From contig JAPOJV010000012.1 in the NCBI GenBank assembly GCA_029978085.1, positions 1-42,564 of the forward strand: DNA of 42,564 nt, written 5' to 3'. The notes below the pieces were generated by a model. The model did no database searches, was not told the origin of the DNA, and saw nothing but the letters and a program-made list of their open reading frames with translations. The translations under genes were made by a program, and so were the position numbers. The stretch comes from a bacterium. Its GTDB lineage: Bacteria; Planctomycetota; Planctomycetia; Pirellulales; UBA1268. Below are positions 1-42,564 of the stretch, in pieces; within the stretch, counting starts at the first letter, position 1, and each line of letters begins with the position of its first letter.

Positions 1-881
1 AGCAGCATCTGCTCCCCCACCGGGCGGTCGCTTTCCAGCGACTCCTGATGCCGGCCCGCCGTATCGAACCAGACGAGGCTGGCGGGCAGGTCGATGAACG
101 CGATCCCGTTTTCGCAGACCACCTGCAGGGCAGGGGGCGGACGGAAGCCGACGGCCTCTTCCCACTGCCGCGGCATGTAGTAGCCGCAGCTGATCTGGGC
201 GATCGCCCCGTCGCCGGTCCGGCCCGTCTGCGAAAAGTCGAGGCTCATCATCTGGTAATCGTCGAGGTCGCTGCCGGGCGTTTCGGCGTGCCGCACGGCC
301 ACGACGCTGGTGGGCTCGGTGCCCGCCACGTAGCGGCACCAGTCCGCGAGCTCCATGAGGTCCCGCGACTCGCTGTCGGAATCCCGCTGGGGCATCGGCT
401 GGGCGGTGTCGGAGAGCGGGATCCGGCGATGGCAGAAGAGCATCCGTGGCCGGCCAAGCCGCGTGGCGATGAGCTCCTTGAGCCGCACCGTGGCCGGCGC
501 ATGCCGCCGCGGCAGCTCGGCCATGAACGCGATCCCCGACTCGTCCACGCGGCGGCGGAGTTGCTGGGCATCCGCCGGATCGAACGGCAGCGAGATCGCG
601 GAGTAGACGGCCTTGCCATGCTCGCAGGCGGCGAAAATCGGCGTGGCGCCATACCACTGGTCGGCGAGGTAGAGGACGGCATCGATGTCGTCGCGGGCTA
701 CCAGCGTGCGAAATCCATCGACCGCGACGGCGCCGACGGCCGCGGCCGCCCGCTCGGCCCGGTGGGCCACCTGTTCGCACACGCCCCGCACCTCGAATCG
801 ATCGGTGAGCAGCCGGAGCGCGGGGAGATACCGCGACTCCCACTGCGGCCCGAGTCCCACGATGCCGACCCGGAGTCTCAT
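1..881 (-). CDS. Gfo/Idh/MocA-family oxidoreductase (C-terminus beyond window)
   Basis: The minus strand stays open from an ATG at 879-881 to the window edge, giving 293 codons. The protein begins MRLRVGIVGLGPQWESRYL, a Rossmann dinucleotide-binding glycine motif (GIVGLG). It continues with the strand/helix pattern of Gfo/Idh/MocA dehydrogenases: a segment VAVDGFRTLVARDDIDAVLY (about residues 51-70) and YSAISLPFDPADA where the family usually has its EKP-type motif. The C-terminal substrate domain starts near residue 125. The family oxidises or isomerises sugars or related polyols with NAD(P), but the substrate cannot be read from sequence. Its ATG overlaps the purD stop by 4 bases (ATGA), so it is probably translationally coupled to purD. 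The Lys of the EKP motif is not obvious, so activity is uncertain. Confidence 0.8.
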   Translation of the reverse strand, partial: MRLRVGIVGLGPQWESRYLPALRLLTDRFEVRGVCEQVAHRAERAAAAVGAVAVDGFRTLVARDDIDAVLYLADQWYGATPIFAACEHGKAVYSAISLPFDPADAQQLRRRVDESGIAFMAELPRRHAPATVRLKELIATRLGRPRMLFCHRRIPLSDTAQPMPQRDSDSESRDLMELADWCRYVAGTEPTSVVAVRHAETPGSDLDDYQMMSLDFSQTGRTGDGAIAQISCGYYMPRQWEEAVGFRPPPALQVVCENGIAFIDLPASLVWFDTAGRHQESLESDRPVGEQML

Positions 882-2245
882 GAAGCGGCTTCCTGGGCTG
901 ACGCCGGCTCGGTCGCGTCACCGGCGGCTGCGAGCAAGGCGCGTTCCTGCCGCAGCCCCTTGTCGGAGATGTCCTTGCGGCACCAGGCGCCGGGCCAGCG
1001 AATCTCCTTGACGGCGGTGTAGGCCTGAAGCTTCGCCCGCGCGAGCGAGGGGCCGAGGGCCGTCACCGCGAGCACGCGGCCGCCATCGGCGAGCACCGGT
1101 TTCTCGGCCGCCTCCGCCGCATCGCCGAATGTCGTGGCGGCATGAAACACCTGCACGCCGGGCACGGCCGCCGCGGCTGCCAGTCCGGTGATTCGCCGCC
1201 CGCGTTCGACGCTCCCCGGATAGCCCTCGGCCGCCATCACCACGGTCACGCTGGCTTCATCACGCCAGCGCGGCTGCGCGACGGCGTCGAGCGTGCGATC
1301 GACCGTGGCGTCGAGCAGTTCGAGCAGGCTCGACTCCAAACGCACGAGCAGGGCCTCGCATTCCGGATCGCCGAACCTCGCGTTGAACTCGAGTACCTTC
1401 GGGCCCTGCGATGTGAGCATCAGCCCCGCATAGAGCACACCGTGAAATGGCACCTTCGATCGCCGCATCGCATGCACCGTCGGCACGAGGATCCGGGCCT
1501 CGATGTCGGCCAGCAGTTCAGCATCGACGAACGGCGTGGGGCAGTAGGCGCCCATGCCGCCGGTGTTGGGGCCGGTGTCGCCGTCGTGGGCTGCCTTATG
1601 ATCCTGCAGCGGTGGCAGCGTGACGATCGTGCGGCCATCGGTGATCGCCAGCACGCTCACCTCGATGCCATCGAGCCGCTCTTCGATGAGGATGCCCTTG
1701 GCCGCGGCAGTGAATTGCGGGTCGCCGGCAAGCGTCGCCACCGCCTCCAGTGCCTCGGCGCGGTCGGCGCACACGAACACACCCTTGCCGGCCGCGAGGC
1801 CGTCGGCCTTCACCACGACCGGCGCGTCTTCTCGCGCCTCCAGGTATTCGCGAGCCTGGGCAGCCGAGCGAAATTCGCGGAACATCGCCGTGGGCACGTC
1901 GCCGCGGTGCAGGATCTGTTTGCAGAAGATCTTGCTGCCTTCGAGCTGCGCGGCCGCGGCCGTCGGGCCGAAGGCCCGCAGGCCCGCCGCGCGGAAGGCG
2001 TCGACCAGCCCGGCCACGAGGGGGGCCTCGGGGCCCACGACCGTGAGGTCCACGCCGCGGCTTCGGGCGAGTTCCACCAGGGCGGGAATGTCGGTTGCGG
2101 AAACGGACACGTTCTCGGCGATCGCGGCAGTGCCCGCGTTGCCGGGGGCGCAGAGAACCTCGGCGCCGTCCTGGACGAGTTTCCAGGCGATCGCGTGCTC
2201 GCGGCCCCCGCTGCCCACGACAAGAACGCGGCGGGATGTGGTCAC
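878..2245 (-). CDS. purD: Phosphoribosylamine--glycine ligase (GARS)
   Basis: This is the second step of de novo purine synthesis: ATP-dependent joining of glycine to 5-phosphoribosylamine in the cytoplasm. The 455 residues match the family's usual 420-450. The N-domain starts RRVLVVGSGGREHAIAWKL (the GGREHA signature), followed by VVGPEAPLVAGL near residue 69. The ATP-grasp domain has VVVKADGLAAGKGVFVC, GPNTGGMGAY and the signature FNARFGDPECEALL. A small C-terminal domain closes the protein. The ATG at 2243-2245 sits directly before the GGREHA-containing strand, as in other PurD proteins. The gene is divergent from the respiratory operon starting at 2501 and overlaps the downstream oxidoreductase by 4 bases. 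Confidence 0.97.
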   Translation of the reverse strand: MTTSRRVLVVGSGGREHAIAWKLVQDGAEVLCAPGNAGTAAIAENVSVSATDIPALVELARSRGVDLTVVGPEAPLVAGLVDAFRAAGLRAFGPTAAAAQLEGSKIFCKQILHRGDVPTAMFREFRSAAQAREYLEAREDAPVVVKADGLAAGKGVFVCADRAEALEAVATLAGDPQFTAAAKGILIEERLDGIEVSVLAITDGRTIVTLPPLQDHKAAHDGDTGPNTGGMGAYCPTPFVDAELLADIEARILVPTVHAMRRSKVPFHGVLYAGLMLTSQGPKVLEFNARFGDPECEALLVRLESSLLELLDATVDRTLDAVAQPRWRDEASVTVVMAAEGYPGSVERGRRITGLAAAAAVPGVQVFHAATTFGDAAEAAEKPVLADGGRVLAVTALGPSLARAKLQAYTAVKEIRWPGAWCRKDISDKGLRQERALLAAAGDATEPASAQEAAS

Positions 2246-2379
2246 GGTGCAACTCCTCCAGTCGAAAAGGTTTGGCAGAGGCGTGGTTGTACCCGACGCC
2301 GGCCGTTCGGTGGCGGAGGGGGGAGGGGGGTGCTAGGCAAGCGACATTGACACCCCCGGTGGTGCCGATACAGTTAGAA

Positions 2380-2407
2380 GGAGTTCGTGAAAAAAATCAC
2401 GAACTCC
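2380..2407. promoter_or_regulatory. Perfect 11-bp inverted repeat with A6 loop upstream of the Rieske gene
   Basis: GGAGTTCGTGA at 2380-2390, six A residues at 2391-2396, and the exact reverse complement at 2397-2407. It lies in the 255-base divergent spacer between purD and the Rieske gene. No U-tract follows on the plus strand, and both flanking genes are transcribed away from it, so a terminator role is unlikely. It may be an operator or a leader hairpin in the respiratory operon transcript. Nothing else was recognised in 2246-2500. Confidence 0.5.
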
Positions 2408-2500
2408 ATATTTCCCGAGCGAAACGACGGTTTTGGGCCCAGCGGCCTCCCGCTGGCGGTGGTTGTGCGCCGCGGCCCATTCCGTTCACCACGGTGAGCG

Positions 2501-3547
2501 ATGGCAGACAAGAAGAAAATGTCGGTCGCCGAGATCCTTGCGGCCGCACGTGCGTCCGATGGCCAGGCTGGTGCATCACCGGCTCCGGCTCCAGCCCCGG
2601 AGCCCGAGGCGGAAGCGACTCCTGCTGCCCCGAAGGCCGCGGCCCCCAAAGCCGCCGCGAAGGGCGACGGCAGCCGTCCAAGCGTGGCCGACATCCTGGC
2701 AATGGCCCGGGCCAAGAAGGCGGAGGGCGAGACGACAGCCGCTCCCAAGCCGGTCGCCAAGCCTGCTGCAGCCGAGAAGCCGGCGGCCAAGCCTGCCGCC
2801 AAGGCCGCTCCTGCCGTGGCCAAAGGTGGACCCAAAACGGGCGTGCAGCGGGATACGGCGAGCATCCTGGCCGCGGCTCGTGCCGGTGCAAAGCCAGGTC
2901 CTGTGAGCAAAGCTGATGCGCCGGCGCGGCCGGCACCGAAGCCCAAGCCCGTTGCCGAGAAGGTGGCTGAGCCTGCCCGCGTGCCTCCGCCGATGCCGGT
3001 CAAGCCCGCCAAGCCGGCGGCAAAGAAGGCCGACGACGAGGATCGCCGCGGCTTTCTTCAGATTGCCCTCGGCTCGTTCATGGCAATGGGCTTCACGGCC
3101 CTGTCGGTGACGGGCGGGCTCTTCACGCTCGGCCTGGCCCGGTATCTGTTTCCGAACGTGCTGGCGGAGCCGCCCAGCCGGTTCAAGGTGGGCTTCAAGG
3201 ATGGCTTCCCGGCCGGCAAGGTCGAGACGAAGTTCGTCGCCCAATATGGCGTGTGGGTCGTGAACGGCGACTTTCAAGGGCAGCAGCAGATCTATGCCCT
3301 GAAGACCGTCTGCACTCACCTGGGCTGCACGCCGAGCTGGCTCGAGGCAGAGCAGAAGTTCAAGTGCCCCTGCCACGGCAGCGGCTTCTACAAGGACGGC
3401 ATCAACTTCGAAGGGCCCGCGCCCCGGCCGCTGGAGCGGTATGCGATCCGCATGGCCGACGACGGTCAGCTCGAGGTGGATAAGAGCCGGGCTTTCCAGG
3501 AAGAGCTCGGCCAGTGGGCCGATCCCGATTCGTTTGTCACCGTCTGA
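2501..3547 (+). CDS. petA: Rieske iron-sulfur protein with repeated N-terminal extension
   Basis: This is the Fe-S subunit of a cytochrome bc/b6f-type quinol oxidising complex, passing electrons from quinol to cytochrome c. The C-terminal domain carries both Rieske boxes: CTHLGC (C271, H273, C276) and CPCHGSGF (C289, C291, H292). By family knowledge C271, H273, C289 and H292 bind the [2Fe-2S] cluster, and C276-C291 form the disulfide. One membrane anchor spans about residues 185-210. The first 180 residues are unusual: Ala/Pro/Lys-rich low-complexity sequence with three copies of an 11-residue motif, SVAEILAAARA at 8-18, SVADILAMARA at 61-71 and DTASILAAARA at 118-128. A typical Rieske protein is about 180-200 residues long, so this is nearly doubled. 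It is the first gene of the respiratory cluster, 21 bases ahead of cytochrome b. Confidence 0.95.
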   Translation: MADKKKMSVAEILAAARASDGQAGASPAPAPAPEPEAEATPAAPKAAAPKAAAKGDGSRPSVADILAMARAKKAEGETTAAPKPVAKPAAAEKPAAKPAAKAAPAVAKGGPKTGVQRDTASILAAARAGAKPGPVSKADAPARPAPKPKPVAEKVAEPARVPPPMPVKPAKPAAKKADDEDRRGFLQIALGSFMAMGFTALSVTGGLFTLGLARYLFPNVLAEPPSRFKVGFKDGFPAGKVETKFVAQYGVWVVNGDFQGQQQIYALKTVCTHLGCTPSWLEAEQKFKCPCHGSGFYKDGINFEGPAPRPLERYAIRMADDGQLEVDKSRAFQEELGQWADPDSFVTV

Positions 3548-3568
3548 GGAAGGGACCGTTTTCAGGCC

Positions 3569-4342
3569 ATGGCCATCGGCGAAACGATTCGTAATTCACA
3601 GATTTGGAAGAGCATCTTCCGGCATCCGATGCCGCTCGATCGGCGGAATCGGATCGTCGTCATGCTCACCAACTTCTTTCTGCACCTCCATCCGGTGTCG
3701 ATCAAGAAGCAGGGCATCGCCCTGTCGTTCACCTGGTGCATGGGGGGCGTGACCTTCTTCCTCTTTCTGGTGGAGACGGTCACCGGCGTGCTGCTGATGT
3801 TTTATTACCGGCCCACGCTCGAATGGGCCTACAACGACATCCTGGCGTTGCGCGACGTGACGAGTCTGGGCATTCTGCGAGAATTACATCGCTGGGGAGC
3901 CCACGCGATGGTGATCACCACCTGGCTCCACATGTATCGCGTGTTTCTCACGGGCAGCTACAAGCCGCCGCGGGAGTTCAACTGGGTGATCGGTGTGATC
4001 CTGCTCCTGCTCACGCTGCTCCTCTCGTTCACCGGCTATCTCCTGCCCTGGGATCAGTTGGCGATCTGGGCCATCACGGTGGGCTCCAACATGGCCCGGG
4101 CCACGCCATTCCTCGGCTACGAAGGCCCGGGGCAGCAGCTGCTCACGATCGGTGGCATCGACATGATCACCGACGGCTCCGACGCCCGGTTCGGCCTGCT
4201 CGGCGCCCGGTTCGTGGGTGAGGAGACGCTCAACCGGTTCTACGTGTTGCACTGCATCGCCATTCCCCTGGCCGTGGCGCTGCTGCTGGCGATCCATTTC
4301 TGGCGCGTGCGAAAGGATGGCGGCATCAGCGGGCCGCTCTAA
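3569..4342 (+). CDS. petB: Cytochrome b, b6-type N-terminal subunit
   Basis: This is the membrane di-haem subunit of the Rieske/cytochrome b complex. At 257 residues it matches split b6-type cytochrome b rather than the roughly 400-residue mitochondrial type. Haem ligands are in b6 spacing: H107 and H121 (13 residues between), H228 and H243 (14 between). The C-terminus [10 protein letters not shown] matches the typical b6 ending [13 protein letters not shown] places C57 where b6 has the cysteine that covalently binds the extra haem ci (cn), followed by the b6-like FYYRPT stretch at 79-83. [23 protein letters not shown] and [13 protein letters not shown] are standard cytochrome b motifs. It sits between the Rieske gene and the C-terminal subunit, 8 bases apart from the latter. 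Confidence 0.96.
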
Positions 4343-4350
4343 AACCTCCG

Positions 4351-5676
4351 ATGCATTCCAACGGCTTTTTTCTCAAAGACGTCGCCGGCTTCCTCGGTGG
4401 CTACTACACGTTCATCGCCCTGATGAACGGCATCGCGGCGCTCCTGCTCTGGAAGCGGAAGAACCAGACCGGCTGGGCCCTCGTCTGGGCGGTGTTCGCC
4501 GGGGCGATGATGGTGCTCGCCAGTCTCGCCCTCTCGGGCTCGGAGTCGATGGTGCCGGCCCTGCCGTCCGGCGTCCGCACGCTCGTCAACAAGCTGTCGG
4601 GCCCGATGCTTTACACCGTGGGCACGATGGCGCTGTTCACGGCGCTGTTCGTCTTCCGGAAGTTCTTCGTTCAGCCGATGGTGGCCTGGTCGATCCTGAA
4701 CATCGCCATGGTGCTGATGGGCCTCTCGATGGCCGACGAGAATTTTGCGGCGATCGTGATGAAGCCCGACAATGTGCCGATCGTCGGGCTCGTGTTTCTG
4801 CTCGCCTTCTTCACCTGGGTCGCCACGAAGCAGGCCGTCGTCAATGACGAGCGGATCAAGCAGGGGCTGCCCCCGATGGAAAAGCTCGACGACGAGAAGG
4901 TGCTCGTGTGGCCCGACCTCGTCTACACCGAGCTGATCTGCATGGTGGCCGTGTCGGCCTTCCTCCTCTTCTGGGCGATCTTCCTTCCCGCTCCGCTCGA
5001 AGAGCCGGCGTCGAGCGTGAAGACACCGAACCCGTCGAAAGCCCCGTGGTACTTCCTCGGCCTCCAGGAGATGCTCGTCTACTTCGACCCCTGGTATGCG
5101 GGCGTGGTCCTGCCGAGCCTGGTGGTCTTCGGCCTGATGGCGATGCCGTATCTCGACTTCAACAAGAAGGGCAACGGCTACTACTCGATCGAAGAGCGGA
5201 AGTTCAGCTACCTGACGTACCAGTTCGGCTTCTTCGTGCTCTGGATCACGCTGATCATCCTCGGCACGTTCCTGCGCGGGCCCAACTGGAACTTCTACGG
5301 GCCGTTCGAGTACTGGACGCCGTACAAGGTGGAGGTGCTCAACAATGTCGACCTGCCGCAGATGTTCTGGGTGAACCTGCTCGATCGGCCGTTGCCGCGG
5401 CCGCCGCAGGGGGCGGGCACGCTCACTCAGATCGGCTACATCCTGCTGCGCGAGGCGCCGGGGCTCGTCCTGCTCGGGGCCTATCTGCTGCTTTTGCCGC
5501 CGCTCCTGGCGGTCACCGTGTTTCGCGGCTTCTTCGCCAAGATGGGCTTCATTCGCTACATGATCATGGCGAACTTGATGCTGCTCATGCTCACGCTGCC
5601 GATCAAGATGATCCTGCGGTGGACGTTCAACCTGAAATACATCATCAGCATTCCGGAACTGTCGCTGAACTTTTAG
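4351..5676 (+). CDS. Cytochrome b C-terminal (subunit IV-like) protein, extended
   Basis: This supplies the C-terminal half of cytochrome b, including part of the Qo quinol site. At 441 residues it is far longer than chloroplast-type subunit IV (about 160). The first 170 residues are extra membrane helices, for example residues 16-34, 45-62 and 90-105. The recognisable domain begins near residue 190 (VWPDLVYTELICMV). The Qo motif is KAPWYFLGLQEML, with A231-P-W-Y234 replacing the classical PEWY; variants of this kind occur in several menaquinone-using bacteria. Further helices run to the C-terminus, so this is an integral membrane protein. Its position after petB and before the multihaem cytochrome supports a single complex. 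Confidence 0.92.
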   Translation: MHSNGFFLKDVAGFLGGYYTFIALMNGIAALLLWKRKNQTGWALVWAVFAGAMMVLASLALSGSESMVPALPSGVRTLVNKLSGPMLYTVGTMALFTALFVFRKFFVQPMVAWSILNIAMVLMGLSMADENFAAIVMKPDNVPIVGLVFLLAFFTWVATKQAVVNDERIKQGLPPMEKLDDEKVLVWPDLVYTELICMVAVSAFLLFWAIFLPAPLEEPASSVKTPNPSKAPWYFLGLQEMLVYFDPWYAGVVLPSLVVFGLMAMPYLDFNKKGNGYYSIEERKFSYLTYQFGFFVLWITLIILGTFLRGPNWNFYGPFEYWTPYKVEVLNNVDLPQMFWVNLLDRPLPRPPQGAGTLTQIGYILLREAPGLVLLGAYLLLLPPLLAVTVFRGFFAKMGFIRYMIMANLMLLMLTLPIKMILRWTFNLKYIISIPELSLNF

Positions 5677-5717
5677 GGCCGGATTTCCTCTCGCGTCGGC
5701 CTCTCTGAAACACACCC

Positions 5718-8700
5718 ATGCCTGCTACTGAACAGACCTGGCGGAATCTCAAGATCCTTCACGTGGTCTTCGGGCTGGTGGCGATCGTGCTGCTGCTCGC
5801 CACGGTGCTCATGCTCGCGGCCGACCACAACCGGCCCTGGAAGAAATACGCCCGCGGCTTCCGGAACCTCGAGACCTGGTCGGCAGCCGCCCGCGTCGCC
5901 GAACAAGACTCGGCCGCCTATGAGGCGCGGCGGACGGAATTGGAGGATCAGCTGGCTGCGGCTCGGCGTGCCGACCTCGATGCCGCGTTGGCCAAGCAGT
6001 TCATCGCCCAGGTGCGGACGGTGCCCGCCGATGCCGAGGCCGCCGACCGGGCGCAGCTCGACGTGGACCAGCTTGCCAGTCAGGCCGATCCCGATGAGCG
6101 GCTCGTGCTCCGGGGGGATCTGCTCGCCCGCCTGCGGGACATCGCCAAGCGGGCCAAGTTCCGTGAGGATCTGCTGGCCGGGGCGCTCAAGCTTCGCAAG
6201 GCGGAGCTCGACAAGAACCGTGCCGATTACGAGCTGGCCGTCGCCGAGAGCCTGCCCCAGCAGCGGCAGACGGAGCTGCTGGCGCTCGCCGACGCGAAGC
6301 GGGCCGAGGTCAATGCGGCCACCCTCGAATTCCAGGCCGCCAACACCCACCGCAAGGAGCTCGACGCCACGCTGCTGAAGCTGACGGCCGACGAAGACGC
6401 GGCGGCCAAGGCCGTCGCTGATCATCGGGCTAAGCTCGCCCAGCTGCAGAAGACGCTCGCCGACCGGAAGCCCAACGCGGGCAAGGCCGTGCTCGAGCTG
6501 CCCGTGCTCGACGCCTTCAACGGTCCGCTGCGCGTCGACCAGCTCTGGCTGCCACAGCTGACGCTCAACAACAACTTTCGGGATGTCGCCCGGTTCGACC
6601 GCTGCACGACCTGCCACCGCGGCATGGACAAGTCGGTGCCCGGCGCTCCGACCGAGGCGGCGTACAAGCAGTCACAGCTCGTATCCCTCAGGCTGCCCAC
6701 GCCGGGATCCGCCCCCGAGTCGACGGTGACCCAAGGCGACGGCAATGCCCAGCTGGAGAAGCTGTACGGGTTTCAGCTCGCGCCACGGGGCCTCTTCAAT
6801 GCCGACGATCCGACGGTGAGTGTCGTGGTGCCCGAGTCGCCGGCCGCCGAGGCCGGACTCGCCGTCGGCGACGTGATCGCGGAGGTGGGGGGAGGCAAGA
6901 CGCTCGGCCGTTCCGTCGCGCTGACGTCGCTCATCGAAACACCCCAGTGGGGCAAACCGCTCACGGTCGAAGTCCGCCGCGGCGTGCCGCAGCCGTATTC
7001 ATCGCATCCGCGGCTCGATCTCTTCGTGGGCGATTCGAGCCCCCATCCGATGAAGACGTTCGGCTGCACGATCTGCCATCAGGGGCAGGGGAGTTCCACG
7101 AGCTTCAAGTGGGCCTCGCATTCGCCGGATTCCCCCAAGCAGGCCCACGAGTGGCACGACGAACATGGTTGGTTCAATAACCACCACTGGATTCTGCCGA
7201 TGCTGCCGCAGCGGTTCGAGGAGTCGAGCTGCCTCAAGTGCCATCACCAGGTGGTGGATCTCGAGCCGAGCGAGAAGTTCCCGGAGCCGCCGGCGCCCAA
7301 GCTTGTCGAAGGCTATCACCTCATTCGTCAATACGGCTGTTATGGCTGTCATGAGATCAACGGCTGGTCGGGTCCGGACAAGCGGATCGGCCCCGACATG
7401 CGGCTCGGTCCTAACTACCACGAGGTCGCCGAGGCGCTCGCCGTCGACGGTGGTCTTGCCCAGCTCGGTCCGACGGTTGGCCGCTGGCTCGAAGAAGTGA
7501 AGTCGAGCCCGGATGGCGGTGCGGCCCGCGAGCGGCTCCGCGAGGCGATCGAGAGGGACGCCGCAGCGGGAGCGGAGGCGAAGCTGTCGCCGCGGTCGCA
7601 CGAGCTCGCATCGCTGCTCAAGGATCCCGAGACGCCGGGCACGCTGCCGAAGGTCGGTCCGAGCCTGCGGCACGTGGCCAGCAAGGTGGGCTTCGACTGG
7701 CTCTATTCCTGGCTGCGGAATCCACAGGACTTCCGTCCGTCGACGAAGATGCCCCGGTTCTTCGGTCTCTGGGATCACCTCGAGGGCAAGGGCCTGGAGG
7801 AATCGATGCGGTATGAGCCGCTCGAGATCCGCTCGATGATCCACTACATGACGCAGGCGAGCGCGCCGTTCGACTACGTGAAGCCCTACGCGGGCATCAC
7901 GGCTGCGGCCGACCCCGTCCGGGGCCGCAAGGTCGTGCAGCTGCGCGGCTGCCTCGCCTGCCATCAGCATGCCGACTTCCCCGAGGCCCAGAGCACGCAC
8001 GGGCCGACCCTGTCGCGCATCGGCGCGAAGGCCGCCTCGAATCCCCGCGGCCGTGAGTGGCTCTACAGCTGGCTCCGCGAGCCGGCCCGCTACCATCCCA
8101 AGACGATCATGCCGAATGTGCTGCTCGAGCCCGAGACGCTGGCCGACGGCAGCGTTGCCGATCCGGCGGCTGACGCCACGGAATACCTGATGCGGTCGAC
8201 GGAGAACTGGAAGCCGGAAAACATCCCATCCGCCACGTCGCTCACGCAGGACGAGCGGGCTGCTCTCGACGAACTCGCACTGATGTATCTCAAGGAGCGG
8301 TTCCCGGCGGCCCGCGCCGAGGTCATCCTCAAGGATGGTCTGGCGGCCGCCCAGCAGACGGTGATCAAGGGCGACGAGCAGCTGCTCGCCGGCCTCGGTC
8401 AAAACCGCGACGCCACGCTGCTGCACTACGTCGGCAAGAAGACGGTCGGCAAGCTCGCCTGCTACTCCTGCCACGACATTCCCGGCTTCGAGGACGGCAA
8501 GGCGGCCGGTGCGGCGCTCGCCGACTGGGGCCGCAAGGATCCGTCGCGGATCGCGTTCGAGCAGGTGTCGCACTTCGTGATGCACCAGCTCGCGGGCGGT
8601 CATGGCGGTCATGGTGGCCACCACGGTCACGGCCCAGCGGCGGATCATGGCGGCTCGCCCGCGGCCGGCGACGATCCGTTCCCGAAGGATCTCGCCTACG

Positions 8701-10199
8701 GCGTCACGCACGAGGATGAGCACGTCGACATCGAGTCGCTCGATCCCGACACCGGCTACTTCGTGCAGAAGCTGCTTGGTCACGAGCGAGAGGGCTTCCT
8801 CTGGCAGAAGCTGCGGGCGCCGCGGAGCTATGACTACAAGAAGGCCGAGAACAAGTCGTACAACGAGCGGTATCGCATGCCGCAGTTCCCGTTCGACGCG
8901 AAGCAGCGGGAAGCGGTGATGACGTTCGTGCTCGGTCTCGTGGCGGAGCCGCCGGCGCCGCAGTACGTGCACAAGCCAGGGCCGCGGGAGCAGGCCCGGC
9001 TCGACGGCCTCGTCGTCGCCGAGCAGTACAACTGCGGCGGCTGCCACGCCCTGCAGATGGATCGGTGGGATATCCGTTACAAGCCGGGCTCGCTCGGCGA
9101 GGCGACCGAGATCGCCGACTACCCCTACCTGTCGCCGCATTTCACGGATCAGCAGGTGGCCTCGTCGCTCGCGACGGATCGGCAGGGGCGGCGGAAGGCC
9201 TCGCTCGTCGGGATGCCGCTGCTCGATCCCGTCACAGGCAAGCCGCAACTCGTCGACGAGGATGGTGTGCCGATCGAAGAGGGCGACGAGGAGGCGGTGG
9301 TCCATCGCCCCTTCATGCTCTGGCGCGACGTGCTGATCGACGGTGAAGCTCGTCAGGTGGGTGCGCAGAACCTCGTCGTGCCCGACGATGCGATCGCGGC
9401 CGGCCGTCACTACCCGGCCAAGGGGGGCGATCTTGCGAAGCTCCTCTTCCCGGTAGTCATCGCCGACGAGAAGCAGATCAATCCGAACGTGAAGCCGGAT
9501 GATGCCTGGGGCTGGCTGCCGCCGCCGCTGGTGGGCGAGGGGCGGAAGGTGCAGTCGGCGTGGCTGCACAAGTTCCTGCTCAATCCGCACCCGATCCGTC
9601 CGCCCGCGGTGCTGCGGATGCCGAAGTTCACCTTCAGCTCGCATCAGGCAGGCGCGCTGGTCAACTACTTCGCTGCGGTGGACGGGGCGGAGTATCCGTA
9701 CGTCTACGACCCGCGGCTCGACGAGAGTGCGATCGAGGCGAAGGAGACGACGAAGCCCGGCCATCTGGAGGGCGCCCTCAAGATCGTCACCAACACGAAC
9801 TACTGCGTGAAGTGTCATCTCGTGGGCAGCTACTCGCCCCCGGGCAATCCGAAGGCATTGGCGCCACAGTTGGAGCGGGTGCACGAACGGCTCCGGCCGG
9901 ACTACGTGCACAACTGGATCGCCAACCCCAAGCGGTTCCTCCCGTACACCGGCATGCCGGTCAACATCCCGTTCGACAAGCCGGTGAGCCAGGAGCTCTA
10001 CGCGGGCACGAGCGAGCAGCAAGTGGAGGCCCTCACCGACCTCCTCATGCACTTCGACCTGTTCGCGAAGCGGAGCCTGTCGCTCGAGGCCTTCCTCAAG
10101 CAGCCGCCGCCGACTGCGGAGCCGAAGCAAACCCAGGCCCGACCTGACGGCCGCTCGCCCGCCGATCGCTCGCCGTCGGGAGGCGTGGCACTAAACTGA
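5718..10199 (+). CDS. Giant eight-haem cytochrome c with PDZ-like domain (bc-complex associated)
   Basis: A 1493-residue membrane-anchored periplasmic cytochrome. One N-terminal helix (about residues 14-36) is followed by a long charged Ala/Leu-rich, probably coiled-coil region to about residue 255. Eight CxxCH haem sites start at residues 296 (CTTCH), 450 (CTICH), 505 (CLKCH), 541 (CYGCH), 745 (CLACH), 915 (CYSCH), 1106 (CGGCH) and 1363 (CVKCH). Between the first two, about residues 345-435, there is a PDZ-like fold (VSVVVPESPAAEAGLAVGDV). A His/Gly-rich patch lies near 957-976. Local repeats such as WLYSWLRNP and WLYSWLREP show duplication of cytochrome modules. It follows the cytochrome b genes, so it probably takes the place of cytochrome c1/f as electron outlet; that role is inferred. 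Part of the C-terminus is Pro-rich. Confidence 0.9.
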   Translation: MPATEQTWRNLKILHVVFGLVAIVLLLATVLMLAADHNRPWKKYARGFRNLETWSAAARVAEQDSAAYEARRTELEDQLAAARRADLDAALAKQFIAQVRTVPADAEAADRAQLDVDQLASQADPDERLVLRGDLLARLRDIAKRAKFREDLLAGALKLRKAELDKNRADYELAVAESLPQQRQTELLALADAKRAEVNAATLEFQAANTHRKELDATLLKLTADEDAAAKAVADHRAKLAQLQKTLADRKPNAGKAVLELPVLDAFNGPLRVDQLWLPQLTLNNNFRDVARFDRCTTCHRGMDKSVPGAPTEAAYKQSQLVSLRLPTPGSAPESTVTQGDGNAQLEKLYGFQLAPRGLFNADDPTVSVVVPESPAAEAGLAVGDVIAEVGGGKTLGRSVALTSLIETPQWGKPLTVEVRRGVPQPYSSHPRLDLFVGDSSPHPMKTFGCTICHQGQGSSTSFKWASHSPDSPKQAHEWHDEHGWFNNHHWILPMLPQRFEESSCLKCHHQVVDLEPSEKFPEPPAPKLVEGYHLIRQYGCYGCHEINGWSGPDKRIGPDMRLGPNYHEVAEALAVDGGLAQLGPTVGRWLEEVKSSPDGGAARERLREAIERDAAAGAEAKLSPRSHELASLLKDPETPGTLPKVGPSLRHVASKVGFDWLYSWLRNPQDFRPSTKMPRFFGLWDHLEGKGLEESMRYEPLEIRSMIHYMTQASAPFDYVKPYAGITAAADPVRGRKVVQLRGCLACHQHADFPEAQSTHGPTLSRIGAKAASNPRGREWLYSWLREPARYHPKTIMPNVLLEPETLADGSVADPAADATEYLMRSTENWKPENIPSATSLTQDERAALDELALMYLKERFPAARAEVILKDGLAAAQQTVIKGDEQLLAGLGQNRDATLLHYVGKKTVGKLACYSCHDIPGFEDGKAAGAALADWGRKDPSRIAFEQVSHFVMHQLAGGHGGHGGHHGHGPAADHGGSPAAGDDPFPKDLAYGVTHEDEHVDIESLDPDTGYFVQKLLGHEREGFLWQKLRAPRSYDYKKAENKSYNERYRMPQFPFDAKQREAVMTFVLGLVAEPPAPQYVHKPGPREQARLDGLVVAEQYNCGGCHALQMDRWDIRYKPGSLGEATEIADYPYLSPHFTDQQVASSLATDRQGRRKASLVGMPLLDPVTGKPQLVDEDGVPIEEGDEEAVVHRPFMLWRDVLIDGEARQVGAQNLVVPDDAIAAGRHYPAKGGDLAKLLFPVVIADEKQINPNVKPDDAWGWLPPPLVGEGRKVQSAWLHKFLLNPHPIRPPAVLRMPKFTFSSHQAGALVNYFAAVDGAEYPYVYDPRLDESAIEAKETTKPGHLEGALKIVTNTNYCVKCHLVGSYSPPGNPKALAPQLERVHERLRPDYVHNWIANPKRFLPYTGMPVNIPFDKPVSQELYAGTSEQQVEALTDLLMHFDLFAKRSLSLEAFLKQPPPTAEPKQTQARPDGRSPADRSPSGGVALN

Positions 10200-10273
10200 T
10201 AGGGATGCGGCCAGCTTCCGGCCGCGAGCGTCCTGCCGTGTTCGATCCCGCCTCGATGTTTCGGAGACCTGTC

Positions 10274-11050
10274 ATGCTCAAATCGATTGCCCGTGGTTTC
10301 GTCGTGGCTGCCGCCTGCGGCGCCGTGTCGGCTGCCCATGCCGATGAGTGGGGGTCCATCAAGGGCCGGTTCGTGTTCGGGGGCGACGCGCCGTCGGCCG
10401 CCGAGCTCAAGGCCGATAAGGACGTCGAGGTCTGCGGCAAGCACAAGCTCGTCGCCGAGGAACTCGTCGTCGGCGCCGACAAGGGCATCGCCAATGTCGT
10501 CGTCTATGTCCGCGACAAGGGCGTGAAGGTGAATCCCGAACTGGCGTCGGCCGCGGCTGGCCAGAAGCCCGAACTCGACAACAAGGATTGCCGGTTCGAG
10601 CCGCACGTGCAGTTCGTGCAGACCGGACAGGAGCTCGTGATCAAGAACTCCGACTCGGTCGGCCACAACAGCAACGTCGCCACGGTGAAGAACCCGCCGT
10701 CGAACAACCTGATCCCCTCCGGTGGCCAGACCACCGTGAAGTTCTCGAGCGATGAGGCGATTCCCGCTCAAGTGACCTGCAACATCCATCCCTGGATGAA
10801 GGCGTGGCTCGTCGTTCGCCCCAATCCGTATGCCGCCGTGTCGAAGGCCGACGGCAGCTTCGAGATCAAGGGCGTGCCGGCCGGCGAGGTCGAACTGCAG
10901 TTCTGGCACGAGAAGGCCGGCTACATCGGCGAGATGACCATCGGCGGCAAGGCCGAGAAGGCCGCGAAGGGCCGCAAGAAGGTCGCCGTCGCCGCCGCCG
11001 GCACGGATCTCGGCGAGATCGTTCTGGCCCCGGGTGTGTTTCAGAAGTGA
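10274..11050 (+). CDS. Secreted cupredoxin-like protein (copy 1)
   Basis: Predicted periplasmic blue-copper-like protein of 258 residues. The chosen ATG follows a GGAGA ribosome site and gives a clean signal peptide (MLKSIARGFVVAAACGAVSA, cleavage near AHA-DE); upstream in-frame ATGs at 10205 and 10256 would lengthen it. Candidate type-1 copper ligands are H131 (VGHNSN) and the C169-x2-H172-x2-M175 cluster (TCNIHPWM), the usual His-Cys-His-Met order. After it comes a small beta domain, YAAVSKADGSFEIKGVPAGE, like carboxypeptidase-regulatory/SpaA-type repeats. Placed between the multihaem cytochrome and the oxidase genes, it could shuttle electrons or deliver copper. Which of these it does is not determinable here. 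Confidence 0.83.
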   Translation: MLKSIARGFVVAAACGAVSAAHADEWGSIKGRFVFGGDAPSAAELKADKDVEVCGKHKLVAEELVVGADKGIANVVVYVRDKGVKVNPELASAAAGQKPELDNKDCRFEPHVQFVQTGQELVIKNSDSVGHNSNVATVKNPPSNNLIPSGGQTTVKFSSDEAIPAQVTCNIHPWMKAWLVVRPNPYAAVSKADGSFEIKGVPAGEVELQFWHEKAGYIGEMTIGGKAEKAAKGRKKVAVAAAGTDLGEIVLAPGVFQK

Positions 11051-11061
11051 AAGTCAGCGTG

Positions 11062-11943
11062 ATGGCCGCAATCCGGTTCCTGTTCGTTTTCAGCGTCTCG
11101 ATCTGCCTCGCCTCCGGCTGCCGACCGGCACGGGTCTCCGTGCCGGCCGGCGATGCCGAGGCCGCAGGGAAATTGCGGGCGACGCTCGTCTCGACGCCCG
11201 CGTCCGGCGGGCAGTCCGACGCAGCGGCGGCCACCGGCACCGGCTGGGCGACGCTCAAGGGGCGGTTCACATATGCCGGCACCGTCGGTGATCCGAAGGC
11301 CCTCGTCGTCGACAAGGACACCGAGGTCTGTTCCAAGGGGGGCATGAAACTGTTCGACCGGTCGCTGCTCGTCGATCCGTCGTCGAAGGGGCTGGCAAAC
11401 GTCGTCGTGTTCGCCCGCAAGACGACCCGCGTGAAGAACCCCGTTCCCGAGACGCCGCTCGTGTTCGACCAAAAGAACTGCGAGTTTCTCTCGCCCGTCT
11501 TCGCGGCCCGCGTGGGGCAGCCCGTCGACGTCCGCAACAGCGATCCGATCGGTCACAACACCAACATCGCCGGCTCGAGCTTCAATCAGCTCATCCCGGC
11601 CGGTGCGGGCACGGTCTACAAGCCCGACTCCGAAACCGGCATGCCGACGATGGTGACCTGCAACATCCATCCGTGGATGAAGGCCTACTGTGTCTTCCGC
11701 AAGGATGGCTACGTGGCGGTCTCGGCCGCCGATGGCACGTTCACGATCCCCGATCTTCCGGCGGGGGAGATGCTCGAGTTCCAGGTCTGGCACGAGCGGT
11801 CGTCCGGCCCGAGCGGCGCGGTTGGCCTGCCGAAGCCCGAACTCAAGTGGACGCCCAAGGGCAGGTTCCAGATTCGTCTCGAGGCCGACGAGGTGAAGGA
11901 TCTGGGCACGCTGGACGTACCGGCCGGCGCCCTCGGAAGCTGA
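11062..11943 (+). CDS. Cupredoxin-like probable lipoprotein (copy 2)
   Basis: Paralogue of the preceding gene, 293 residues from this ATG; a GTG at 11047, overlapping the upstream stop, is an equally possible start. The N-terminus (MAAIRFLFVFSVSICLASGC) looks like a lipoprotein signal with Cys as the lipidated residue, although the lipobox is imperfect. Putative copper ligands are H165 (IGHNTN), C200, H203 and M206 in TCNIHPWM, identical to copy 1. The same C-terminal beta module (VAVSAADGTFTIPDLPAGE) is followed by WHER and a short tail. Copy 1 appears soluble and copy 2 membrane-tethered, suggesting a mobile/anchored pair serving the oxidase. That division of labour is inference. Confidence 0.83.
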   Translation: MAAIRFLFVFSVSICLASGCRPARVSVPAGDAEAAGKLRATLVSTPASGGQSDAAAATGTGWATLKGRFTYAGTVGDPKALVVDKDTEVCSKGGMKLFDRSLLVDPSSKGLANVVVFARKTTRVKNPVPETPLVFDQKNCEFLSPVFAARVGQPVDVRNSDPIGHNTNIAGSSFNQLIPAGAGTVYKPDSETGMPTMVTCNIHPWMKAYCVFRKDGYVAVSAADGTFTIPDLPAGEMLEFQVWHERSSGPSGAVGLPKPELKWTPKGRFQIRLEADEVKDLGTLDVPAGALGS

Positions 11944-11961
11944 GCGGGAGCAGTCATCGTC

Positions 11962-13239
11962 ATGTCGTTGAACCCATCCATGAATACCAACGTCGCTTCG
12001 CCCTCGTCGTTCCGCTTCTCGTTCTCGGTGGCCGTCCTGGGGCTCCTGCTCGCCGCCACCGGCTGCGGTCGTACCCCGCCCGCATACTTCCGCCTCAACA
12101 TGGTCGAGGCCACGAAGCAGCGGCTCTCGCCCGATCAGGAGCGGCAGGTGGCGACGATCCTGCTGGCAATGTTCGGCACGCCCGACGAACCGGTGGCACT
12201 GCCGGAGACCGGACTCGATCTGGCCAAGCTGAAGCTTGCTGCGGGGCCGGTCCGGAGCGACATCGCCGGCCGCAAGAACGGCCTGTACCGCGAGCACTGC
12301 AGCCATTGTCACGGGATCACGGGCGATGCGATGGGGCCGACTGCGGCCTTCCTCAATCCCTATCCCCGCGACTACCGCCCCGGCGTGTTCAAGTTCAAGA
12401 GCACTGAGCGATCCGACAAGCCGACGCACGACGACCTGGTCCGAATCCTGCACAACGGGATCCCGGGCACGTCGATGCCCTCGTTCGCCTTGTTGAGCGA
12501 CGTGCAGATCGACGCCCTGGCGGAGTATGTGAAGTACCTCTCGATCCGTGGGGAGACGGAGCTGGCCCTGATGCGGGCCTACTTCGAACTCGACGACGAT
12601 GCGGAGGGCAAGCTCCCTGAGACGCAGGAGTTCCTGGTCGCCGAGACGCTTGTGCCCGTCGCCGAAAAGTGGCAGGCGGCCGCCGATGCCCGGATCGCCG
12701 TGCCCGAGATGCCCGCCGGCCTCGACCTGGCGACATCGATCGCCAAGGGCAAAGAGCTCTTTTATGGCGACAAGGCCAACTGCGTGAAGTGCCATGGGCC
12801 GACGGGCCTGGGGGATGGCCAGGCCAACGACTACGACGATTGGAACAAGGCGATCGTCGAAATCGGCAAGGAAGTGCAGAGCGGTCTGGCAAAGGCCGGC
12901 GAGACTTCCACCTCCGGCATGAGTGCGGACGAGGTCGCCGAGCATCGGGCCCAGCTCGCCTGGCTCGATCGCTTCGGTGATGTGCTGGAGGGGGATGCCC
13001 TCCGGCCGCGGACCATCCCGCCGCGGAACCTTCGGCACGGCATCTACCGCGGCGGTCGGCGACCGCTCGACCTCTACTACCGCATCCATGCCGGCATCAA
13101 CGGTGCGCCGATGCCCGCGGCCAAGGGCACGGTGCCGCCCGAGGATATTTGGCATATCGTGAACTACGTGTTGTCGCTTCCCTACGAGTTCGATGGCGAA
13201 CTCGGGGCCGATCGCACGCTGGTGGCGCAGGGGAGATGA
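11962..13239 (+). CDS. Dihaem cytochrome c lipoprotein
   Basis: A 425-residue exported c-type cytochrome. The N-terminal hydrophobic stretch ends LLLAATGC, a good lipobox with lipidated C35. Two class-I cytochrome c modules follow: CSHCH at residue 113, with a downstream Met in GTSMPSF as likely sixth ligand, and CVKCH at residue 274, with GAPMPAAKG supplying the second Met. Each module ends with the usual aromatic/hydrophobic helix (LAEYVKYL, IWHIVNYVLSLPYEF). It lies directly before coxB and could be the electron donor from the bc-like complex to CuA. Partner assignment rests on position only. Confidence 0.9.
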   Translation: MSLNPSMNTNVASPSSFRFSFSVAVLGLLLAATGCGRTPPAYFRLNMVEATKQRLSPDQERQVATILLAMFGTPDEPVALPETGLDLAKLKLAAGPVRSDIAGRKNGLYREHCSHCHGITGDAMGPTAAFLNPYPRDYRPGVFKFKSTERSDKPTHDDLVRILHNGIPGTSMPSFALLSDVQIDALAEYVKYLSIRGETELALMRAYFELDDDAEGKLPETQEFLVAETLVPVAEKWQAAADARIAVPEMPAGLDLATSIAKGKELFYGDKANCVKCHGPTGLGDGQANDYDDWNKAIVEIGKEVQSGLAKAGETSTSGMSADEVAEHRAQLAWLDRFGDVLEGDALRPRTIPPRNLRHGIYRGGRRPLDLYYRIHAGINGAPMPAAKGTVPPEDIWHIVNYVLSLPYEFDGELGADRTLVAQGR

Positions 13240-13289
13240 GCGGGCTGCGAACGCCCGGTGCCGGAAACGCCTGAGTCAGGAGCGAAGTC

Positions 13290-14090
13290 GTGCGGAATCG
13301 TCTGTCGGGAATCTTCTGGGGCCTGCTGTTCCTCGCCGTGCCGGTGCTCGGCGTGGCGACGTTCGCGGTTGCGCCGGCGTTCGACCACTGGCTGCCCAAG
13401 GACGTCTCGACGCACGGGACGCAGATCGACTCGCTCTTCTACTTCATCCTGGCCCTGACCGGGATCGTGTTCGTGGTCACCGAGGTGCTGCTCTTCTGGT
13501 TTATCTGGAAGTACGACGCGGCGAAGAACGACCGGCCCGCGACCTACATCCATGGCAGCCACACGCTCGAAGTGGTGTGGACCATCATTCCGGCGGCCAC
13601 GCTCCTCTTCCTCGCGATCTACCAGATGAACGCCTGGGCCGACGTGAAGATGCGGCGTCCCGACATGCCGCCGACGGTCGAGGTGGTGGCACGGCAGTTC
13701 GAGTGGCGGCTGCGGTATCCAGGCCGTGACGGCGAACTCGGTACGCCCGATGACCTGCACCTGACTAACGATCTCCATCTGCCGATTGACGAGGACGTGC
13801 TCATCCAGCTCAAAAGCATGGACGTGCTCCACAGCTTCTTTCTGCCCAACGTGCGGATCAAGCAGGACGCCGTGCCGGGCATGAAGATCCCCGTCTGGTT
13901 CAAGGCCCGTGAGGCCGGCGAGTTCGATATCGTCTGTGCCGAACTCTGCGGCTGGGGCCATTACAAGATGAAGGGGCGTGTGACGTTCGAGCCCCGGGCG
14001 GCGTTCGACGCCTGGTTGGAGCGGAAGTACGCCGAGCAGGAGGCCACGCAGCCCGCGCCCGAGGCCGGCGAATCGCTGGCCGCCAACTGA
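13290..14090 (+). CDS. coxB: Cytochrome c oxidase subunit II
   Basis: Carries the CuA electron-entry site of the aa3 oxidase. The GTG start is preceded by AGGAG at a suitable distance. Two N-terminal helices (about 8-28 and 48-72, with a further one at 94-112) precede a cupredoxin domain facing the periplasm. CuA ligands are visible: H181 (DVLHSFF), C216-A-E218-L-C220, H224 and M227 in CAELCGWGHYKM. The FEW motif ending at W139 is the docking tryptophan region. No cytochrome c domain is fused to the C-terminus, consistent with separate haem donors encoded upstream. Length 266 residues is normal. Confidence 0.97.
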   Translation: MRNRLSGIFWGLLFLAVPVLGVATFAVAPAFDHWLPKDVSTHGTQIDSLFYFILALTGIVFVVTEVLLFWFIWKYDAAKNDRPATYIHGSHTLEVVWTIIPAATLLFLAIYQMNAWADVKMRRPDMPPTVEVVARQFEWRLRYPGRDGELGTPDDLHLTNDLHLPIDEDVLIQLKSMDVLHSFFLPNVRIKQDAVPGMKIPVWFKAREAGEFDIVCAELCGWGHYKMKGRVTFEPRAAFDAWLERKYAEQEATQPAPEAGESLAAN

Positions 14091-14134
14091 ACGCATTCGA
14101 TCACACAGTCCGAGAGGAATCCGGAGACACGACC

Positions 14135-15955
14135 ATGACACCTCCCGCCGCCACCGCTGTCGATCACGGCCACGTCACCGTGTCCGCGCCGGCCCATGCC
14201 CCGAAGGGCGGACTCGGCCACTTCCTCTCGACCTACGTCTTCTCCAAAGACCACAAGGTCATCGGCCTGCAGTTCCTGTTCTCGACGCTGGTGTGGTTCC
14301 TCATCGGCGGCCTGCTCGCGCTGGCCGTCCGCTGGCAGGTGGCCTGGCCGTGGTCCGACGTGCCGGTGCTCGGCAAGCTCTTCGCCCAAGAGGGCGGCCA
14401 AATGGCCCCCGAGTTCTACACGATGCTCTTCACGATGCATGCGTCGGTGATGATCTTCCTCGTGATCATTCCGATCCTCGCGGGAGCGTTCGGCAACTAC
14501 CTGATCCCGCTCATGATCGGGGCCGACGACATGGCGTTCCCCACGCTCAACATGCTGTCGTACTGGTTCATGTGGCCGGCGTTCTTCTTCTTCGGTGCCA
14601 GCTTCTTCGTGGAAGGTGGCGCGGCGTCCGGTGGCTGGACGAGCTACCCGCCGCTCTCCACCAACACGGCCTCGTCGCCGGCGAGCGGCTGGGGGCAGAC
14701 GCTCTGGCTCCTGGGCCTGACGATGGTCGGCGTGTCGTCGATGCTTGGGAGTGTCAATTACATGACGACCATCATCCTCATGCGGGCTCCGGGCATGACG
14801 ATGTTCCGGCTGCCGATGACGATCTGGGGCATGTTCATCACCGCGATCCTCCAGGCGTTCGCCCTGCCGGTGCTCACCGCCGCCGGGTTCATGCAGCTGG
14901 CTGACCGGACGCTCGGCACCGGCTTCTTCTCCCCCGAAGGCCTGATCGTCAACAATGCCGTGCCGGGCGCCGGTGGCGGCCAGCCGCTCCTCTGGCAGCA
15001 CCTCTTCTGGTTCTACAGCCACCCCGCCGTCTACATCATGATCCTCCCGGCGATGGGCATGGTGAGCGACATCCTCACCACGTTCGCCCGCAAGCCGCTC
15101 TTCGGCTACCGGCCGATGGTCTACTCCGTGGCGGGCATCGCCGGCCTGGGCTTCATCGTCTGGGGCCACCACATGTTCATGTCGGGCATGAACCCGGCCC
15201 TCGGCATCACGTTCATGGTGTCGACCATGATGATCGCCCTGCCGAGCGCCGTGAAGACGTTCAACTGGCTGGGCACGATCTGGGGCGGCCGCATTCAGTT
15301 CACGACGAGCATGCTCTTCGCCCTCGCCTTCGTGTCGATGTTCATCATCGGCGGCCTGTCGGGCATCTTCATGGCGGCCACGCCCGTCGACATCTTCATC
15401 CACGACACCTACTTCATCGTGGCCCATTTCCACTACGTGCTCTTCGCCGGTACGGCGATGGGCGTCTGGGCGGCGATCTACTTCTGGTTTCCGAAGATGT
15501 TCGGCCGCACGATGAACGAGTTCTGGGGGAAGGTGCACTTCTTCCTCACGTTCATCTTCATGAACGGCACCTTCTTTACGATGCACATCCTCGGGGCCGT
15601 CGGGTTCCCCCGTCGGCTGGCCGATGCCTACCATTACGAGACGTTCCACCACCTCCAGCCGCTCAATGCGTTCATGACGTGGTGTGCGATCGGCATGGTC
15701 GCCTCGCAGATCATTTTCGCGGCGAACTTCTTCTGGAGCATGTTCTACGGCCCGGTCGCCGGCCGGAATCCGTGGAATGCCAACACGCTCGAATGGACCG
15801 CGCCGAGCCCGCCGGGCCACGGCAACTTCGACTTCCAGCCGGTCGTGCACCGTGGCCCCTACGAGTACTCCGTGCCCGGCTGCGAGAAGGACCACCTCAT
15901 GCAGACCGATCCGCCGAACGCGGCCGCTGCGGCGGCGGCCCTGGCGGCGCACTGA
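14135..15955 (+). CDS. coxA: Cytochrome c oxidase subunit I, A2-type
   Basis: Catalytic subunit of the haem-copper oxidase, reducing O2 and pumping protons. Ligands: H102 (haem a, TMHASV), H296 and Y300 (CuB and cross-linked Tyr, YSHPAVY), H345-H346 (CuB, GHHMF), H431 (haem a3) and H433 (haem a) in HFHYVLF. K374 (AVKTFNW) marks the K-channel. The helix-VI motif has YS before HPAVY and no Glu, which defines the A2 subfamily. A GGAG ribosome site precedes the ATG. The N-terminus has an added polar stretch with several His, and the C-terminal tail after helix XII is about 75 residues. Length 606. Confidence 0.98.
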   Translation: MTPPAATAVDHGHVTVSAPAHAPKGGLGHFLSTYVFSKDHKVIGLQFLFSTLVWFLIGGLLALAVRWQVAWPWSDVPVLGKLFAQEGGQMAPEFYTMLFTMHASVMIFLVIIPILAGAFGNYLIPLMIGADDMAFPTLNMLSYWFMWPAFFFFGASFFVEGGAASGGWTSYPPLSTNTASSPASGWGQTLWLLGLTMVGVSSMLGSVNYMTTIILMRAPGMTMFRLPMTIWGMFITAILQAFALPVLTAAGFMQLADRTLGTGFFSPEGLIVNNAVPGAGGGQPLLWQHLFWFYSHPAVYIMILPAMGMVSDILTTFARKPLFGYRPMVYSVAGIAGLGFIVWGHHMFMSGMNPALGITFMVSTMMIALPSAVKTFNWLGTIWGGRIQFTTSMLFALAFVSMFIIGGLSGIFMAATPVDIFIHDTYFIVAHFHYVLFAGTAMGVWAAIYFWFPKMFGRTMNEFWGKVHFFLTFIFMNGTFFTMHILGAVGFPRRLADAYHYETFHHLQPLNAFMTWCAIGMVASQIIFAANFFWSMFYGPVAGRNPWNANTLEWTAPSPPGHGNFDFQPVVHRGPYEYSVPGCEKDHLMQTDPPNAAAAAAALAAH

Positions 15956-16030
15956 AGGTATAGAGAAGCCCGAGGCGCGAGCCGAGAGGAAACGATACGC
16001 ACAAGACCGCAGTCCATTGCGTTGGCGCCG

Positions 16031-16101
16031 GCGAGGGACGGTGCGAGTTCCCTCGCTGAAGGCCGCGGCGGCCTAAGGCTCGGGATCCTCGCACCGATCC
16101 C
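16031..16101 (+). other. Cluster of stem-loops between coxA and ctaA
   Basis: In the 190-base spacer after coxA there are three inverted repeats: GCGAGGGA (16031-16038) with its complement at 16049-16056; GGCCGC/GCGGCC at 16061-16073; and GGGATC (16082-16087) with its complement at 16096-16101. No U-run follows any of them. They could act as processing, stability or attenuation elements separating the structural oxidase genes from the haem A genes. The function is unproven. Confidence 0.4.
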
Positions 16102-16145
16102 TCACCTTCCCGCTGCGGTTTGCAGAAAGCGGCCATCATCATTCC

Positions 16146-17114
16146 ATGTCTCAATCGTCTTCGACAACCTGGAACTGGCCGCACCTGGTGAGCTGCATGC
16201 TCGTCGGGGTGACGGCGGTGCTGTTGTCGTTCGGGGCGCTCGTGACGACGTACGAGGCGGCGATGGCTGTGCCCGACTGGCCGGGCACCTACGGCCACAA
16301 CATGTTCCTGTTTCCGTTCGCTGAGTGGTTTCACGGCCCCTGGGATCTGTTTCTGGAGCACGGGCACCGGCTGCTCGGGGCGCTCGTGGGAATGATCACG
16401 CTCGTGATGGTTGCCGTCGTCTGGCGGTCGGGTGCGTCGCCCGCCGTGCGGGCGCTGGCGGCGGCCGCGGTGCTGCTCGTGGTGGTGCAGGGGCTGCTCG
16501 GTGGTGCCCGCGTATTGCTCGATGACAAGACCGTCGCGAAGGTGCATGCCTGCACCGGACCGCTGTTCTTCGCCGTGGCCGTGGCGGTGGCCACGTTGAC
16601 TCGTCGCCGTGTCATGGATTCTCCGGCCGGCGGGAGTCGTGCAGCTGCCGCGCTGCTCGTCGCGTCGTACGTGCAGCTCGTGGCCGGGGCCCAGCTGCGG
16701 CATGCCGATGCGACGATCGACCCCGGCACGTTCGGCTGGCTCGTCGCCCTGCACCTCTTCGGGGCCTGTGCGGTCGCGGCGCTCGCCGCGGCGGCTCTGG
16801 CGGGCGTGCCCGACGGGCCGTCGCCGGCACGGTGGTGGGCGCGGACCCTCGTGGCGGTCGTCGTCTGCCAGTTTCTGCTCGGTGGCGGTGCCTGGATCGC
16901 CAACTGGGGCATGCCCGATGGCATCCTGCCGGAGGCCTGGCAGTCGGCTGACGCCCGGTTGGCTCGCAGTGCCTGGTCGGCCTGGGTGGTCACCGGCCAC
17001 GTCGTGCTCGGCATGCTGATCCTGGGCGGCTCGGTCGTGCTTGCGATCGTGTCCGGGGCGTTCGGCCGCGGTCGGCTCACGAAGCCTGCTGCCGGTGAGA
17101 GGGCCTTCGCATGA
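16146..17114 (+). CDS. ctaA: Haem A synthase (COX15/CtaA family)
   Basis: Oxidises the C8 methyl of haem O to a formyl group to make haem A for the oxidase. The 322-residue protein has about eight membrane helices and the family histidines: LEHGHRLLGALVG near residue 75, KVHACTG near 128, ALHLFGA near 200 and TGHVVLG near 286. These are the pairs that bind haem in each four-helix half. The EHxHR motif near the first pair is diagnostic. The gene stop overlaps the ctaB start (ATGA), so both haem-modifying enzymes are probably translated together. Confidence 0.93.
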   Translation: MSQSSSTTWNWPHLVSCMLVGVTAVLLSFGALVTTYEAAMAVPDWPGTYGHNMFLFPFAEWFHGPWDLFLEHGHRLLGALVGMITLVMVAVVWRSGASPAVRALAAAAVLLVVVQGLLGGARVLLDDKTVAKVHACTGPLFFAVAVAVATLTRRRVMDSPAGGSRAAAALLVASYVQLVAGAQLRHADATIDPGTFGWLVALHLFGACAVAALAAAALAGVPDGPSPARWWARTLVAVVVCQFLLGGGAWIANWGMPDGILPEAWQSADARLARSAWSAWVVTGHVVLGMLILGGSVVLAIVSGAFGRGRLTKPAAGERAFA

Positions 17115-18100
17115 CGGCCGTTGCCACCGCACCCCCCGAGCTGATGCCCGCGGCCGACGTGGCCGTGGCCGTGGCCGGCGCGGCTCCGGTCGCCCGGGGG
17201 CACGCTGCCGCCTCACGGTCGCTCATGGCCACCATCTCACAGCTCGTGCGGCCACGGATCGCCGTGATGGTGCTCGCGACGGTGGCCACGGCGGCGTGGC
17301 TGACCGGTGGCCAGCCCGTGGAGCCGCTCCGGCTCGTGATGGTGCTCGTCGGCACTGCGCTCGTGGCGGCGAGTTCGAGCATCGTCAACCAGATTCTGGA
17401 ACGCCGCACCGACCGGCTCATGCCGCGGACGGCCGCACGCCCGCTCGCCGCAGGTGAGATGCGTGTGGCGGTCGCTGCATGGTGGTCGGCGGCGCTGCTC
17501 GGCCTCGGCGCTGCGATCGTCACCGCGGCGGGAGGCTGGCCCGCGGCCGCGGCGGCAGTCGCCACTTGGCTGCTCTATGTCGTCGTCTACACGCCCATGA
17601 AGCTCGTCTCGCCGCTCAATACGGCGGTCGGGGCGATCGCTGGCGCACTCCCCGTGGCGATCGGCTGGCTGGCGGCGGATGGCCCGGCCCGGCTGGCCGC
17701 CGGCGATGCCCGCGGGGCACTTGCGGCGGCGGCACTCGCCGGCGTGCTCTACCTCTGGCAGTTCCCACACTTCATGGCCATCGCCTGGCTGTATCGCCGT
17801 CACTACGCGGCCGCCGGCCTGCAGATGCTCACCGTCGTCGATCCCACGGGATTGCGGGCGGCCGGCCAGGCCCTGTCGGCCGCCCTCGCCATGGTGCCGG
17901 TCAGCCTGGTGCTCGCCGTCCCCTCGGGCAGCGTGCGGCTGTTCCTGGCGGCGGCCGTGGCCGCCGTCGCGTATGCTGTGGCCACGGCTCGGTTCGCGAT
18001 TCGCCGCGATGACGCCACGGCCCGCACGCTCCTGCTCACGTCGCTGGCGACGCTGCTCGGACTGCTCTGCGCGGCCGTCGCCTTCGGTCGGCCCGTGTGA
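17111..18100 (+). CDS. ctaB: Protohaem IX farnesyltransferase (haem O synthase)
   Basis: UbiA-superfamily membrane prenyltransferase that adds a farnesyl group to haem B to make haem O, the substrate for CtaA. The first Asp-rich site is [20 protein letters not shown] near residues 97-116, including the RTxxRP signature of CyoE/CtaB. The second conserved region is YTPMK near 160, with [18 protein letters not shown] near 217. Multiple helices fill the rest of the 329 residues. The first 45 residues are a poorly conserved Ala-rich tail. The ATG overlaps the ctaA stop by 4 bases. Confidence 0.95.
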
Positions 18101-18164
18101 TCCGTCCGAGACCAGTCATCCCCCGCTCATTCCTGCAGACCATCATCCCAACCAGGCATCGACG

Positions 18165-19154
18165 ATGAACGCCTCCGCCATCTCCGTTCCTCACGGCCAC
18201 GACCACGGGCATCACGACGGTCACGGCCACCACGGCCACGTGACGCTGCAGTACCAGCCCGGCCTGCCCCTCTCGAAGGGCAAGCTGATCATGTGGCTCT
18301 TCCTCTCGACGGAGATCATGTTCTTCGCGGCCCTCCTCGGCAGCTACGTCGTGCTGCGATTCGGAGCCGCCGTCTGGCCGAAGCCGCACCATGTGCACCT
18401 GAGCGAGCCGATCGGTGCCTTCAACACGTTCGTGCTCATCTGCTCCAGCGTCACGATCGTGCTCGCCCTCGAGGCTGCCCGGGTCAACAAGGTCGGCTTG
18501 GCGAAAACCTGGATGCTGCTCACGCTCCTGCTCGGCACGCTCTTCCTCGGGATCAAGGCCTACGAATACCAGGCCAAGTTCTCCCATGGCATCTATCCGT
18601 GGAAGCCCCGCGGCCTGATCTACGAGCGGCCCGATCTCTACTACGGCTCCGCCGTGCGGGCCCGGCTCGGCGAGCCGGCGATGATCGACCGGCTGAAGGA
18701 ACTCGACGACACCCCAGCCGACCAACTCTCGACGGATCAGGTCGCCGCCCGCACCCGCCTGCAGCAGGTGCGGAAGATGGTCGCGAGCCCCGATCAGCAG
18801 GCCTTCGATCTCGCGGTCGTCGCCGATCAGATCATGCCGCTGCCCGCCGAAGGGGCCGCGCATGCTGAAGGCGGGGGCGACGGGCATGGCGGCCACGGCG
18901 GCGGACTCAACGACGTCTTCCCCTGGCTGCGGCTGCCGATCGTGATCCCCGGCGGCAACATGTGGGCCAGTACCTACTTCCTGATGACGGGCTTCCACGC
19001 CATCCACGTGCTCGTGGGCCTGATCGTGTTCGCGATCCTGCTCTCCTATCGGCTCGACGCGAAGCGGGCCGGCATGATCGAGAACGCCGGCCTCTACTGG
19101 CACTTCGTCGATCTCGTGTGGATCTTCCTGTTCCCGCTGCTCTACCTGTTCTGA
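18165..19154 (+). CDS. coxC: Cytochrome c oxidase subunit III with loop insertion
   Basis: Structural subunit of the aa3 oxidase. The ATG was placed so that the protein starts [17 protein letters not shown], a His-rich tail, followed by [20 protein letters not shown], the conserved first helix. Five helices are visible: about residues 37-62, 83-103, 109-128, and two at the C-terminus ([20 protein letters not shown] and [19 protein letters not shown]). Between helices three and four lies an insertion of about 110 residues, charged and partly Gly/His-rich ([10 protein letters not shown]), not found in ordinary CoxC. The conserved Glu/His motifs of the family ([19 protein letters not shown]) are intact. 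Upstream in-frame codons overlap ctaB and were rejected. Confidence 0.94.
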
Positions 19155-19182
19155 TTCCGACATTCCGAGGCATCACCCGATC

Positions 19183-19668
19183 ATGAGCCACCCCGCACAC
19201 GATCCCCACGGCCCCGTCACCAGGCCCGGCGAGACCGCCGACGAGGCGCTCGAGCACTCCGCCGCACACGACCATGGCGACGACCACGGCCACGGCGGCG
19301 TCGGCAAATACCTGCTCGTGTTCCTCGCCCTCTGCGGCCTCACGACGATGTCGTTCCTCACCTACTCCCCGGCCTGGCCGTGGCGCGACCAGCCGCAGGT
19401 GGGCTGGGCGTTCATGATGGCCGTGTCCTGCACGAAGGCGATGCTCGTCGTGCTGTTCTTCATGCACGTGCTCTGGGAGGCCAACTGGAAGTACGTGCTC
19501 ACGATCCCGGCCGCGATGATGGCCATCTTCCTCGCGATCATGCTCATTCCCGACATCGGGATGCGAAACCGCATGGTGTCGCAGGAGCGGGCCCTCCACA
19601 TGGCTCGGGCTTCGGACGTCAAACTCCTCGAGAAGGCGGCGGAGGCCGCTGTCGATGCGGCACATTGA
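19183..19668 (+). CDS. coxD: Cytochrome c oxidase subunit IV (prokaryotic type)
   Basis: Small membrane subunit of 161 residues. A His/Asp-rich N-terminal tail (HDHGDDHGHGG, to about residue 40) precedes three hydrophobic helices: KYLLVFLALCGLTTMSFL, then a helix containing CTKAMLVVLFFMHVLWE, then YVLTIPAAMMAIFLAIMLIP. The KAxLVxxFFMH pattern is typical of the bacterial COX4/CyoD-like family. It probably stabilises subunits I and III. Its 3' end overlaps the SCO gene start by 14 bases, suggesting coupled translation. His-rich tails shared with CoxC may bind metal; this is speculative. Confidence 0.88.
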   Translation: MSHPAHDPHGPVTRPGETADEALEHSAAHDHGDDHGHGGVGKYLLVFLALCGLTTMSFLTYSPAWPWRDQPQVGWAFMMAVSCTKAMLVVLFFMHVLWEANWKYVLTIPAAMMAIFLAIMLIPDIGMRNRMVSQERALHMARASDVKLLEKAAEAAVDAAH

Positions 19669-20473
19669 AGTGGCGTCTCCCGTGGGTCGGTCTGGCCCCT
19701 CCGCGATGGCACCGCCGGGACGGCAGAAGTCGCCGCTTCGCGGTCCTTCGGATTGTCGCGGTGGACCTCGAAGACTCGGTCCAAATGCTCCTCGAGCTTC
19801 CGCCGATCCCGGCTCGATCCTGTGGTTGTTCGGGTTCGGGATCGTCCTTGCAGCCTGTGGCTGTCGGCCTGCGGCTGACGAGTCGGCGCGGCGGGCGGAG
19901 CCGCCTTTGCCGGTGGCGGGGAAGGTGGAGGTCGATGAGGAGTCGGCCGGGAACATCGCCGATACGCCGTTCACGCTCACCGATCAGACCGGGGCCGAGT
20001 TCAGTTCGCAGGCGCTCGCCGGCAAGGTCTGGATGGGGGCGATCTTCTTCTCCAATTGCCCGGGGCCTTGCTTTCGGGAGAACCAGGCAATCGCCGACAT
20101 CCTGAAGGAGATCCAGGATCCTGAGTTCGTCGTCGTGAGTCTCACCTGTGATCCCGTCAACGACACGCCCGACGTGCTCCGCCGGTATGCCGATCGGTTC
20201 TCGGCCGATCCCGCCCGCTGGAAGTTTCTCACCGGCGACATGAAGGTGATCAGCGACGTGGGCATGAAGACGTTCAAGCTGCCGGTGGAGGTGGGCGTGC
20301 ACTCGGAACGCGGCGTCGTGTTCGATCGGCAGGGGCGGCTGCGCGGCGGCTACCACCTGCTCCAGCAGGATCGCGTGAACGAGCTCAAAAAGCTGATCCG
20401 CGATGTGCTTGCCGAAAAGGGGACGCCGGGTGGCGAGGCGGCGCAGCCGGCCGCGGCGGAGGCTGCCCGATGA
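19655..20473 (+). CDS. SCO1/SenC copper chaperone, probable lipoprotein
   Basis: Thioredoxin-fold protein that loads copper into the CuA site. The copper-binding signature is C135-P-G-P-C139 (FFSNCPGPCF) with H216 (VGVHSERG) as third ligand. The fold elements match the family: DTPFTLTDQTGAEF, GKVWMGAIFF, VVSLTCDPVNDTPDVL, KFLTGD. The membrane part ILWLFGFGIVLAACGC around residues 54-69 looks like a lipobox but lies unusually far from this ATG. The first 50 residues may not be translated: ATG 19706 is an alternative start, while 19655 has a GGAGG ribosome site at 19641-19645. It overlaps coxD at its 5' end and DUF420 by 4 bases at its 3' end. Confidence 0.9.
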   Translation: MRHIEVASPVGRSGPSAMAPPGRQKSPLRGPSDCRGGPRRLGPNAPRASADPGSILWLFGFGIVLAACGCRPAADESARRAEPPLPVAGKVEVDEESAGNIADTPFTLTDQTGAEFSSQALAGKVWMGAIFFSNCPGPCFRENQAIADILKEIQDPEFVVVSLTCDPVNDTPDVLRRYADRFSADPARWKFLTGDMKVISDVGMKTFKLPVEVGVHSERGVVFDRQGRLRGGYHLLQQDRVNELKKLIRDVLAEKGTPGGEAAQPAAAEAAR

Positions 20474-20931
20474 GTGTCGGTCTTGCGATCGTTCCGCTTC
20501 TTGCCGCGCATCCGCTGGCCACGCTCAATGCCGTGCTCAACTCGATCGCGGCGGTGCTGCTCGTGATCGGCTGGGTGACGATCGCCCGGGGCAACTGGAA
20601 GGCCCACCGCGCGGCGATGGTGGCCGCGTTCGCCGTCTCGGCGGTCTTCCTCGTCTCGTATCTCACCTATCACGCGATGGCGGGGAGCGTGCCGTTCACG
20701 GGGCAGGGGGGCGTGCGGATCGTCTACTTCGCCATCCTGATCTCGCACGTGATCCTCGCCGCCGCCGTGCCCGTGCTCGCCCTGCGGATGTTCTTCCTCG
20801 CCTGGAAGCAGCGCTGGGAGGCCCACCGGCGGCTGGGCCGGATCACGCTGCCGATCTGGCTCTATGTGTCGGTGACGGGCGTGGTGATCTACCTCATGCT
20901 CTACCACGGGGGTAGCCCGGTCACGCCGTGA
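20470..20931 (+). CDS. DUF420 family membrane protein
   Basis: A 153-residue integral membrane protein with four or five helices, matching DUF420. Conserved histidines lie at helix ends: KAHRAAM, YLTYHAM, LISHVILAA, EAHRRLGRIT and the C-terminal YLMLYH. Members sit beside SCO and oxidase genes in many bacteria, and related proteins (CtaM/YozB group) are needed for haem-copper oxidase assembly; that role is transferred from the family. The stop codon falls inside a GTAG-headed palindrome (20912-20936), so the final residues GGSPVTP are encoded by repeat DNA. Confidence 0.85.
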   Translation: MSVGLAIVPLLAAHPLATLNAVLNSIAAVLLVIGWVTIARGNWKAHRAAMVAAFAVSAVFLVSYLTYHAMAGSVPFTGQGGVRIVYFAILISHVILAAAVPVLALRMFFLAWKQRWEAHRRLGRITLPIWLYVSVTGVVIYLMLYHGGSPVTP

Positions 20932-20990
20932 CCGGGAAGCTGTCACGGCGTGACAAGCCTACGGGGGAGTGACAAGCCTACGGGGACTAC
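20912..20990. repeat. GTAG-headed palindrome pair (REP family 2, copy 1) plus 17-bp direct repeat
   Basis: GTAG (20912-20915) precedes a 10-bp-stem palindrome, CCCGGTCACG at 20916-20925 with its complement at 20927-20936. A second palindrome (GTCACGGCGTGAC, 20942-20954) follows, ending in CTAC (20959-20962), which is GTAG on the other strand. Thus two REP-like units face each other. A 17-bp direct repeat, GTGACAAGCCTACGGGG, occurs at 20950-20966 and 20969-20985. The same palindrome recurs at 33822-33897. REPs mobilised by REP-associated tyrosine transposases (RAYT) typically show a GTAG foot; the transposase itself is not in this window. Confidence 0.75.
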
Positions 20991-21049
20991 GGGCCGGCCG
21001 CGGTGTCGACGCTACAATGGAAATGAGTCGGCATCCGAGGATTCCCCCC

Positions 21050-21307
21050 ATGAAACGCCTGATCCCGCTCGCAGCCCTGTCGCTCGTCGCCGTGGCGGTC
21101 ATCGCGGCCGACTCGCTCGGCTGTCCCAACTGCAAGGACGCGGTCAACACGTCCGACCCCGACGGACTGAACCTCGCTCGCGGCTACTTCTACAGCATCC
21201 TCCTGATGCTCGCGATGCCGTTCACGCTGATCGGTTCGTTCAGTTGCTACGTCTGGCGTGAGATGCGGCGGCAGCAGCGGGAGCAGGCAGCGAGCCACGA
21301 ACCGTGA
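21050..21307 (+). CDS. Small CxxC membrane protein of unknown function
   Basis: 85 residues from the ATG at 21050, preceded by GAGG at 21037-21040; upstream in-frame ATGs lie in repeat DNA or lack a ribosome site. A signal-like helix MKRLIPLAALSLVAVAVIAA is followed by LGCPNCKDAV, a CPNC thiol/metal motif. A second helix then follows (YFYSILLMLAMPFTLIGSF), and the protein ends with a basic tail (WREMRRQQREQ). The topology places CPNC outside the membrane. Being inside the oxidase assembly cluster suggests copper or haem handling, but I do not recognise the family. Its stop overlaps the next start (GTGA). Confidence 0.72.
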   Translation: MKRLIPLAALSLVAVAVIAADSLGCPNCKDAVNTSDPDGLNLARGYFYSILLMLAMPFTLIGSFSCYVWREMRRQQREQAASHEP

Positions 21308-22256
21308 GCGGTCCGCGCAACTACTTCGAGCGGGGCGAACGCCAGCGACTGCTCTGGCGGTTCATGCCCGCGGCGCTGGCGCTGTTGCTCGGCCTGACGG
21401 TCATCGAGCGGATCTGGTTTCCGGTGCGGCGGCAGCCGGCCGCGCCGCCGATCGACACGTCGCTCGACGCGGTCCGCGGTCGTCCCCCGGCGGGCGATGA
21501 GGTGGTGATCGAGCCGGAGCCGGAGCCGTTCGTCGCGGAGGCCGACGACCTCAGCGCCGATGCCGGATCACTCGGCCGCGTCCGCGACGACACGTTCTTC
21601 CGCGAGGGCGACATGGACGCCTGGCTCCAGACGTGGAGCGCGCTCCAGGCGGCGGGCCGCGACACGCTCGCCGCTGCGCCGGCCCCCCGCGTGAGCTTCG
21701 CGGAACTGTTCGGCCAGCCCCGGTCGTTTCGTGGGCGGCTGGTGCGGATCAAGGGAGTGTTTCATCGCGTCGAGGAACTGAAGGCGCCCGAGAATCATTA
21801 CGGGATCGACCGCTACTGGCAGGGCTGGCTCGAGCCGGCCGGCGGGCCGGCCTCACCGATCGTCGTGCAGTTTCTGCACCTGCCCGAGGGCATGCCTGCC
21901 GGGATGAAGGTCCACGAGCCCGTCGACGTGACGGGCTACTTCTTCAAGCGGTATGCCTACAACGCCGCCGACACGATCCGGGTCGCCCCCCTCATGATGG
22001 CCCTGGAGCCGGCATGGAAGCCGCTGCCGCCCGTCACGCCGGGGGGCACCTCGCTCGGCACCGTGGCGATCGTTACGATGGCAGCCCTCGTCGCCGCGAC
22101 GCTGATCGGCATGCGCTGGGCCGGCTGGAGCGAGCGGCGGGCCGCTGATGCGCCGCTCGACCTCGATGCGTCGCTGCGGGAGTACACGCCGTTTTCGACG
22201 GAAGAGTCGCTCCGCCAACTGGCCCGCGACGACGGATCCACCGAGGAGGACTCTCG

Positions 22257-22260
<4 letters not shown>
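21304..22260 (+). CDS. Membrane-anchored protein of unknown function (paralogue A)
   Basis: 318 residues from a GTG that overlaps the upstream stop. One helix near residues 19-36 leads to a Pro/Glu-rich linker. A beta-rich domain follows (about 135-235: FRGRLVRIKGVFHRVEEL, HYGIDRYWQGWLEPAG, PIVVQFLHLPEGMPAGMKV, VDVTGYFFKRYAY). A second helix spans 249-268, then an acidic tail. The beta-domain resembles one in the next gene ([27 protein letters not shown]), so the two are diverged paralogues. An OB-like fold is possible. No known function; co-transcription with oxidase assembly genes hints at a role in biogenesis. The stop overlaps the next ATG. Confidence 0.75.
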
Positions 22261-24664
<2,404 letters not shown>

Positions 24665-24695
24665 CCGCGTCGTCTGCCCAGCTTGCCTGAATCGC

Positions 24696-24724
24696 CCGGG
24701 CCGCGCGGTCTCCGCGCGGCCCGG
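24696..24724 (+). terminator. Strong GC hairpin after mdh
   Basis: A perfect 13-bp stem: CCGGGCCGCGCGG at 24696-24708, loop TCT, and its complement at 24712-24724, followed by TTGCGTTGGCGTTG. It is 32 bases past the mdh stop. The U-rich tail is weak, but in a genome of this composition it is the best terminator candidate in the window and probably closes the respiratory/mdh transcript. Confidence 0.65.
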
Positions 24725-24829
24725 TTGCGTTGGCGTTGTTCGCGCGGTGGGGGTCGGCTACAACCCGCCGTCTTCTGACGGGCCGGCCCACGTGTGGCCG
24801 GCCTGTTCCCAAGCCCAGCGAGGTGTGGC

Positions 24830-25537
24830 ATGAGTGGTCGTCGGTCGAAACGTTCAGTGCGCGGCGTGGGGAAGCGATCCGCCGGCGAACTGGCCCGGCC
24901 TCCGCGGGCCGCGCTGCCCGACTGGATGGGCGACTCCCGCGTCTTCCTGCCGCAGGGCTACGAGGCGGGTTATCGCTATCCGCTGCTCGTCTGGCTGCCG
25001 GGTGCAAACCCCTTCGACCTCGGACGGGCGATGTCCCGGGTGAGCCTGCGGAACTTCGTGGCGGTGCAGGCGGCCCCGCCGGCCACCGGGGCCGACATCG
25101 CCGAGCCGGTGTGGGAGGCGATCGACCGGGCGTGCAGCCGGCTCAGCGTGCATCCCGACCGCATCTATCTCGTCGGGCAGGGGGAGGGGGGCCGCGATGC
25201 CTTCCGGATTGCCTGCCGCCAGCCGAGAGCCTTCGCCGGCGTCGTGTCGCTTGGCGGCGGATTTCCGCTCGACGAGGCCCTGTTCGCCCGCATCGCCGAC
25301 GTGCGGCGGCTGCCGATGCTCTTGTGCGCCCCGCGTGATGCCGACGAGGCTGCCGCGGCGCAGACCGATCGCACGCTGCGGCTGTTCCACGCCGCCGGCG
25401 CCCAACTGGCCTTGAGGATCTATCCGGCGGCCGAGACGGACAACGTGTCGCGGGCCATGCTCGCCGACGTGAATCGCTGGGTGATGGACGGCGTCTGCGG
25501 AGCGGCGGAGCCGCGCCGTGCTGCCTACGCCACCTGA
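24830..25537 (+). CDS. Alpha/beta-hydrolase-fold protein, probably inactive
   Basis: 235 residues; the ATG follows GAGGTG at 24820-24825. The sequence RVFLPQGYEAGYRYPLLVWLPGA matches the start of esterase/PHB-depolymerase-like hydrolases, and SVHPDRIYLVGQGEGGRDAF corresponds to the nucleophile elbow. In place of GxSxG it reads GQGEG, so the catalytic Ser is Gly. The C-terminal region (IYPAAETDNVSRAMLADVNR) also lacks the usual His. An Asp remains in CAPRDADEA. A scaffolding or regulatory role is therefore more likely than hydrolysis; this is inference. It stands alone between mdh and the export-gate operon. Confidence 0.78.
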   Translation: MSGRRSKRSVRGVGKRSAGELARPPRAALPDWMGDSRVFLPQGYEAGYRYPLLVWLPGANPFDLGRAMSRVSLRNFVAVQAAPPATGADIAEPVWEAIDRACSRLSVHPDRIYLVGQGEGGRDAFRIACRQPRAFAGVVSLGGGFPLDEALFARIADVRRLPMLLCAPRDADEAAAAQTDRTLRLFHAAGAQLALRIYPAAETDNVSRAMLADVNRWVMDGVCGAAEPRRAAYAT

Positions 25538-25609
25538 CGCAGGGGACGCATCGGCTCACGTTCGACCAGGCCCATCGAAGCAAGTCCACCGAAGCAAGGA
25601 GGCTTCGTC

Positions 25610-26101
25610 ATGACGGCAGGTGACTCATTGTTTTCAGCCGCAGACGGTGCGGACGAGAGCGGTCCCCGCATCCTGCCGATCTGGGCCGCTCCCACGATCG
25701 GCGACCTCGTGGCGACAGCCGTAGCCGCCGCACGGCGTGACGCTCCGGCCGTACGGTTCGCCTGTGACATCGACCCGCAATTGGCCAGATGCGGCGATCC
25801 GCAGCCGCTGGCCCGTCTGCTCGAAGGTCTCGTGCAGCAGGCTGTCGCAGCCGCAGTCGTGCCCGATCCACAGAGCGACCTGCGCCCGCTGTGCGAGGTG
25901 GTGGTGACGGCCGTCGATACCGGCGCCGCGGTGGAGATCGAGGTGGCCGACTCGGGCAACGCCCGGGCCGCGGTCGCGAACGAGTTGGAAACAAGCGCGG
26001 CACGGCTCGGCGGCTCGCTGCTGGTCACCGCCTGTCCCGAAGGGGGAACCGCGGTGACGCTCCGGCTGCCGCGGCGGCGGGCCCGGGGGATGGCCGCCTG
26101 A
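25610..26101 (+). CDS. Degenerate HATPase-like protein
   Basis: 163 residues; AAGGAGG lies just ahead of the ATG. The pattern VRFACDIDPQLARCGDPQPL, then LLEGLVQQAVAAAV, then VVVTAVDTGAAVEIEVADSG, then AARLGGSLLVTACPEGGTAV and TLRLPRRR follows the Bergerat ATP-binding fold of histidine kinases. The N-box Asn is absent (LVQQAV), and the G1 DxGxG reads DSGNA, so ATP binding is doubtful. No phosphoacceptor His domain is present. It precedes fliF by 15 bases and is likely in the same operon. It could be a regulator of the export genes, or unrelated. Confidence 0.6.
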   Translation: MTAGDSLFSAADGADESGPRILPIWAAPTIGDLVATAVAAARRDAPAVRFACDIDPQLARCGDPQPLARLLEGLVQQAVAAAVVPDPQSDLRPLCEVVVTAVDTGAAVEIEVADSGNARAAVANELETSAARLGGSLLVTACPEGGTAVTLRLPRRRARGMAA

Positions 26102-26116
26102 CCTGGAAGCAGACCG

Positions 26117-27694
26117 ATGAACGATCAGTTCACAGACACGACGACAGGACGACTGCCGCGGTTCACCGTGGCCCAGGTACTCGCGCTCGGGCTCGTGGCC
26201 GCCGCGGTCGGCTGGGCCGCCTGGCTCGTCCGTGACCGGCCGATCAACGAGGAGGTCGAGCTGCTGCCGGGCACCGTGCTGCCGTCGTCGGAGATGGCGA
26301 TCATCGAGGCCGCCTTCGACCGGGCCCAGCTCGTCGATCATCGCACCGAGGATGGCCGGGTATGGGTGCCGCGGCCCCGGCAGAGCGCCTACATGCGGGC
26401 GCTGGTCGACGCCGAGGCGCTGCCGCGTGAGTTCGGCAGCAGCCTCAAGCGGGCACTCGAGAAGAACAGCCCCTGGCAGAGCCGGGCGGTGCAGGAAGAG
26501 ATGCTGCGGGTCGCCGTGCAGGAAGAACTCGCCCACGTGATCTGCTCGATGCCGGGCATCGAGCGGGCCGCCGTGTTCACCGACGTGGCCGAACGGGCGG
26601 GGCTCGACGGCGGCATGGCCGCCGGTCCGGTGAAGACCGCGAGCGTCAATGTCCGCACGCAGCCCGACGTGGAACTCGAGCCGGCACGGGTGCAGGCGAT
26701 CCGCGTGCTCGTGGCGGCATCGATCGCCGGCCTGAAACCCGAACACGTCGCCGTCACCGACCTGCGGAGCGGCCGGGTGTATGCCGGACCGCTCGTGGCC
26801 GACGTCGAGCACGACGACCTGTCCGTCGATCCCGACCTCGCCCGCCGCGTGGCCCATGAGCGGCACCTCGCCGCGAAGGTGCGGCAGGGCATGGCGTTCG
26901 TCAAAGGTGCGATCATCGACGTGACCGTCACGCTGCCGCTCGCCGCACCGGCGGTCGTGGAGCCGCCGGCGCTGCCCGAGCCGCAGCGGCCGCGGGGTGA
27001 TCAGCCGGTGGCCGGCGCGAATGCACCGGCCGAGATCGCGGCGTCCGTCGCGCCGGCGGCACCGGCACCCCCGGTGCTCGCCACGCCGCCACAGTCCGCC
27101 GGACCCGACTCGATCCTCGTGTCGATCGCCGTGCCCGATAGCTATTTTCGGTCGGCCGTTCAGGCGACGCTGGCCCGCGATCCGGCAGGCGATGCGGCGG
27201 CCGCGTATCGCCGCGAACGCGAGCGGCTCATCGAGCATGTGCGCGGCCTCCTCCCGCACACGCCCGATCCGGCTGACTGCCGCGTGATGCTGACGGAGTT
27301 TGCGGCCACGCCGAGTCGTGGCTCACGGCCGGTCGCCGCGGCCCTGCCGCCGGTACCCAGGTCTGCCGGAGCCTTGCCGTTGGGCACGGCCGGCGCGGTG
27401 GCACAGGCCGTCCGCACACCGACCGTGGACCAGCAGCCCCGCACGCCCGGCCAGATTCTCGATGCCGCCTGTCAGGCCGTCGCCCGGGGTGAGATGGCAG
27501 CCGTGCCGCGCGAGGCCTGGGTCGTCGTGATCGTCGTCTCGGGAGCCGTGCTGGCCTGGATGCTCCTCGCCGCTGCGGTTGCGCCGCGGCCTGCCGGGCG
27601 GCCCCGGCGTCGCAGCCAGGCGCGGATCGACTGGAATGCGATCGACGTGCAGGGTGACGACGACGCCCCGCCGGCCCGCAAGGTGGCGGCATGA
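26117..27694 (+). CDS. fliF: FliF-like M-ring protein
   Basis: The YscJ/FliF family forms the membrane ring on which flagella or type III export gates are built. 525 residues: N-terminal helix about 18-36, then ring-building domain with YMRALVDAEALPREFG, RVAVQEELAHVICSMPGIERAAV, and KTASVNVRTQPDVELEPARV ending in GLKPEHVAVTDLRSGRVY. This last stretch is typical of FliF. A Pro/Ala-rich middle follows, then a C-terminal helix (VVVIVVSGAVLAWMLLAAAV, about 470-489). Only about 35 residues remain after it, shorter than the FliG-binding tail of classical FliF. It starts the FliF/OP/Q/R/FlhB run and overlaps the next gene by 4 bases. Confidence 0.87.
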   Translation: MNDQFTDTTTGRLPRFTVAQVLALGLVAAAVGWAAWLVRDRPINEEVELLPGTVLPSSEMAIIEAAFDRAQLVDHRTEDGRVWVPRPRQSAYMRALVDAEALPREFGSSLKRALEKNSPWQSRAVQEEMLRVAVQEELAHVICSMPGIERAAVFTDVAERAGLDGGMAAGPVKTASVNVRTQPDVELEPARVQAIRVLVAASIAGLKPEHVAVTDLRSGRVYAGPLVADVEHDDLSVDPDLARRVAHERHLAAKVRQGMAFVKGAIIDVTVTLPLAAPAVVEPPALPEPQRPRGDQPVAGANAPAEIAASVAPAAPAPPVLATPPQSAGPDSILVSIAVPDSYFRSAVQATLARDPAGDAAAAYRRERERLIEHVRGLLPHTPDPADCRVMLTEFAATPSRGSRPVAAALPPVPRSAGALPLGTAGAVAQAVRTPTVDQQPRTPGQILDAACQAVARGEMAAVPREAWVVVIVVSGAVLAWMLLAAAVAPRPAGRPRRRSQARIDWNAIDVQGDDDAPPARKVAA

Positions 27695-29037
27695 CGGGCC
27701 GCGGATGGCTCGTCGGGGCGGCATGGCTGGCCTGTGCGGCCGCCACGGTCGCGGCCGAGTCGCCGCCGGCACCGCTTCCGGAGACAACGGCGTCTGCGAT
27801 CCAACCCGTGGTGCTGCTCGACGAGCCGCCCGCTGCCGGACCACGGTCGGCGGCTGCACAGCCGGCGGCCGCGCTCGGTGAATGGCGACTGCTCGCCGCG
27901 CTCGGCGGTGCCTTCGCCGTGCTGGCCGCCTTTCGGTTCTTCTCGCAGCGGCGGCCCGCCACGCTGCCCCCCGATGTGTTCGAGGTGCTCGGGTCGGCGC
28001 CATTGGCCGGAGCCCAGTCCGTGCGGATCGTGCGGTTCGGTCCGAAGACGCTCCTCGTCGGCGTCTCGTCGGCGGGGGCCACGACACTCGCCGAGATCAC
28101 CGACCCGCAGGCCACGGCTCTGATCACGGCCGCCTGCCGCGGCCAGGCCCGGCCGGCGGTCGCAGCGAAGCGGTCATCGACGGTGTCGGCGCTGCTCGCC
28201 TGCGTGCTGGCCTCCTGCTGCTGGGCCGCGTTGCCCGCCGTCGCGGTGGCCGCCGAGGGGGACGTGCCACCGCTGCCCCCCGCAGTGGAGCAGCCGGCCG
28301 TGGTCGCTCCGGCCACGAGCACGCCTGGCAGTGACGGCACAGGCACCGGCGGCAGCCTCGACTCGCTGCTCGGCGTGACCGCCATCGAGGCCGTGCTCCC
28401 GTCGGCCCTCGCCTTCGGCGTCATGAGTCTCGCACCGGCCGTGCTCCTCATGACCACCTGCTTCGTGCGGATGTCGGTCGTGCTCGCGCTGCTGCGGCAG
28501 GGGCTCGGCACCGCGCAGATCCCGTCGAACCAGATCCTCGCGTCGCTGGCGATCTTTCTGTCGGCGCTCGTGATGTGGCCCGTGTGGACGCAGGCCTGGC
28601 GTGACGGCGTGGAACCCTGCCGGCAGGGCACGCTCGCGCCCGCGGAGGCGTTCGAGAAGGGATCGCTGCCGATCCGGCGCTGGATGGCCACACAGATCGA
28701 GCAGGCGGGCAACCGCGACACGATGCTCCTGTTTCTTCAGCGGCATCCCGCGGGGCCGCAGCGGGCGGCCACCTATGACGACGTGCCGGTGGAGGCGCTC
28801 CTGCCGGCCTTTCTCGTGAGCGAACTGGAAACGGCCTTCGCGATCGGCTTCCGGCTGCTGCTGCCGTTCCTCGTGCTCGACATCCTCGTGGCCACGCTCG
28901 TGGTCTCGACGGGACTTGTCATGCTGCCTCCGACGCTCGTGTCGCTGCCGCTCAAGCTCCTCGTGTTCGTGGCCGCCGACGGCTGGACGCTCGTGGTCCG
29001 CTCACTGCTCGACGGCGTACGGGCCGCCACCGGCTGA
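27691..29037 (+). CDS. FliO-FliP fusion protein
   Basis: One uninterrupted 448-codon frame covers two export-gate components. Residues 1-160 resemble FliO: a signal-like start, a helix at about 65-85, and the cytoplasmic motif VLGSAPLAGAQSVRIVRFGPKTLLVGV. Residues about 165-448 are FliP: a signal-like helix (SALLACVLASCCWAALPAVA), then LAPAVLLMTTCFVRMSVVLALL, RQGLGTAQIPSNQILASLAI, and LPAFLVSELETAFAIGFRLL plus the last helices. FliP is normally a separate protein of about 245 residues. An internal GTG at 28183 could also start FliP alone, but its ribosome site is weak. FliP forms the export pore with FliQ and FliR, and FliO aids its assembly. Confidence 0.88.
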   Translation: MTGRGWLVGAAWLACAAATVAAESPPAPLPETTASAIQPVVLLDEPPAAGPRSAAAQPAAALGEWRLLAALGGAFAVLAAFRFFSQRRPATLPPDVFEVLGSAPLAGAQSVRIVRFGPKTLLVGVSSAGATTLAEITDPQATALITAACRGQARPAVAAKRSSTVSALLACVLASCCWAALPAVAVAAEGDVPPLPPAVEQPAVVAPATSTPGSDGTGTGGSLDSLLGVTAIEAVLPSALAFGVMSLAPAVLLMTTCFVRMSVVLALLRQGLGTAQIPSNQILASLAIFLSALVMWPVWTQAWRDGVEPCRQGTLAPAEAFEKGSLPIRRWMATQIEQAGNRDTMLLFLQRHPAGPQRAATYDDVPVEALLPAFLVSELETAFAIGFRLLLPFLVLDILVATLVVSTGLVMLPPTLVSLPLKLLVFVAADGWTLVVRSLLDGVRAATG

Positions 29038-29061
29038 CGGCCGCGCGATGAAAGGCATCCG

Positions 29062-29316
29062 ATGACCGACGGTCAGCTTTTGGAACTCGTGCGCCAGGCC
29101 CTGCTCACCGGCCTCGTCGTGGCCGCGCCGGTCTTGATCGCGGGCTTCCTCACCGGCACGGTGCTGGGCCTCGTGCAGGCCGCCACCGGCGTGCACGAGC
29201 CGATCGTGGGGCTGGTGCCGCGGCTGTTCGTGATGGGCGTGATGATCCTACTCGCACTGCCGTGGATGGTGGAGCGGTTCGTGGAACTGTTTCGCGTGGC
29301 AGTGGGTGGCCCCTGA
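29062..29316 (+). CDS. fliQ: Export gate protein FliQ
   Basis: 84 residues with two hydrophobic hairpin helices (LTGLVVAAPVLIAGFLTGTVLG and RLFVMGVMILLALPWMVERF) and the connecting GLVQAATGVHEP typical of FliQ, which is about 89 residues in other bacteria. It forms part of the FliPQR pore. It lies 24 bases after fliOP and before fliR; the context removes most doubt. Confidence 0.9.
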   Translation: MTDGQLLELVRQALLTGLVVAAPVLIAGFLTGTVLGLVQAATGVHEPIVGLVPRLFVMGVMILLALPWMVERFVELFRVAVGGP

Positions 29317-29359
29317 GGCCGCCGGCGGGTCGCGTCGTTCATCTGGACATCACTCACCG

Positions 29360-30160
29360 ATGGCCGTCTCCTCACTGCTCACGGCGTTATCCGATCCGCT
29401 CCTCGCGGCAGCGGTGCTTGCCCGGATGTCGGCCGCCGTGCTTGCCGGCGCCCTGCCGCTGAGCGACCAGGTGCCGGTCAAGGTGCGCGGCGTGCTTGCT
29501 GTCTGCCTGACGGTGCTCGCGCTGCCGACGGCCACCCACGCGCGGGCTGCGTCCCTGGCAGCGCAGCCGCTGCCCGCCGTCGTCATCGGCGAGGCGGTGG
29601 TGGGGCTCGGCCTCGGACTGGTCGCGGCGGCGATCGTGGCCGCAGCGGCATGGGCCGGCGGGCTGCTTGGCAGCGTGTCCGGGCTCTCGTGGGCCGACGA
29701 CTTTGCCACGGCTGCGGGTGACCCCGAGCCGACGGGCGTCGCGCGGCTGGCGTGGTGGCTCGGCCTGGCGGGCTTCTTCGCCGCGGGCGGCCACCTCGCC
29801 GTGGTCGCCGGCCTGCTCGAGAGCGTCCGTGTGATCCCAGTGGGCAGCCTGTTCGCCGGCGGCGGGGCGGAGTCGCCGCTCGTCGCGGTGGTGGCCGCCG
29901 CACCGGCACTCGCCCTCTCACTCGTCACCGCGCTGGCCGTCCCTGCGGTCACAGCCGTCGTGACGTTTCATCTGGCCCTGGCGATCTGCCTGCGCACCGT
30001 GCGGTTCGATCCGGGGCAGGGCATGCTGCAGGGGCTGGCCGCGGTCGTCGTGATGCTCGCGTTCGTGGCCGGCGCCGAGGCGTGGCTGGGCGGCTTCGGT
30101 GCCGTGGCCCACGCCCAGATCGAGCGGTCGCTCGCCGGCGAATCCTCGCGCGGCCCTTGA
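29360..30160 (+). CDS. fliR: Export gate protein FliR
   Basis: 266 residues, the expected size for FliR. The ATG at 29360 gives MAVSSLLTALSDPLLAAAVL; an upstream ATG at 29306 overlaps fliQ and adds non-conserved residues. Helices fill the protein, with PLSDQVPVKVRGVLAVCLT matching the FliR region before helix 2, and LSLVTALAVPAVTAVVTFHL near the C-terminus. It completes the FliPQR pore. Sequence is more diverged and Ala-rich than typical flagellar FliR. Confidence 0.86.
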   Translation: MAVSSLLTALSDPLLAAAVLARMSAAVLAGALPLSDQVPVKVRGVLAVCLTVLALPTATHARAASLAAQPLPAVVIGEAVVGLGLGLVAAAIVAAAAWAGGLLGSVSGLSWADDFATAAGDPEPTGVARLAWWLGLAGFFAAGGHLAVVAGLLESVRVIPVGSLFAGGGAESPLVAVVAAAPALALSLVTALAVPAVTAVVTFHLALAICLRTVRFDPGQGMLQGLAAVVVMLAFVAGAEAWLGGFGAVAHAQIERSLAGESSRGP

Positions 30161-30200
30161 TGCCGAAGTCGCACCTCACAGCAAACCACTCGGAGCCGGC

Positions 30201-30932
30201 ATGTCGGACTCGGCCGATCGCACGATTCCCGCCACGCCGCGTCGCCGCGAGGCAGCGCGACGGCAGGGGGCGATGCCCGCCTCCGCGGCGCTGGCCTGGG
30301 TGGCCAGTGCCGTCGTCGTGGTGGCGCTCCTGCCGGGCTGGATGCGGACCACGCTGCCGGCCGCGGCCGAGATGGTGCGGGGCGTGATCGCCACGGCCAC
30401 GTCGGCTCGTGCCGACACGCCGGCGGTCAGCGAACTCCTGCCCATGTCGATCCTCGCGCCGAGCCTCGGGCTCGTGCTGGCGGCAGCCGCGGCGGGCCTT
30501 GCGGTGCGGGCCCTCTGCGACGGCATCAGTTGGCAGCCTGCGAGAATCGTGCCGGACCTCGCCCGGATCGATCCGCTCAGCGGCCTGCGTCGTGTCTTCT
30601 CAGGCCGCACGGTCATGGCGGTCATGGGCAACGCCGCCGCGCTGCTGCTGCTGGGCGGCGTGGCGTATACGGTCGCCGGTCCGCTCCTGGGTAGCGGCAC
30701 GCTGGGCGATCCGGCGCGGGCGGCGCTGCTCGCCTGGCGGCAGCTCGGCTGGCTCGTCGCCGCGGCTGCGGTGATCGCGGTGTGTCAGTATGCGCTCGCG
30801 CGGCTCCGGTTCGAGAAGGCGATCCGGATGACGCCGCAGGAATTCGCCGACGAGCAAAAGAGCATGCAGGCCGACCCGAAGGTTCGGCTCATGCAGCAGA
30901 AGCGGCGTGCGACGCCCACCCCGCACGCGTAG
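30201..30932 (+). CDS. flhB: FlhB lacking its autocleaving C-terminal domain
   Basis: The ATG at 30201 gives 243 residues; classical FlhB has about 350-380. The N-terminus reads TIPATPRRREAARRQGAMPAS, the conserved FlhB start. Four membrane helices follow (about 22-44, 84-110, 136-160, 178-202), then the linker KAIRMTPQEFADEQKSMQAD and PKVRLMQQKRRA. In full-length FlhB this linker continues into the NPTH-containing domain, which cleaves itself and switches export substrates. Here the frame ends seven codons later (TPTPHA, stop TAG). A REPIN-like element begins 11 bases on, and no FlhB C-terminal sequence is seen in any nearby frame. Loss by rearrangement is a possible cause. Confidence 0.85.
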   Translation: MSDSADRTIPATPRRREAARRQGAMPASAALAWVASAVVVVALLPGWMRTTLPAAAEMVRGVIATATSARADTPAVSELLPMSILAPSLGLVLAAAAAGLAVRALCDGISWQPARIVPDLARIDPLSGLRRVFSGRTVMAVMGNAAALLLLGGVAYTVAGPLLGSGTLGDPARAALLAWRQLGWLVAAAAVIAVCQYALARLRFEKAIRMTPQEFADEQKSMQADPKVRLMQQKRRATPTPHA

Positions 30933-30942
30933 CACGCTTCCG

Positions 30943-31087
30943 CCGTAGTCCACATGCTCCGCATGTGGCCCACGGTATGAACACCGCAGCCCCGAGCTAC
31001 TGCCGAGCGGGTCGGCGAACCTCTGGTCGAATAGCCGGGTCGCTCGGCCTGCTGCCTCAAACCGCACACGGAGTGTGCGGACTACGG
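30943..31087. repeat. REPIN-like element, family 1, copy A (145 bp)
   Basis: The left end is CCGTAGTCC followed by the palindrome CCACATGC-TCC-GCATGTGG (30950-30968). The right end is CCGCACAC-GGA-GTGTGCGG (31062-31080) followed by ACTACGG. Both outer ends thus carry GTAG pointing inward as an inverted pair. On the reverse strand it aligns end to end with the copy at 37648-37794: about 26 and 33 terminal bases are identical and the centre is diverged. It fills the space between the flhB and sulfotransferase gene ends. No coding frame is credible within it. Confidence 0.82.
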
Positions 31088-31103
31088 GGGCCCGATCGTT
31101 CCG

Positions 31104-32255
31104 TCAGACCGCCGGCACGGGGTAGCCGTAGCGGTCGATGAATGGACGCCAACGGGTGGCGATCTCACCCACGATTCGCGGGTCGTGGCGATAGGTGTTG
31201 GTGCGATACCGCTTCATCGACTCGCAGTGCGCCTCGAGCGCGGGCCGCATGTGGTCGAAGTCGTCGAGGCCGAGCCGGTCATAGGCCTCGGCGAGCTTGG
31301 CCACCGGGTCGGCCACGAGGTCTTCGTAGCGCATCTCGTGGAGCCGGTCGGGGCCCAGCGTCTGTCGATCGCGGTCGAATGCCGCATACATTTCGTCGAA
31401 GGCGTTGAACACGTACCGCTCGAGTGACTCGCCGCGGTCCACCTGCATGCCCTGCACGTCGTGCAGCGACCGCCAGAGGCGGAGCGTCGAGGGAAAGACG
31501 ACGAAGGGATCGCGAACCACGTGCAGGAACCGGGCCTGCGGAAACATCTCCGCCAGCACGCCCATCCGCGCCGTGTGCGGCGGGCTCTTGAGCACGGGCC
31601 GCCGCTGGTCGCGGACGGCGAGCCGCGCCAGAAACTTCTTCATCGCCCCCTTCCAGCGGGCCTGCTCGGCCGGTGGCAAGAGCGCGACATCGAGCGCCTC
31701 GGGGCGATCGGAGCTCGTCACGGGAAACGCCATCCGGCGATACGGCGACGGCGCGCCCATGTTGACGAGGGCGAATTCGTCCTCCTGCGGCCGGTCCCAG
31801 CCGGCGGCCACGTCGTCCATCGGCCGCTTGGACGGAATGATCCAGGAGAGGGCCGATGTCACGACCGACTCCGTGAGCAGGAAGTGGCCCGGCGCGAAGC
31901 ATTGGTAGGTGTTGGGGCAGCAGAACCGGTCGTCGAGCATCATCAGTTCGTGCAGGAGCGTCGTGCCCGACCGCCAGTGGCCGATGATGAACAGCGGCGG
32001 TGGCGTGGCCGGCGGATCGCGCAACAGCCGGCGAAACCGGGCCTCGGAGAGCGGCTCGGCGAGCGAGTTGAATGCGGCGGCACCGGTCACCGTCGCCATC
32101 AGGCCCCAGCGGCTCGGGGCGATCCGCCAGCGATGCTCGGCCACCAGCGGCAGCCATACGCCCAGCGGCATGCCGTGCCAGAACCGCGGGCTCCACCAGG
32201 GGTAGGCGTGGTAGCTCTTCTCGCCGGTGCCCGCAGGGGGCGGCTGCTGAAACAC
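31104..32255 (-). CDS. Sulfotransferase family protein
   Basis: 383 residues from the GTG at 32253-32255; the frame is open further to an ATG at 32444, but that would overlap the upstream thioredoxin-like gene by 140 bases. PLFIIGHWRSGTTLLHELM near residue 90 is the PAPS 5'-phosphosulfate loop, and ARFLHVVRDPFVVFPSTLRL holds the 3'-phosphate site (RDP...S). These sulfotransferases move sulfate from PAPS to hydroxyl or amine groups; the substrate here is unknown. It ends 17 bases from a REPIN-like element. No membrane helix is evident. Confidence 0.88.
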   Translation of the reverse strand: MFQQPPPAGTGEKSYHAYPWWSPRFWHGMPLGVWLPLVAEHRWRIAPSRWGLMATVTGAAAFNSLAEPLSEARFRRLLRDPPATPPPLFIIGHWRSGTTLLHELMMLDDRFCCPNTYQCFAPGHFLLTESVVTSALSWIIPSKRPMDDVAAGWDRPQEDEFALVNMGAPSPYRRMAFPVTSSDRPEALDVALLPPAEQARWKGAMKKFLARLAVRDQRRPVLKSPPHTARMGVLAEMFPQARFLHVVRDPFVVFPSTLRLWRSLHDVQGMQVDRGESLERYVFNAFDEMYAAFDRDRQTLGPDRLHEMRYEDLVADPVAKLAEAYDRLGLDDFDHMRPALEAHCESMKRYRTNTYRHDPRIVGEIATRWRPFIDRYGYPVPAV

Positions 32256-32304
32256 GTCGAAGAAATCCCTGAAAGGAGCGGACGCAGGCTCCGCAGAGTC
32301 TACC

Positions 32305-32886
32305 TCACCGCTGTTGAACGTCGTCGATGTCGCCGGCGATCCGCTCGGCACTGCCGGGGGCGTCGAGCACGTCGCGGAGCGCGGTGGCCAGTCCCCCCGC
32401 GGCGGCCGAGCCCGTGCCGCGAAACCGCTCCTGGCCCTGGGCATCGATCACGACCACCGTCGGAAACCCACTCACACCGAAGTCCTTGCAGGTGGCGGCG
32501 TCGCGGTCGGCGTCGGCCGCCACGCAGACGAATCGTCGCGCCAGCGACACCACGCCCCGATTGGTGAGCGCCCCCTGCGTGAGTTCACAGCTCCATCGGC
32601 ACCAGCTGGCCCGGAACACGATCAGCATCGGCAGCTGTTCGGTCGCGGCCCGCCGCCGTCCCGCCTCATAGCCCTCCACGTACTCGATGCCGGGCGTGGG
32701 GGCGTGATCACCCCGCGGCATGTCGCGGCCTGTCGCCTCCTGGGCGACCAACGGCCAGATCGCATCGGTGGCCGCCGGCCGCACCGGCTCATCCTGGATG
32801 TCGCAGCCGGCGGTGAGGGCGACAGCCAAGAGACCGGCGGTCAGCTGTGAACGGCCGTGCGGGGCGGAGGGAAAACGAGCCTTCAT
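32305..32886 (-). CDS. Thioredoxin-fold lipoprotein with CxxxC
   Basis: 193 residues beginning MKARFPSAPHGRSQLTAGLL; the hydrophobic stretch ends LTAGC with lipidated C28. The fold core is EQLPMLIVFRASWC, with C96 and C100 spaced as CRWSC instead of the usual CxxC. Later elements are RRFVCVAADADRD, VSGFPTVVVIDAQ (cis-Pro P142) and GLATALRDVLD. Secreted and membrane-tethered, so a thiol-redox or metal role is possible; the extra residue between the cysteines makes classical disulfide chemistry uncertain. It is divergent from the TPR lipoprotein at 33040. Confidence 0.8.
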   Translation of the reverse strand: MKARFPSAPHGRSQLTAGLLAVALTAGCDIQDEPVRPAATDAIWPLVAQEATGRDMPRGDHAPTPGIEYVEGYEAGRRRAATEQLPMLIVFRASWCRWSCELTQGALTNRGVVSLARRFVCVAADADRDAATCKDFGVSGFPTVVVIDAQGQERFRGTGSAAAGGLATALRDVLDAPGSAERIAGDIDDVQQR

Positions 32887-33039
32887 GGTGGGGTGGTACG
32901 GTCCGCCGACGGTCGGCGGCAATGCCGGTTCTGGGTGGCCACGGCGGGATGGGGGGTCGCGGCAAACCTTGGAAGCCGCCTGTTCCAGGGCAGGCGTGGT
33001 CAGTACCTTCCCGGCGAACGTCGTCCGGGGCTGTCTGTC

Positions 33040-33816
33040 GTGGCACCGCTGCGCCTTTTTCTTGTTTGCATCGTCGTCGTCGCCACAGCAGCAGGCTGTC
33101 GGCTCATGCCGCGGCGCAATCCCGTGCCTGCGGAGCTGGCGGATGCGCGGCGGCTGTGCAACGAGGGGCTTTCGGCAAAGGATCGCCAGGATCTCGTGCG
33201 GGCCGAGAGCCTGCTCGAGGCGGCGGTGAAGAGCTGCCCGCTCGACGTCGATGCGCGGCGGCACTATGCCGACGTGCTGTGGACGCGCGGTCAGAAGATG
33301 GATGCCGTCGCGCAGATGGCCAAGGCGCTCGAGCTCTCGCCGGCCGACGCCGGCCTGTGCATCGAGGCGGGGCGGATGTATCTCGAGCTGGGGCTCCTGG
33401 CGGAGGCCGATCGGCTCTCGGCCGAGGCGGTGCGGCTCGCCCCCGGTTCCGACACGGCCTGGCGCCTGCGGGGCCAGCTCGCCATGGCCCGCGGGCAGTT
33501 CGATCAGGCGGTGGCCGACTTCCACCGTGGCCTGGCGATCGCGCCCGATGATCGCCAGCTGCTGCGAGACACGGCCGAGGCCTACCTCCGGCTCGACAAG
33601 CCGCGTCGGGCGCTCGCCACGCTCGCCGTGCTCGGCGAGTCGTATGGTCCCGACGACACGCCGGCCGACGTGCTCATGATGGAGGCGGTGGCGCAGGAGT
33701 CGCTCGGCCGCATCGACGACGCCCGCGACAGCTACCAGCAGGCGATCGCGAAGGGCGACGCGCCGCCCGAGGCGGCCAAGCGGCTCGCCGCGCTCGACGT
33801 TGGGCCAGCACGATAA
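33040..33816 (+). CDS. TPR lipoprotein
   Basis: 258 residues from a GTG at 33040, giving MAPLRLFLVCIVVVATAAGC, a lipoprotein signal with the Cys at residue 20. The upstream frame is open but overlaps the divergent gene's start and encodes no recognisable sequence. About five or six tetratricopeptide repeats follow, for example DVDARRHYADVLWTRGQ, AGLCIEAGRMYLELGL, TAWRLRGQLAMARGQFDQAV and QLLRDTAEAYLRLDKPRRAL. TPR proteins scaffold protein complexes; the partner is unknown. Its stop is followed within 10 bases by a palindrome cluster. Confidence 0.82.
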   Translation: MAPLRLFLVCIVVVATAAGCRLMPRRNPVPAELADARRLCNEGLSAKDRQDLVRAESLLEAAVKSCPLDVDARRHYADVLWTRGQKMDAVAQMAKALELSPADAGLCIEAGRMYLELGLLAEADRLSAEAVRLAPGSDTAWRLRGQLAMARGQFDQAVADFHRGLAIAPDDRQLLRDTAEAYLRLDKPRRALATLAVLGESYGPDDTPADVLMMEAVAQESLGRIDDARDSYQQAIAKGDAPPEAAKRLAALDVGPAR

Positions 33817-33821
33817 GTGGT

Positions 33822-33897
33822 CAAGTCACGCCGTGACTTGTTCCGGTGTGGCCAAGTCACGCCGTGACGTGTTCCGGTCACGGCGTGACCGGGCTAC
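33822..33897. repeat. Palindrome cluster (REP family 2, copy 2)
   Basis: Three palindromes built on GTCACGCCGTGAC: 33822-33840 (9-bp arms), 33856-33868, and 33874-33892 (9-bp arms, opposite loop base). The last continues into GGGCTAC (33891-33897), which read backwards begins GTAGCCCGGTCACG, the same sequence as the unit at 20912. The cluster lies between two convergent genes and could act as a bidirectional transcript end as well as a mobile repeat. Confidence 0.75.
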
Positions 33898-33909
33898 CTT
33901 TCGGCGTCG

Positions 33910-35577
33910 TCACTCGCCGGAGGTCGTGCGGCCGGTGAGCAGGTCGAAGGCGCCGATCGCGGGCACGAGCATCGCGAGCGTGGCGAAGCCGTAGGCTGCG
34001 AGCACCACCAGCACCACCTGCAGCGTGTTGCCCTGGAGGAAGCTTGCGATCGCGGTGAACGTGAGGGCCGGCAGGAGCGCCGAGGCCCAGCCGATTGCCG
34101 GCGAGGGATTGCGGGCCGCGAGGGCCGCATAGAGCCCCACGCCACCCCCGACGATCACCGCCAGGAATGGCGCCAGCTGCAGCTCGAAGCTGCCGCCGAA
34201 GGCCACCATGATCCGCATCGCTGTGGCCACGCCCACGCAGAGAAACGCCACCGTGCCGAGGGCCACGCCGATCGCCTGCCGCGATGCGGGATGCGAGAGC
34301 CCGGCATAGACGCCGAGCACGGCCGTGAAGAACGTGAGCACCGCAAGGCCGAGGGCCAGGTAGAGCCCGTTCTCGAGCGTCGTGACGCCCGCGGCCACGA
34401 GAGCGCCGCACAGGAGCAGCGGCAGGACGACGATCTCCCGGGCCGCTGCCAGCACGCCCACGAGCTTGCCCCAGACGAGTTCACCCGGCTCGAGGTCGCT
34501 CACGAGCAAGAGGTCGAAGGCGCCCCGATCCCGCTCCGTGGTGATGCTCGTCACCGCGAGCGCGGCGACGGCGAGCAGGCTCGCGAGCACCATCGGCACG
34601 ACGGCCGCGGCGATCGCCAGCCGGTCGGGCCGCGGCGCCCGTGCCTGCACGATCACGCCGGCGACGGCGGCCGCGAAGAGCACGAGCCAGGCGATCCGCA
34701 CGACGATGATCGCGCGGCCGTGGGCCCGCGTGCAGACCTCCCGCCAGAGCACGGGGTTCGTCCAGACGGTCCGCCCCCGCCGTGGTGCCGCGGCCGTGGC
34801 TGCCGCAGGCCGCCGTGGCTCGCTCGCCGTGTTCCACCGCCGCACGTTGGCGACGGCGATGCCATTGGCCAGAGCGATCACGCCGCCGCAGACGGCGAAG
34901 AGCCCCGGTAGGAACCGGCCGCCGGCGGGCGCGAGCGCGGCGATCAGGCCCCGAGCCGGAGAGACGATCGCGGCGGCCTCGGGCCCCCAGCCGACGGCCA
35001 CGCCTTCGCCGAGCGCGAGCCAGCCCACGATCACGAAGCCCGTGATCGCGAGGGCCTGGAACGTCGTGTCTTTCCAGAAAGCCCCCGCGCCCGCCACGCT
35101 CGCCACGGCGAGTGCCGCGGCAGCCGTCACGGCGAAGAGCCGGGCGATCTGGGCCGCCGTGATTCCGCCGAAGAGGGCCGCCAGGGCGAAGACCGGGATT
35201 GCCGAGACGAGCAGCAGCGCCACCTTGAGCATGCTTCCGGCAAGTTTGCCCACCACGAGCGAGGCGTCTCCCAGCCGGCTCACGAGCAGGAGTTCGAGCG
35301 TCCGCCGCTCCTTCTCGATGCTCACGGCCACGGCGCTCGTGAGGGCGGCGGCCAGGATCGCCAGCGTGAACTGGAGCGGGGCGAGGATCCGGAAGAGCGT
35401 GGCGGCGAAGCGGGCCGTGTCGCCGGCGGTGGCGAGCGGCTGCGACCCGGTGACGACGAGCCAGCAGGTGGCCACGATCGCCAGCAGCGTGCCGGCATAG
35501 ACAGCCCGTGCAATGAACAGCCCCTGCGCCCGGGGGGCCATCGCGAGCTCCCGGTCGAAGACGGCGCCGAGGATCAT
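33910..35577 (-). CDS. ABC-2-type permease, internally duplicated
   Basis: 555 residues, about twelve membrane helices in two halves. Each half has a matching cytoplasmic motif: SIEKERRTLELLLVSRLGDA with SLVVGKLAGSM in the first, and SITTERDRGAFDLLLVSDLE with PGELVWGKLVGVL in the second. This motif is typical of ABC-2/NatB-like permeases, where it contacts the ATPase. No ATP-binding subunit is encoded nearby. A linker of about 30 residues rich in Ala/Arg/Pro (RRPAAATAAAPRRGRT) joins the halves. Substrate unknown; an exporter is likely by family. Confidence 0.78.
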   Translation of the reverse strand: MILGAVFDRELAMAPRAQGLFIARAVYAGTLLAIVATCWLVVTGSQPLATAGDTARFAATLFRILAPLQFTLAILAAALTSAVAVSIEKERRTLELLLVSRLGDASLVVGKLAGSMLKVALLLVSAIPVFALAALFGGITAAQIARLFAVTAAAALAVASVAGAGAFWKDTTFQALAITGFVIVGWLALGEGVAVGWGPEAAAIVSPARGLIAALAPAGGRFLPGLFAVCGGVIALANGIAVANVRRWNTASEPRRPAAATAAAPRRGRTVWTNPVLWREVCTRAHGRAIIVVRIAWLVLFAAAVAGVIVQARAPRPDRLAIAAAVVPMVLASLLAVAALAVTSITTERDRGAFDLLLVSDLEPGELVWGKLVGVLAAAREIVVLPLLLCGALVAAGVTTLENGLYLALGLAVLTFFTAVLGVYAGLSHPASRQAIGVALGTVAFLCVGVATAMRIMVAFGGSFELQLAPFLAVIVGGGVGLYAALAARNPSPAIGWASALLPALTFTAIASFLQGNTLQVVLVVLAAYGFATLAMLVPAIGAFDLLTGRTTSGE

Positions 35578-35624
35578 GCGTCACCGAAGCGGGAGGGGGC
35601 GGTAGCGGAGCAGGGGGAAGAGCG

Positions 35625-35666
35625 ATACGCTACGGATTCGGGATGAAGCGTATCTCAAGCGTATCT
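35625..35666 (+). promoter_or_regulatory. Repeated AGCGTAT boxes upstream of TPR gene
   Basis: AAGCGTATCT appears twice in tandem (35646-35655 and 35657-35666), and the inverted form ATACGCT lies at 35625-35631. This sits between the divergent permease and TPR genes. It is a plausible operator array, but no promoter hexamers can be assigned with confidence. Confidence 0.35.
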
Positions 35667-35718
35667 AAGGCTGAACGGCCTCGTACTCATCCGGGGTCCC
35701 ATCGCAGGGGAGCACATT

Positions 35719-37116
35719 ATGACACGTCGGTTGCCGTCCGTTTGCGGTTTCGTGGGCCGGAGCCTGGCATCGGCCGGGCTGGCAGTGGCGGTGGTCGTCG
35801 TCGCGACGCTCGCGGTTGCCCGTCCCGCCCAGGCCCAGGTCACGGCCCAGTCGCTGATCGGCAAGGCGGTCTCCGACGACAGCCTGAACAAGGAGATCAC
35901 CAACGCCATCTCCCGGTTCCGCGACCGCGACATCGACGGCTGCCGCGCCGTGCTCGAGCGGGCGAAGTCCAACAATCCGAAGCTGCCCCCGCCGGGCGTG
36001 ATGATGGCGATGCTGTGGCTGAGCGTGAACCAGCTCGGCCCGGCCCGCGCCGAGCTCGAAGACACGGCCGTGAAGTTTTCGGCGGATCCGGAGCCCTACC
36101 TGATGCTCGGCGATCTCGCCTTCCAGGAGCGGCGGGTGACCGAGGCCGACGTGCTGTTCGCAAAGGCCACGGCCCTCACGGCCGCCTTCAACGAGAATCC
36201 GAAGCGGAAGCGTGATTTCGACATCCGCTGCAGTGCCGGGGCCGCCGCTGTGGCCGAGGCCCGCAAGCAGTGGGACGCTGCCCAGAAGCATCTCACTGCG
36301 TGGCTCGCGCTCGATCCCGACAACGCCAGTGCCCACCAGCGGATGGGCATCGTGCTCTTTCAGCTGGGCAAGGAGGTTGAGTCGCTGGGCGAGTTTCGTG
36401 AGGCCCGCAAGCTCGATGAGAAGGCCGTGCAGCCGGAGCTGGCATTGGCCCGGCTGTACGACGACGCCAAGAAGCGAGACACCGCCAAGAAGCTGATCGA
36501 GCAGGCGATCAAGGCCTCGCCGAACGATGCGGCGGTCCAGCTCGCAGCGTCGCAGTGGTACCTCGGCCAGAACGACCTGGAGACTGCGAAGCAGGGGGCC
36601 GAGACGGCTCTCAAGCTCGATCCGCGGAGCCTGGAGGCGAAGGTGGTGCGGGGGGCGATCGCCCGCGTGGCCCGCGATTACAAGACGGCCGAGAAGTTCT
36701 TCAACGAGGCCCACGTGCAGTCGCCGGGGAACTTTCCGGCGAGCAACTCGCTGGCGCTCGTGCTGATCGAATCCGACGACAAGGACGCGCGGCAGCGGGC
36801 CATGGAGATGGCCGAGGCCAACGTGGCCATGCACCGCGAGAACTCGCCGCAGCAGGTGAATGCCCTCACGACGCTGGCCTGGGTCTACTACAAGCTCGGC
36901 CGCCGCGAGGACGCGGAGAAGATTCTGGAGCAGATCTCGCGGAACAACGCGCTGACGACCGACGGCGCGTATTACGTGGCGAAGCTGCTGGCCGACCGCG
37001 GCGAGAAGGATCGGGCCCGCAAGATCCTCGAGGAGGTGCTGGAGAACGAGCCGATGTTCGCCACGCGCCCCGACGCCGTCGATCTGCTCGCGAAGTTGAA
37101 GAAGGACGGCGAGTAG
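35719..37116 (+). CDS. Secreted TPR protein
   Basis: 465 residues. The signal peptide ends in TLAVARPAQAQ (cleavage about residue 39-40). The remainder is a solenoid of roughly nine tetratricopeptide repeats, for example AEARKQWDAAQKHLTAWLAL, VQPELALARLYDDAKKRD, AVQLAASQWYLGQNDLETAK, ALTTLAWVYYKLGRREDA and AYYVAKLLADRGEKDRARKI. Periplasmic protein-interaction scaffold; partners unknown. It stands alone between a possible operator region and a GTAG palindrome. Confidence 0.85.
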   Translation: MTRRLPSVCGFVGRSLASAGLAVAVVVVATLAVARPAQAQVTAQSLIGKAVSDDSLNKEITNAISRFRDRDIDGCRAVLERAKSNNPKLPPPGVMMAMLWLSVNQLGPARAELEDTAVKFSADPEPYLMLGDLAFQERRVTEADVLFAKATALTAAFNENPKRKRDFDIRCSAGAAAVAEARKQWDAAQKHLTAWLALDPDNASAHQRMGIVLFQLGKEVESLGEFREARKLDEKAVQPELALARLYDDAKKRDTAKKLIEQAIKASPNDAAVQLAASQWYLGQNDLETAKQGAETALKLDPRSLEAKVVRGAIARVARDYKTAEKFFNEAHVQSPGNFPASNSLALVLIESDDKDARQRAMEMAEANVAMHRENSPQQVNALTTLAWVYYKLGRREDAEKILEQISRNNALTTDGAYYVAKLLADRGEKDRARKILEEVLENEPMFATRPDAVDLLAKLKKDGE

Positions 37117-37141
37117 CCAGAGGCCCGTGGTGCGCAGCCTG

Positions 37142-37178
37142 TAGCGGCAGATTGGTAATCTGCCACTTCCGTGCTACT
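37142..37178. repeat. GTAG-headed palindrome, third type
   Basis: GTAGC (37142-37146), then a perfect 8-bp stem GGCAGATT (37147-37154) with its complement at 37158-37165 and a 3-base loop, then GCTAC at 37174-37178, so the foot is mirrored. It lies between the TPR gene and a convergent small gene whose stop codon (TAG, minus strand, 37174-37176) is part of the mirrored foot. The layout resembles a short REP unit. Confidence 0.65.
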
Positions 37179-37497
37179 CGCCGGCCGGCACTGGCGGCAC
37201 CGGCTCCGGCATCACGCGGATCGTCATGCCGCTCGGCATCCCCTTCGGCTGCGGCGTTGTCGGGGCCTGCGCCGTGGGGCGGGCCCGCATGGCCCGCCGG
37301 CGGGCGCGGATGCGGTCGCTCCGCAGCGGGATGCCTGGATAGGCCTCGATCGGCACCTCGAGGCTCGGCAGGCCGATCCGGCTGCCATCACCGAAGTAGG
37401 TGAACATCTCGATCGCCAGGCAGGCCGGCGCGGCCGTAGCTGCGAGCAAGGCGGCAAGGATCACGTGCCGTGCGATCGATCGAGAATGGCGGATCAT
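37174..37497 (-). CDS. Small secreted Pro/Arg-rich protein
   Basis: 107 residues from the ATG at 37495-37497; a longer start at 37524 is possible. MIRHSRSIARHVILAALLAA is a signal peptide with cleavage near PACLA. The mature part is short (IEMFTYFGDGSRIGLPSLEV), followed by an Arg-rich stretch (SDRIRARRRAMRARP) and a Pro-rich tail. No family recognised. Planctomycete genomes hold many such short secreted proteins. Its stop lies within repeat DNA, so its C-terminus may have been altered by repeat insertion. Confidence 0.5.
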   Translation of the reverse strand: MIRHSRSIARHVILAALLAATAAPACLAIEMFTYFGDGSRIGLPSLEVPIEAYPGIPLRSDRIRARRRAMRARPTAQAPTTPQPKGMPSGMTIRVMPEPVPPVPAGE

Positions 37498-37627
37498 GCG
37501 GTGCTGCGGCTCAGGGAAGGGCATGCGACGACAGGTTGCCGTCTGGGATCTATCGACCACCGCCGTCTCGGCCGCCGCACGATTCACCCGCATCCTGCGC
37601 AATCAACGCAATCAGTACGGTCTGGGG

Positions 37628-37794
37628 CCGTAGTCCGCACACTCCGCCCGTAGTCCGCACACTCCGTGTGCGGTTGGAGCTGTGAAGGCCGAGCGGCCGG
37701 GCTATTCGTCCGGACGTTCGCTGGGCCTGCAAGGGAATAGTGCGGGCCTTCGGTGTTTCGGCCGTGGGCCACATGCGGAGCATGTGGACTACGG
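37628..37794. repeat. REPIN-like element, family 1, copy B (147 bp) with partial duplicate end
   Basis: The full element spans 37648-37794: CCGTAGTCC plus palindrome CCGCACAC-TCC-GTGTGCGG at the left, and CCACATGC-GGA-GCATGTGG (37769-37787) plus ACTACGG at the right. It is in opposite orientation to the copy at 30943-31087. A partial copy of the left end (CCGTAGTCCGCACACTCCG) precedes it at 37628-37646, suggesting tandem end duplication. It occupies most of the gene-free stretch 37498-37855; nothing else was recognised there. Confidence 0.82.
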
Positions 37795-37855
37795 CGCAGA
37801 CGGATGCGAAGGGCGGGCGTAACGAGGCCACTGCGCCGTGCGGTAGGCTTGCGGC

Positions 37856-38794
37856 ATGGACGACTCAACGGCCTTACTCGTTGGCTGCGGCAGTGCCCTC
37901 GTCGTGGCGGTGGCCGCGGCCGTTGGAGCCTGGCTCGTGCGGGGATCGACAGCCGTGCCGGCTGCCTGGTGGGCGGTGGCCGCGGCGGGATCGCTCGCTG
38001 CGGAGATGGCCGCACGGGCCACAGGCGGCCTCGCCGACCCGGCCACCGGTGCCGCCGCGCGGCTCGTCAGCCTCGCCCTCGCGGTCTGCCCCACGATGTC
38101 GCTGCTTGGAGCCAAGCGACCGCAGCATGGCGTCTGGCAGTTCATCGTCGCCAGCCTCGGCGTCGTGCTCGCGCTGCCCGCCCTTTCGGCCACGCTCGTG
38201 CGGCCCGGCACGCCTCCTGACGTCCACATGCTGGAGCGCGGCTTTCTCTTGATTCTGCTCATCGTCGGCTGGATGAACTTCATCGGCACGCGGCACGGGG
38301 CCGCTGCCACGCTCGTGACGGTCGGGCTGGCTGTGCTCGCGCGGGGGGTTCTGCCGTTCGTGCCGACGGGCCTGGCGGAGTCGTCGGCGCCGCAGTTCGA
38401 GGCGATCGCCTGTGGCAGCCTCGCCCTCGGGGCAGCCATCGCCGCCGCCCAGTCCGCATGGGCCGCGTGGCAGTCGCGTCGCGAACGAGCGGCCCCGTTG
38501 ATCGCCGCGCTGGTCGGGCCCTCCTACGCCGCGATCCGCGAAACGTTCGGTGCCGCCTGGACGCTGCGGATCGCCGAGCGGTTCAACACCGTGGCCGCCG
38601 AGCGGGGCTGGCCCTGCCGGCTGCACTTTCGTGGGCTCGAGTTCGGGGGCGATCCCGACGACACGGCCTGGCAGCGTGACGCCCTGCGGGCCCTCCGGGC
38701 GCTGTTCCGTCGGTTCGTCACCGCCGACTGGCTCGCTCGGCATGGCTGGCCCGATCAGCCAGATGGCGTAGCCCCCTTGAAGGAAGGGCGTTAG
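37856..38794 (+). CDS. Membrane protein of unknown function
   Basis: 312 residues. The first about 205 residues hold six or seven hydrophobic helices (starting LLVGCGSALVVAVAAAVGAW; later FIVASLGVVLALPALSATLV). The C-terminal 100 residues are soluble and end in RFVTADWLARHGW, with ERFNTVAAERGWPCRLHFRG and FGGDPDDTAWQRDALRALRA before it. No catalytic motif is apparent. The nearest neighbours give no functional clue. The family was not recognised. Confidence 0.7.
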   Translation: MDDSTALLVGCGSALVVAVAAAVGAWLVRGSTAVPAAWWAVAAAGSLAAEMAARATGGLADPATGAAARLVSLALAVCPTMSLLGAKRPQHGVWQFIVASLGVVLALPALSATLVRPGTPPDVHMLERGFLLILLIVGWMNFIGTRHGAAATLVTVGLAVLARGVLPFVPTGLAESSAPQFEAIACGSLALGAAIAAAQSAWAAWQSRRERAAPLIAALVGPSYAAIRETFGAAWTLRIAERFNTVAAERGWPCRLHFRGLEFGGDPDDTAWQRDALRALRALFRRFVTADWLARHGWPDQPDGVAPLKEGR

Positions 38795-38893
38795 ACTGCG
38801 CGTCTCGCACTCCGGCAGTGAACCGAGCCGGCCCCGGTGCCGTACCGAACCTCACGTTTCCATGTGATCGATTGAACCCTTTGGAGCCTCATC

Positions 38894-39220
38894 ATGGCCG
38901 ATGCCCCCCAGTCTTCCCGTTCCGCTGAGCAGATGCCCGTGCCCGTCGACGAGTCGCACATCGTCGCCACCTACGCGAACTTTTGCCGCGTCACCGGCAC
39001 GCCCGAGGAGCTGATCGTCGACTTCGGCCTCAACAAGCAGGTGGCCGGCACGTCGCCCGAGACGATCCAGCTCACGCAGCGGATCATCGTCAACTTCTAC
39101 ACCGCCAAGCGGCTGGCAGCGGCCCTCGTGATGGCGGTGCAGCGGCACGAGCAGGCGTTCGGCCAGCTCGAGACCGACGTGCAGAAGCGGATCGTGCATC
39201 AGCAGTCCGCGAAGGCCTGA
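38894..39220 (+). CDS. DUF3467 protein
   Basis: 108 residues with the DUF3467 signature: HIVATYANFCRVTGTPEELI, then VDFGLN, then ETIQLTQRIIVNFYTAKRLA and ALVMAVQRHEQAFG. The family is small, soluble and uncharacterised. It lies 42 bases ahead of a GAF-HlyD gene, followed by another HlyD and a PqqD-like gene, so it is probably part of that operon. Confidence 0.88.
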   Translation: MADAPQSSRSAEQMPVPVDESHIVATYANFCRVTGTPEELIVDFGLNKQVAGTSPETIQLTQRIIVNFYTAKRLAAALVMAVQRHEQAFGQLETDVQKRIVHQQSAKA

Positions 39221-39262
39221 CCGCCGGCCCGGCCGCGGGCCTGCGTCGAGGAATAACCAGCC

Positions 39263-41329
39263 ATGAGCAGTGACGGGCAGGAAGAGATTCGCTGGTTCCT
39301 CGAGCAGGTCGCGCGGCTCGGCCAGTCGGCCGGGGGCGAGGCGGAGTATTTCCAGGGAGTGCTGGGCATCGTGCTCCAGGCGATGGAGGCGCCGGCCGGC
39401 CTCGTCTGGACGCTCGGCGACAGCGGGCGGGTCGAGCCGATCTGCCATGCCGGCGTCGAGCAGACGGGCATCGCCGCGTCCGAGGAGGCGCAGCAGGCCC
39501 ACAATGCCCTCGTGCAGACCTGCTATGGCAGCCCCGCCGGGCTGATCGTGCCGCCGCGTGCGCAGCTCACCGGCCCCGACGGCGCCGTGCTCGCCACGAA
39601 CCCCACCGACCTGCTCGTGGTCACGGCCCCGTTCGCCCGCGGCGGCAACCGCGCGGGACTCATCGAGGTGTTTCACCAGCCCAATGCCGACGACGTGCAG
39701 CGGGGCTACCTGGTTTTCCTGGAGCAGATCGCGGCGCTCACCGCCCAGTACCTCGGCCAGCGGCAGCTCGTCACGCTCGACGAGCAGCAGACGGCGCTCT
39801 CGCAGGTGGAGCGGTTTTCGCGGGCCGTGCACGAGTCGCTCGATCCGGTGGCCACGGCGTTCGTGCTGGCCAACGAGGCGCGGCGGATCATCGGCTGCGA
39901 CCGCGTGAGCGTGCTCGTGGAGCGGCGGCGGAAGCTACGGCTCGAGGCCGTGAGCGGCCAGGAGTCGGTGGAGCGGCGGGCGTCGGCCGTGCAGGCGATC
40001 GAGGCGCTCGTGCGGGTGGTGGCCAAGGCGGGCGATCCGCTGTGGCATCCCGACGTGAGCCGCGAGCTGCCGCCGCAGATCGAAGAGGAGCTGGAGCACT
40101 ACATCGATGAGTCGCATGCCACGGCGCTGGCGATCATCCCGCTGCATAAGCCGAAGCCCACGCCCGTCGTGAAGCCGGGCGGCGTCGATGCCGTGGCCGT
40201 GGCGAAGGCCGAGGCCGGGCTGTCGACCGCAGGCGAGCTCGTGGGCGCACTCGTGGCCGAGTGGTTCGCGTCGAGCTCCTTCGATGGCGGCAAGCGGGCC
40301 CGCGTCGATCTCGTGGCCGAGCACGGCAAGGTGGCGCTGGCCAACTCGCTGACCCACACCTCGCTGCCCCTCTATCCGCTCATCAATCTCGCGGGCAAGT
40401 CGCGGGTGCTCACCACGGCCCGCAATCTGCCCCGCACGATCCTCGCGGTCTTGGGAACGCTCGCGGCCCTGGCGGCGCTCGTGTTCGTGCCGGCCGAGCT
40501 GCGACTGGAGGGCAAGGGTACGCTCGAGCCGGTGCATCGCCGCGACGTGTTCGCCGGCATCGAGGGAGTGGTGGAGAAGCTGGAGCCCGGGCTCGAGCAC
40601 GGTGCGCCGGTGAAACAGGGACAGCTCCTGGCCACGCTCCGCAACACCGATCTGGAGGTGGCGTTGGCCGACGTGCTCGGCCGCCGGGCGTCGAGCGAGG
40701 AGCAGCTGGCCTCGACGAAGCGGTCGCTGCTCGAAGACGACAAAATCTCGGCCGACGAAAAAATCCGCCTAGCCGGCCGCAAGGCCCAGTTGCAGCGAGA
40801 GATCGAGAGCCTGGAGCAGCAGGAGCAGCTCTATCGCTCGAAGAAGGAGGATCTCCTGGTCCGCAGCCCGATCGACGGCGTGATCGTCACCTGGCAGGTC
40901 CGCGACCGGCTGTTGCTGCGGCCGGTCGAGAAGGGGCAGGTGTTGATGAGCGTGGCCGACAAGACCGGCCCGTGGGAGCTGGAGGTCAACATGCCCGACG
41001 ACCGGCTCGGCCACGTGAATCGCGCCGCCGCGGAGGCGAAAGCGGCCGGCCGTGACCTTACGGTCGATTACATCCTCGCCACCGATCCCGGCACGCGACA
41101 CTACGGCGTCGTCAAGGAGATTCACGAGCAGGCGGAGGTCCGCGGCGAAGAAGGCAACACGGTGCTGGTGCGGGTGACGATCGATCCGGAGCGGCACGAG
41201 AAAGAGGAGCTGGGGGCAGGTGCGAGCGTGACGGCCCGGATCGCCTGCGGCCAGCGGCCGCTCGGCTATGTCTGGTTCCACGACGTGCTGTCGTTCATTC
41301 AGACACAGATCCTGTTTCGGCTGTGGTGA
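39263..41329 (+). CDS. GAF-domain HlyD-type membrane fusion protein
   Basis: 688 residues. The N-terminal cytoplasmic half carries two GAF-like modules, about 15-180 (VLQAMEAPAGLVWTLGDSGR) and 190-350 (FVLANEARRIIGCDRVSVLV). A helix at about 389-411 (TILAVLGTLAALAALVFVPA) crosses the membrane. The rest is a HlyD adaptor: EGKGTLEPVHRRDVFAGIEG, VVEKLEPGLEHGAPVKQGQL, a coiled coil at about 470-535, then the second lipoyl half (VRSPIDGVIVTWQVRDRLLL) and beta-barrel. A sensor-like GAF joined to an export adaptor is unusual. Probable partner of the next two genes. Confidence 0.87.
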   Translation: MSSDGQEEIRWFLEQVARLGQSAGGEAEYFQGVLGIVLQAMEAPAGLVWTLGDSGRVEPICHAGVEQTGIAASEEAQQAHNALVQTCYGSPAGLIVPPRAQLTGPDGAVLATNPTDLLVVTAPFARGGNRAGLIEVFHQPNADDVQRGYLVFLEQIAALTAQYLGQRQLVTLDEQQTALSQVERFSRAVHESLDPVATAFVLANEARRIIGCDRVSVLVERRRKLRLEAVSGQESVERRASAVQAIEALVRVVAKAGDPLWHPDVSRELPPQIEEELEHYIDESHATALAIIPLHKPKPTPVVKPGGVDAVAVAKAEAGLSTAGELVGALVAEWFASSSFDGGKRARVDLVAEHGKVALANSLTHTSLPLYPLINLAGKSRVLTTARNLPRTILAVLGTLAALAALVFVPAELRLEGKGTLEPVHRRDVFAGIEGVVEKLEPGLEHGAPVKQGQLLATLRNTDLEVALADVLGRRASSEEQLASTKRSLLEDDKISADEKIRLAGRKAQLQREIESLEQQEQLYRSKKEDLLVRSPIDGVIVTWQVRDRLLLRPVEKGQVLMSVADKTGPWELEVNMPDDRLGHVNRAAAEAKAAGRDLTVDYILATDPGTRHYGVVKEIHEQAEVRGEEGNTVLVRVTIDPERHEKEELGAGASVTARIACGQRPLGYVWFHDVLSFIQTQILFRLW

Positions 41330-41359
41330 CAAGGCCCTCGGGGCAGAGGAAGGCAAATC

Positions 41360-42286
41360 ATGAGCGGATGCAGGTGGATCGCGGCGGTGGTGGTGATCAC
41401 GGTGGTGGCGGGCCTCGTGCCGCCGGCGTTGGCCGTGGCCAATCCCAACGGCGAGCCGGTGCTGGAGCGGTGTCTCGTGTCGCTCGCCGACGAGGCGAAG
41501 GTGCCGGCCCAGGAGGCGGGCGTGCTCGTGGAACTCGCCGTCCGCGAGGGCGACAAGGTGACGAAGGGGCAGGTCATCGCCCGGATCGCCGACGACCAGC
41601 CGCAGATGGAGAAGCGGCGGGCCAAGGCGGAGCACGAGCAGGCGGTGGCCAAGGCCCAGAGCGACGTGGACGTCCGCTATTCCGAGAAGGCCGAAGGTGT
41701 GGCACAGAAGGCCTTCGAGAAGGCCGAGCAGTCCCACCGGTCGGTGCAGGGGGCCGTGACGGAGGTGGAACGCGACCGGCTCAAGCTCGAATGGGAGAAG
41801 GCGTCGCTGCAGATCGAGCAGGCCCAGCTGGAGCGGCGGCTGGCGGCCCTGGCCGCGGACGCCAAGCAGGTGGAGGTGGATGCCGCCGACAAGGCGATCG
41901 AGCGGCGGATGATCCGCTCTCCGATCGACGGCGTGATCGAGGATCTCTCGAAGCATCAGGGCGAATGGCTGCAGCCGGGCGACATGCTGGCCCACGTGCT
42001 CCGCACCGACACGCTGCGGGTGGAAGGCTACATCGACGCGGCCAGTTGGGACCCGGGCGAGGTTCGCGATCGGCCCGTCACCGTCAGCGTCACGCTCGCC
42101 AACGGCAAGCAGGAGCAGTTCACGGGACGGATCGTATTCGTGAGCGAACGGGTGGAGAGCGGCGGCGACTACCGCGTGTATGCCGACGTCCCCAACCGCC
42201 GCGGCGCCCCGTCCGGCGAATGGCTCCTGCGAGCCGGCCAGACAGCCAAGATGACGATCCACGCCTCGCAGCCCCCCGCGCGGTAG
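41360..42286 (+). CDS. HlyD-family periplasmic adaptor
   Basis: 308 residues with signal peptide (cleavage near ALA-VAN). The first lipoyl half (VPAQEAGVLVELAVREGDKV and TKGQVIARIADDQ) and the second (MIRSPIDGVIEDLSKHQGEW and LQPGDML) flank a coiled coil at about 75-180. A beta-barrel domain follows to the C-terminus. Adaptors of this kind bridge an inner-membrane transporter and the outer envelope. It is 30 bases after the GAF-HlyD gene and 23 bases before the PqqD-like gene, consistent with one operon. Confidence 0.88.
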   Translation: MSGCRWIAAVVVITVVAGLVPPALAVANPNGEPVLERCLVSLADEAKVPAQEAGVLVELAVREGDKVTKGQVIARIADDQPQMEKRRAKAEHEQAVAKAQSDVDVRYSEKAEGVAQKAFEKAEQSHRSVQGAVTEVERDRLKLEWEKASLQIEQAQLERRLAALAADAKQVEVDAADKAIERRMIRSPIDGVIEDLSKHQGEWLQPGDMLAHVLRTDTLRVEGYIDAASWDPGEVRDRPVTVSVTLANGKQEQFTGRIVFVSERVESGGDYRVYADVPNRRGAPSGEWLLRAGQTAKMTIHASQPPAR

Positions 42287-42309
42287 CACCGCCGCACCGG
42301 CGAACCCTC

Positions 42310-42564
42310 ATGGCCACCGCCGACGCTTTTCGTTCGAGCACGACCCGCGGTGTGAGCCTGCGTCGCCGGGGTGATCTCGTCGTCAACCGGCAGGTCTACC
42401 AGGGGCAGGCCTGGTGGGTCGTGAAAGACCCGATCTCGCTCCACTACTTCCGGTTTCGGCCCGAGGAGTATGCCCTGCTCGCGATGCTCGACGGCGAGAC
42501 GAGCCTCGAGCAGTTGAAGGAGCGGTTCGAGGCGAAGTTTCCGCCGCGGCGGATCACGGTGGAG
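42310..42564 (+). CDS. PqqD-like N-terminus of a probable M50/HlyD export protein (C-terminus beyond window)
   Basis: 85 codons from the ATG at 42310 to the window end. After a polar start, LRRRGDLVVNRQVYQGQAWW and VVKDPISLHYFRFRPEEYAL then LLAMLDGETSLEQLKERFE resemble a PqqD-like peptide-binding winged fold. In planctomycetes this module commonly begins large membrane proteins with an M50 zinc-protease-like region and a HlyD tail; that continuation is an expectation, not seen here. Confidence 0.7.
   Translation, partial: MATADAFRSSTTRGVSLRRRGDLVVNRQVYQGQAWWVVKDPISLHYFRFRPEEYALLAMLDGETSLEQLKERFEAKFPPRRITVE

Follow-up and report, generated by a model that had tools for sequence, protein, structure and literature searches.

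In Salmonella, export through the flagellar type III gate is driven by the proton-motive force and can proceed without the ATPase: the FliHIJ complex is dispensable in suppressor strains and, in the absence of a rod, exported proteins reach the periplasm (PMC4230889). When periplasmic export of the anti-sigma factor FlgM was selected for in rod-less, flk-deleted Salmonella, the resulting mutations lay in the C-terminal part of FlhB and included stop codons, with late export requiring both the removal of Flk and an increase in basal body number (PMC13344023), which counts against a simple transfer of this result. In the non-flagellated bacterium Lysobacter enzymogenes OH11, flagellar T3SS genes export a test flagellin, and some of them affect twitching (PMC7277350); the same source also cites a role of FliP/Q/R, FlhA and FlhB in the nanotubes of Bacillus subtilis. 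In addition, an inner-membrane-associated structure linked to the flagellar T3SS is present in many bacteria (PMC9380563). We found no report of the reduced state described below in the open-access literature that we searched, in which bacteria of this kind are presented as lacking, or being poor in, flagellar genes.

A lake-dwelling family of Planctomycetia has lost the flagellum yet retained this gate in almost every genome examined, together with the flagellar sigma factor and its exported inhibitor, and our analysis suggests that the gate persists in pared-down form for secretion or as a gene switch. The analysis began with the window, i.e., the whole stretch of 42,564 nt that was analysed (GCA_029978085.1, contig JAPOJV010000012.1, forward strand; Planctomycetota; Planctomycetia; Pirellulales; UBA1268), which belongs to a genome that is 97.7% complete. 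This genome and 24 relatives form the family set (n = 25), most of which are metagenome-assembled genomes (MAGs) of 70-820 contigs, and a class-wide set of 397 Planctomycetia genomes served to relate FlhB scores to the presence of rod and hook genes. At the DNA level, the analysis was confined to stretches surrounding the genes under study.

A reduced flagellar operon

Pfam searches of the open reading frames recovered an intact operon at positions 25610-30932 of the window:

25610..26101, + strand: sensor histidine kinase remnant, 163 aa (HATPase_c, E 0.0013)
26117..27694, + strand: FliF, MS-ring protein, 525 aa (PF01514, 3.7e-16)
27691..29037, + strand: FliO-FliP in a single ORF, 448 aa (PF04347, 2.1e-7; PF00813, 2.6e-62)
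29062..29316, + strand: FliQ, 84 aa (PF01313, 2.2e-17)
29360..30160 (alternative start 29306), + strand: FliR, about 266 aa (PF01311, 2.1e-23; start from a coding-potential script)
about 30201..30932, + strand: FlhB, transmembrane domain only, about 243 aa (PF01312, 5.4e-31, profile positions 2-235 of 335)

Pfam thus agrees with an earlier, sequence-only reading, which had grouped FliF, FliO-P, FliQ, FliR and FlhB at these places; that reading had also treated the entire interval as a gate operon, which needs amending in that 25610-26101 is the remnant of a flagellar sensor kinase and not a gate gene. The remnant retains the fold of the catalytic domain, and alignment shows that the region of the phospho-acceptor histidine and the N-box are gone. 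Its orthologue in flagellated relatives occupies the same operon position and comprises HisKA and HATPase_c; with a dN/dS of 0.61, the remnant is under the weakest constraint of all genes in the set.

The FliO-FliP ORF aligns to FliP of 6f2d (2.2e-41) and retains one methionine of the M-gate region. A profile alignment pairs the protein with flagellated FliF as far as RBM3 and TM2, both included (E 9.8e-58), for the MS-ring protein of the window; its beta-collar region is shortened, Pfam finds no match to YscJ_FliF_C, and comparison of the tails shows that the short C-terminus, remarked upon previously, lacks the FliG-binding motif. (A FliF AlphaFold model built from the single sequence was poor, with a mean pLDDT of 43.9, and was not used.) FlhB had likewise been said to lack its switch domain, and when aligned with the full-length proteins of flagellated relatives it does end about 35 residues upstream of their NPTE/NPTH site. 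No C-terminal domain hidden in another frame or nearby came to light, tblastn returning no significant match to it in the window or on contig C89. The same domain, with its NPT(H/E) site, is missing from the representatives of families f1, f3, f6 and f13.

FlhA, FliA and FlgM elsewhere in the genome

The supposed absence of FlhA is true of the window but not of the genome, in which FlhA (E 2.7e-181) lies on contig C89, followed by the sigma-28 factor FliA and its anti-sigma factor FlgM. The charged residues of FlhA associated with proton coupling, R147, R154 and D158, are conserved, D208 is replaced conservatively by glutamate in the window's family (16/16), and the C-terminal substrate-docking domain is complete. 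FliA is ~80% identical to that of flagellated relatives. Directly 3' of it, FlgM scores above the Pfam cut-off in the window's family and in f3, and the two genes also adjoin in separately fetched loci. Type III signals lie at N-termini, and it is at its N-terminus (MNIFGVFSTQGSQ..VKGVEA), as well as in its sigma-binding half, that FlgM is conserved.

The flgM gene of the window's family has an ECF-type promoter-like element of its own, so its control has probably changed. The enterobacterial sigma-28 consensus TAAA-N14-16-GCCGATA did not exceed its reversed-pattern control in the 20 genomes searched, a flagellated relative among them, and is therefore unsuitable for revealing the FliA regulon or further substrates; inspection by eye of the regions upstream of flagellin genes in relatives yielded no obvious replacement motif. 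FliA may also matter to these organisms for reasons unconnected with the gate.

Missing flagellar genes across the family and class

FliP and FlhA were each detected in 24/25 genomes of the family, whereas rod and hook proteins (Flg_bbr_C) and the rotor protein FliG were found in 0/25, and neither a FliI/SctN-type ATPase (TIGR01026, fliI_yscN) nor flagellin scored above cut-off in any of the 25, the latter giving one weak, sub-threshold match in a MAG that is 51% complete. Within the operon itself, FliH and FliJ are absent, and FliN, MotA and MotB are missing from the position that they hold in relatives. The earlier report that the window lacks FliG, FliI, rod, hook and filament genes therefore extends to the whole genome, and its suggestion of a reduced apparatus distinct from a normal flagellum is borne out by these counts, with a role in export or secretion remaining an inference. 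A complete flagellar regulon elsewhere would have refuted that suggestion; judged by rod and hook proteins, FliG, FliI and flagellin, neither the window's genome nor its 24 relatives have one.

In the class-wide set of 397, rod and hook genes were absent from 98 of the 100 genomes with a low-scoring FlhB and present in 217 of the 225 with a high-scoring FlhB; 60/397 had neither FlhB nor rod or hook proteins. We read the low-scoring FlhB as putatively truncated, a state that correlates with the loss of rod and hook genes, although for f21, f22 and f15 this reading relies on E-values alone, with no alignment to the NPT site. The reduced state recurs in other families and appears to be widespread across Planctomycetia; one such family, of large-genome species, is probably the cultured, non-flagellated Isosphaeraceae.

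Origin by reduction

Flagellated relatives possess the same operon between the same flanking genes (LDH and an abhydrolase upstream, a sulfotransferase downstream), with all of the missing genes present in its middle, which indicates reductive evolution of a full flagellar operon. As inferred from this synteny, the operon in the window is the remainder of a complete one after deletion of its rod, hook, motor, ATPase and filament genes. Contact surfaces were lost in parallel with their partners, as judged by sequence: the FliG-binding tail from FliF and the switch domain from FlhB. Orthology with the flagellar operon of its own order also separates this reduction from the injectisome, and a non-flagellar T3SS was rejected on the grounds of this synteny and the lack of an ATPase; secretin and needle genes were not seen among the conserved neighbours at the locus.

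The ORFs are intact across four genera, and the median dN/dS is below 1 for all gate genes. The gate proteins are nevertheless far more diverged than among flagellated relatives (FlhA identity 42% vs 71%), with long branches, which also fits relaxed constraint.

Possible functions of the retained gate

The best explanation, to which we assign a probability of roughly one half, is an export gate powered by the proton-motive force and fixed in its late mode, which passes FlgM to the periplasm and so frees FliA; export, regulon and other substrates are all inferred. FlhA, FlhB and FliPQR would assemble within a small FliF ring and be driven by the proton-motive force without FliHIJ, and in the absence of a rod, substrates would be delivered to the periplasm. 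Loss of the FlhB switch domain would leave the gate permanently late, FlgM being the known late substrate here. Once FlgM is exported, FliA could transcribe an unidentified regulon, possibly including other substrates, and the module would act either as a gene switch coupled to secretion or as a system that secretes into the periplasm under a transcriptional checkpoint of its own. The Salmonella results on ATPase-independent export and on C-terminal FlhB mutants lend support to this reading, as does the retention of the gate and of FlgM beside FliA in genomes without flagella.

Alternatively, the gate might export unidentified periplasmic or surface proteins, such as adhesins, or support type IV pili, a role proposed for non-flagellated Lysobacter, with FlgM export as a mere checkpoint or not used at all. 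The Lysobacter results and the complete substrate-docking domain of FlhA make this conceivable; it is unlikely, given that the Lysobacter system uses FliI, which the window's family lacks, and that none of the neighbours conserved with the gate resembles a substrate or a chaperone. We also doubt that the gate persists in order to form the "CORE" of membrane nanotubes, or of some other extension of the envelope, to which FlgM and FliA would be incidental: the retained membrane proteins are exactly those of the CORE, plus FliO and FliF, but the retention of FliF and the co-retention of FlgM beside FliA are left unexplained, and the hat-like inner-membrane structure is still formed when FliF is absent and when fliP is mutated (PMC9380563).

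Similarly improbable is a slowly decaying remnant of little function, in which membrane genes simply last longer. The divergence of the gate proteins, the fragmentary kinase and the 60 genomes devoid of both FlhB and rod or hook proteins would all be expected of decay, whereas ORFs that stay intact in four genera while the rod, hook and filament genes searched for, along with FliG and FliI, are gone, dN/dS medians below 1 throughout, recurrence in several families and the retained charged residues of FlhA would not. That the flagellar genes merely sit in unassembled parts of these fragmented MAGs can be practically discounted, since genes found in none of the 25 genomes contrast with FliP and FlhA in 24 each, would have stood in the middle of an operon that is itself assembled, and are not accounted for by fragmentation in a family genome of 20 contigs (G022) or a rod-less, single-contig genome of another family (G029).

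Extending the preferred reading, a late-locked gate that exports FlgM, to the class is more tentative still, and we hold it somewhat short of even odds: repeated flagellum loss in Planctomycetia would have left the gate as a type III device reduced to a minimum, without an ATPase in the window's family and late-locked by natural FlhB truncation, that carries an anti-sigma factor, along with cargo under sigma-28 control, into the periplasm, i.e., a flagellum-derived, secretion-gated switch. Two testable questions follow: whether a flagellar gate can be functional and worth keeping without ATPase, rod or appendage, and what role a sigma-28/FlgM checkpoint has in bacteria without a flagellum. An ATPase-free gate also bears on arguments that the flagellum originated as a proton-powered exporter, and the natural FlhB truncations of rod-less lineages parallel a laboratory result of 2026, in which late secretion became possible once the C-terminal domain of FlhB was removed.

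Comparison with known systems

Injectisomes possess homologous gate proteins and are export apparatuses unconnected with motility; they differ in that the window's family has no T3SS ATPase above cut-off. The nanotube CORE of Bacillus subtilis (FliO/P/Q/R, FlhA and FlhB), as cited in PMC7277350, is the same membrane protein set as in the window's genome. This CORE was defined in a flagellated species, and there is no evidence for nanotubes in the window's family. Neither FliF nor FlgM is known to be among its components.

Lysobacter enzymogenes OH11 is likewise non-flagellated, encodes FlhA, FlhB, FliP, FliQ and FliR, and exports a test flagellin, but it has kept FliI and its genes are not in an operon (PMC7277350). 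Family-wide conservation, FlhB truncation and the FliA-FlgM pair are not known to figure in that account.

Complete flagellar operons of the same order share their gene order and flanks with the operon in the window, and the Salmonella export gate, situated in the MS-ring, consists of the same proteins and shares the charged residues of FlhA and the FliA-FlgM pair, with rod, hook, filament, FliG, FliI, the switch domain of FlhB and the FliG-binding tail of FliF lacking in the window's family. The rod-less FlhB mutants of Salmonella resemble this family in having no rod and a C-terminally cut FlhB, with FlgM as a substrate that is there exported to the periplasm (PMC13344023). Whereas those mutants are laboratory strains, with Flk removed and extra basal bodies, the window's family represents a natural state that is also without FliG and the ATPase.

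A reduced export-gate operon in a genome and family without flagella

The sequence-only reading of the window, a reduced export or secretion apparatus distinct from a normal flagellum, is supported by evidence across both genome and family. The window is the entire contig C35 of a 3.31-Mb genome (97.7% complete, 263 contigs) and contains:

23711-24664 (+), lactate/malate dehydrogenase (LDH) gene, upstream of the flagellar operon
25610-30932 (+), HATPase-like ORF, FliF, FliO-FliP ORF, FliQ, FliR and FlhB (Pfam)
31104-32444 (-), sulfotransferase gene, convergent after flhB

All operon ORFs except the HATPase fragment pass the Pfam cut-off, and the ORFs were also retained as genes by a coding-potential gene caller. 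The LDH gene precedes, and the sulfotransferase gene follows, the operon elsewhere in the window's family and in several flagellated relatives, the latter gene also in several rod-less ones; its linkage is unexplained.

FlhA of the same genome (E 2.7e-181) sits on contig C89, followed by a FliA-type sigma factor, a 93-residue protein that passes the Pfam cut-off for FlgM, and a FUR-like gene named from its sequence start only; FliI, FliG, rod/hook protein and flagellin were not found in this genome. Across the 25 genomes of the family, FliP and FlhA are each present in 24 (those missing one being MAGs 85% and 77% complete), and no rod/hook protein, FliG, FliI or flagellin exceeded the cut-off in any. 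The named relatives carrying FlhA are planctomycete MAGs, many bearing lake names; a freshwater survey proposed the families Nixeaceae and Vodnikaceae and reported a flagellar apparatus only for Nemodlikiaceae and three other MAGs (PMC6461901).

The window's FlhB, the sole copy in its genome, matches the Pfam profile only over positions 2-235 of 335 and ends about 35 residues short of the switch site, with no remnant of the C-terminal domain detectable near flhB. In flagellated relatives (loci L145, L146, L148 and L153), the FlhB switch motif reads NPTE in place of NPTH.

Origin by deletion

In flagellated families of the order, the operon runs LDH - abhydrolase - (further genes) - sensor kinase - response regulator - FlgB - FlgC - FliE - FliF - FliG - FliH - FliI - FliJ - MotE-like - FliK-like - FlgD - FlgE - FlbD - MotA - MotB - FliL - FliN - FliO - FliP - FliQ - FliR - FlhB, followed by the sulfotransferase in two genomes (G034 and G039), and the FlhA region reads FlhA - FlhF - FleN-like - FliA (names of genes without a Pfam check rest on their place in the order and on how the sequence begins). 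In the window's family, the order is LDH - abhydrolase - kinase remnant - FliF - FliO - FliP - FliQ - FliR - FlhB(short) - sulfotransferase, and FlhA - FliA - FlgM - FUR. Judged by gene order, its operon is a flagellar operon with the flanks kept and the middle deleted. A genome of family f3, G026, has the same reduced order, and genomes of two further families, G029 (on one contig) and G036, look like intermediate states: Both keep FliG-like and FliI genes, have a short FlhB, and yielded no rod/hook protein or flagellin.

The FlhB matches in 397 genomes of the class fall into high- and low-scoring groups, which we split at E 1e-70, a threshold set after the scores were seen. Of the 100 low-scoring genomes, 98 lack rod/hook proteins, and 217 of the 225 high-scoring ones carry them (Fisher p ~1e-70, uncorrected for relatedness); truncation was verified only in families f1, f3, f6 and f13 and is inferred from score elsewhere. 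Because f2, f3, f13 and f15 each hold both kinds of FlhB, several independent reductions are likely. All 35 genomes with an FlhB match in f21 are low-scoring; this family is probably Isosphaeraceae, described as lacking flagella and poor in flagellar genes.

Lost contact surfaces and selective constraint

Alignment revealed a conserved C-terminal FliF motif (e.g., VREDPEAAANILRSWIGN), taken to be the FliG-binding tail, in flagellated relatives and in the FliG-keeping G029 and G036; it is not present in aligned representatives of the window's family. In profile comparison, FliF of this family aligns with flagellated FliF through RBM3 and the second transmembrane helix (E 9.8e-58), with the C-terminal tail unaligned and the beta-collar region shortened. 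The G026 FliF (L140:7065-8963) ends in a FliG middle domain (8.8e-13), and that genome has no FliG_C match; the fusion apparently lacks RBM3, in a rod-less genome. The sensor kinase remnant of the window's family lacks the phospho-acceptor region. FlhA retains R147, R154 and D158, while D208 is replaced by E in all 16 family sequences examined (e.g., L001:680-2770); Salmonella position 208, which is important for function, is aspartate in other rod-less and in flagellated relatives. G029 carries a small FlgM-like protein (L122:9068-9232) adjoining an FlhA C-terminal domain without membrane part (L122:9499-10923), and a similar FlhA_C-only match occurs in G038 (C10:357603-358631).

Median within-genus dN/dS (NG86, intended for relative comparison) was 0.28 for FlhA, 0.34 for FliQ, 0.39 for FliF, 0.44 for FlhB and 0.47 for FliR, compared with 0.61 for the kinase remnant, 0.10 for the flanking LDH, 0.30 for the flanking abhydrolase, 0.27 for FlgM and 0.085 for FliA. 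FlhA identity to flagellated relatives falls to 42%, versus 71% among those relatives, and its branches are long in rod-less lineages; the gate is thus under purifying selection with changed or looser constraint. FliA (~80% versus 84%) shows no loosening.

A putative FlgM export gate

FlgM adjoins FliA in the window's family and in G026, and both the first 23 residues and the half that binds sigma are conserved. Of 36 loci of the family (a number that includes duplicate records of the same genome), 33 (e.g., L123) have a conserved ECF-type promoter-like element, GAAC(C/T)-N16-CGTA, ~75-122 bp upstream of flgM; it occurs in 0.35% of shuffled sequences. The element suggests that an ECF sigma factor controls this anti-sigma factor. 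Read by eye, most of the family's loci and several of the flagellated relatives share a conserved element upstream of flhA, TGGAC(A/C/T)-N17-TANNGT(CCC), apparently an ancestral promoter of this gene that outlasted the flagellum.

In published work, the gate can export by PMF without the ATPase and, when no rod is present, delivers its substrates to the periplasm (PMC4230889). Salmonella that lacks both the rod and Flk gains FlgM export through mutations in the FlhB C-terminal domain, among them a stop at residue 258, and through full deletion of that domain (PMC13344023). By inference, the natural gate of the window's family would be locked in late mode like these mutants, with FlgM as its retained substrate and FliA release as the output; gene content, orthology, conservation and matching losses can be read from the sequences, and export, expression, the FliA regulon and further substrates have not been demonstrated. 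Only open-access literature was searched, so the absence of a prior report is weak evidence of novelty. As far as could be read, this gene set, the FlhB truncation and the FliA-FlgM association are described in neither of the closest published parallels, the genes of non-flagellated Lysobacter (PMC7277350) and the CORE set (FliO/P/Q/R, FlhA and FlhB) of Bacillus subtilis nanotubes.

Follow-up and report, generated by a model that had tools for sequence, protein, structure and literature searches.

We conclude that the element at positions 30945-31085 of the window, that is, of the whole 42,564-nucleotide stretch of planctomycete DNA analyzed here, is a REPIN, a non-autonomous piece of miniature mobile DNA that is most likely mobilized by a RAYT transposase, and we place the probability of this reading at roughly 85%. 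REPINs are already known as a kind of bacterial element, and the family in this host is an ordinary, well-supported REPIN family that is large, species-specific and non-coding; its sequence and its host are new, and the RAYT step is the presumed part of the account.

Results

An earlier note on this DNA had described two copies in opposite orientation, and both were found: copy 1 at 30945-31085 on the forward strand, a type 1 element of 141 bp measured from GTAG to CTAC, and copy 2 at 37650-37792 on the reverse strand, a type 1 element of 143 bp that lies upstream of an open reading frame (ORF; 37856-38794). The limits given in that note (30943-31087 and 37648-37794) enclose the same elements and differ by the added flanking CC/GG. 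In each end, GTAG and a single T precede a hairpin whose 8-bp stem is perfectly paired and whose 3-nt loop is TCC, and the two ends face inward across a spacer of about 93 nt, the end sequences of the window copies being CCACATGC-TCC-GCATGTGG and CCGCACAC-GGA-GTGTGCGG. The left REP of copy 1 (30945-30968, forward strand) is GTAG plus T plus the hairpin CCACATGC-TCC-GCATGTGG, and its inverted right REP (31062-31085, reverse strand) reads GTAGTCCGCACACTCCGTGTGCGG on the minus strand; the REPs of copy 2 lie at 37650-37673 (forward strand; GTAGTCCGCACACTCCGTGTGCGG) and at 37769-37792 (reverse strand; GTAGTCCACATGCTCCGCATGTGG when read on the minus strand). A repeat search paired the arms of the window copies at 82% over 71 nt and at 97% over 33 nt. 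Copy 2 is also abutted by a partial extra end, GTAGTCCGCACACTCCGCCC (37630-37649, forward strand), and 20-nt partial ends of this kind adjoin several other copies of the family.

The host assembly comprises 3.31 Mb in 263 contigs and is 97.7% complete. The genome-wide count of end palindromes that the earlier note had proposed gave 86 exact matches to the end pattern GTAGTCCRCAYRCTCCGY, against none for the reversed-pattern control, so the repeat is not a product of chance, and BLAST with copy 1 returned at least 62 matches (from 40 scored of 118 candidate places in the genome). Within a distance of 200 bp, 48 of the 86 ends combine into 25 converging pairs, which mostly span 138-143 bp, compared with 1 diverging and 3 same-strand pairs. 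The copies are scattered over many unrelated loci in two orientations, and 28 full copies, collected stretch by stretch and thus representing a genome total of at least 28, were aligned. The results as a whole support the reading of the element as REPIN-like in its architecture, abundant, dispersed and specific to its lineage.

As the earlier note had claimed from the two window copies, the ends, built as GTAG plus palindrome in inverted pairs, are nearly identical: among the 28 copies the two 24-nt ends average 94% and 97% pairwise identity, a figure that falls to 76% and 64% in the inner flanks and to 59% in the middle. Its description of the centers as diverged holds at these values of 59-76%, but they are still recognizably homologous, and the spacer dinucleotide CT (alignment columns 54-55, within GCTAYT) is invariant in 28/28 copies, followed by A in 27/28 and then by T or C. 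The GTAG of the left end, one of the two tags (GTAG or GTGG) that mark a REP unit beside its short palindromic hairpin, is likewise invariant in all 28. In the end hairpins both partners have changed in 6 of 16 pairs and pairing holds in 99.8% of cells, a result that none of 500 shuffles matched; coordinated variants include CCACATGC/GCATGTGG, CCGCATGC/GCATGCGG and CCGCACAC/GTGTGCGG, among others. The consensus fold (RNAalifold) contains two local end hairpins, with the GTAG tag paired to the spacer CTAY. Similar arms, GCTATT and GAATAG, lie across the spacer with zero covariation in the aligned copies, so that base pairing between them finds no support in this alignment.

A MITE of a double-strand DDE-type insertion sequence, with the 24-nt ends as its terminal inverted repeats, would likewise be small and intergenic, with inverted ends and a variable center. 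On the evidence of the repeats and of searches for Y1/RAYT transposases, we consider this very unlikely, as each end folds into an internal hairpin of its own that shows compensatory changes and bears a GTAG tag, and a Y1/RAYT gene in the planctomycete metagenome-assembled genome (MAG) PL25a_bin.67 has REPs of this type on its flanks. Moreover, the flanks are near-constant, CC upstream and GG downstream (the second base out is C upstream in 25/28 copies and G downstream in 27/28), and no target duplication pattern was seen in the flanks of the aligned copies.

Copy 1 sits between two convergent genes, one of the FlhB family (30099-30932; PF01312, E = 5e-31) and one of the sulfotransferase family (31104-32444; PF13469, E = 1e-32). 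This convergent pair is present in most congeners, and the copy 1 element was not found at the orthologous site in the congeners read; in five of their loci (L273, L264, L276, L268 and L275) hardly any sequence separates the two genes and the element is missing. Other repeats occupy the site elsewhere, namely, the structured module of about 140 bp treated below in congener G008 (L267) and further repeats in G010 (L262) and G015 (L263), and since the gap at 30932-31104 of the window thus carries different repeat families across congeners, it behaves as a hot spot for repeat insertion. Across 98 genomes, host included, exact ends number 86 in the host, 5 in congener G010, 1 in a genome of the same order and 0 in the other 95, and among 21 congeners copies of the family occur, in small number, only in G010. 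The GTAGTCC REPIN family is therefore almost confined to the host species. Absence from the orthologous site and this narrow distribution fit a recently expanded mobile family and speak against a conserved RNA gene.

A conserved structured RNA or a bidirectional terminator, functional between genes and amplified incidentally, is the least probable account that we weighed, and we regard it as highly improbable. A rough gene call on the 28 copies placed 10 between convergent ORFs, 8 between codirectional and 0 between divergent ones, with 8 overlapping ORFs whose starts look over-extended and 2 at contig ends; copy 1 of the window was counted among the 8 overlapping copies, yet truly lies between convergent genes, so that 10/28 copies plus copy 1 have a placement in keeping with this account. 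REP transcripts elsewhere have also been proposed as RNA elements in a survey of such repeats (PMC3733652). In the congeners read, the element is missing at the corresponding site, which is hard to reconcile with such a function, as are its many unrelated loci in two orientations and a center whose structure is not conserved. Rfam gave no match in the window at the gathering threshold and none to the REPIN element in permissive mode, on which ground a conserved RNA gene was rejected. The earlier note had named the outcomes that would count against its own reading, either just these two copies in a genome that lacks a RAYT or an element that proves to be a conserved RNA gene; what we found was 86 ends and no Rfam match. 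Secondary use of REPIN copies as RNA elements or terminators is possible.

The earlier note had suggested looking for a RAYT gene with this repeat on its flanks; none was found in the 263-contig host assembly. With Pfam Y1_Tnp, 1 gene was identified in the host genome, and with the NCBIfam model for REP transposases 5, on contigs C99, C103, C222, C172 and C77, all below the curated cut-off of the latter model; the GTAGTCC repeat was not seen beside these 5 inspected Y1/RAYT-like genes, some of which have short flanks near contig ends, and a HUH-motif scan of 69 repeat-bearing loci revealed no RAYT adjoining the repeats. C99 and C103 are the two RAYT-like host genes with resolved flanks, and each carries different repeats. 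The C99 gene (L031:1135-1945) is bounded by perfect inverted repeats of 29-30 nt (AGGTGCCAGCCACC.. / GAAAAAGGTGCCAGCCACCAAATCTGGGCAAT) and was rejected as the cognate RAYT because its flanks carry AGGTGCCAGCCACC.. as its own inverted repeat. The gene with its repeats resembles the TIRYTs of PMC3733652, which are TIR-flanked transposases. The C103 RAYT gene (L254:1-1033) is embedded in a REPIN-like array of tandem units of about 115 bp with hairpins CCGCAGGTTGTTCAACCTGCGG and GTGCAGGTTGGACAACCTGCAC; it was rejected as the cognate RAYT owing to these flanking repeats. The tag in the C103 array is GGAG in place of GTAG.

RAYTs associated with the same or sister REPs were found elsewhere. In a scan of 84,980 genomes, the end was present in several Planctomycetota and Verrucomicrobia MAGs among the matches listed. 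One of these, PL25a_bin.67 (JANQLS01; G099), a planctomycete, has 42 exact ends, and on its contig C97 (locus L225) a RAYT lies between GTAGTCCGCAGGCTCCGCCTGCGG REPs on both sides, with inverted pairs upstream; the same REP type makes REPINs of 150-240 bp there, with spacers unrelated to those of the host. In congener G010 (contig C105, L226/L253) inverted pairs of GTAGGCCCGTCACTCCGTGACGGGC REPINs surround a RAYT gene, and these repeats are sister REPs that follow the plan GTAG..CC..TCC..GG with a TCC-loop hairpin. The two RAYTs are 38% identical to each other and match NF047646 below its curated cut-off (E = 1e-17 for PL25a_bin.67 and 5e-17 for G010). As no same-repeat RAYT was found in the host genome, the RAYT link is indirect and runs via PL25a_bin.67 and G010, so that these loci tie RAYTs to the REP design and not directly to the host copies.

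Many ends that lack an inverted partner start a second type of element, in which about 75 nt of REPIN left arm is followed by a module of about 140 bp (GGGGCTGCCCATGCCCC...GGGGCATGGGCAGCCCC), the second GTAG REP being absent. These type 2 composites of about 235-250 bp have at least 26 full-length matches in the host genome (from 35 scored of 213 candidates), for example at L055:968-1215 and at L025, L061, L067, L068 and other loci, and a few are also found in congener G010. On its own, the module is found in every one of the 22 genomes in the genus (L055:1050-1195 on contig C21 of the host, G000; L286-L315 across the genus). Its fold is branched: both partners have changed in 12 pairs, and doubly changed cells number 78, against a shuffled mean of 24. 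Rfam in permissive mode gave no match to the module or the type 2 locus, only a tRNA next to one of the module copies and sub-gathering chance hits. The shared junction suggests joint movement of REP arm and module. Tentatively, a REP end recognized by a RAYT may have acquired another structured repeat, unrelated to it, and dispersed together with that repeat, which would amount to one-ended mobilization by a single-strand transposase; we see this as a possibility with the odds against it, and type 2 elements together with the genus-wide module could serve as a test of whether a RAYT end carries foreign DNA. Another GTAG repeat family, GTAGCCCGGTCACGCCGTGACCGGG...TGTCACGGCGTGACAAGCCTAC, occurs in the window at 20911-20962 and 33820-33898, has 258 candidate places in the genome and is similar to the repeats around the G010 RAYT.

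Discussion

Our results lead us to infer that this REPIN family has been moved by a RAYT whose gene may now be lost, may be unassembled or may be one of the other RAYTs of the host acting in trans. The last of these, a variant of the main explanation in which another RAYT-like gene (C103, C99, C77, C172 or C222) mobilizes the family, appears unlikely, if less so than the alternatives already discussed. All five Y1/RAYT-like genes are seen in the assembly, and C103 is the host gene nearest to the G010 RAYT, with 38% identity; on the other side, C103 and C99 are each surrounded by repeats of another kind, and RAYT-REP recognition varies from system to system and is described as involving specific determinants (PMC8266576). 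A missing RAYT is compatible with membership among the REPINs, as some E. coli genomes carry REPINs without a RAYT (PMC8049555) and REPtrons, according to PMC3733652, can be absent. Linkage to a RAYT is also no part of the published definition of REPINs, which names inverted REP doublets, conserved ends and a variable spacer (Bertels and Rainey, PMC3116915).

For a REPIN moved by a RAYT, we propose that each REP would fold when the region becomes single-stranded, that the RAYT, a HUH/Y1 single-strand transposase, would bind the hairpin and its GTAG tag and cleave at a CT dinucleotide picked by the GTAG guide, and that the unit would then enter intergenic DNA without target duplication. TnpAREP enzymes cut at CT, selected through complementarity to GTAG (PMC8266576), and by analogy the invariant CT of the spacer may be the cut site.

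These elements represent a REPIN population that is new and species-specific, in an uncultured planctomycete outside the model systems of Pseudomonas, E. coli and Stenotrophomonas, and its presence in one species and one congener offers a natural system in which to time REPIN expansion and transposase loss. Like the REPINs of Pseudomonas fluorescens SBW25 (GI, GII and GIII; PMC3116915), they are hairpin-forming, apparently intergenic, high-copy inverted REP doublets with conserved ends, a variable spacer and derived singlets, whereas they differ in REP sequence, in their longer spacer (SBW25 GI 16-mers start 71 bp apart) and in that the host assembly yielded no RAYT with the same repeat around it. 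With the GTAG REPs of the PVC superphylum they share GTAG at one hairpin end and placement between convergent or codirectional genes, where, according to that 2013 BMC Genomics survey (PMC3733652), the GTAG REPs of Planctomycetes and Verrucomicrobia chiefly lie; the string GTAGTCC is absent from its main text. The REPs of the PL25a_bin.67 REPtron (GTAGTCCGCAGGCTCCGCCTGCGG) have the same tag, CC, 8-bp stem and TCC loop and form REPINs with inverted ends, in contrast to the host in that their spacer sequences are unrelated and a RAYT lies between the repeats. The G010 RAYT locus, with inverted pairs around the gene, likewise combines GTAG, CC and a TCC-loop hairpin, but its stem is CGTCAC/GTGACG, its REPINs are shorter, at about 60 bp, and the tag is followed by GCC, not TCC. 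The REP design of GTAG..CC, 8-bp stem and TCC loop is now linked to RAYTs in these two planctomycete genomes.
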